Under the pieces are notes generated by a model, which was not told the origin of the DNA, did not search any database, and worked only from the letters and a program-made list of their open reading frames with translations. This document shows, in pieces, positions 1 to 32,139 of a DNA stretch of 32,139 nt. The translations under genes and the position numbers were made by a program. Positions within the stretch are counted from its first letter, which is position 1. The number at the start of each line of letters is the position of its first letter. Origin of the DNA: an uncultured Burkholderiales bacterium. Lineage in GTDB: Bacteria; Pseudomonadota; Gammaproteobacteria; Burkholderiales; Burkholderiaceae_C. Where the stretch lies: NCBI GenBank assembly GCA_903933115.1, contig CAIZIT010000069.1, forward strand, positions 1 through 32,139, given 5' to 3'.

Positions 1-2502
1 GAAAAGATCGAGATCGGTGGAGGTATGGCCTCGTGAGTTCACTCTTGAGCGCCCTGGTGAGTAGGCTTCTAAGCCCAAAGACTCCTGGCGTGAGCTTTGT
101 AGCTTGTCCTTGAAGTCATCTTCAGTGGCAGATTCAATGGCGTTGTCTCGGGTGTCTGCAAATTCATCCTTGGCGACATCTTTAAACGATTCCTCTAATT
201 CCACTTCAAAGTCGTCTTTGAACTCATCCTTGAATTCGGCCTTGAGTTCGCCCTTGAAGTCGTCCTTGATGCTCGATTGGTGCTCACCCTGAAAATCATC
301 CTGGCTCGATGCTGTCGCAAGCTTGGCCGTGTTGTTTTCGGTGCCAGGCGTTTGAAGGGGCAACGTATTCTTAGGTGGGGCAGGGGGTTGCTCGCTTGCA
401 AATCGGTCTTTGAGCACATCGACCGGGAGGGCGGCTTGATTGGGCGGGGCATCACTTCCCTGGAGCTTGGCCTGGTTGCCCAAAGTTTCTTGATCGAGCT
501 TTTGATTCAAACGCGAGACAATAGGCGCCATGGGTACTGGCAAAGACCGGTCCGTGTTCTCGAGTTGATTGAGCTTGCTGTTGACACTCTCCAATTGGCC
601 ACTTAAGTTTTTAAGCCGTGCAAGGGGACTGGAGGCCGCTGTTTCTTTGACCAAATTCGACAAGACGTGGTTTTCTTCTCCCAAGGTTTTGTCTTGTATG
701 CGATCTTTTAGGGGTTTGGCTTTTTGATCAAGACTTGAAGGCTGATCGGTCAATTGCACAAAATTTACGCCTGAGCTGCCTGGTGTCAGTGTGACGGTGT
801 TGGAGCCCGAATTCTTGCTGCCAATCGCTTGAATGTTGATGTCGATTGACGGAGCTGAAACTTTTGCCCTGTTGGTGCCAAGGCTGTCTTGGGCTATTTT
901 TTGCGAGTTCGGCTCATTCGCGTCGTTGCTCAGGGCTTGAATGTTTTCTTCATTCAAAGCATGATCCAACTTTTGCTGATTTTCAAAGCTTTTGTCCTTG
1001 GATAAACGTTGAGTGTTCTTGTTGATGTCAGCATTCGCCAAATTTTGAACATTCTCAAGGGCGTTGGAACCACTCAATTTGGCTATGTTGTCGCTGGACG
1101 CATCGGCCGATAATTTTTGAACAGGGGTCGAGTTTTTATCCGAATCGATCTGCTGGGTGTTCTCACCAGGAGAGCCCTTGCTGATCGTTTGAATGTTATC
1201 GATGCTCCGATCTGCGTTCAGGGTTTGTACATTTTGATTGCTTTTTGAAGTTTCAATTTTTTGAGTGTTCTCAACCGGTTGACCTTGGTGGAGGTTCTGT
1301 ATGTTGACGTCAGGGTCGCCAATGCTTATTTTTTGAACGTTTTCTTCGCCTTTTTCAGAACTCACCTTTTGAAGGTTGGTCTCTTGCCTGTCTTGATGGA
1401 TCAGCTCTTCATGGGCGATTGATGAGGCATTTAGTGCGACATGGGCAATGTTCTCTGTGCTTGAAAAAGCTTCGGTGACATTTTTGGTGTTTTCCTGCAT
1501 TGTTCTGCGGATTTTTTCACCATCCTCATCATCCTCAATGACGCGCTCATGCATCAACTTCTCATTCGAGAACTCATCCGTTGAACTCTTGACCTTGTAT
1601 CCACCCTCATCGTTGATGATGTTTTTAAACAGCCCATTGGCCTCTTCGAGACTTGAATCCTGGGTGTCAAAGGGTTTGACGTTCTTGATATGGATGACGC
1701 TGTAAAGGGGTTTGAAAGCGTGTTCACTGATGCCAAACGCCTCGAGCAGTTCATTGAAAATTTTGACCTCACGTGGCTCAGCAACGCCATCGGCAAGCAT
1801 GGAGTCACAGACATTCAGTAAGATGTATTTTTTCTGATCCGAATTGAGTGACTTTTGAGCTGCGGCGATGAACGCCCCCATGGGCGTCTTGTCCACATAA
1901 GCCATGGCAGAAGCTTGGAGCCCCTCGTAGGGGTTGATCACCGCGGAGAGCTGACCAATTTCCTCTTCACTCACGGCGCCATCGGCCGACATCATGAACA
2001 AAATGGAGCTTGCAAGAATCAAGTGCGGCGTCAAGAGATGCTTTTGTGCAGCAGATGCGTCATAGATGCCTAGAACTTCATGTTTGTTTTTAAAATCAAT
2101 GGCGCTTGAAATCTTTTCAAATGTCTTGTCATTGAAGCCATAAGCCTTTTGAATCTTTTGAAAGAGCTTCGTCTCTGCTTTTTGAACAATGCCATCGGCC
2201 AACATGCATTCGTAAACATTGGCCAAAATACAAACTTGACTCGGCTTGTCCAAAATCTCACAAGAGTCTTTTAAGAATGCATCAAATTTATTTTTCTTGA
2301 TGTACGCCCTGGCCTTGGGGATGGCCTCTTTGTCCAGTCCCACAGATTCTTGAAGCCTTGAGATCTCCTCGGGTGCCAAGTCACCATCGGTTGACATCAT
2401 GTAAAGGAGGGAGGCTACCAAAGTAATATGTGGCGTCAGTCCCTTGGGGTGAACGGGGGGTTCAGCCTTCAGCTGTTGGAGTGCTTCTTTTGTAGCGCTC
2501 AT
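1..2502 (-). CDS. Large protein with duplicated TerB-like domains and 18 dodecapeptide repeats (partial, runs off left edge)
   Basis: An uninterrupted reading frame of 834 codons starts at ATG 2502, behind a GGTGGGGG ribosome site, and reaches the window edge without a stop. Residues 22-125 and 157-260 are two copies of one helical domain, offset by exactly 135 residues. Both have LTPH at the start, an MMS[TA]DG motif (D39/D174) and an MLADG motif (M100/M235), each DG followed by an acidic residue, as in TerB/tellurite-resistance-like domains. Residues 376-591 are 18 contiguous 12-residue repeats with consensus N-x-Q-K-[IL]-S, without indels. Degenerate copies of the motif recur near 670-720. 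Residues 735-800 are acidic and lysine-rich with recurring DDFK/DEFK units. There is no signal peptide or membrane segment in the visible part. The gene is divergent from a sensor kinase. The TerB assignment is by motif only, and the repeat region matches no family I can name. Confidence 0.85.
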   Translation of the reverse strand, partial: MSATKEALQQLKAEPPVHPKGLTPHITLVASLLYMMSTDGDLAPEEISRLQESVGLDKEAIPKARAYIKKNKFDAFLKDSCEILDKPSQVCILANVYECMLADGIVQKAETKLFQKIQKAYGFNDKTFEKISSAIDFKNKHEVLGIYDASAAQKHLLTPHLILASSILFMMSADGAVSEEEIGQLSAVINPYEGLQASAMAYVDKTPMGAFIAAAQKSLNSDQKKYILLNVCDSMLADGVAEPREVKIFNELLEAFGISEHAFKPLYSVIHIKNVKPFDTQDSSLEEANGLFKNIINDEGGYKVKSSTDEFSNEKLMHERVIEDDEDGEKIRRTMQENTKNVTEAFSSTENIAHVALNASSIAHEELIHQDRQETNLQKVSSEKGEENVQKISIGDPDVNIQNLHQGQPVENTQKIETSKSNQNVQTLNADRSIDNIQTISKGSPGENTQQIDSDKNSTPVQKLSADASSDNIAKLSGSNALENVQNLANADINKNTQRLSKDKSFENQQKLDHALNEENIQALSNDANEPNSQKIAQDSLGTNRAKVSAPSIDINIQAIGSKNSGSNTVTLTPGSSGVNFVQLTDQPSSLDQKAKPLKDRIQDKTLGEENHVLSNLVKETAASSPLARLKNLSGQLESVNSKLNQLENTDRSLPVPMAPIVSRLNQKLDQETLGNQAKLQGSDAPPNQAALPVDVLKDRFASEQPPAPPKNTLPLQTPGTENNTAKLATASSQDDFQGEHQSSIKDDFKGELKAEFKDEFKDDFEVELEESFKDVAKDEFADTRDNAIESATEDDFKDKLQSSRQESLGLEAYSPGRSRVNSRGHTSTDLDLF
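730..1377 (-). repeat. 18 x 36-bp coding repeat (12-residue unit N-x-Q-x-[IL])
   Basis: Read on the minus strand, 18 consecutive 36-nt units encode NLQKV, NVQKI, NIQNL, NTQKI, NVQTL, NIQTI, NTQQI, PVQKL, NIAKL, NVQNL, NTQRL, NQQKL, NIQAL, NSQKI, NRAKV, NIQAI, NTVTL and NFVQL, each followed by seven variable residues. The Asn and the aliphatic residue four positions later are the most constant. The DNA units differ a lot while the peptide pattern holds, so this is an old repeat kept by selection, not a recent slippage product. Confidence 0.93.
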
Positions 2503-2904
2503 GATCGATCCCCCACCTTCACCTCATCAGATGGAACGAGACTTATGACCAGAGCTTGCAGTGTCCATCTGTTTTTAGAATTGACTTTTGCGCAACTCGT
2601 CCCAACCCTTTGAATGGGTTGTGATGGTCTGAGAGCAAAGAAAGAGTAATTCAAGGGTGAATGCGTCATTAAGATCTTGTGTAGAGCTTAATGAGTGCGA
2701 TTTGGAATCCCCCATATTCCTTCGCCTTTTCTCACACATCCTCATGCTTTTCAAATGCGATTGGCTTCAAGGTTTGATCTCCAAATGGTTGAATCCTCAC
2801 AAATGCTCACAACATCTCATGAAATTCATCCGCTGAGAGTGGACTTTGACCACTTCAGTACAAATTCATGCGTGGGTTTCGATATCCCCTTGAAGAGTCA
2901 TAAA
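2503..2904. other. Divergent intergenic/promoter region
   Basis: About 400 bp lie between the TerB-repeat gene and the histidine kinase. The kinase frame stays open upstream to 2695, but those roughly 70 residues do not look like an N-terminus and the signal peptide begins at 2905. A small inverted repeat, CAACCC-N7-GGGTTG, lies at 2603-2621. Nothing else is recognised. Confidence 0.5.
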
Positions 2905-4824
2905 ATGAGATTCATGAAATGGCTTTCTGCGCTTTTTTTTATTTTTTTCGTCTGCTCAACTTGCCTGGGTGCAGAGCAACGCATTGCCTTTGAGACCAGC
3001 TATTTTGTGGACGCCCAGGGCAACCAAACCATTGAGTCGATTCAGGACAAGCCTTTTACGATCTATCACGGAGACCTTCGCTTAGGCTACATCGATCAGC
3101 CGATATGGGTCCAAATCAAGATCGCACCAGTTTTTGACAATTTGTCTTTTCAAGCCAACCCCCTGAAGCTGAGGATTGGACCTTACTTTATCGATCGCAT
3201 TGAAAAATACGAATTCTTGAATCACGCTTGGGAAAGGGTGGTCAAAGGTGCAACGCTTAAAGAAAACAATGACGCTTGCTTTGAGGATGCACATTGTTTT
3301 AAATTGTTTGCAAACCCATCTCTGTCCAATGTGGTCTACATGAAGCTTCAAACTCGAGGCGTGATATTTTTGAACACCGATGTGATGGATTCTGAGCACA
3401 TGGCTGCTTTAAATATCCAAAAAGTAAGAGGTTCATCCTTTTCCATTGCTTTGGCGACGATTTTTTTACTTTCAGCGGTCTTGTTTTTCATCTTTAGGCC
3501 CAGTTATTTGGTCTTTTCTTATGTGTGTTTGCAACTGGCCATTGTTTTTCAGTTGCTCTATGCGGCAGGTCTGGTGACTTCAAACGTGGAGTTCTTGTCC
3601 CCACTGAACATCAAGCAATTGAGCTACTATTTGACTTGTTTGAGGGCATTGCTGCTCGCTCAGTTGATCTTTGCATTTTTAAAGCCCTATCAACTCAACA
3701 AGACCTATTCCACGCTGTTGACACTGGTTTTTGTTTTTACAGCTTTTGATTTCACCTTGATTGCCCTCGGTAGGGTCAATCAAGCCTTGCAGTTCCAGCT
3801 TTGTATTCATCTCTTCAACATCTTCATTCAAATCTACGGCTTTTACACTTGTGACTTTAAAAGTAAAAGCATTAAAAACTTGTTGCTCATCTCCACCGTG
3901 TCCTATTTGTGTCTATTTTTATATGGTGTATCCAATGTCATGGGTTGGTTCGAGATCAAGGCGCCTTTTGTGTTGCAGTCCTACTCCAATTTGAACGGTA
4001 CCTTTGTCGGTTTGTTGCTCCTCTTGGTGGGCATGTATGAAAATAGACGTCAACAATTGGCCAAGGAAGCTGAAATCGAGAATTTGAAATTTCAAACATT
4101 CCAGGCCCAATTGAACGATGAGAAACACCGTGAGCGCTCGAGCTTGATGGATATCTTGACCCATGAGCTGATGAACCCGCTTTCAGCCATCAAGTTTGCT
4201 GTAGCTTCTCTTAAGCGCAACGCCGTTGAGGAGGACAGTCCCGTGCCTCGCCTACACCGCATCGAGTCCTCGGTGGAGAGAATGAAAAACTTGATCGAAC
4301 AAGTCTCGCTCTCCAACCGACTTGAATCTCATGAAATTTCCTATCCGCTTGAGAGAATTCATGCGCTTACTTTTGTGGAGGATTTGATTGAGGATTATGC
4401 TGACCCCAGTCGCTTTGATCTTCAAATCGAATCCGATATTTACTTCTTCAGCAACGCCGTCCTTTTGGGGCATATTTTGAAGAATTTAATTGAAAACGCC
4501 TACAAATACGATTCCAGGCTTGACAAAATCAACCTGAAAATTTTGAACTCTTCAAATTTAGAGCCCAGTGACCGAGACTTTGTTGCAGGCAAGGAGCTCG
4601 TGGGTCAAGATTTGATCTTCATTCAAATCTCCAATTCCTTTGAAGCCAGTCAAAAGCCTGATGGTCACAAAATCTTTAACCGCTATTACCGCCAAGAAAA
4701 TGTCATGACCAAGCCGGGCATGGGAATCGGATTGAGCATCGTCAAAACAGCACTTGAAAAATTGGGCGGTCACATTCAATTTTCAATGGCAGCCGATCGT
4801 GCGATCTTTAAATTGGTTCTTTAG
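2905..4824 (+). CDS. Sensor histidine kinase with 7TMR-DISM input module
   Basis: This is a 639-residue membrane sensor kinase. The start at 2905 is chosen because a signal peptide follows at once (MRFMKWLSALFF, cleaved near CLGA); an ATG at 2914 is also possible. A periplasmic beta-rich domain of about 150 residues (7TMR-DISMED2 type) is followed by seven or so hydrophobic segments (residues 176-378) and a short coiled coil. The kinase core carries the H-box DILTHELMNPLSA with phospho-acceptor His420. Then come an N-box (HILKNLIENAYKY) and a G-box (GMGIGLSIVK). The stop codon abuts the start of the response regulator, so the two are a translationally coupled pair. The ligand is unknown; DISM sensors often sense small molecules or carbohydrates (family knowledge). 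Confidence 0.92.
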   Translation: MRFMKWLSALFFIFFVCSTCLGAEQRIAFETSYFVDAQGNQTIESIQDKPFTIYHGDLRLGYIDQPIWVQIKIAPVFDNLSFQANPLKLRIGPYFIDRIEKYEFLNHAWERVVKGATLKENNDACFEDAHCFKLFANPSLSNVVYMKLQTRGVIFLNTDVMDSEHMAALNIQKVRGSSFSIALATIFLLSAVLFFIFRPSYLVFSYVCLQLAIVFQLLYAAGLVTSNVEFLSPLNIKQLSYYLTCLRALLLAQLIFAFLKPYQLNKTYSTLLTLVFVFTAFDFTLIALGRVNQALQFQLCIHLFNIFIQIYGFYTCDFKSKSIKNLLLISTVSYLCLFLYGVSNVMGWFEIKAPFVLQSYSNLNGTFVGLLLLLVGMYENRRQQLAKEAEIENLKFQTFQAQLNDEKHRERSSLMDILTHELMNPLSAIKFAVASLKRNAVEEDSPVPRLHRIESSVERMKNLIEQVSLSNRLESHEISYPLERIHALTFVEDLIEDYADPSRFDLQIESDIYFFSNAVLLGHILKNLIENAYKYDSRLDKINLKILNSSNLEPSDRDFVAGKELVGQDLIFIQISNSFEASQKPDGHKIFNRYYRQENVMTKPGMGIGLSIVKTALEKLGGHIQFSMAADRAIFKLVL

Positions 4825-5553
4825 ATGAATTTAAAATTAAACAGTACTCCTCAATTTGTTGTCGCTTTGGTCGAGGACGATCGGTTTTTGCGTCAAGAAG
4901 TGGATGCCCATTTGAGAGCCAATGGGTTCATGGTTTATTCGGCTTCAAGTGCTGCTGAATTGAACGACTCCATCATCCACGAGGCCATTGACATCTTCAT
5001 CCTTGACATGAACCTGCCGGGCGAGAGTGGCTTGAGCTTGTCAAAGAGAATCCGCGAGAGTTTCCCAAATGTAGGCATTGTGATCATGACCGCGAATGCC
5101 AATTTGCATGACCGAATTGCAGGCTACAGCCACGGAGGAGCCGATGTTTATTTGACCAAGCCGGTCTCGCCTGTTGAACTCGTTTTGGTCTTGCAAGGTT
5201 TGGGTAAGCGGGTCAAAAAAATTGTGACGGAAAATTTCTGGACCCTCAAAATTCAAGACCGTGTTTTGATTTCCCCCAACTTAGAGCACAAATTGCGTCT
5301 CACGAACCGGGAAAAAACATTGTTGATTGCCTTGGCCAATGCCAAGGGTCATGTTCTGGATTCGGGGGCTTTGAGTGATCTTTTTACGTCTGAAGACATT
5401 GACGATGTGATGAGCAAGCATGCGCTCGAAGAAATGATCGCAAGGCTCAGAAAGAAAATCAAATCTGCTTTACCCGCTGACAGCGAACCTGCGATCAAGT
5501 CCGTTTGGGGGCGCGGTTATCAATTGTGTCTCAAACTTGAAATTTCAAATTAA
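4825..5553 (+). CDS. OmpR-type two-component response regulator
   Basis: The 242-residue protein has a receiver domain (residues 11-125) followed by a winged-helix DNA-binding domain (about 140-240). The acidic pocket (E16, D17, D18), phospho-acceptor D60 in FILDMNLPG, T88 and K111 in LTKPVS are all present. The effector domain ends with the usual pattern ARLRKKI...IKSVWGRGYQL, which marks the recognition helix and wing of the OmpR/PhoB class. Its ATG immediately follows the kinase TAG, so it is almost certainly the cognate partner. Targets are unknown; the divergent TerB-repeat gene and the downstream small gene are the closest candidates (inference). Confidence 0.95.
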   Translation: MNLKLNSTPQFVVALVEDDRFLRQEVDAHLRANGFMVYSASSAAELNDSIIHEAIDIFILDMNLPGESGLSLSKRIRESFPNVGIVIMTANANLHDRIAGYSHGGADVYLTKPVSPVELVLVLQGLGKRVKKIVTENFWTLKIQDRVLISPNLEHKLRLTNREKTLLIALANAKGHVLDSGALSDLFTSEDIDDVMSKHALEEMIARLRKKIKSALPADSEPAIKSVWGRGYQLCLKLEISN

Positions 5554-5591
5554 GACCGTTATCATCTGAACCATTCGCACAAGGTGGTTTG

Positions 5592-6134
5592 ATGGACAAT
5601 TTTCCGAATTCGTTTGTAGCGCTGGTTTTGAGAATGATGGGCATGGAGGACTCTAGAGAAGCATTGGCCATCTATTTTGATGCTCAATTCAGTGAAGTGC
5701 GTGCGGACTCATCTTTGGAGCTCAGCGAGAGCCCCCGAGTGCAGGCCAAGAGCATTGCTTTGGTAGAAGATGCGCATTTGGTGCCGCCCTTACTGGGTAC
5801 TTTTTCTCTCAAGGCCTCTCAAAATATTTTGAACTTTGCGCCCAGTGGAGAACTCAACGTTTTGGTGGTGCGTGAGCAAAATGCTCCCCATTCGCAAAAT
5901 TGGTGTTTCACGCTCTCATCCAATTTCAACCTCTTTAACAGCAAGCATCCCTCCTTGAACATCAAAATTCAAGCGCGTTTTGATCGTCTTTTGGACCGGC
6001 TGGTTGATTTGTCGATTGATAAAGATGAGTTCGATTTAGAGGCTTACAAAGCCCTATTGGAGCAGTACACCCAGTACCATTCGGCTTTGAATCCGCCTAA
6101 GGAAATGGGCGCCCAGTCGCTTTGTCAAGCCTAG
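5592..6134 (+). CDS. Hypothetical protein downstream of the two-component pair
   Basis: This 180-residue protein matches no family I recognise. The ATG at 5592 follows an AAGGTGG ribosome site at 5581-5587. There is no signal peptide or transmembrane segment. The sequence is a mix of short beta-like and helical stretches, with a Leu/Asp-rich C-terminal helical part (RFDRLLDRLVDLSIDKDEFD). It begins 38 bp after the response regulator stop and is followed by a hairpin terminator. It is therefore probably the third gene of the kinase-regulator operon and may be an accessory or output protein of that system (inference). Confidence 0.8.
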   Translation: MDNFPNSFVALVLRMMGMEDSREALAIYFDAQFSEVRADSSLELSESPRVQAKSIALVEDAHLVPPLLGTFSLKASQNILNFAPSGELNVLVVREQNAPHSQNWCFTLSSNFNLFNSKHPSLNIKIQARFDRLLDRLVDLSIDKDEFDLEAYKALLEQYTQYHSALNPPKEMGAQSLCQA

Positions 6135-6142
6135 GGCGCCCC

Positions 6143-6164
6143 AAACAGTCAGCGACTGTTTTTT
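6143..6164 (+). terminator. Intrinsic terminator of the kinase-regulator operon
   Basis: A perfect 8-bp stem, AAACAGTC / GACTGTTT, with a 3-nt loop (AGC) runs straight into a run of six T at 6159-6164. It lies 9 bp after the stop of the preceding gene. Confidence 0.85.
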
Positions 6165-6173
6165 CTGTTCCTT

Positions 6174-6419
6174 TTATTTTTTGATCTCAGCGGTGTGAGA
6201 AGTTGCTGGTGTCAAACTGTGTTTGGCGCTTGGAGCCGATTTGCCCTTGTCGCTCATCTCCGTGTTTTTGGCTTTCACGGGTGATGCAACTGCCGCGCTC
6301 TCATGGGGCGTGATGGGTGAATTCGTGGGTGTGCTTGGAGATGCTGCAGTTGCGGCCATGGAGAGGCAGCTTGCTGAGCTGATGGCGACAAGAGTCAATA
6401 AAGTGGAGATTTTTTTCAT
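6174..6419 (-). CDS. Small exported Ala/Ser/Thr/Pro-rich protein
   Basis: An 81-residue protein starts at 6419 behind an AAGGGA ribosome site. It has a clear Sec signal peptide (MKKISTLLTLVAISSASCLSMA, cleaved near ATAA). The mature part of about 55 residues is rich in Ser, Thr, Pro, Ala and Lys with no predicted fold, which is typical of low-complexity small periplasmic proteins. It converges on the kinase operon. No function can be assigned. Confidence 0.65.
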   Translation of the reverse strand: MKKISTLLTLVAISSASCLSMAATAASPSTPTNSPITPHESAAVASPVKAKNTEMSDKGKSAPSAKHSLTPATSHTAEIKK

Positions 6420-6874
6420 GACAAGTCCCTTTCGGTTTTTTGGTTTTCACTCCTCGTATCGGGAGTGTCTATACAACGCCTGATTCGCCGCAGGTGTTGA
6501 CGCATAAATAAAAATATTCATGTCAACTTTTAAGGCGCTCTCGCGTTAATCGGCATGGTCAAGAAATGTAAGCCAAGCTTTAGATCATTCTATGGATGCT
6601 TGCCATTACCATCGATTACTACTTCAAGCGGTGACCGGGTCTTTAAAAACCCAGATGAATTTGAGCTCTTGCCAAGGGTGAAGGCTCGTTCCTCAAGGAC
6701 CACCCTGGGGGCTTGAGCGTTCAGGCAGGCATGGCCGTGAGCTGCAGAGCTCTTCTAAAGACCCCTAAGAGGACGTGGCCATGTCGATTGATGGCACTAG
6801 AATAGAGAAATTCCTTGTTTTCACGGCCTTGCCCAATTCCTGAATTTGCAGGAGATCTCCACATTCACATTGTT
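6420..6874. other. Intergenic region upstream of the molybdenum hydroxylase genes
   Basis: This stretch is about 455 bp and presumably holds promoters for the small exported protein (leftward) and the hydroxylase operon (rightward). Short inverted sequences are visible, such as GGGTCTTTAAAAACCC near 6637 and TCCTG-N6-CAGGA at 6838-6853 just before the start codon. None is strong enough to name. I see no RNA gene or credible small reading frame. Confidence 0.4.
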
Positions 6875-7354
6875 ATGAAAATAGACCTCACGATCAATCA
6901 AACGCCTCACTCATTCGAGGTGGAGCCCAGAACATTGCTTGTCGATTTGTTGCGCGACACCTGTCATTTGACCGGCACGCATGTGGGTTGCGACACGTCC
7001 CAATGCGGTTGCTGCACCGTTTTAAAAGATGGCGTCTCCATCAAGTCTTGTACCACTTTGGCGGCTCAAGCCGATTCTTGTGCCATCACCACCATCGAGG
7101 GCTTGGCTCAAGGTGAGCTCCATCCTGTTCAAGTGGCCTTTGCCCAGTGTCATGCTTTGCAGTGCGGTTTTTGTACGCCAGGCATGATCATGTCGAGCGT
7201 GGACTTGTTACAAAAGAACCCCAACCCCAGTGATGAGGAGATCATGGAGGCCCTTGAAGGCAATTTGTGCCGTTGTACGGGTTATGTCAACATTGTGGCG
7301 GCCGTGCGCCAAGCCGCTCAGCAGATGCAAAAGCGCGTTGGAGCTCCATCATGA
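6875..7354 (+). CDS. [2Fe-2S] small subunit of a molybdenum hydroxylase (XDH/CO dehydrogenase-like)
   Basis: The 159-residue protein carries both iron-sulfur signatures of CoxS-type subunits: the plant-ferredoxin motif [12 protein letters not shown] near residue 45, and the second cluster motif CGFCTPGM followed by LCRCTGY. It passes electrons from the molybdenum site of the large subunit to a downstream acceptor. The ATG at 6875 fits the normal family N-terminus (MKIDLTINQ). No well-spaced ribosome site is visible; the AGGAG at 6850 is about 20 bases away. The stop overlaps the start of the large subunit by 4 bp (ATGA), showing translational coupling. Confidence 0.95.
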
Positions 7355-9675
7355 GTCAACAGCCATACGTTACCCAGGGCTTTGCCAGACAAGAGGATTT
7401 GCACCTCATCACGGGTCGGGGTCAATTCACCTCCGATTATTACTACCCGGGGATGCTTCACTTGCAGGTGATTCGATCCGTCCATGCCCACGCCAAGATC
7501 ACTGCACTCGACTTGAGCGCGGTCCAATCGGCGCCAGGTGTACGCTTGGTGTTGACCCACGCCGATTTGCTCAAAGAGGGTGCACAAGACTTGCCCCACG
7601 CTGTGACGCTCACCTCCATCACGGGTGAGCCACAAAGGATCAACAAGATGCCCATCTTGGCCAAGGACAAGGTGCATTTTGTAGGTCAACCCATTGCCTT
7701 CGTTATTGCAGAGACTGCGCTTCAAGCCCAGGATGCGGCGGAATTGGCCGTGATGGAGTTTGAGGTTTTGGAGGCGTGTGCCGATGTGGCCTCCACTTTG
7801 AAGGAAGGGGCGCCTCTTTTACATGACAACATGTCCAGCAATGTCTCTTGTGTGTTCTCTGCTGGGGACGCACAGAGCGTTCAAGCGGCGTTTGCCAAGG
7901 CTCGGCATGTGAGCGAGGTGAAGGTCAACAGCCAGCGCTTGATCGGTTTTCCCATGGAGCCCAGAGCCGTGGTTGCGCGCTACGATGCATCATCAGGTCA
8001 AACCACCATTCACACCCCCTCTCAGGGGCTTTTGAGTATTCAAGGCTATTTGAGTCAAACCACGGGTTTGAAGCCTGAGCAAATGCACATCGTGACCCAA
8101 GATGTGGGGGGCTCTTTTGGCCTCAGAACTGCAGCCTACAGTGAGCACGTGGGGGTCGTGATCGCCAGTCGTTTGCTCGGTCATGCGGTCAAATGGGTCG
8201 GCACTCGTTCCGAGGTGTTTTTAAGCGATTGGCACGGCCGAGCACTCACCTTGAATGGGCGCATTGCACTGGACGAAGAGGGGCATATTTTGGCCATTCG
8301 CTTTGACGATGAGGTGGACGTGGGGGCGTACAACTGCTACATGTCTTCTTTCATCGGCTCCAGAAACCTATCGGTCACGATGGGTGGGGTGTACAAGGTG
8401 CCTGCTCTTTATATGCAAAGCACCATCGTCTATACCAATACCGTCCCCACGTCCGCTTACCGAGGTGCAGGGCGCCCAGATATTGCTTATGCAGTGGAGC
8501 GCTTGGTCGACTTTGCTGCGCATGAGCACGGTTTCGATCCGATCGAAATCCGGAGAAAGAATTTCATTGCCTTGGCCGACTTTCCCTACAAGACGGCCAA
8601 TGGCACCCTCTACGATACGTGTGACTTCAACCAGGTTTTGGACAAAGCCCTGGAGGTGTCTGATTACTCGGGCTTTGAGGGCCGGCGGGCACAGTCCGAG
8701 GCCCGGGGCCAATTGAGGGGTTTGGGGCTATCGACCTACCTTGAAGCCTCTGGCGCGGGGAATGTTCAAAAAGATCAAGTGGATGGCCAATTCACGCCCG
8801 AGGGTGTCTTGGTGATCTCTGGCGTCACGGGGGCCTCTGGTCAGGGTCACGAGACCTCCTTTGCGCAAATCGTTGAAAACGAGCTGGGCCTGTCTGCCTC
8901 TCAGGTCAAGTACCAAGCTGGGGTTCATGGCTTGGCCCTGATTGGCAACGGGACGGGTGGCTCCAGAACGCTTTACGGGGCAGGCAGTGCTGTCAAGAAT
9001 TTGTGCGCGAACATTCGTGCCCAATTGCAATTGGCTTTGGCCACGCAGTGGTCTTGTTCGCCCGAAGAAGTCTTCTTCAAAGAGGGGCTTTGGTGCAGAG
9101 AAGGTGCGCCCAGCAGCACTTGGGCCCCTGTCTCTACGGCCCAAGTCTTGGCCACTTTGCCCCAAGATGCGCTTCTTGCACTGAGTGGCATTGGGGAGGC
9201 CCAGTCGGGTGCCACCTATCCCAATGGATGCCATGTGGCTGAGATTGAAATTGATCCCCAAACGGGTGAGGTTCAAATCCTCAACTACGTCTGTGTCGAT
9301 GAGCTGGGCACCGTCATTTCTCCTCAATTGGTCCAAGGCCAGGTGCATGGAGGCGTGATCCAAGGGTTTGGCCAAGCTTTTTGTGAAGAGGTGGTCTACG
9401 ACGCACAGGGGCAGTTGTTGAGTGGCTCCTTGATGGATTACGCACTGCCAAGAGCTGGGGGCTTGCCCGCCATCAAAAATCAGACCTTGGAAGTGCAGAC
9501 CTCCTTGAATTTGTTGGGGGCCAAGGGCGTTGGGGAGTCAGGTTGCACAGGCTCTTTGCCAGCCTTGGCCAATGCCGTGATGAGCGCTTTGAGGCCTTTT
9601 GGCATCGACCGCATGGACATGCCTTTCACGCCCATGAAAATTTGGACGGCCTTGCACAACGCCAAGTCGCGCTGA
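7351..9675 (+). CDS. Molybdopterin-binding large subunit of a molybdenum hydroxylase (form II CoxL-like)
   Basis: This 774-residue subunit binds the molybdenum-cytosine-dinucleotide-type cofactor and hydroxylates or oxidises the substrate. It has the N-terminal hammerhead domain ([10 protein letters not shown]) and the cofactor motif [10 protein letters not shown]. It also has [11 protein letters not shown], the AYRGAGR signature of form II CoxL, which lacks the CYS-containing loop of true CO dehydrogenase. A C-terminal GAKGVGESG carries the catalytic Glu. It is therefore not expected to oxidise CO; aldehydes, N-heterocycles or other aromatics are more likely. No FAD (medium) subunit follows, so electrons may go to a cytochrome or a distant partner, as in IorAB-like enzymes. 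The substrate is unknown. Confidence 0.95.
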
Positions 9676-9719
9676 AGGAATTTTGAGATTTCAACCCCCC
9701 GCCATTGAGCACGCAGCAC

Positions 9720-9959
9720 ATGGAACCAGGCCCACACAACGAACACCAGGAACAACACACGAGGGACTATTTTTCCTTTTTCCTGGCGGTCTATTTCTTT
9801 GCCCTGAGTGTGTTGACCCCTTTTGAGGTGTTGCCCCGCTCTGGTAAGCCCACAGCGGTGCATTTGATGTTGAGCTTGGTCTTTTGCGTTTTAGGCGTGG
9901 TCTTCTTCCTTCGAGGCCAAAGGCGCGTGGTCTATGTCTGGGGTCAACGTCAACCCTAG
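9720..9959 (+). CDS. Small two-helix membrane protein
   Basis: This candidate 79-residue protein starts 44 bp after the hydroxylase large subunit. Residues 16-38 (DYFSFFLAVYFFALSVL and on) and 47-69 (AVHLMLSLVFCVLGVVFFL) are hydrophobic and could form a helical hairpin, with an Arg-rich cytoplasmic tail. There is no CxxCH heme motif, so it is not an obvious electron acceptor. The start is uncertain (ATG 9720, or TTG 9705) and no strong ribosome site is seen. Position suggests co-transcription with the hydroxylase. Confidence 0.55.
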   Translation: MEPGPHNEHQEQHTRDYFSFFLAVYFFALSVLTPFEVLPRSGKPTAVHLMLSLVFCVLGVVFFLRGQRRVVYVWGQRQP

Positions 9960-10076
9960 GCCCTTGGCCTCTAGGGGCACGGCCCTGGAGGTGATTTGTG
10001 GGCAAAAGTCACGGTTTGAACCGCCAAAAACCCGATTTATCCCGCCGACTTGGCTTCTATGGGCAAAAACACTTGA

Positions 10077-10101
10077 CTTCAGTCATAATGTCAGACTGAA
10101 G
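10077..10101. promoter_or_regulatory. Inverted repeat, candidate operator of the aminotransferase gene
   Basis: A perfect 8-bp inverted repeat, CTTCAGTC-N9-GACTGAAG, lies 63 bp upstream of the aminotransferase ATG. The spacing of half-site centres (17 bp) suits a dimeric regulator, and there is no T-run, so a terminator is unlikely. The regulator is not identified. Confidence 0.5.
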
Positions 10102-10164
10102 ACCAGCCCCTCGGCTGCTTAAAAAGTTTTGGCCATTGACAGGCCTTCCACTCGGAGAATGCAC

Positions 10165-11319
10165 ATGCCCGGTTTACTTCCCAATATTGATCCAGATGGA
10201 TTGCTCGAGTTTTCAGTGGTCTACACCGACAGAGCTTTGAATCACATGTCCAAACGCTTTCAAGGCGTCATGTGTGACATCTCCTCCATCTTGAAAGAAG
10301 TCTATCAATCTCATTCTGCTGTTTTGGTGCCCGGCAGTGGTACTTTCGGCATGGAATCTGTGGCTCGCCAGTTTGCTACAGGCAAGAAGGTTTTGGTCAT
10401 TCGCAACGGTTGGTTCAGCTACCGTTGGACTCAAATTTTTGAAATGGGCAACATCCCCGCGCAATCGACCGTTTTGAAAGCCAGAAGACTCACCAACGAC
10501 AGCCAATCGGCTTGGATTCCTTGCCCCGTGCAAGAGGTGGTCAACACCATCAAGGAGCAAAAGCCCGACTTGGTTTTTGCCCCCCATGTGGAGACCTCAG
10601 CCGGGATGATCTTGCCCGATGACTATTTGACCCAGGTGAGTGCTGCCGTGCATGAGGTGGGGGGCTTGATGGTTTTGGACTGCGTGGCCTCTGGCGCGAT
10701 GTGGGTGGACATGAAAAAGACAGGCGTGGATATATTGATCTCTGCCCCACAAAAGGGCTGGAGTGGTTCGCCTTGCTGCGCCATGGTGATGCTCAGTGAG
10801 CGTGCCAGAAAAGCCATTGACCAAACCACAAGCAGCTCTTTTGCAAGCGATTTGAAGAAGTGGTTGCAAATCATGGAAACCTATGAAAACGGCAGCCACA
10901 GCTACCACACGACCTTGCCCACAGATGCGTTGACCCGCTTGAGAGAGGTCATGCAAGAGACCAAAGCTTATGGCTTTGAAAAGGTCAAGGCCGAGCAGGT
11001 TAAATTGGGCGCAGAGGTGCGTCAACTGTTTGAGTCGAGAGGCATCAAGAGCGTGGCCGCTGAGGGTTTCAAAGCCCCTGGCGTGGTGGTGAGTTACACG
11101 ACCGATGCAGAGATGCACAGCTCGAAGAAATTCTTGGCCTTGGGATTGCAGACCGCCTCAGGCGTTCCTTTGCAGTGCGATGAGCCCGCTGACTTCATGA
11201 CCTTTAGGGTTGGCCTCTTTGGTCTTGAGAAGTTGCACAATGTGGCCAGAAGCGTGGAGCACTTGTCCCATGCTTTGGACCAAATGGGCATCAAGGCTCA
11301 AGACGCTGTCACCGCTTGA
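10165..11319 (+). CDS. Class V PLP-dependent aminotransferase (alanine/serine-glyoxylate type)
   Basis: The 384-residue enzyme is of fold type I, class V. The start at 10165 is preferred over ATG 10159 because CGGAGA lies at a proper distance. Residues near 60-68 (LVPGSGTFGMESV) form the usual phosphate-binding start, and LDCVASGAMWVDM carries the PLP-pyridine Asp. SAPQKGWSG places the Schiff-base lysine at K197, where the AGT/SGT family has it. It would move an amino group between an amino acid and a keto acid such as glyoxylate. The gene stands alone, with its own upstream inverted repeat and a downstream terminator. Its exact amino donor cannot be told. Confidence 0.93.
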   Translation: MPGLLPNIDPDGLLEFSVVYTDRALNHMSKRFQGVMCDISSILKEVYQSHSAVLVPGSGTFGMESVARQFATGKKVLVIRNGWFSYRWTQIFEMGNIPAQSTVLKARRLTNDSQSAWIPCPVQEVVNTIKEQKPDLVFAPHVETSAGMILPDDYLTQVSAAVHEVGGLMVLDCVASGAMWVDMKKTGVDILISAPQKGWSGSPCCAMVMLSERARKAIDQTTSSSFASDLKKWLQIMETYENGSHSYHTTLPTDALTRLREVMQETKAYGFEKVKAEQVKLGAEVRQLFESRGIKSVAAEGFKAPGVVVSYTTDAEMHSSKKFLALGLQTASGVPLQCDEPADFMTFRVGLFGLEKLHNVARSVEHLSHALDQMGIKAQDAVTA

Positions 11320-11356
11320 TCGCTTGATCGCTTGATCGCTTGATCGCTTGATCGCT
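11313..11356 (+). repeat. 8-bp tandem repeat (CGCTTGAT x5.5) spanning a stop codon
   Basis: Five perfect tandem copies of CGCTTGAT plus half a copy begin within the last codons of the aminotransferase gene. The gene's TGA stop lies in the first copy. Copy-number changes downstream of that copy would leave the protein unaltered. The units are identical, so the array is recent or actively slipping. Confidence 0.95.
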
Positions 11357-11727
11357 CAGTCTTTGAGCGTTGTCGACAAGATCTGAACCCTGCAGTTGCC
11401 AGCAGCGGTGACAGGCGGAGGGTGGATCAGGCTGAGGGCTCTCCGACCCTTTTGTCTATTGAGACGCTCTTTGATCGGTTCACGAATCGCCAACCTTTAG
11501 GTTGGCGTTTTTCATGCTCTTGCACCCCGTTCTTTGGGCTTAAATGCATGGGTGCGTGTCTCTCTTCATATGTCCTCTAAGGCGATCACTTGAGCGCTGC
11601 TTCATGGCCTATGGTGAATGCCCTGACAGCAAAATGGCTCGAAGTGGTTAGACTCGTGCTCAAGCCCTCTCCAGTGGGAAATGGCGTCACGAATTTTCTA
11701 TCACTCAACCTCTTGGAGTACACAAAC
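11320..11727. other. Intergenic region between aminotransferase and cupin genes
   Basis: These 408 bp contain the 8-bp repeat array, a hairpin terminator at 11488-11512 and presumably the cupin promoter after it. An open frame precedes the cupin start from 11590, but it has no homology-like features and the ribosome site favours 11728. I recognise no riboswitch. Confidence 0.5.
11488..11512 (+). terminator. Intrinsic terminator
   Basis: A perfect 8-bp stem, CGCCAACC / GGTTGGCG, with loop TTTA is followed by TTTTT. It lies about 170 bp past the aminotransferase stop and ends that transcript. Confidence 0.9.
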
Positions 11728-12213
11728 ATGGATACAGTTAAAGTCAGACGCGTGATCACCGGGCACGACGACACGGGTCGTGCAGTGGTCAAAATCGATG
11801 AGACCTGCTCTCACTTCAAAGAGGGCAGGCCCAATGGATTTTCTTGCAACATCTGGACCACCGATACAGTGCCCGCAGACAACTCTTCCGACAAAGACAT
11901 GGGGATGCGCGAGGGCAAGTTCACCATGATCGAGAACGGCTCGGTTTTTAGAATCCTAGACTTCAAGCCCGGAGTGGCAAAACGAGTGCACCGTACCGAC
12001 TCCATCGACTACATTGTGGTGATGTCTGGAGAAATCGACATGGAGTTGGAAGAAGGAGAGGAGGTGCATTTGAAGGCCGGTGACGTGATGGTTCAAAGGG
12101 GCACCGTGCACAACTGGATCAACCGAGGCACCGAGTCTTGTGTCATGGCCGTTATTTTGATTCATGCACGCTCGGCTGAGGCGGGTGGCAAAACGCTGGG
12201 CCCCTTTGGTTGA
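11728..12213 (+). CDS. Cupin-domain protein
   Basis: The 161-residue protein has a single cupin barrel in its C-terminal half. The core motif reads RVHRTDSIDYIVVMSGEI followed by LKAGDVMVQRGTVHNW, with H88 and H128 as possible metal ligands. The second His of the usual HxH is replaced by Thr90. This MHRTxSIDY-like form is common in a cupin subfamily of unknown or varied function (family knowledge), so metal binding may be weak or altered. TTGGAG at 11713-11718 is a good ribosome site. No neighbouring gene shares an operon with it; the ROK kinase converges on it. Confidence 0.88.
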   Translation: MDTVKVRRVITGHDDTGRAVVKIDETCSHFKEGRPNGFSCNIWTTDTVPADNSSDKDMGMREGKFTMIENGSVFRILDFKPGVAKRVHRTDSIDYIVVMSGEIDMELEEGEEVHLKAGDVMVQRGTVHNWINRGTESCVMAVILIHARSAEAGGKTLGPFG

Positions 12214-12300
12214 TGCATTGAAGAGGGGGGAGGCAGGTGTCTCAGTGGGTTAGGGTTAGGGTGAGGAGGGCTCTATGGCTCAAATCTCAATTTGAACTTC

Positions 12301-12360
12301 AGCTGGTCATTTAGCTGTTAGTTCAGCTTTTAGTTCAGCTGTTAGCTCAGCCGTTACTTC
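12301..12360. repeat. 12-bp tandem repeat (AGCTGTTAGTTC-like, 5 units)
   Basis: Five contiguous 12-bp units (AGCTGGTCATTT, AGCTGTTAGTTC, AGCTTTTAGTTC, AGCTGTTAGCTC, AGCCGTTACTTC) fill the gap between the convergent cupin and ROK kinase genes, ending 4 bp from the kinase stop. No hairpin terminator was seen here. Confidence 0.85.
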
Positions 12361-12364
12361 ACCT

Positions 12365-13276
12365 CTATTCACGACTTAGCCATGCCGCCCCTCTCACCCC
12401 AGAAGAATCCCCGTGAGCGGCTTTCACGATCCGCGTTTGGAGCCTTTTCTTGAAAGCATACTGCTCAATTTGCGCGCCCAGCGCTGGGTAGAGCTCATCC
12501 ACATTGCTCATGCCCCCTCCCAGCACGATGCAACTCGGATCAATCGTATTGACAATTTGAGCCAATCCTCTGGCCAGTCGGTCCACATAAAGTTCAAAAC
12601 TTTGCCGTGCTTTGGCGCTGCCGGCTCGCATGGCCTCCACGATGGTCTCTGGATCCAAATCCTCTTGGAACGACTCCATGTGGTCCTCTCTAAAAGCAGG
12701 GCCACTGACCCAGCGCTCCAAGCAATTGCTTTGTCCACACCAACAAGGTTTGACCTTGTTTTCTCGCAGTCCAAAATGCGGCAAGGGCGTATGCCCAAAC
12801 TCACCAGCGATGTGGTTGGCCCCAGACCAGATCCGTTGATCAAGCACCAGCCCGCCACCACAACCGGTCCCTAAAATCACCCCAAAGACGCAGGGCATGC
12901 CAAGTGCTGCCCCGTCCACACTCTCGCTAAGGGTCAGGCAGTTGGCATCGTTTTCTAAAACAACTTGGGTGTGCAGCAAATTTTGCAAGTCCGCTTTGAG
13001 AGGTCGTCCATTGAGCACTTGTGAGTTGGCCCCTCTCACCCATTGGGTTTGGGGGTCCAGACAGCCTGGAATGCCCAATCCCAGGCGAGTGGGGAGCGCC
13101 ATGCGCAAGTGAGCTAGGGCATCTTGGAGCAGTTGCGCAATGGTGTTGAGCGTCTCGTCATATTGACCTTTCGGGGTGGCCAAGCGCTCGCGCCAGAGCA
13201 CTTCACTTTGAGGACTCAATACCGCAATTTCTATTTTGGTGCCCCCCACATCAAAGCCAACGAGTGCTTTGCTCAT
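12365..13276 (-). CDS. ROK-family sugar kinase
   Basis: The 303-residue enzyme phosphorylates a sugar or amino sugar with ATP. It has the N-terminal phosphate loop GFDVGGTKIE and the catalytic-Asp motif LENDANCLTLSE. The ROK signature includes GEFGHTPLP and the zinc-binding cluster CWCGQSNCLE, typical of the fructokinase/NagK/mannokinase group. The start at 13276 has an AAGGGA ribosome site; an upstream in-frame ATG at 13297 would overlap that site. The gene is divergent from the LigW-like gene. The substrate is not decidable from sequence; glucose, fructose and N-acetylglucosamine kinases share these motifs. Confidence 0.93.
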   Translation of the reverse strand: MSKALVGFDVGGTKIEIAVLSPQSEVLWRERLATPKGQYDETLNTIAQLLQDALAHLRMALPTRLGLGIPGCLDPQTQWVRGANSQVLNGRPLKADLQNLLHTQVVLENDANCLTLSESVDGAALGMPCVFGVILGTGCGGGLVLDQRIWSGANHIAGEFGHTPLPHFGLRENKVKPCWCGQSNCLERWVSGPAFREDHMESFQEDLDPETIVEAMRAGSAKARQSFELYVDRLARGLAQIVNTIDPSCIVLGGGMSNVDELYPALGAQIEQYAFKKRLQTRIVKAAHGDSSGVRGAAWLSRE

Positions 13277-13386
13277 GTTGATTCCCTTTTTGATCATTTC
13301 AACCCCGTTATCACATTTTAAGGTCCTGTGTTTTTGGGGGTGATAAAAGCCAGATGATTTTTTCGATCAGGGACAATCCTCAGCTT

Positions 13387-13401
13387 AAAGTGCAGCACTT
13401 T
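13387..13401. promoter_or_regulatory. 15-bp palindrome, candidate operator at the ligW-like promoter
   Basis: AAAGTGC-A-GCACTTT is a perfect 7-bp inverted repeat around a single base. It overlaps the TTGACC at 13400-13405, which could be a -35 element, and lies 36 bp before the decarboxylase start codon. A repressor bound here would block that promoter (inference). Confidence 0.5.
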
Positions 13402-13437
13402 GACCTAGAATGCACTAAGTTTTTTAAGAGGTACCTC

Positions 13438-14499
13438 ATGTCCATTCCAGCTCCCGCAAAAGTTCCCTATCGTCGCATTGCCACCGAAGAGGCGTTTGCG
13501 CCCAAAGAGATGCTCGACATCTACAACAAAATTTTGGCCAAAGGCAACACCGATGTCGGATTCGCCAATTTGATGGGCTTTTACATGTCCAGCCCCAGCG
13601 ACCGTGCTCAGCACATCATGCGCTGCTTGCAAGATTTGGACGATATTCGTTTGGGTCACATGAACGAGTCCGGTGTGGATGTGCAAGTGATTGCATTGAC
13701 CTCTCCTGGCGTTCAAATCATGGACAAAGAAACAGCCGTGGCCTTCACGCCTGTGGCCAACGACATTTTGGCTGAAGCCTGTAGACGCCATCCCACACGT
13801 TTGGTGGGCATGATTGCCGTGGCGCCACAAGACCCCCACGCTGCAGCCAAAGAGATTGAGCGTGGCGTCAATCAATTGGGTATGCACTCTGTTGTGATCA
13901 ACTCTCACACCCATGGTGAGTATTTGTCAGACCCCAAATTCTGGGAAATCTTTGAAGCGGCTGAAGCCAACGACACGCCCATTTATTTGCACCCCAATTC
14001 TTTGCCCAAAGAGATGATCAAGCCCTTCTTGGAAGCCGGTCTTGATGGTGCTATTTATGGCTTTGGTGTGGAGACAGGTCTTCACGCACTTCGCATCATC
14101 ACCTCTGGTGTTTTTGATCGCTTCCCCAAACTCAAGATGATCATTGGTCACATGGGTGAGGCCTTGCCATTTTGGGCCTATCGCTTGGACTACATGCACA
14201 ACGCTACTGTCAAATCCAAGCGCTATGAAGCCATTCAACCCACATTGAAAAAACCCAGTGAGTACTTGAAGTCAAACTTCTACATCACCAACAGTGGTGT
14301 GGCTTGGGAGCCAGCGATCAAGTTCAGCCAAGAGTTCATGGGCGTTGACCGTGTGCTTTATGCCATGGACTATCCTTACCAGTACGCGCCTGAGGAAGTC
14401 GGGTTCTTGGACAACATGAAGATCTCTGATGCAGACAAGTTGGCCTTCTTCCAAACCAATGCCGAGCACGTCTTCAAAATCCCTCATGCCAAGCCTTGA
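13438..14499 (+). CDS. ligW: Amidohydrolase-2 family decarboxylase, 5-carboxyvanillate decarboxylase (LigW)-like
   Basis: The 353-residue enzyme matches my memory of LigW along its whole length: RIATEEAFA at the N-terminus, LTSPGVQ, INSHTHG, LEAGLDGAIYGFGVETG, GHMGEALPFWAYRLDYMH, NSGVAWEPAIKF and YAMDYPYQY. Likely metal and catalytic residues are E17/E18, H185, H238, E241 and D311. The first metal motif is Glu-based, not HxH, as in LigW and related nonoxidative aromatic decarboxylases. LigW removes CO2 from 5-carboxyvanillate, an intermediate of lignin biphenyl (DDVA) breakdown, giving vanillate. A related substrate such as a dihydroxybenzoate is possible. The start has an AAGAGG ribosome site. 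A strong terminator follows. Confidence 0.88.
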   Translation: MSIPAPAKVPYRRIATEEAFAPKEMLDIYNKILAKGNTDVGFANLMGFYMSSPSDRAQHIMRCLQDLDDIRLGHMNESGVDVQVIALTSPGVQIMDKETAVAFTPVANDILAEACRRHPTRLVGMIAVAPQDPHAAAKEIERGVNQLGMHSVVINSHTHGEYLSDPKFWEIFEAAEANDTPIYLHPNSLPKEMIKPFLEAGLDGAIYGFGVETGLHALRIITSGVFDRFPKLKMIIGHMGEALPFWAYRLDYMHNATVKSKRYEAIQPTLKKPSEYLKSNFYITNSGVAWEPAIKFSQEFMGVDRVLYAMDYPYQYAPEEVGFLDNMKISDADKLAFFQTNAEHVFKIPHAKP

Positions 14500-14602
14500 G
14501 TGAATGACTTGACTGCACTGACCTCTCTCTGAGTCACTCGTGTCCAAGAGGGGTCAAAAAGGGCATCAAGAGGCGCCTTGAACGTGTTTCTTGATGCTAC
14601 GC

Positions 14603-14638
14603 AAAACCCTCAATTACAGCTGTAGTTGGGGGTTTTTT
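14603..14638 (+). terminator. Strong intrinsic terminator after the ligW-like gene
   Basis: A long continuous hairpin of about 17 bp (two G:T pairs) folds around the centre CAGCTG. Its arms run from AAAACCCTCAA to TTGGGGGTTTT, and it ends in six T at 14633-14638. Confidence 0.92.
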
Positions 14639-14723
14639 GCCTCAAAACAGTCCATTGCAGTGTTTTTTTTGCTATTCTGAACACTGTTCATTGGCTATAT
14701 TCACCAAGCGGGGTTTGATCATC

Positions 14724-15155
14724 ATGGCGTTTGAGAAAGAAATTGCGCACAGTCTTTACAGTGCCTATGAGGTCTATATGGATTTGAAGACCCAATTGAG
14801 TGATGTGCAGCAATTGAGGATTGAGCAGTTGGAGTCCGTCAAGAGCGCTCAAACCGAGTTGGCCACAGAGGAGAGCGCTCAAAGCCATGCCCAGGCCGAG
14901 AGCGCTGATGCTCACGACGAGACGTCATCGAGCAAGAAAAAACCGCCCCCCACCATTGAAGATCACGAGGAACAGGTCCATAAAGATTTGGATATTCTGG
15001 GCAAAAAAATTGAAAGTTTGGTGCAAATGCTCACTCAAAACCACACCACTGCAGCGGCCATGCTCGGTGAGTTTGAGAATTTAAGGACCTTCAAGATCAT
15101 GTCGGGAGAGCTGTTCGCCTTGAATGGTGTTCTTCCCTTGAAGGCCAAGAAATAA
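14724..15155 (+). CDS. Hypothetical coiled-coil protein
   Basis: This 143-residue protein is of unrecognised family. Residues 1-45 and 88-125 are predicted helical with heptad-like spacing. They are joined by a low-complexity linker rich in Ala, Ser, Glu and His, with a basic-proline patch (SSSKKKPPPT). There is no signal peptide or membrane segment. A purine-rich AAGCGGGG lies 10 bp before the start. Architecture resembles small structural or granule-associated helical proteins, but nothing specific supports a role. Confidence 0.75.
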   Translation: MAFEKEIAHSLYSAYEVYMDLKTQLSDVQQLRIEQLESVKSAQTELATEESAQSHAQAESADAHDETSSSKKKPPPTIEDHEEQVHKDLDILGKKIESLVQMLTQNHTTAAAMLGEFENLRTFKIMSGELFALNGVLPLKAKK

Positions 15156-15201
15156 TCTCTTTTGACCAGGCGCGCTCAGGTGCATTGAGGGATGCAAGCC
15201 T

Positions 15202-15864
15202 CTAGGGCGTGATGGGCGGCACTTTCATGAGTTGACCTGCGATGGCCTGGTTTTTGACCAATTGGTTGTAGACCAAGACTTGGTAGCGATTGTTCAAGTA
15301 GGGCGTGACGGAGTGGTAGGCTGCGATGCCGAACCAGGTGTTGCCGTATTTGTTCATTCCTTTTTTCAAATGCCAAGCCGCCACATATGTGGCCACACAA
15401 GCGTCCAGCAGTTGCTCAGGTGCGATGCCGAATTTGGCCATTTCTGGAAAGTGAATGGAGTTGATGCCTGCCATGCCCACATCCAGTGTGCCGTTGTTGT
15501 TTCTCCTCACCTCCCAGGCATTGAGGCCGGACTCCACCATCAAAATCGCTTTGAGCACGGCTGCATTGACTTGGTGGTAGGTGGAGGCGGCGGGAATGCA
15601 CTGCTCGTTGTTCGAAAGGGTGTTGGTGCCGAGCTCTGCTCGTGCGGGGCTGCACAGCAGTGCGAGGCTCAGGCACCCAGTCCCTGCCAATCTAAAGCTC
15701 CATGCCCAGCAGAGTCTCCTAACAAGACGAGAGCACCTTGAAAAGCAAATCGAAAGGTCACCAGACGGCTCACCCGCTGATGAGCGAAGCTTCACTGCAG
15801 TGGAGCCCATCGTCAAGGACGGGATCCACGCTTCAAAGAACTTAGGATCAGGTGTGCAGAGCAT
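15202..15864 (-). CDS. Lytic transglycosylase (SLT domain)
   Basis: The C-terminal 140 residues form a soluble-lytic-transglycosylase fold. ILMVESGLNAWEVR carries the catalytic Glu, followed by the substrate-groove motif DVGMAGINSIHF and the late helix motif TWFGIAAYHS. It would cleave peptidoglycan glycan strands, in the style of VirB1/IagB or conjugation and pilus-assembly muramidases. A signal-like segment (LAGTGCLSLALLCSPARA) precedes the domain, so it is exported. The start is uncertain: ATG 15864 and ATG 15810 are in frame but have unusually long, polar leaders and no ribosome site. A later non-ATG start near the hydrophobic segment is possible. Confidence 0.82.
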   Translation of the reverse strand: MLCTPDPKFFEAWIPSLTMGSTAVKLRSSAGEPSGDLSICFSRCSRLVRRLCWAWSFRLAGTGCLSLALLCSPARAELGTNTLSNNEQCIPAASTYHQVNAAVLKAILMVESGLNAWEVRRNNNGTLDVGMAGINSIHFPEMAKFGIAPEQLLDACVATYVAAWHLKKGMNKYGNTWFGIAAYHSVTPYLNNRYQVLVYNQLVKNQAIAGQLMKVPPITP

Positions 15865-15892
15865 GGCGCCATTGTAATGGGCATGTTTTGTT

Positions 15893-15929
15893 AAAAAAAA
15901 GCTCCCTAGAACCTGAGGTCTGAGGGAGC
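15893..15929 (-). terminator. Intrinsic terminator, minus strand (distal)
   Basis: On the minus strand the 7-bp stem GCTCCCT / AGGGAGC is followed directly by eight T (15893-15900). It ends the amidohydrolase transcript coming from the right. Confidence 0.85.
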
Positions 15930-15991
15930 GATCGATAGATAGAATGTTGATTCGAGGTGTCTGTTTTTTTTAAAGACTGGAGGGGCCGATC

Positions 15992-16026
15992 AAAACGGCC
16001 CTGACCCTCCAGATGGAGAAGGGCCG
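15992..16026 (-). terminator. Terminator-like hairpin just after the amidohydrolase stop
   Basis: On the minus strand the 7-bp stem CGGCCCT / AGGGCCG, with an inner CTCC/GGAG stem, is followed by TTTT. It lies 10 bp after the amidohydrolase stop and forms a tandem pair with the hairpin at 15893-15929. Confidence 0.7.
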
Positions 16027-16035
16027 AAAGGGCAT

Positions 16036-17211
16036 TTAAATTGTTTTGAGCTTGGGCATGATTCTCAAGGCATTGTCCCGGTCGATGGCCATGCGCTCTG
16101 CGGGCGTGAAGTTGCGCGCGCCCAAGCCCTCTCGGACCTCTTGGCCCTTGCGGTACGGAAAGTCACTGCCGAACATGATCTGAGAGGTGGGGATGAGCGC
16201 TCTGAGGGCTGCAATGGCACCCTCATGATGACCTTGAGCGGTGTCGTAGTGAAAGCGCTGAACTTCGGCCAAGACGCCATTGGGGAGCACTTCACGCGCT
16301 TTTTCTTTCATGTCCACTTCTTGGCGAGTGAAACGACTCCATAAAAAGGGCATCGTGCCACCGCTGTGAGACCAAATCCATTTGATGTTGGGGAATTTGT
16401 TGGCCGCACCGCCAAAGAGCATGCTGGCAATGGTTCGTGTGGTGTCTGTGGCGTACTCAATCGCAGAAGGGGGGATTTCTGGGAAAGGGTTTTTGCAGCA
16501 TGCAGGCATCAAGGGGTGAACATAAATGGCAGCACCTCTTCTGTTCAATTCTTCCCAAATGGGCCAAAAGTGCTTGTCGCCCAAATATTTTTGACCATAG
16601 GAAGTCATGAGGCCAATGCCATCGGCTTTCAGGGTGTCCATGGCGTATTCGATTTCCTTCAAGCTGCCTTGAACGTCCATCAAAGGCAAGGTGGCAAAGG
16701 AGCCAAAACGACCGGGATAGGTTTGAACCATCTTGGCCACGTATTCATTGGACTCTCTGGACAAGCGACGATCGAGTTGAACATCGTCAAAATAGGCGCC
16801 GGGTTGGATCAACGCCACCACTGAAGTGGCAATGCCATTGGCATCCATGTCTTCAAGCGAAGCTTGGGGGCTCCACTTGGGTGCGATCACGCCCTCGCGG
16901 TCTTTCACCGCATTGATGTAGGCGGGTGGGACCACGTGATGGTGGATGTCGATGCGGTGGGGCTTGGTGGCAGAGGCTGCGCTTTGGGCGTTGGCGTTGT
17001 CCATGCCGGCCCATAAAAGTGAGCCAGCAGCGCCCATGCCGCCTACACCACCGACGCCCGCAGCAACGCTGGCCAGTCCACCCAGGCCAGATAAGAAACC
17101 TCTCCTGGCGTTGTCAACATGGGCGCTCACGCCGTTGGTGATGCCCCTGCCTTTGGTGAAAAGATGACTAGAGTGGTCTTGCCCTTGGCAGGCACAGGAA
17201 AAAAGTTTCAT
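16036..17211 (-). CDS. Tat-exported amidohydrolase (ACMSD/decarboxylase-type amidohydrolase-2)
   Basis: The 391-residue protein begins at 17211 behind an AAGGAG ribosome site. A Cys/His-bearing leader (MKLFSCACQGQDHSSH) comes first, then a twin-arginine signal (NARRGFLSGLGG, R36-R37) with a long Gly/Ala hydrophobic stretch cleaved near NANAQS. The mature part is an amidohydrolase-2 barrel: HxH metal motif at H90/H92 (RIDIHHHV), YVHPLM, WSHSGGTMPF and GSDFPY with the catalytic Asp. Family members are metal-dependent decarboxylases or hydrolases of carboxylated aromatics and related acids. Export to the periplasm as a folded metalloenzyme is inferred. It is the last gene of a minus-strand Bug receptor, SnoaL-like and amidohydrolase group. 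Confidence 0.92.
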   Translation of the reverse strand: MKLFSCACQGQDHSSHLFTKGRGITNGVSAHVDNARRGFLSGLGGLASVAAGVGGVGGMGAAGSLLWAGMDNANAQSAASATKPHRIDIHHHVVPPAYINAVKDREGVIAPKWSPQASLEDMDANGIATSVVALIQPGAYFDDVQLDRRLSRESNEYVAKMVQTYPGRFGSFATLPLMDVQGSLKEIEYAMDTLKADGIGLMTSYGQKYLGDKHFWPIWEELNRRGAAIYVHPLMPACCKNPFPEIPPSAIEYATDTTRTIASMLFGGAANKFPNIKWIWSHSGGTMPFLWSRFTRQEVDMKEKAREVLPNGVLAEVQRFHYDTAQGHHEGAIAALRALIPTSQIMFGSDFPYRKGQEVREGLGARNFTPAERMAIDRDNALRIMPKLKTI

Positions 17212-17297
17212 GGTGTGTTCTCCTTGTTATTGGGGGGGGTGCTTTGAAAGTAGTGAGGTCAGTGGATCGTGTTTGAAGTCGGGATCAGAAATCGGGC

Positions 17298-17362
17298 TGT
17301 CAAATCAAAGTGTTCAATCTAATTGTTCAATCTAATTGTTCAATCGGAGTGTTCAATCAGTT
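17298..17362. repeat. 13-bp tandem repeat (TGTTCAATCTAAT-like, 5 units)
   Basis: Two perfect copies of TGTTCAATCTAAT are followed by TGTTCAATCGGAG and TGTTCAATCAGTT, and preceded by TGTCAAATCAAAG, all in a strict 13-bp register. The array sits 87 bp upstream of the amidohydrolase start codon, so it lies in its leader or promoter region. Confidence 0.9.
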
Positions 17363-17425
17363 CTTTTTCATTGGAGGCCCTTAAAACCTTGAGGGGACTC
17401 CATGGATTTTTGGGTCTTCATGGGA

Positions 17426-18040
17426 TCATGGGTTCATCGGATTTTCGCCGTGGAGCCAATTTTGGGCTTCGGCCACCAAGGCCTCCAGTGCAGCTCCACT
17501 GCCAGTGGCCAAATGGGGACTGACTTGGGCCCCTTGGAGACTTTGTAAGTAGGCCAAATGTTGGTAACCCTCAGGGTACTGCGCAAGACGTGTCGCGTCG
17601 AGACTCAAGCTCGCACTGGGATCGAGCAAATCCAAGCGGTCCTTTTCGTAGATCACGTTTCGTTTCAAGATCTTCCACTTGCCATCTCGTTTTTCAACCC
17701 TGTCATAAAAACGACCTGTGCACGTGATGTCCACCACTTGGTTGTCGAGCATGCCGCGAACCATGATGGACATGCGAGTTTGTGCAATCGCTTTGTTGCC
17801 TTTGATTTGAGCCACACTGCCGCCCAAGAAATGTTGGCTTTTAGAGCCCTTTCTCCAAGAGGCTTGAACCGCAGCAATGAAGTCCTCAAAACTGCCATCA
17901 AACCAAGTGGCCGTCATCTGTGCATCGGGATGAACGGTGGAGCGAAGTCCCTCCCAGTCACCCGTGTCGCGGTACAGGGCCCAACTTTGAACCACATCGA
18001 TGATGTTTAACTTTTCTAAAAAATAAAAGGTGTCTGACAT
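17426..18040 (-). CDS. SnoaL/NTF2-like protein
   Basis: The 204-residue protein has an NTF2-like cone fold: the N-terminal helix pair with WALYRDTGDWEGL, then STVHPDAQMTATWF, GSKSQHFLGG, AQTRMSIMV, CTGRFYDRVEKRDGKWKI and KRNVIYEKDR. This layout fits SnoaL_4 proteins, which include scytalone-dehydratase-like lyases and isomerases as well as proteins of unknown role. The tail of about 60 residues is less conserved-looking. The start lies 13 bp after the Bug receptor stop, so it is co-transcribed. No convincing ribosome site is visible, which suits translational coupling. A lyase or isomerase step on the imported compound is a guess. Confidence 0.88.
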   Translation of the reverse strand: MSDTFYFLEKLNIIDVVQSWALYRDTGDWEGLRSTVHPDAQMTATWFDGSFEDFIAAVQASWRKGSKSQHFLGGSVAQIKGNKAIAQTRMSIMVRGMLDNQVVDITCTGRFYDRVEKRDGKWKILKRNVIYEKDRLDLLDPSASLSLDATRLAQYPEGYQHLAYLQSLQGAQVSPHLATGSGAALEALVAEAQNWLHGENPMNP

Positions 18041-18053
18041 GCTGAGTTTTAAT

Positions 18054-19118
18054 TTATTCGGGGACGATGCCTGCTTGCTTTAAAAGCTGGGTCCATTTGC
18101 TCACTTCGCTCTTGATGAAAGCGTCCGTCTCTGAGGTGCTCATCTGTAAAATGCGACCACTGCCTTGCTGCAGTCTGGTGCGCACCTCTGGGTTGCTCAT
18201 GGCTTTATCGATTTCTGAGCGAAGTTTCTCCACAATGGGCATGGGGGTCTTTGCCGGTACAAACCAGCCAAACCATGTCTCCATCTCCAAATCCATGGCT
18301 CCCGTTTCTTTCAAAGTGGGAATGCTTGGCGCATCTGGCGCACGCATGCGACTCGAGACGGCGATGCCCTTGACTTGGCCTGCCTCCAAATAAGAACGTG
18401 TGGTGGTGGAGTTGTCGAAAAACAAATCCACGCGACCTGCGATCAAGTCCATGTAAACGGGTTGAGCGCCTTTGTAGGGCACTTGAAGGATGTCCACATT
18501 GCCAAGACTGCGCAAAAGGGTGGCCAAGATGAATTGACCTGAGCCTGGACCGCTCGAGCCAATGTTGAGTTTGCCAGGATTGGCCTTGGCATAGGTCAAA
18601 AGATCCTTGAGGTTATTGGCCGGCAAGCTCTTGGTGCCCACCAAGGTGTAGGAGTGGCTCACCACCAATCTCAAGGGGATGAAGTCGTTGATGGGATCGT
18701 AGCCGGGTTGTTTATAAAGCCCCATGTTCAGGGCCATGTTGGACAAACCGCCCACCAAAATGTGGTATCCGTCTGCAGGAGATTTGGCAATCGTTTGGGT
18801 CCCCACCAAGGTGCCACTCCCCGGTTTGTTCTCCACCACAAATTGCTGCCCCATTTGCTCTGAGAGCTTAACACCCAGCACGCGTCCCACCAAATCAAAG
18901 CCGCCACCCGCTGTCGAGGGCGCCACCACTTGAATGGGTTTGTTGGGGTAACTGCTCGGCGACTGAGCAAAGCTCAGGCAAGAACCCATGAGCAAGATGC
19001 AAAGCCCCAAGGGGCCTTTTTTGAAAGCATTCTTGAGGCGGTTTTTAAAGTTCTTTTGGCGCTCCAAAGGCTGTGTTTGAGGTGAAGAGGGGACGTGAAA
19101 TGGGGGGGAGAAAAGCAT
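18054..19118 (-). CDS. Bug-family (TctC) periplasmic solute receptor 1
   Basis: This is a solute-binding protein of the tripartite-tricarboxylate-transporter receptor family. The mature part starts SYPNKPIQVVAPSTAGGGFDLVGR, with VVENKPGSGTLVGTQTIAKSPADGYHIL and LQVPYKGAQPVYMDLIAGRVDLFF, which are the family hallmarks. It is expected to bind a carboxylate through the Asp-bearing loop in the periplasm. The signal peptide is KGPLGLCILLMGSCLSFAQ. About 35 residues precede it if the ATG at 19118 is used, so the true start may be later and non-ATG; the frame is open back to 19157. No TctA/TctB membrane genes accompany it. It heads the group with the SnoaL-like and amidohydrolase genes. Confidence 0.93.
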   Translation of the reverse strand: MLFSPPFHVPSSPQTQPLERQKNFKNRLKNAFKKGPLGLCILLMGSCLSFAQSPSSYPNKPIQVVAPSTAGGGFDLVGRVLGVKLSEQMGQQFVVENKPGSGTLVGTQTIAKSPADGYHILVGGLSNMALNMGLYKQPGYDPINDFIPLRLVVSHSYTLVGTKSLPANNLKDLLTYAKANPGKLNIGSSGPGSGQFILATLLRSLGNVDILQVPYKGAQPVYMDLIAGRVDLFFDNSTTTRSYLEAGQVKGIAVSSRMRAPDAPSIPTLKETGAMDLEMETWFGWFVPAKTPMPIVEKLRSEIDKAMSNPEVRTRLQQGSGRILQMSTSETDAFIKSEVSKWTQLLKQAGIVPE

Positions 19119-19626
19119 AGATGGGCTGATCAAAAGCTTAGAAGCTTCAAAGTACAAGGTGTCAAAAAGAGAAGTCAGCGAGTCTTGCTGTGCAAAGCTT
19201 CAAGAGCGTGACTCTTTGTAAAGACCGATGATCTTGAGGGCGTCCATCGTTCAAGCTTTGTGTGGCAAGTTTCAAAGACCCCTATTGAACCTCAAATTCC
19301 AAATCGAAGGATAAGGGTTAACGCTAGACAAAAAGTACGACTTGCTGAACTGGGTTGAAGGACTTTGTGAGCGTTCATCATCAGAGCAGAAAGGGTATTG
19401 GATCTTGTCAAACCCACGTCTAGGTTGGATCCAATGGCGGATTCGTTTTGAAAGTAAGTCGTGTTGCCCATAACTTCCTTGGGGCACTGAGCACTTGGCT
19501 AGGGTAAATGCGTGTGGTCAAGGCGAGAGAAGTTGTTTAAATTCAGCGCAGTGAGCAAAGTGAGTGAGGACTGATCAATTCAGTCTGTAAGCTCATCAAT
19601 CCCTAATTTTCAGCAGGAAGTGCACG
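19119..19626. other. Divergent promoter region between Bug receptor 1 and the ThDP enzyme
   Basis: These 508 bp must hold the promoters of two divergent catabolic transcripts. TTGGATCCAA, a 10-bp palindrome, lies at 19425-19434, with a related ATTGGATC at 19398-19405. A second inverted repeat lies at 19569-19585. No regulator gene or RNA gene is present. Confidence 0.5.
19569..19585. promoter_or_regulatory. Inverted repeat upstream of the ThDP enzyme gene
   Basis: GACTGA-N5-TCAGTC lies 41 bp before the ThDP enzyme start codon. The half-site GACTGA/TCAGTC is the same as in the inverted repeat upstream of the aminotransferase gene at 10077-10101, in the opposite arrangement. Confidence 0.35.
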
Positions 19627-21651
19627 ATGCAAGAGTCCAAAAAACAATCCCAACAACCCTCTCAGCAAGAGCTTGATCCACAAGAAGCCCCTGTTCTTGC
19701 AAGACGAAAATTTTTAAACAGCGTGGTCGCCAGTGGTGCTGTAGGCGTCATGGGTGCAACGGCATCGGGTGCTTCACAAGCTGCAGACAAAGCGCCCCTG
19801 GAGCCCAAGAAGCCCTCTGCTTTACCCCCTTCAGGACACGGCATTCAAAATGAAAGTGGCATGCCTCCAGATCTGGGTGGTCGTGTTCATGGCAAAGCCG
19901 GCTCTGATTTCATGGTCGATGTGATCAAGACATTGGACATCAAGTACATTCCCTCCAACTGCGCATCCAGTTTCAGAGCGATTCATGAGTCTTTGATCGA
20001 TTATGGTCAAAACGTCATGCCCGAGTACATCAGTTGTATGCATGAAGAGTCGGGCGTTGCCATGGCACACGGATACTTCAAGGCGTCTGGTAAGCCTTTG
20101 ATGTCGCTTTGTCACGGCACGGTGGGCCTCCAGCATGCCACCATGGCCATGTACAACGCTTGGTGTGATCGTGTGCCGGTGATTGTCGTCGGCGGCAACG
20201 ACACCGATGCAGCCTTCCGTCCTCCAGGCGTGCCCACCTTCCACTCAGCGCAAGACATTTGCGCCATTGTGCGTGACTACACCAAATGGGACGATGCCCC
20301 TGTCTCGTTGCAGCATTTTGCGCAGTCCATGGTGAGAGGCTACAAAATCGCGATGACGCCTCCCTTTGGGCCGGTTGCATTTTCTTTGGATGCGGCTTTG
20401 CAAGCGGAGCCCGTGAAAGAAAAGGGTGGCTTCATGCCCACCATTCCTCGCTACATACCCAGCACCCCCCCACAGGGCGACTCGGGTGCGGTGAAGGAAG
20501 CGGCCCGTTTACTGGCCCAAGCTCAAAATCCAGTCATCGTCGTCGATCGCAGTGCCAGAACACCCAAAGGCATCGGCCTCTTGGTGGAATTGGCAGAGCT
20601 TTTACAAGCCCGTGTGGTCGATCAGGGCAGTCGTATGAATTTCCCTAGAACCCATTACTTGAACAGCCCTGCATCCGTCATCTCGGGTGCAGATGTGATT
20701 TTGGGATTGGAATTGTCTGACTTTTGGGCCACTGTCAATCAATACACCGATAACGGTTTGCACGAAGGCACGGGCACTCAGGTCTCCAAAGTCAAACCCG
20801 GTACCAAACTCATCAGCATCAATGCGGCGGAGTTGATCACCAAGGCCAACTATCAAGATTTCCAGCGCTACCAAGAAATTGATGTCTCGATGCCTGCAGA
20901 TGCTGAGGCCACGATGCCCGCCTTGATAGAAGCCTTGAAGTCGGCCATTCAAAATGACAAAAAGGATCTGATCGCCAAGCGCGCTGAGAATGCGAAAAAG
21001 GCCTATGCGGAGGAGTGGGCCAAGACCCAGGCCCAAGCTGCGGTGGCTTGGAACGCAAGCCCCATCAGCACAGCCAGATTGTCCATGGAGATTTATCACG
21101 CGGTCAAGCACTTGGATTGGTCGCTGGTGGCCTCTGAAGGCAATGTGAGCAACTGGCCCAATCGTTTGTGGCCTTTTGAGAAACATTACCAGTGGTTGGG
21201 TCGATCAGGAGGTTATGGTGTTGGATATGGAGCGCCAGCCTCTGTCGGTGCGGCCTTGGCCAACCGAGATGCGGGTCGTTTTTCTGTGAGCATCCAGTCC
21301 GATGGTGACTTGATGTTCGCACCTGGTGTGCTCTGGACTGCTGCCCACCACAAGATCCCGCTTTTATCGGTCATGCACAACAACCGCGGCTACCATCAAG
21401 AGGTCATGCATTTGCAAAGGTTGGCCAATTTTAGAAATAGAAAGGTCAACAACGGCAACGACATGGGACCCATTGGAACCAGTATCCAAAACCCAGACAT
21501 CGAGTACCACAAATTGGCAGAATCCATGGGCTGGTGGGCCAAGGGACCCATCAAGCGACCCGAGGACTTGGGGCCTGCACTGAGAGAGGCGGTAGAGGTG
21601 GTGAAGTCTGGCCATCCAGCGCTTTTGAACGTATGGACACAACCCAGATAA
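19627..21651 (+). CDS. Tat-exported thiamine-diphosphate-dependent enzyme (acetolactate synthase/decarboxylase superfamily)
   Basis: The 674-residue protein begins behind an AGGAAG ribosome site. It carries a twin-arginine signal (ARRKFLNSVVASGAVG, R26-R27; cleavage near ASQA). The rest is a complete three-domain ThDP enzyme. The PYR domain has the cofactor-activating Glu in HEESGVAMAHGYF (E140). A central domain follows (AQNPVIVVDRSAR). The PP domain has the Mg-ThDP motif SDGDLMF (D559) and HNNRGY (N585/N586) 25 residues on. The superfamily decarboxylates 2-keto acids and either releases aldehydes, joins them or oxidises them. Export of such an enzyme is unusual. The next gene encodes a cytochrome c, which suggests an oxidase-type reaction. 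The substrate is unknown. Confidence 0.93.
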   Translation: MQESKKQSQQPSQQELDPQEAPVLARRKFLNSVVASGAVGVMGATASGASQAADKAPLEPKKPSALPPSGHGIQNESGMPPDLGGRVHGKAGSDFMVDVIKTLDIKYIPSNCASSFRAIHESLIDYGQNVMPEYISCMHEESGVAMAHGYFKASGKPLMSLCHGTVGLQHATMAMYNAWCDRVPVIVVGGNDTDAAFRPPGVPTFHSAQDICAIVRDYTKWDDAPVSLQHFAQSMVRGYKIAMTPPFGPVAFSLDAALQAEPVKEKGGFMPTIPRYIPSTPPQGDSGAVKEAARLLAQAQNPVIVVDRSARTPKGIGLLVELAELLQARVVDQGSRMNFPRTHYLNSPASVISGADVILGLELSDFWATVNQYTDNGLHEGTGTQVSKVKPGTKLISINAAELITKANYQDFQRYQEIDVSMPADAEATMPALIEALKSAIQNDKKDLIAKRAENAKKAYAEEWAKTQAQAAVAWNASPISTARLSMEIYHAVKHLDWSLVASEGNVSNWPNRLWPFEKHYQWLGRSGGYGVGYGAPASVGAALANRDAGRFSVSIQSDGDLMFAPGVLWTAAHHKIPLLSVMHNNRGYHQEVMHLQRLANFRNRKVNNGNDMGPIGTSIQNPDIEYHKLAESMGWWAKGPIKRPEDLGPALREAVEVVKSGHPALLNVWTQPR

Positions 21652-21679
21652 AGCAACAAAGCCATTGAAGGAATCAGTG

Positions 21680-22042
21680 ATGAACATCTCTATTAAAAAA
21701 ATCAAATCCGTTGTGCTTCAGGTGGGTGCTTTGGCACTTTTGTCAGTGGCCCAGCATGCGCTTGCTGCGAACGCTCAAGACGGCCAAGCCGCGTTCATGA
21801 AAAATGGTTGCTGGCAATGTCATGGCACGCAAGGCCAAGGCGGTATTGCAGGTCTCAAATTGGCCCCCAACCCCAAGCCCTTGGCTTATTTGAACGCCTT
21901 CATTCGAAACACGGTGGGTCCCATGCCACCTTATTCCGAGAAAATCCTCTCGGCTGAGGATTTGGCCAACATCCATGCTTATTTAGAGAGCATCCCTGCC
22001 TCCCCAGATCCCAAAACCTTACCGCTCTTGCAAGTCAAGTGA
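21680..22042 (+). CDS. Small exported mono-heme cytochrome c
   Basis: The 120-residue protein starts 28 bp after the ThDP enzyme stop, with GAAGGA as ribosome site. A Sec signal (VVLQVGALALLSVAQHALA) is followed by a class I cytochrome c domain. CWQCH (C44, C47, H48) is the heme site. A Met in GPMPPYSEKILS is the probable sixth ligand, and the end is the usual helix (LSAEDLANIHAYLESIP). It would carry electrons in the periplasm. Its position directly behind a periplasmic ThDP enzyme suggests it is that enzyme's electron acceptor (inference). Confidence 0.95.
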   Translation: MNISIKKIKSVVLQVGALALLSVAQHALAANAQDGQAAFMKNGCWQCHGTQGQGGIAGLKLAPNPKPLAYLNAFIRNTVGPMPPYSEKILSAEDLANIHAYLESIPASPDPKTLPLLQVK

Positions 22043-22224
22043 ACAAGTGCTGACGCGGTAGCCCAAGGTCAAAGCCGGATCAACAAGGTGAGCAGGGTGA
22101 AGAAAGTGAGTTGATTCGGTGAGCATTTTTAAAACTTTCCCTTTTCCACAGGCAGGGTTCTCTGCTTAGACGTGAAGGGGGTCAATCGTTACTTCGATCA
22201 AAAATGAGGGAGGGAACTGACTCA

Positions 22225-23196
22225 ATGGTGTTGAAACAATCATGCTTTGGCTTCCTTTTCCTCTTCATCGCTTGTGCATTCGCCAGCATGAGCTCGGCTC
22301 AAACCTACCCCAGCAAGACCCTCAAAGTGTTGGTGGGTTTTGCGCCTGGAAGTGGACCCGATTTGCAAGCCCATGCGGTGTCTCAACAACTCGCTCTTCA
22401 ATTGGGTCAAGCCGTCATCATTGAAAACAAAGTGGGCGCCAATGGAACCATTGCTGCAAGAAGCGTAGCGCAGTCCAACCCCGATGGCTATACGCTGTTG
22501 TTCTCAAGCTCCTCCATTGCCTCCACCCCTTACGTATACAAGAATCCTGGTTTTGATTTGTTGAAGGATTTGCGAGCGGTCGCCAGTGTGGGTATTTTGG
22601 ATGGTTTGCTGGTCTTGGTGAATGCCAAGTCGCCCATTGCCAATCTGGGTGATTTGATTGAAAAGGCTAAAAAAGAGCGGGTCATGTATGGCTCACCAGG
22701 GGTGGGCAACATCATTCACTTGGCCAGCGAGTCCATCAATTTGAATGCGGGCATTGGTATGGAGCACATCCCCTACAAAGGGGCTTCGGAGGTGATGACG
22801 GGCTTATTGAGCGACAGCATCCAAGTCATGGTTGCGACTCCTCCCTCAGTGCTGAATTTGGTCTTAGAGGGAAAGGTTCGAGCCATTGCCTTCACGGGGA
22901 GTAAGAAGTTTGCACCTTTGCCGGAGGTTCCACTTTTGAAAGATGCTTTCCCTGGATTTGAGCCGATTGGCTCTTGGGGGATATTTTTTGTCCCGAGCAA
23001 AACACCCAACGACGTCGTGGATCGGCTCAATGCCGCTGTAAGAGAGTCCATCAAGATCAATGCTGTCTCTGCGTTGCTCCAAAGAGATGGTTATTTTCCA
23101 GATCATAAAAATGCGCAAGACATCAACGCATTTTTTAAAAATGAAGTATTGAGAATGAAGGAGCCCTTCAGGGCTGCAAAGATAGAACCCCTGTGA
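22225..23196 (+). CDS. Bug-family (TctC) periplasmic solute receptor 2
   Basis: The 323-residue receptor has signal peptide CFGFLFLFIACAFASMSSAQ, then TYPSKTLKVLVGFAPGSGPD, VIIENKVGANGTIAARSVAQSNPDGYTLLF and HIPYKGASEVMTGLLSDSIQVM, all hallmarks of the family. The start at 22225 is chosen because GGGAGGG lies about 10 bp before it; ATG 22204 is in frame but overlaps that site. It follows the cytochrome gene by 182 bp and may share its operon. It probably delivers the substrate or product of the periplasmic enzymes to a membrane carrier encoded elsewhere. Confidence 0.93.
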   Translation: MVLKQSCFGFLFLFIACAFASMSSAQTYPSKTLKVLVGFAPGSGPDLQAHAVSQQLALQLGQAVIIENKVGANGTIAARSVAQSNPDGYTLLFSSSSIASTPYVYKNPGFDLLKDLRAVASVGILDGLLVLVNAKSPIANLGDLIEKAKKERVMYGSPGVGNIIHLASESINLNAGIGMEHIPYKGASEVMTGLLSDSIQVMVATPPSVLNLVLEGKVRAIAFTGSKKFAPLPEVPLLKDAFPGFEPIGSWGIFFVPSKTPNDVVDRLNAAVRESIKINAVSALLQRDGYFPDHKNAQDINAFFKNEVLRMKEPFRAAKIEPL

Positions 23197-23236
23197 GGCA
23201 GGGATGGAAACCGAGAGCCCCGTTTCTTTGAGGGCC

Positions 23237-23878
23237 TCAACGGGTCTCGAGAGACTTTTGGACTTCTTTCTCGAAGGAGAGCAATTTTTTGACGCTCGCC
23301 CTTTGCTCCATTTGGGAGCGGTGACGCGTGCAGTTCTTAAAAATGGATGTGTCGCCTTTGAACATGGATCCGCGCCTGAAGCACCAGTAAAAGTAAACAT
23401 CAGCGCAAGAGAACTTGTCAAAAAACCACTCCCGGCCTTCAAGCATTTGGTCGACGATGCCAAACATCTCGAGCAACGCTTGCGAGCCCAATTCTTGAAC
23501 ACTGCTCGCCGAGTCAGGCAAGCTGCAGTAACGCTCAGGTCTTGCTTGCTGAGTGAGTTTGGGATGAATACCAGAGCTGCAAAAGGACATCACTGAGATG
23601 GCCTGTGCCATTTGAAGAGGGTCTTTGGGTAGGAGTTCAAACTCGGGGTACTGCTGAGCGATCCAAAATTGAATGGCCAAGTTTTCTGTCAACGCTTGAC
23701 CATCGATCACGAGGGTCGGTACTTTCCCCTTCGGATTCAACCTCAGGTATTCCTGCGTGGTGTGTTCACCTTTACCCAAGTTGACAACGAGCGTGTCAAA
23801 TTCGGCATTCGCCTCGCTCAAAAGGATGTAGGGGACCATGGAGCATGCAACGGGGGAGTAAGCAAGCGTTAATTTCAT
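23237..23878 (-). CDS. Glutathione S-transferase family protein
   Basis: The 213-residue protein has an N-terminal thioredoxin fold: MKLTLAYSPVACSM with a Cys12 matching the beta-class active-site region, KVPTLV with the cis-proline, and LTENLAIQFWI as the glutathione gamma-glutamyl motif (Glu-Asn in place of the usual Glu-Ser). The C-terminal half is helical, including DKFSCADVYFYW at the conserved folding-motif position. Substrate cannot be told. It is convergent with Bug receptor 2 (40 bp gap). It stands apart from the ligAB genes, and its beta-class N-terminus argues against a LigE/LigF beta-etherase. Confidence 0.9.
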   Translation of the reverse strand: MKLTLAYSPVACSMVPYILLSEANAEFDTLVVNLGKGEHTTQEYLRLNPKGKVPTLVIDGQALTENLAIQFWIAQQYPEFELLPKDPLQMAQAISVMSFCSSGIHPKLTQQARPERYCSLPDSASSVQELGSQALLEMFGIVDQMLEGREWFFDKFSCADVYFYWCFRRGSMFKGDTSIFKNCTRHRSQMEQRASVKKLLSFEKEVQKSLETR

Positions 23879-24034
23879 GACTTCAACTTTGCAATCAAGG
23901 GATCATTCAATGGAAAATCAAGATCAAAAAATGTGGATCGTTAGAGCCGCATTTTGGGTTTCTCGACACGGGTCACTATCAAGAGACTTCGGTTGAAATG
24001 ATATCTGAGAGTTGCCTAAATCAAAGGCTCGGTC

Positions 24035-25417
24035 TTAAATAATTTTAGAAAACTTGTTTTTCTCGAAGTCAAAATTCAAGTATTTGTCGAATTGCATGGC
24101 AATCGCGCGAACAAAATACCACCCCATCTCAGTGACCTTGAAGCCTTTGCTGTTCATGGTGATCAGGCCTTGGTCTTGGAGGGGTACTAGTTTTTCCAGC
24201 TCGTGTTTAAAACTCTCTTGAAAGTCGATCAAATAATCAAACGCGATCGATTCATAGACCACCTCGCCTTGGCACATGATGGCCATGATGACGGCTCTTC
24301 TCAAGAGGTCCTCTCTAGAGAGCCTGATGCCTTTGACGATGGGGATCTGTCCCTGTTCTAAAAGATCGGCATATTCTTCGATGGTCTTGGCATTTTGGCT
24401 GTAAGTGGCGCCCACTTTGCCAATGGATGACACCCCAAATGCAAGCAAGTCCCCGTCCGGCTGGGTGCTGTAGCCTTGAAAATTCCGGTGCAATTGTCCG
24501 GTGTTTTTGGCGATGGCGAGGGTGTCGGTTGCTTTGGCAAAGTGATCCATGCCGATGTAGACGTATCCATGGGATTCGAGAGCCGTCAAAGCATTGGCAA
24601 GCATCGAAATTTTTTCACTTGCACTGGGCAACTCTTTTGCATGGATTCTTCTTTGAGGTTTGAACCTTTCAGGCAAATGGGCGTAGCCGTAAATGGCAAT
24701 TCTGTCGGGGTTGATCTCGATGATTTGCTCTAGCGTTTTGTTGAAGGACTCTTGGGTTTGCTTGGGTAATCCATAAATCAAATCGGTGTTGATCGAAGCA
24801 AATCCAATGGACCGAGCGGACAGCATCAGGGCTTTGACTTGCTCGAACGGCTGAACCCTATGCACGGCCTCTTGAACGCTGGGGTCGAAATCTTGCACTC
24901 CAAAGCTGATGCGGTTGAAGCCAAGTTCTCTCAAATGCACCAAACGTTCTTTGTTGACCGTCCTGGGATCGATTTCGATGGAGAGTTCCGCCTTGGGGGT
25001 GAAGATGAACTTCTCACGAAGGGTGATCATGAGTTGGTGCAAATCGTCGTCATTGATGTAAGTGGGTGAGCCGCCACCCAGGTGCAATTGTGAAACGGTT
25101 TGCCGTTGCCCTAAGAAATTGGTTTGAAGCTCAATTTCTTTTTCCAAGAGATCAAGGTAATTCAACGCTCTGTCGTAGTGCTTGGTGATGATTTTGTTGC
25201 AAGCGCAGTAGTAACAAAGCGACTCACAAAAGGGAATGTGAATATAAAGACTCAAAGGAAGAAGGTTGGAGGTGAGTCCTTTTCTCCTGAGGGACAAGGC
25301 ATTGGTGTATTGATCGTGATCAAAGGCGCTGACAAACCGATCTGCAGTGGGGTATGACGTGTACCTGGGACCCGCAATATCGAACTGCCGAATAAGATCT
25401 GTTGTGATGACGTTCAT
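24035..25417 (-). CDS. hemN: Oxygen-independent coproporphyrinogen III dehydrogenase
   Basis: The 460-residue radical-SAM enzyme makes protoporphyrinogen IX for heme without O2. IHIPFCESLCYYCAC holds the 4Fe-4S cluster cysteines (C64, C68, C71) and the extra Cys73 typical of true HemN. GGGSPTYI is the SAM motif, and YGLPKQTQESF and RIAIYGYAHLP are strongly HemN-like. The start at 25417 has GGAGGA before it and gives the family N-terminus with GPRYTSYPTA; a longer in-frame start at 25471 would overlap the FNR-type site. Regulation by an FNR/ANR protein is likely from that site and is common for hemN. Confidence 0.96.
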   Translation of the reverse strand: MNVITTDLIRQFDIAGPRYTSYPTADRFVSAFDHDQYTNALSLRRKGLTSNLLPLSLYIHIPFCESLCYYCACNKIITKHYDRALNYLDLLEKEIELQTNFLGQRQTVSQLHLGGGSPTYINDDDLHQLMITLREKFIFTPKAELSIEIDPRTVNKERLVHLRELGFNRISFGVQDFDPSVQEAVHRVQPFEQVKALMLSARSIGFASINTDLIYGLPKQTQESFNKTLEQIIEINPDRIAIYGYAHLPERFKPQRRIHAKELPSASEKISMLANALTALESHGYVYIGMDHFAKATDTLAIAKNTGQLHRNFQGYSTQPDGDLLAFGVSSIGKVGATYSQNAKTIEEYADLLEQGQIPIVKGIRLSREDLLRRAVIMAIMCQGEVVYESIAFDYLIDFQESFKHELEKLVPLQDQGLITMNSKGFKVTEMGWYFVRAIAMQFDKYLNFDFEKNKFSKII

Positions 25418-25470
25418 TGATTGATCTTCCTCCATGCATGGCAGTATGCGCTTTGAGTTTTTGCCCCGCA

Positions 25471-25484
25471 TTGAGCCAGATCAA
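25471..25484 (-). promoter_or_regulatory. FNR/ANR-type box upstream of hemN
   Basis: On the minus strand the site reads TTGATCTGGCTCAA, one mismatch from TTGAT-N4-ATCAA. Its centre is 60 bp before the hemN start, a suitable place for activation under low oxygen. Confidence 0.75.
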
Positions 25485-25657
25485 TCTTTTAGCAGTTTCC
25501 AATGTCTAAATGGAAATGGCTCTCATGTGGTGTTTTGCTGCAGTCGTCTTTTTCTGCAGCTTCAATGAGAAGTTTTTCATGCAGTGAATTTCAAAGCTTG
25601 GTGGTGAGCTCCTCGGTCGGCTTCTCCTTCAATCCTCACCCATCAAGGCGCATGCAC

Positions 25658-26500
25658 TCAATCCACGTGCTCCAAGAGCATGATGCCTCCTGCCGTGTTG
25701 GAGATGGGGACGTGATAAGTCGATGCAATGGTTTTGACATGCCCCCCAAGAGCAGCTCTGGCTGCCAGCCACATGATGAGTTCAATGCCCTGGGTACCCA
25801 CCTCCTCAACGAGCTCGTGGTTGGTGAATTGTGTGGCCCAAGCGGGGTGGGTGATCATGCTCTGCATGAAGGTCTGATCAAATTTTTTATTGATGAATCC
25901 TGCTCTTTTTCCATCCAATTGGTGCGAGAGTCCACCTGTACCCAAGATCAAGAACTTCAAGTCCGAGTCCATGGATTGGATGATTTCACCCACGGCTTTG
26001 CCAAGTTGATAGCACCGACTTGCACTGGGCAGTGGGAATTGAACGGTGTTGATGCAAATGGGGATGGTGATGACGGGACAGCTGGCCTCATCGGGCCAAA
26101 GCAGCTTCAAGGGAAGGGTGAAAGCATGATCAACTTTCATTTTTTGGCAGGAGGTGATGTCGAACTCTCTTTGTACCAGGCCTTCGATGATTTTCCAAGA
26201 AAGACCTGCATCACCCTTGAAGGACGGCAGAGTGGGTATGCCCCAGCCCTCATCTTCATTGGTGTACTCGTTGGCCGCGCCTACTGAAAAAGTTGGCATG
26301 GTGTCCAAAAAGAAATTGAGGCCATGGTCGTTGTAGAAAACGACGACCACATCGGGTCGATGATCCTTCAGCCATGCATGTATCGGATCAAAGCCATTGA
26401 AAAAGGGTGCCCAGTATTCATTGTGATGCACGTTTTTGGCAATCGCGTTCCCAATCGAAGGAACGTGCGAAGTGGTGACCATGCCCATGATTTCAGCCAT
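25658..26500 (-). CDS. ligB: Extradiol dioxygenase beta (catalytic) subunit, protocatechuate 4,5-dioxygenase LigB type
   Basis: This 280-residue class III extradiol dioxygenase subunit holds the Fe(II) site. H12 (TTSHVP), H59 (YNDHG) and E240 (TQGIELIMW) are the expected iron ligands, and H193 (GGLSHQLDG) and H125 (KVDHAF) the acid-base residues. Length and motifs fit LigB/PmdB. With LigA it opens the ring of protocatechuate or a related catechol between C4 and C5. The ATG overlaps the ligA stop by 1 base (TAATG), so translation is coupled. The other meta-cleavage genes (ligC, ligI, ligJ, ligK) are not in the window. Confidence 0.95.
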   Translation of the reverse strand: MAEIMGMVTTSHVPSIGNAIAKNVHHNEYWAPFFNGFDPIHAWLKDHRPDVVVVFYNDHGLNFFLDTMPTFSVGAANEYTNEDEGWGIPTLPSFKGDAGLSWKIIEGLVQREFDITSCQKMKVDHAFTLPLKLLWPDEASCPVITIPICINTVQFPLPSASRCYQLGKAVGEIIQSMDSDLKFLILGTGGLSHQLDGKRAGFINKKFDQTFMQSMITHPAWATQFTNHELVEEVGTQGIELIMWLAARAALGGHVKTIASTYHVPISNTAGGIMLLEHVD

Positions 26501-26844
26501 TATGCTCTCCCTGCTTCTTGCAATTTATTACAAAATGCTTCGCGGCTCATGCCTGTTTGGAGTGCGCCCAGATCTTGGACATCCAGGCCCAATATGCCCG
26601 CAAATTTTGCCAAGTAGTAGACGTTTCCCCCTTCTTCAATCAAGCCCAGCACATTCCTTTGGGTGATGGCTCGTTTTTGTGCTGGGGTCAACCCAAAGCG
26701 ATCCATGTAAGCATCCTCATGGGCTTTGAAATCGAGTCGGTTGTCAAGGGCGTTGAATGAGAAACACATCTTGTTCAGTGCGTAACCCTTTTGGGCTTGT
26801 TCCCCGTCAAAGAGGGTGGTTCCAAAAATGTCATTGTTTTTCAT
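26500..26844 (-). CDS. ligA: Extradiol dioxygenase alpha subunit, LigA type
   Basis: The 114-residue small subunit is all-helical, with the LigA core: MCFSFNALDNRLDFKAHEDAYM, FGLTPAQKRAITQRN, LGLIEEGGNVYYLAKFAGILG and GMSREAF. It covers the active site of LigB in the alpha2-beta2 enzyme. ATG 26844 is the likely start (TTG 26850 is in frame), but no good ribosome site precedes it. The promoter region is shared with the divergent hemerythrin-like gene and contains a perfect FNR-type box 70 bp upstream. Confidence 0.94.
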   Translation of the reverse strand: MKNNDIFGTTLFDGEQAQKGYALNKMCFSFNALDNRLDFKAHEDAYMDRFGLTPAQKRAITQRNVLGLIEEGGNVYYLAKFAGILGLDVQDLGALQTGMSREAFCNKLQEAGRA

Positions 26845-26905
26845 GATCAAGAACTTGAATGGGAGTCCAACATGAGGCCATCTTAAGACTTTGACTTTTT
26901 ATCGG

Positions 26906-26923
26906 CCTTGATCTAAATCAAGG
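26906..26923. promoter_or_regulatory. Perfect FNR/ANR-type box between ligA and hemerythrin-like genes
   Basis: CCTTGATCTAAATCAAGG contains the exact consensus TTGAT-N4-ATCAA and is a 7-bp-arm palindrome. Its centre is about 70 bp from the ligA start and about 72 bp from the hemerythrin start, so it could act on either divergent promoter. Confidence 0.88.
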
Positions 26924-26986
26924 AAGTTTTTAAGCCGACAGCGCAAAATTCAAGACATCGGTATTCATAAGGATGGAGGAGACAAG

Positions 26987-27568
26987 ATGAACCACAAGTC
27001 AATTCAAATCATCAACCAAGAGCATGCAACCCTATCAGCCATGCTGTACTCCATTGAGATGATGGAAAAAAGAGGCCCAAGGGGTAACCGAGCCCAGTTT
27101 TTTGAGGTGCTGAGAGCCATGCTTTTCTACATCGATGAGTTTCCTGAAAAGCAGCACCATCCCAAAGAAAACTTGTATTTGTTCCCACCTGTTTTAAAAA
27201 AAGCACCTGAGCTTCAAGAAACACTTGATCAACTGGAGTTGGACCACGAAGTGGGGGAGCGCCGCATACGGGAGTTGCAGCACCTTTTGATGCGTTGGGA
27301 AATATTAGGCGATGATCACCAAGCTGAATTCAGAGATGCTGCGAAGAAATACATTGATTTTTACTTGCACCATTTGCACCTTGAGAACACTTTGATCATT
27401 CCCAAAGCGTTGAAGGTGCTCAATGAGGAGGAGTGGGCGGTCATGGATCAAGCCTTTGAGAGCAATAGCGATCCGTGGTTGGGGAACACGGTTGAGGGGG
27501 TTTACCAAAACCTGTTCAGCAAAATCACCAACCATGCACCTGCGCCCATTGGTCTTGGGGACAATTGA
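26987..27568 (+). CDS. Hemerythrin-like (HHE) domain protein
   Basis: The 193-residue four-helix protein starts behind a GGAGGAGA ribosome site. Expected diiron ligands are seen: H13 in NQEHATLS, the HHPKENLYLFP motif, LDHEVGERRI, and HHLHLENTLIIPKA. Such proteins bind O2, NO or iron and are often induced when oxygen falls. The perfect FNR-type box 64 bp upstream supports microaerobic or nitrosative control. It has no signal peptide and is probably cytoplasmic. It could buffer or sense O2 around the O2-dependent dioxygenase encoded on the other side of the box (inference). Confidence 0.93.
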   Translation: MNHKSIQIINQEHATLSAMLYSIEMMEKRGPRGNRAQFFEVLRAMLFYIDEFPEKQHHPKENLYLFPPVLKKAPELQETLDQLELDHEVGERRIRELQHLLMRWEILGDDHQAEFRDAAKKYIDFYLHHLHLENTLIIPKALKVLNEEEWAVMDQAFESNSDPWLGNTVEGVYQNLFSKITNHAPAPIGLGDN

Positions 27569-27570
27569 GC

Positions 27571-27610
27571 GAAATCAATCGAAATCAATAGAAATCAACC
27601 TGAATCAATC
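27571..27610 (+). repeat. 10-bp tandem repeat (GAAATCAATC-like, 4 units)
   Basis: GAAATCAATC, GAAATCAATA, GAAATCAACC and TGAATCAATC follow one another without gaps, starting 3 bp after the hemerythrin stop codon, in the gap between convergent genes. Confidence 0.85.
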
Positions 27611-27756
27611 GTTGGGTTCAGTTGTGCCGTCTCGCCAACCCGCTCCCTTTAGAGTCCTCAGCGTGGCAGCCCTCTGCTCATGCCGATGAACAGCTCTCAG
27701 GGTTGAGCGAGGTCCAAGAGCGTGAGAAGGGATGGTGGCGTGAGCGTTGAGGGAGT

Positions 27757-28695
27757 TCAAAAGCCCACGTTGGAGCGTCCCTTCAGTTGAAGAATTTCTC
27801 TCGCCTCGTCTGGGGTTGCCACTTCCAAGGACAGTGCCTCGATGATGCTTCTCACCCTTTGGACTTGATCGGCATTGGTTTGGGCCAACTGTCCAGGACC
27901 ATTCCAAATCGAGTCCTCAAGTCCCACTCTGACATTGCCCCCCATCACGGCACTCATGGCGGCAATGGGCATTTGGTTCTTGCCTGCACCAAGCACGGAC
28001 CAGACATAATCGTTGCCAAAGAGGCGGTCTGCTGTGCGTTTCATTTGGAGCACATCCTCTGGGTGGGGGCCGATGCCGCCCAAGATACCAAACACCGATT
28101 GAATGAAGAGTGGGGGTTCGACGATTTGGCGCTCTAAGAAATGTGCAGCGGTGTAGAGGTGTCCAATGTCATAGCATTCGATTTCAAAGCGGGTTTGGTT
28201 GGCCCGGCAGCTCTCCAAGATGTATTGAATGTCTTTGAAGGTGTTTTTGAAAATTCGACCATCGGACTCTTCCAAATAGGGCTTTTCCCAATCGTGCTTC
28301 CAATTTTTGAAGCGCCCCACCATCGGATACAAGCCAAAATTCATGGAGCCCATGTTGAGCGAGGCCACCTCGGGCCGCAGTTGAAGGGCAGGTTGCAAGC
28401 GCTCCTCAATGCTCATGGTGGAAGCACCTCCCGTCGTGAAATTCAAGACCACATCGCTCTTCGCACTGATTTGAGTGGCGAATTGCTTGAAGTAGGCAGG
28501 GTCTTGAACGGGTCTGCCGTCATGAGGGTCGCGCGCGTGAAGGTGCACAATGGCCGCCCCCGCATTCGCTGCTCCAATGGCTTGCTCGGCGATCTGATCA
28601 GGCGTGATCGGCAAGTGGGGCGACATGGTGGGCGTATGGATGGAGCCCGTGATGGCGCAAGTGATGATGACTTTTTTCTTGGGGCGTGAGCTCAT
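27757..28695 (-). CDS. BKACE-family enzyme (3-keto-5-aminohexanoate cleavage type, DUF849)
   Basis: The 312-residue TIM-barrel enzyme has the zinc motif HLHARDPHDGRP (H51, H53) and ITGSIHTPTMSPHLPITPDQIA at the N-terminus. FTTGG is the anion-binding loop, and the C-terminal GGNVRVGLEDSIW carries Arg and Glu-Asp of the active site. BKACE enzymes condense a beta-keto acid with acetyl-CoA and split it into acetoacetate plus a CoA thioester. The Glu of the Kce ITGAE motif is replaced here (ITGSIH), as in a common subgroup of unknown substrate. ATG 28695 has no strong ribosome site and is preceded by a long CTTT-type repeat. The upstream gene encodes a Tat-exported hydrolase, in the same direction. 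Confidence 0.93.
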   Translation of the reverse strand: MSSRPKKKVIITCAITGSIHTPTMSPHLPITPDQIAEQAIGAANAGAAIVHLHARDPHDGRPVQDPAYFKQFATQISAKSDVVLNFTTGGASTMSIEERLQPALQLRPEVASLNMGSMNFGLYPMVGRFKNWKHDWEKPYLEESDGRIFKNTFKDIQYILESCRANQTRFEIECYDIGHLYTAAHFLERQIVEPPLFIQSVFGILGGIGPHPEDVLQMKRTADRLFGNDYVWSVLGAGKNQMPIAAMSAVMGGNVRVGLEDSIWNGPGQLAQTNADQVQRVRSIIEALSLEVATPDEAREILQLKGRSNVGF

Positions 28696-28732
28696 GGTGC
28701 TAAGGTTCTATGGTTTTTGACGGAGAAAAAAA

Positions 28733-28813
<81 letters not shown>

Positions 28814-28882
28814 GGCCTGTCCCAGTCCCTCGACGTCTGAGAGGGCGAGGCTTGAGACCCAGGTCCAAGGGGTTGGAGTGCG

Positions 28883-30217
28883 TCAATAAGTCGTTTTGTT
28901 GATTTGACCGCTTGAGGTGACAAACCATCGCTCACTGGGGAAGGTTTTGCCTTGGAATTGTGACAAGATCCACTCTGCCACTAAGGTGCCTGGGTTGGGG
29001 CCAAGGTAGGCGGCGGGGACGTTGCCCACCGAGTGGCGAGAGTCTTGATAGACCACCAGTCTCTTGGGGCCTCGCAGGGTCTTCATGAGCCGCTCGGTGT
29101 TCTCTAGGGGTGAGAGTTCGTCCGCCTCACCGGCCAAGCACAAGTAGGGCTGCTTGATGTTGACGGTGTGGCCCTCCCAGGTCATGGTTTTTCTGAAGGT
29201 GTCGAATTTCGCCTCATCGGTGAAGCCAGACATGTACATGAAGCGCATCTTGAAGGTGGGCGAGGCTTCTTCAAAAATGGTGTGAAAACCGGGTTCATGA
29301 CAAACCGAGGTGACAGCGACAGCACCGATCCTGGGCTCATGTGCGGCCGCAATGGTCGAGAAGAAGGAGCCAAAACTGCCCCCAGCAATCGCAATTTTCT
29401 TGCTGTCAATTTCTGCGCGTTGGCTGAGCCAGTCAACGCATGCTGTGCCTGTTGCCATCCACGCTTGCATGGAGAAATGAATGCCCAAAACCGCCGATTC
29501 GTATTGCCCCGGACCATCCAAATTGAGCACCGCCATGCCCCGGGTCAAGTACTTGTCGCCGTAGAGGAAGGTGCCAATTTCTTTGAAACTGTCCATGCCG
29601 GGGATGTTGATCACCACTGGGATTTTGCCTCCCTTGTAATCGGCCGGCAGGTGCAGCCAAGCGGGAAGGGATTTGCCGCCTAGAGAAGCGGGCAAAGGGA
29701 TCCAGACCTCTTCGACCTTGTGGTCTGCAAGACGGGCATATTCTTGATAGCACTCGCGCTTGCGTTGGTTGTAGAACTTGTTTTGTTCGTTGTTTTCATC
29801 GATGGGCCACTGGGCTGCTCCCCAGTGGACCGATGCAATGAAGAAATTGTCCCGAGCATTGACAACTTCGCCGCCCGCCTGGGCCGCCTTGGCTTGCATC
29901 TCCCGTCGCCTGGCCTGAGCCTCAAAGGCGGGAGCCGCATCGGCGTATTTTTGAATTCTCTGGCGCACCATCATGAAGTCTCCGGCAGCGGCGGGTCCAC
30001 AAGGTGCAGAGAGGTACAGGGAGCGAGGTTGATCCCAGTCCATCCCCACTGCGCGAATGGTGTTGTCCAGGGTCCAGCGTTGCTCGGTCCATCTCTTGGT
30101 CAAAGGTCCCGCGTGCGAAGAGTCTGCATGGGCAGCGCTCTGAGCCAGACCGGCACCGGCAACAAGTGCTGTGGCGCTGTGTAAAAAGCTTCGACGTTGA
30201 TGGAGACTTGGTGACAT
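28883..30217 (-). CDS. Tat-exported alpha/beta hydrolase (2,6-dihydroxypseudooxynicotine hydrolase / FrsA-like)
   Basis: The 444-residue protein starts at 30217 behind AAAGGA; an upstream ATG at 30265 would place the Tat motif too far inside. The signal is SLHQRRSFLHSATALVAGAG (R8-R9), cleaved near AAHA. A helical N-terminal cap of about 150 residues is followed by an alpha/beta hydrolase core with nucleophile S281 in AGGSFGSF, an acid in GEADELSP and His in DSRHSVGN. The large N-terminal cap resembles C-C bond hydrolases such as 2,6-dihydroxypseudooxynicotine hydrolase (family knowledge). It could cleave esters or C-C bonds in the periplasm. Divergent Bug receptor 3 lies 131 bp away. Confidence 0.92.
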   Translation of the reverse strand: MSPSLHQRRSFLHSATALVAGAGLAQSAAHADSSHAGPLTKRWTEQRWTLDNTIRAVGMDWDQPRSLYLSAPCGPAAAGDFMMVRQRIQKYADAAPAFEAQARRREMQAKAAQAGGEVVNARDNFFIASVHWGAAQWPIDENNEQNKFYNQRKRECYQEYARLADHKVEEVWIPLPASLGGKSLPAWLHLPADYKGGKIPVVINIPGMDSFKEIGTFLYGDKYLTRGMAVLNLDGPGQYESAVLGIHFSMQAWMATGTACVDWLSQRAEIDSKKIAIAGGSFGSFFSTIAAAHEPRIGAVAVTSVCHEPGFHTIFEEASPTFKMRFMYMSGFTDEAKFDTFRKTMTWEGHTVNIKQPYLCLAGEADELSPLENTERLMKTLRGPKRLVVYQDSRHSVGNVPAAYLGPNPGTLVAEWILSQFQGKTFPSERWFVTSSGQINKTTY

Positions 30218-30348
30218 CTTGGGTTTCCTTTTAGGGGCATGGTTGGAGACGACGGGAAGAGGCAAAAGATCAATGTAATGTGAAATTCATTTGCGACATA
30301 ATGGGGTTTCCCTGAGTTTTCACCCCCTTTTTGAATTGGAATCCTGCC

Positions 30349-31329
30349 ATGAAGTCCAGCGCGTTGAAGTTTTTCTTGGGTTTGAGTGTGGGCCTCTTGG
30401 GCGCATGCTGCTCAAGCGCCACTTTTGCTCAAACTTGGCCCAACAAACCCATTGCTTTGGTGGTGACTTATCCTCCTGGCGGCACGGCCGATCTCATGGC
30501 GAGAGCGCTCTCGACACCTATGTCCCAGATCTTGGGCACGCCCGTGGTGGTGGAAAATAAGCCGGGTGCCTCAGGCCAGATCGCTGCGTCTTGGGTCGCC
30601 AAATCTGCACCCGACGGTTACACCATCATGCTTGACGCATCCTCCTTTGCGGTCAATCCCTCACTCTACCCCCATTTGCCATATCAGCCAGAGCGTGACT
30701 TTAAAACGTTGGGGATTTTGGCCCTGTACCCCAATGTCTTGTTGGTCCATCCAAACTTTCCGGTTCGCAGCGTCAAAGAGTTGGTGAGCTTGGCCAAAGC
30801 CAAGCCCAACACCATCTCCTTTGCCTCTTCGGGCAATGGTTCAGCTCAGCATTTAGCTGGGGTCTTGTTCACCCACAAAGCAAATATAGACATGCAGCAC
30901 GTGCCCTACAAGGGAGCAGGTCTTGCGTTGAACGATGTCATGGGCGGTCAAGTCCCTGTTTTTTTTGGCAGTGTGGGCTCAACGATGCAATACATCGAGT
31001 CGAAGAAGTTGTTGGCTCTGGCCGTCACCAGCAGCAAACGAGTGCCCAGTTTGCCCGATGTGCCCACCATGGTGGAGGGGGGCATTGCCAGCTATGAAAT
31101 CTACGAGTGGAACGCCTTGTTCGCTCCCAGCGCCACACCCAAGGACATCTTGCAAAAGTTAAGCGCTGCCATTGTCAAGGTGACCCAGCGAGAGGATTTT
31201 AAGGACCGAGTGAGCAAGTTGGGTGGGGAGATTTTTCAAGGGGACTCAGAGGTGGCTGAGCGCTTCATCAAAGCGCAAATGGTTCAATGGGCTTCACTCG
31301 CCAAGGAGAAGATTCTCCAAGTCGATTGA
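30349..31329 (+). CDS. Bug-family (TctC) periplasmic solute receptor 3
   Basis: The 326-residue receptor has signal peptide FFLGLSVGLLGACCSSATFAQ, then TWPNKPIALVVTYPPGGTADLMAR, VVVENKPGASGQIAASWVAKSAPDGYTIML and MQHVPYKGAGLALNDVMGGQVPVFF. The start is ATG 30349; a TTG at 30331 is in frame but less likely. It is divergent from the Tat-exported hydrolase. This pairing of a Bug receptor with a Tat-exported enzyme is also seen at 16-23 kb. No membrane subunits are encoded nearby. Confidence 0.94.
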   Translation: MKSSALKFFLGLSVGLLGACCSSATFAQTWPNKPIALVVTYPPGGTADLMARALSTPMSQILGTPVVVENKPGASGQIAASWVAKSAPDGYTIMLDASSFAVNPSLYPHLPYQPERDFKTLGILALYPNVLLVHPNFPVRSVKELVSLAKAKPNTISFASSGNGSAQHLAGVLFTHKANIDMQHVPYKGAGLALNDVMGGQVPVFFGSVGSTMQYIESKKLLALAVTSSKRVPSLPDVPTMVEGGIASYEIYEWNALFAPSATPKDILQKLSAAIVKVTQREDFKDRVSKLGGEIFQGDSEVAERFIKAQMVQWASLAKEKILQVD

Positions 31330-31380
31330 TGAGCATCCAAGCGCTCTCGATGGGCCTGAAAACATAGGGCATTGGGTCCG

Positions 31381-31452
31381 GTCTTAAAACAGGTCTTAAA
31401 ACAGGTCTTCAAGGAGTGCTTCAAAGAGGACTTCAAGCCGGTGTTAAAGTAG
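31381..31452 (+). repeat. 12-bp tandem repeat (GTCTTAAAACAG-like, 6 units)
   Basis: Six contiguous 12-bp units: two identical GTCTTAAAACAG, then GTCTTCAAGGAG, TGCTTCAAAGAG, GACTTCAAGCCG and GTGTTAAAGTAG. The array fills about half of the gap between Bug receptor 3 and the 2OG dioxygenase gene, ending 32 bp before the latter's start. Confidence 0.88.
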
Positions 31453-31484
31453 ACCTCTTGATTTCCGTCAAAAGCGACTCTCTT

Positions 31485-32139
31485 ATGCATCTTCACCCCC
31501 AAATCGACTCTCTCCAAGGGGTCTCCAATGCCCTATCTGAGCGAGGCTTTTGTCTGGTGAGCGCTCCATTGCTCGCACGAATGGCTCAATTGGATTTGCA
31601 AGATTTGATGGCGCTTGGAACTTATTGGAATGCTTTGCAGCCGGATCACTTCCTAAAAGACCAAGGCCGCTACAGGCTGCGCCGCCATGACAGTTTGATC
31701 GTGAGTGGAGGGCAAGCCCAGAAGGTCCCCCACCGAGCACATTGGCAGTCTTTGGATTACAACGCCCTCCACGGCGGCATAGAGCGCCTGTTTGAGCCCA
31801 TCGATGAGGGCTTGAGTGGCTCACCCGTTTGGCAGCAATTGATCCAAGGCGTCGCCTCCAGCTGTGATGTGGGTCAAACGCCCAGAAAGTGGTACACGGA
31901 AGCTCACCAATTTCGCATCAACACGGTGGACGGTATTGGCAGACCCACGCCCGAGGGTGCTCACCGGGATGGGGTGGATTATGTGGCCGTGATTTTGGTG
32001 GCCCGAGAAAACATCAAAGGGGGAGAGACTCGGATTTTCGAGCTCTCTGGCAATGAGGGTTTACGGTTCACGCTCGAGGAGCCTTGGTCCATGCTCTTAC
32101 TCGATGACCACCGCATCGTTCATGAGACCACCCCCATTC
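31485..32139 (+). CDS. 2OG-Fe(II) dioxygenase family protein (partial, cut by right edge)
   Basis: At least 218 residues are visible and the frame is open to the window end. H160-x-D162 (GAHRDGVDYV) and H213 (DDHRIVHETTP) form the iron triad. GGETRIFEL and PWSMLLLDDHRIVH are typical of the 2OG-Fe dioxygenase group that includes bacterial free-amino-acid hydroxylases such as isoleucine 4-hydroxylase. It probably hydroxylates a free amino acid or a small metabolite using 2-oxoglutarate and O2. Family length suggests only a short C-terminal piece is missing. There is no clear ribosome site before ATG 31485. Confidence 0.85.
   Translation, partial: MHLHPQIDSLQGVSNALSERGFCLVSAPLLARMAQLDLQDLMALGTYWNALQPDHFLKDQGRYRLRRHDSLIVSGGQAQKVPHRAHWQSLDYNALHGGIERLFEPIDEGLSGSPVWQQLIQGVASSCDVGQTPRKWYTEAHQFRINTVDGIGRPTPEGAHRDGVDYVAVILVARENIKGGETRIFELSGNEGLRFTLEEPWSMLLLDDHRIVHETTPI

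Follow-up and report, generated by a model that had tools for sequence, protein, structure and literature searches.

Thiamine diphosphate (ThDP) enzymes are textbook cytoplasmic catalysts. What, then, would such an enzyme do if it carried an export signal and were encoded directly ahead of a cytochrome c? The question is raised by two adjacent genes in the window, the whole stretch of DNA analysed here (32,139 nucleotides from an uncultured Burkholderiales bacterium). On balance we lean, with modest confidence, towards a two-gene respiratory module, in which a periplasmic ThDP-dependent 2-oxo acid oxidoreductase would pass electrons to the co-encoded cytochrome. The features concerned, with the evidence for each, are as follows.

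19627..21651, + strand: ThDP-dependent enzyme with Tat signal, 674 aa, TPP_enzyme N, M and C domains (ORF translation, Pfam, alignment, model)
19627..19782, + strand: predicted Tat-type signal peptide, about residues 1-52 (sequence features, alignment)
20044..20046, + strand: Glu140 codon, catalytic glutamate, equivalent to Glu47 of benzoylformate decarboxylase (BFD) (alignment)
20113..20115, + strand: His163 codon, aligned with BFD His70 (alignment)
21301..21384, + strand: ThDP/Mg2+ motif, D559-G560-D561 ... N585-N586 (sequence and alignment)
21652..21679, + strand: 28 bp spacer with a ribosome-binding-like GAAGGA ahead of the cytochrome ATG (21680) (sequence)
21680..22042, + strand: mono-haem cytochrome c, 120 aa, with a Sec-type signal recognised by eye (Pfam, profile, sequence)
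21809..21823, + strand: haem-binding CWQCH, residues 44-48 (sequence and alignment)
21923..21925, + strand: Met82 (in MPPY), putative axial haem ligand (alignment)

The enzyme and cytochrome genes of the window

A sequence-only reading of this DNA had described a complete ThDP enzyme (E140, D559, N585/N586), followed 28 bp on by a Sec-exported mono-haem cytochrome c (CWQCH). All enzyme residues and coordinates were found as it gave them, as were the spacing and the haem motif, the Sec signal being a judgement by eye. The enzyme gene ends with a stop codon at 21649-21651. Pfam placed TPP_enzyme_N and TPP_enzyme_C over their cut-offs and TPP_enzyme_M slightly under (29.7 vs 30.4 bits), with the domain region starting at about residue 90. 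The protein has the PYR and PP domains, the catalytic Glu and the Asp...Asn-Asn ThDP/Mg motif that define DC/AHAS-like ThDP enzymes. Across 83 rows of the clade described below, the Glu140 column holds E in 81, D in one and a gap in one (a truncated row). His163, the counterpart of what we take to be an active-site residue in BFD, is H in 83/83 clade rows and in 25/25 rows outside the clade. His590, right after the NN motif, is common in the clade (81/83), and homologues outside it have Phe or Tyr there. An AlphaFold2 model of the enzyme had a mean pLDDT of 79.6, with residues 1-88 below 50.

The window cytochrome matched Pfam Cytochrome_CBB3/Cytochrom_C. C44, C47, H48 and M82 were invariant in 51/51 aligned cytochromes, giving the CXXCH and distal Met of a class I cytochrome c. 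Met82 is probably the axial haem ligand of a His/Met cytochrome, a role we assume from class I cytochromes c. A scan of the + strand between the two genes found no terminator-like sites.

Conservation of the gene pair

The sequence-only reading had proposed looking for conserved adjacency of Tat-ThDP and cytochrome c genes. We compared 83 non-redundant relatives (6 + 2 + 75, five duplicates removed), 40-94% identical to the window enzyme. Besides the window, the matches listed from 399 genomes of the order included six relatives, five with 70-76% identity and one with 49%, together with many homologues at about 40% identity or less; this search scored two candidate places per genome, and remote members could escape it. 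A scan of GTDB species genomes contributed its best 80 loci (51-94% identity; more may exist), according to their record titles from Comamonadaceae, other Burkholderiales, Hyphomicrobiales, Rhodospirillaceae, Acidobacteriota and others. The annotation of a Caballeronia plasmid has a c-type cytochrome after a thiamine pyrophosphate-binding protein, and this gene order recurs on a Novosphingobium plasmid (enzyme identity 40-43%). Record titles also place the relatives in freshwater and soil bacteria. Two hosts of the pair, Limnohabitans sp. 15K and Caballeronia zhejiangensis, appear to be cultured strains.

The proposed adjacency was indeed found: a CXXCH cytochrome lies directly downstream, on the same strand and within 800 bp, in 77/83 relatives, with one haem motif in 74 of them and two in three. 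Over 74 pairs, with a mean mutual identity of 54%, the median gap was 15 bp and six gaps were zero or less, with start codons chosen by script. As for the others, the cytochrome adjoins the enzyme on the opposite strand in L007, and the contig ends 2 and 147 bases past the enzyme in L095 and L103. The cytochrome is absent nearby in three Acidobacteriota loci (L101, L104 and L105), that is in 3/81 enzymes with enough flank, which counts against the module. Enzyme and cytochrome distances correlated across the 74 pairs (r = 0.76, with 0/2000 permutations as high), as would be expected because the genes are adjacent.

The export signal

The twin-arginine signal that had been noted at R26-R27 recurs throughout the family. 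In the window it reads ARRKFLN, followed by an Ala/Val/Gly-rich stretch and a probable cleavage site near SGASQAAD. RRxF was present in 81/81 relatives with a complete 5' end, features being scored by script and by eye. RR belonged to the search pattern, and the informative observations are that zero 5'-complete relatives lacked it and that the F is constant. The residue after RRxF was L in 73, M in five and I in three; A-x-A followed 14-45 residues beyond the motif in 74/81, and acidic residues were absent from the 20 positions after RR in 70/81. R26, R27 and F29 were invariant in an alignment of 55 rows picked from motif-bearing relatives. The RRxF-type motif, hydrophobic stretch and A-x-A of a Tat substrate are thus all present. 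On these comparisons the export signal and the gene pairing are well supported, and we infer from them that the enzyme is actually exported.

It is very unlikely that the Tat motif is vestigial or misread, with the enzyme cytoplasmic and the cytochrome an unrelated hitch-hiker. That account would agree with the cytoplasmic location of characterised members of this ThDP group, and the enzyme start codon is a predicted one. However, RRxF is kept in every 5'-complete relative while flanking residues vary, homologues outside the clade start only roughly 10-35 residues ahead of the enzyme domain, and both traits mark one clade.

A single clade carries both traits

In a quick tree of 113 rows, built with the signal region left out, 84 rows formed one group (SH-aLRT 100). 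The motif was found in 82 of these, and the remaining two are 5'-truncated. Twenty-eight of the 29 rows outside had neither motif nor cytochrome. Thus, as far as this tree tells, signal and cytochrome arose on one branch. The tree has long branches, among them L007, L031 and L032, and three homologues with neither trait (L113, L119 and L120) sit just outside the clade at an unresolved fork.

At L008-L030, 23 homologue loci with about 30-40% identity to the window enzyme, no CXXCHG protein of at least 80 residues lay beside the gene; downstream sequence covered 0.7-1.5 kb in 22 loci and was absent for L029. L009 was at first scored as having both a Tat signal and a cytochrome; both marks were spurious and lay outside the gene. 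A cytochrome was beside the gene in 0/8 of L113, L114 and L117-L122, where L114 is the window genome's own paralogue, L117 is 5'-cut and L118 coincides with L025. The annotated neighbours of three outside homologues were transporters, with a dehydrogenase or oxidoreductase too in two. A Cys137/Cys180 disulphide was considered as a periplasmic adaptation and dropped, the cysteines being equally common outside the clade (21 and 23 of 25) and inside it (74 and 81 of 84).

The sequence check set beforehand, for a Tat signal and a conserved pairing, was therefore passed, at 81/81 and 77/83 respectively, with homologues outside the clade lacking both.

The cytochrome family tracks the exported enzyme

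We searched for the cytochrome independently of its position, with a profile built from 51 pair cytochromes. At E 1e-18 the family was found in 7/399 genomes of the order. These are precisely the seven that carry the exported enzyme among the matches listed, and the cytochromes lie at the adjacent places; four of these seven genomes had supplied rows to the profile. When the limit was relaxed for 40 selected genomes, the same seven scored 123-169 bits and the next best 42.7. In a phylum sample, 2/398 genomes passed a strict limit, one being the window's own and the other one that reads as non-exported.

Several candidate members were rejected. Early-starting enzyme matches of low identity (G052, G270, G284, G023, G148, G352 and G012) had neither a Tat motif ahead of the domain nor a cytochrome in the sequence examined; the G052 gene runs off its contig, and no cytochrome in that genome scored above 27 bits for the family. 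The phylum search also gave L125, which reads as non-exported.

Both export and a respiratory route are possible in this organism, because its genome has genes for TatC, cytochrome c assembly and two haem-copper oxidases.

Enzyme copies and distant cytochromes in Acidobacteriota

The genomes of L101, L104 and L105, which lack a local cytochrome, each hold two family cytochromes elsewhere (107-145 bits). They also hold three, two and four further enzyme genes, respectively, whose match starts in the signal region (split matches joined by place). The genes ahead of the L101 and L104 enzymes look, by eye, like those for haem A and haem O synthases and Sco-type oxidase-assembly proteins, which counts in favour of a respiratory role. 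In G764 and G765 two exported enzymes in tandem precede one cytochrome, and for one of the copies in G766 the cytochrome begins 3 bp past the enzyme stop. Five of seven genomes searched had more than one enzyme match at E 1e-60, a limit at which non-exported homologues can match too; those of L099 and L041 had one. Amplification of the enzyme with a common acceptor is as expected for a dehydrogenase-like family with several substrates.

Gene neighbourhood

We counted neighbours at 63 loci longer than 9 kb, leaving aside the pair itself and ORFs that we took for antisense artefacts. The commonest were a Bug/TctC binding protein (26), Amidohydro_2 (12), UbiD (8) and SnoaL (8); luciferase-like proteins and a Mo-hydroxylase-like small subunit, both named by eye, were each found at 8/63. 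No catabolic gene was constant beside the pair, so enzyme and cytochrome are probably functional by themselves, as a self-contained pair. The neighbours named no single substrate at these 63 loci, which counts against the proposed oxidoreductase. Near the window pair are an amidohydrolase, two TctC proteins and LigAB. Besides this LigAB, UbiD and genes like 3-hydroxybenzoate 6-hydroxylase and 3-hydroxyphenylpropionate hydroxylase recur near the pair. Aromatic-acid genes thus make an aromatic 2-oxo acid a reasonable first guess at the substrate, and no more.

More specific partners were rejected. UbiD and UbiX (the latter named by eye) occurred at 8 and 6 of the 63 loci, in two arrangements, were absent elsewhere and are possibly ubiquinone-related. 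In L033 and L036 the enzyme has an aldehyde dehydrogenase as neighbour, with the benzaldehyde dehydrogenase MdlD as best NCBIfam match (342 and 352 bits, cut-off 550), a weak hint of an aryl substrate. A link to the mandelate pathway was dropped: benzaldehyde dehydrogenase was only the eleventh solved-structure match of the L033 protein, and same-cluster members in L049 and L063 match other subfamilies. The four relatives nearest to the window (L033-L036) have a second ThDP gene past the cytochrome, which the window lacks; the L033 protein is acetolactate-synthase-like and 21% identical to the window enzyme.

The neighbourhood also bears on a fairly unlikely alternative, an exported decarboxylase or lyase without redox activity. 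Its periplasmic product would be an aldehyde, and the cytochrome would work for a different oxidase or dehydrogenase of the periplasm, which oxidises that aldehyde. The fold is of BFD or benzaldehyde lyase type with no redox-cofactor domain recognised, 4/63 loci have a cluster in which the single member tested is a PQQ-dependent alcohol dehydrogenase, and the Mo-hydroxylase-like subunit could be read in the same way. However, the pair has no further oxidoreductase as a constant neighbour, the commonest neighbour being the Bug/TctC protein, and the cytochrome family follows the distribution of the enzyme within the order.

Active site and proposed mechanism

Enzyme resemblances point to decarboxylases and to lyases. 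In a profile search of solved structures the best matches were benzoylformate decarboxylases (top 131 bits), then benzaldehyde lyase (106 bits) and formolase. With the window enzyme alone, phmmer gave benzaldehyde lyase and formolase as best matches, and Foldseek gave benzaldehyde lyase (best), 2-hydroxyacyl-CoA lyases, glyoxylate carboligase and BFD.

Benzaldehyde lyase and cyclohexane-1,2-dione hydrolase are models for the cleavage of acyloins and diketones. We consider it unlikely that the ThDP of the exported enzyme adds to an aldehyde, or cleaves an acyloin or 1,2-diketone, with the Breslow intermediate then oxidised by the cytochrome along the same electron route and no CO2 released. The top phmmer and Foldseek matches agree with such chemistry. 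So does the missing constant counterpart of BFD His281, which also counts against decarboxylation of a 2-oxo acid; the nearest column is H in 25/83, in an alignment uncertain by a residue or two. Against it, the family profile ranks the best BFD over the best benzaldehyde lyase, and the His70 counterpart is kept in 83/83.

For the oxidation of a 2-oxo acid, which we prefer, the following steps are proposed. The enzyme would fold and load ThDP/Mg2+ in the cytoplasm and leave through Tat. In the periplasm, its BFD-like active site would attack a 2-oxo acid (at first guess an aryl one, for example benzoylformate), giving CO2 and an enamine, as 2-oxo acids do with ThDP in BFD. The ThDP-bound carbanion/enamine would be oxidised by the His/Met cytochrome c in two one-electron steps, and the acyl-ThDP hydrolysed to the carboxylic acid. 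The cytochrome would hand its electrons to one of the genome's two haem-copper oxidases. One-electron oxidation of ThDP intermediates is known with ferricyanide, and with Fe-S clusters in pyruvate:ferredoxin oxidoreductase. Net charges of enzyme and cytochrome showed no marked opposition, which counts against this scheme.

BFD works without flavin and pyruvate oxidase with it. The window enzyme is likely to lack flavin, because it is BFD-like and the model for flavin-dependent pyruvate oxidase scores it low (67 bits, cut-off 742). The 2-oxo acid substrate, the direct electron transfer and the lack of flavin are thus parts of the scheme that we infer. The sequence-only reading had likewise proposed a periplasmic 2-keto acid oxidase or decarboxylase passing electrons to cytochrome c. 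Its Tat signal and gene pairing have held up; its substrate and transfer to haem fit the data, through the decarboxylase resemblance, the kept residues and the linkage of the genes.

More tentatively, and with somewhat less than even confidence, we suggest that this is a ThDP family acting outside the cytoplasm, whose carbanion/enamine electrons reach a c-type haem directly, without passing through flavin, Fe-S or lipoyl groups, with paralogues in some Acidobacteriota perhaps serving different acids. If so, bacteria could save a transporter and NAD(P) by oxidising 2-oxo acids or aldehydes in the periplasm, and an organic ThDP intermediate could reduce haem directly, which would be a further route for its oxidation and a new periplasmic entry into respiration. 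Genes that the one annotated record describes only as a thiamine pyrophosphate-binding protein and a c-type cytochrome would also gain a function.

Comparison with known systems

We found neither an exported ThDP enzyme nor a ThDP enzyme-cytochrome c pair among the matches listed from the open-access literature, a collection with few subscription journals and without preprints. The fold is known and so is this style of periplasmic respiration; it is their combination that we did not find described.

BFD (MdlC) is a cytoplasmic, non-oxidative enzyme. Its Glu47 and His70 are kept as Glu140 and His163, and the ThDP motif is common to both; unlike a true BFD, the window enzyme reaches 149 bits against an NCBIfam equivalog cut-off of 493. 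Benzaldehyde lyase is a cytoplasmic lyase/carboligase without an electron acceptor, and differs further in having about 21% identity to the window enzyme (Foldseek). The best NCBIfam match was the PRK08327 group (NF006203, thiamine pyrophosphate-requiring protein), at 211 bits under a cut-off of 456. The second ThDP gene of L049, a non-exported homologue, also matches NF006203 best (230 bits), and unlike the window enzyme the homologues outside the clade have neither Tat signal nor cytochrome.

PoxB and pyruvate:ferredoxin oxidoreductase are closer in chemistry. Both pass the electrons of a ThDP intermediate on to a respiratory or Fe-S acceptor, as proposed here; they do so through FAD or Fe-S relays, in the cytoplasm or at the inner membrane face.

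Closest in location is a system that its authors term extracytoplasmic respiration, in which, according to the abstract, organic acids are oxidised in the periplasm with cytochrome c as acceptor (PMC12294151). The enzyme described there requires Zn2+ and acts on D-malate, D-2-hydroxyglutarate and D-lactate, and the abstract makes no mention of ThDP (PMC12294151). What that system and the proposed module would share is the oxidation of an organic acid in the periplasm, with its electrons delivered to cytochrome c.

A clade-specific histidine in the ThDP enzyme

Shortly after the NN motif (N585/N586) of the ThDP enzyme lies His590, encoded at window positions 21394-21396. In the alignment this histidine was specific to the clade, being present in 81 of 83 clade rows, with Phe or Tyr at the same position in homologues outside it. 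His590 could help to shape either the pocket for the substrate or the route taken by the electrons.

Arrangement of enzyme and cytochrome genes in related loci

The window's four nearest relatives (L033-L036) carry, after the cytochrome, a second ThDP gene without a Tat signal; unlike them, the window has no second ThDP gene at that position. In two acidobacterial loci (L134, L138), two tandem clade ThDP enzymes are followed by a single cytochrome. The genomes of L101 and L104, acidobacterial loci with no cytochrome beside the enzyme, encode family cytochromes at separate places (L133 and L137), with no enzyme adjoining and, a few kb away, a gene reading as an amidohydrolase.

Second ThDP gene, no Tat signal, after the cytochrome:
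L033 10611-12287
L034 10612-12288
L035 10620-12296
L036 10610-12286
Two tandem clade ThDP enzymes, then one cytochrome:
L134 3481-7771
L138 13-3792
Family cytochrome, no enzyme adjoining:
L133 5325-5657
L137 5000-5338

Binding proteins and putative catabolic genes in the window

Three Bug/TctC-type binding proteins (two identified by Pfam, the third by eye) are encoded in the window, and the corresponding cluster was present in 26/63 related loci. The window also encodes protocatechuate 4,5-dioxygenase-type LigA and LigB and, by eye, molybdenum hydroxylase-like subunits, whose clusters, likewise named by eye, occurred in 8 (small) and 7 (large) of the 63 loci. Two further enzymes have Tat-like starts, recognised by eye: a possible role of the stretch is in a programme of catabolism in the periplasm.

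6815-9675, +, molybdenum hydroxylase-like small and large subunit genes
16036-17211, -, Amidohydro_2 protein (Pfam), Tat-like start ARRGFL
18054-19157, -, Bug/TctC-type binding protein
22204-23196, +, Bug/TctC-type binding protein
25658-26500, -, LigB
26500-26850, -, LigA
28883-30265, -, alpha/beta-hydrolase-like protein (by eye), Tat-like start QRRSFL
30331-31329, +, Bug/TctC-type binding protein
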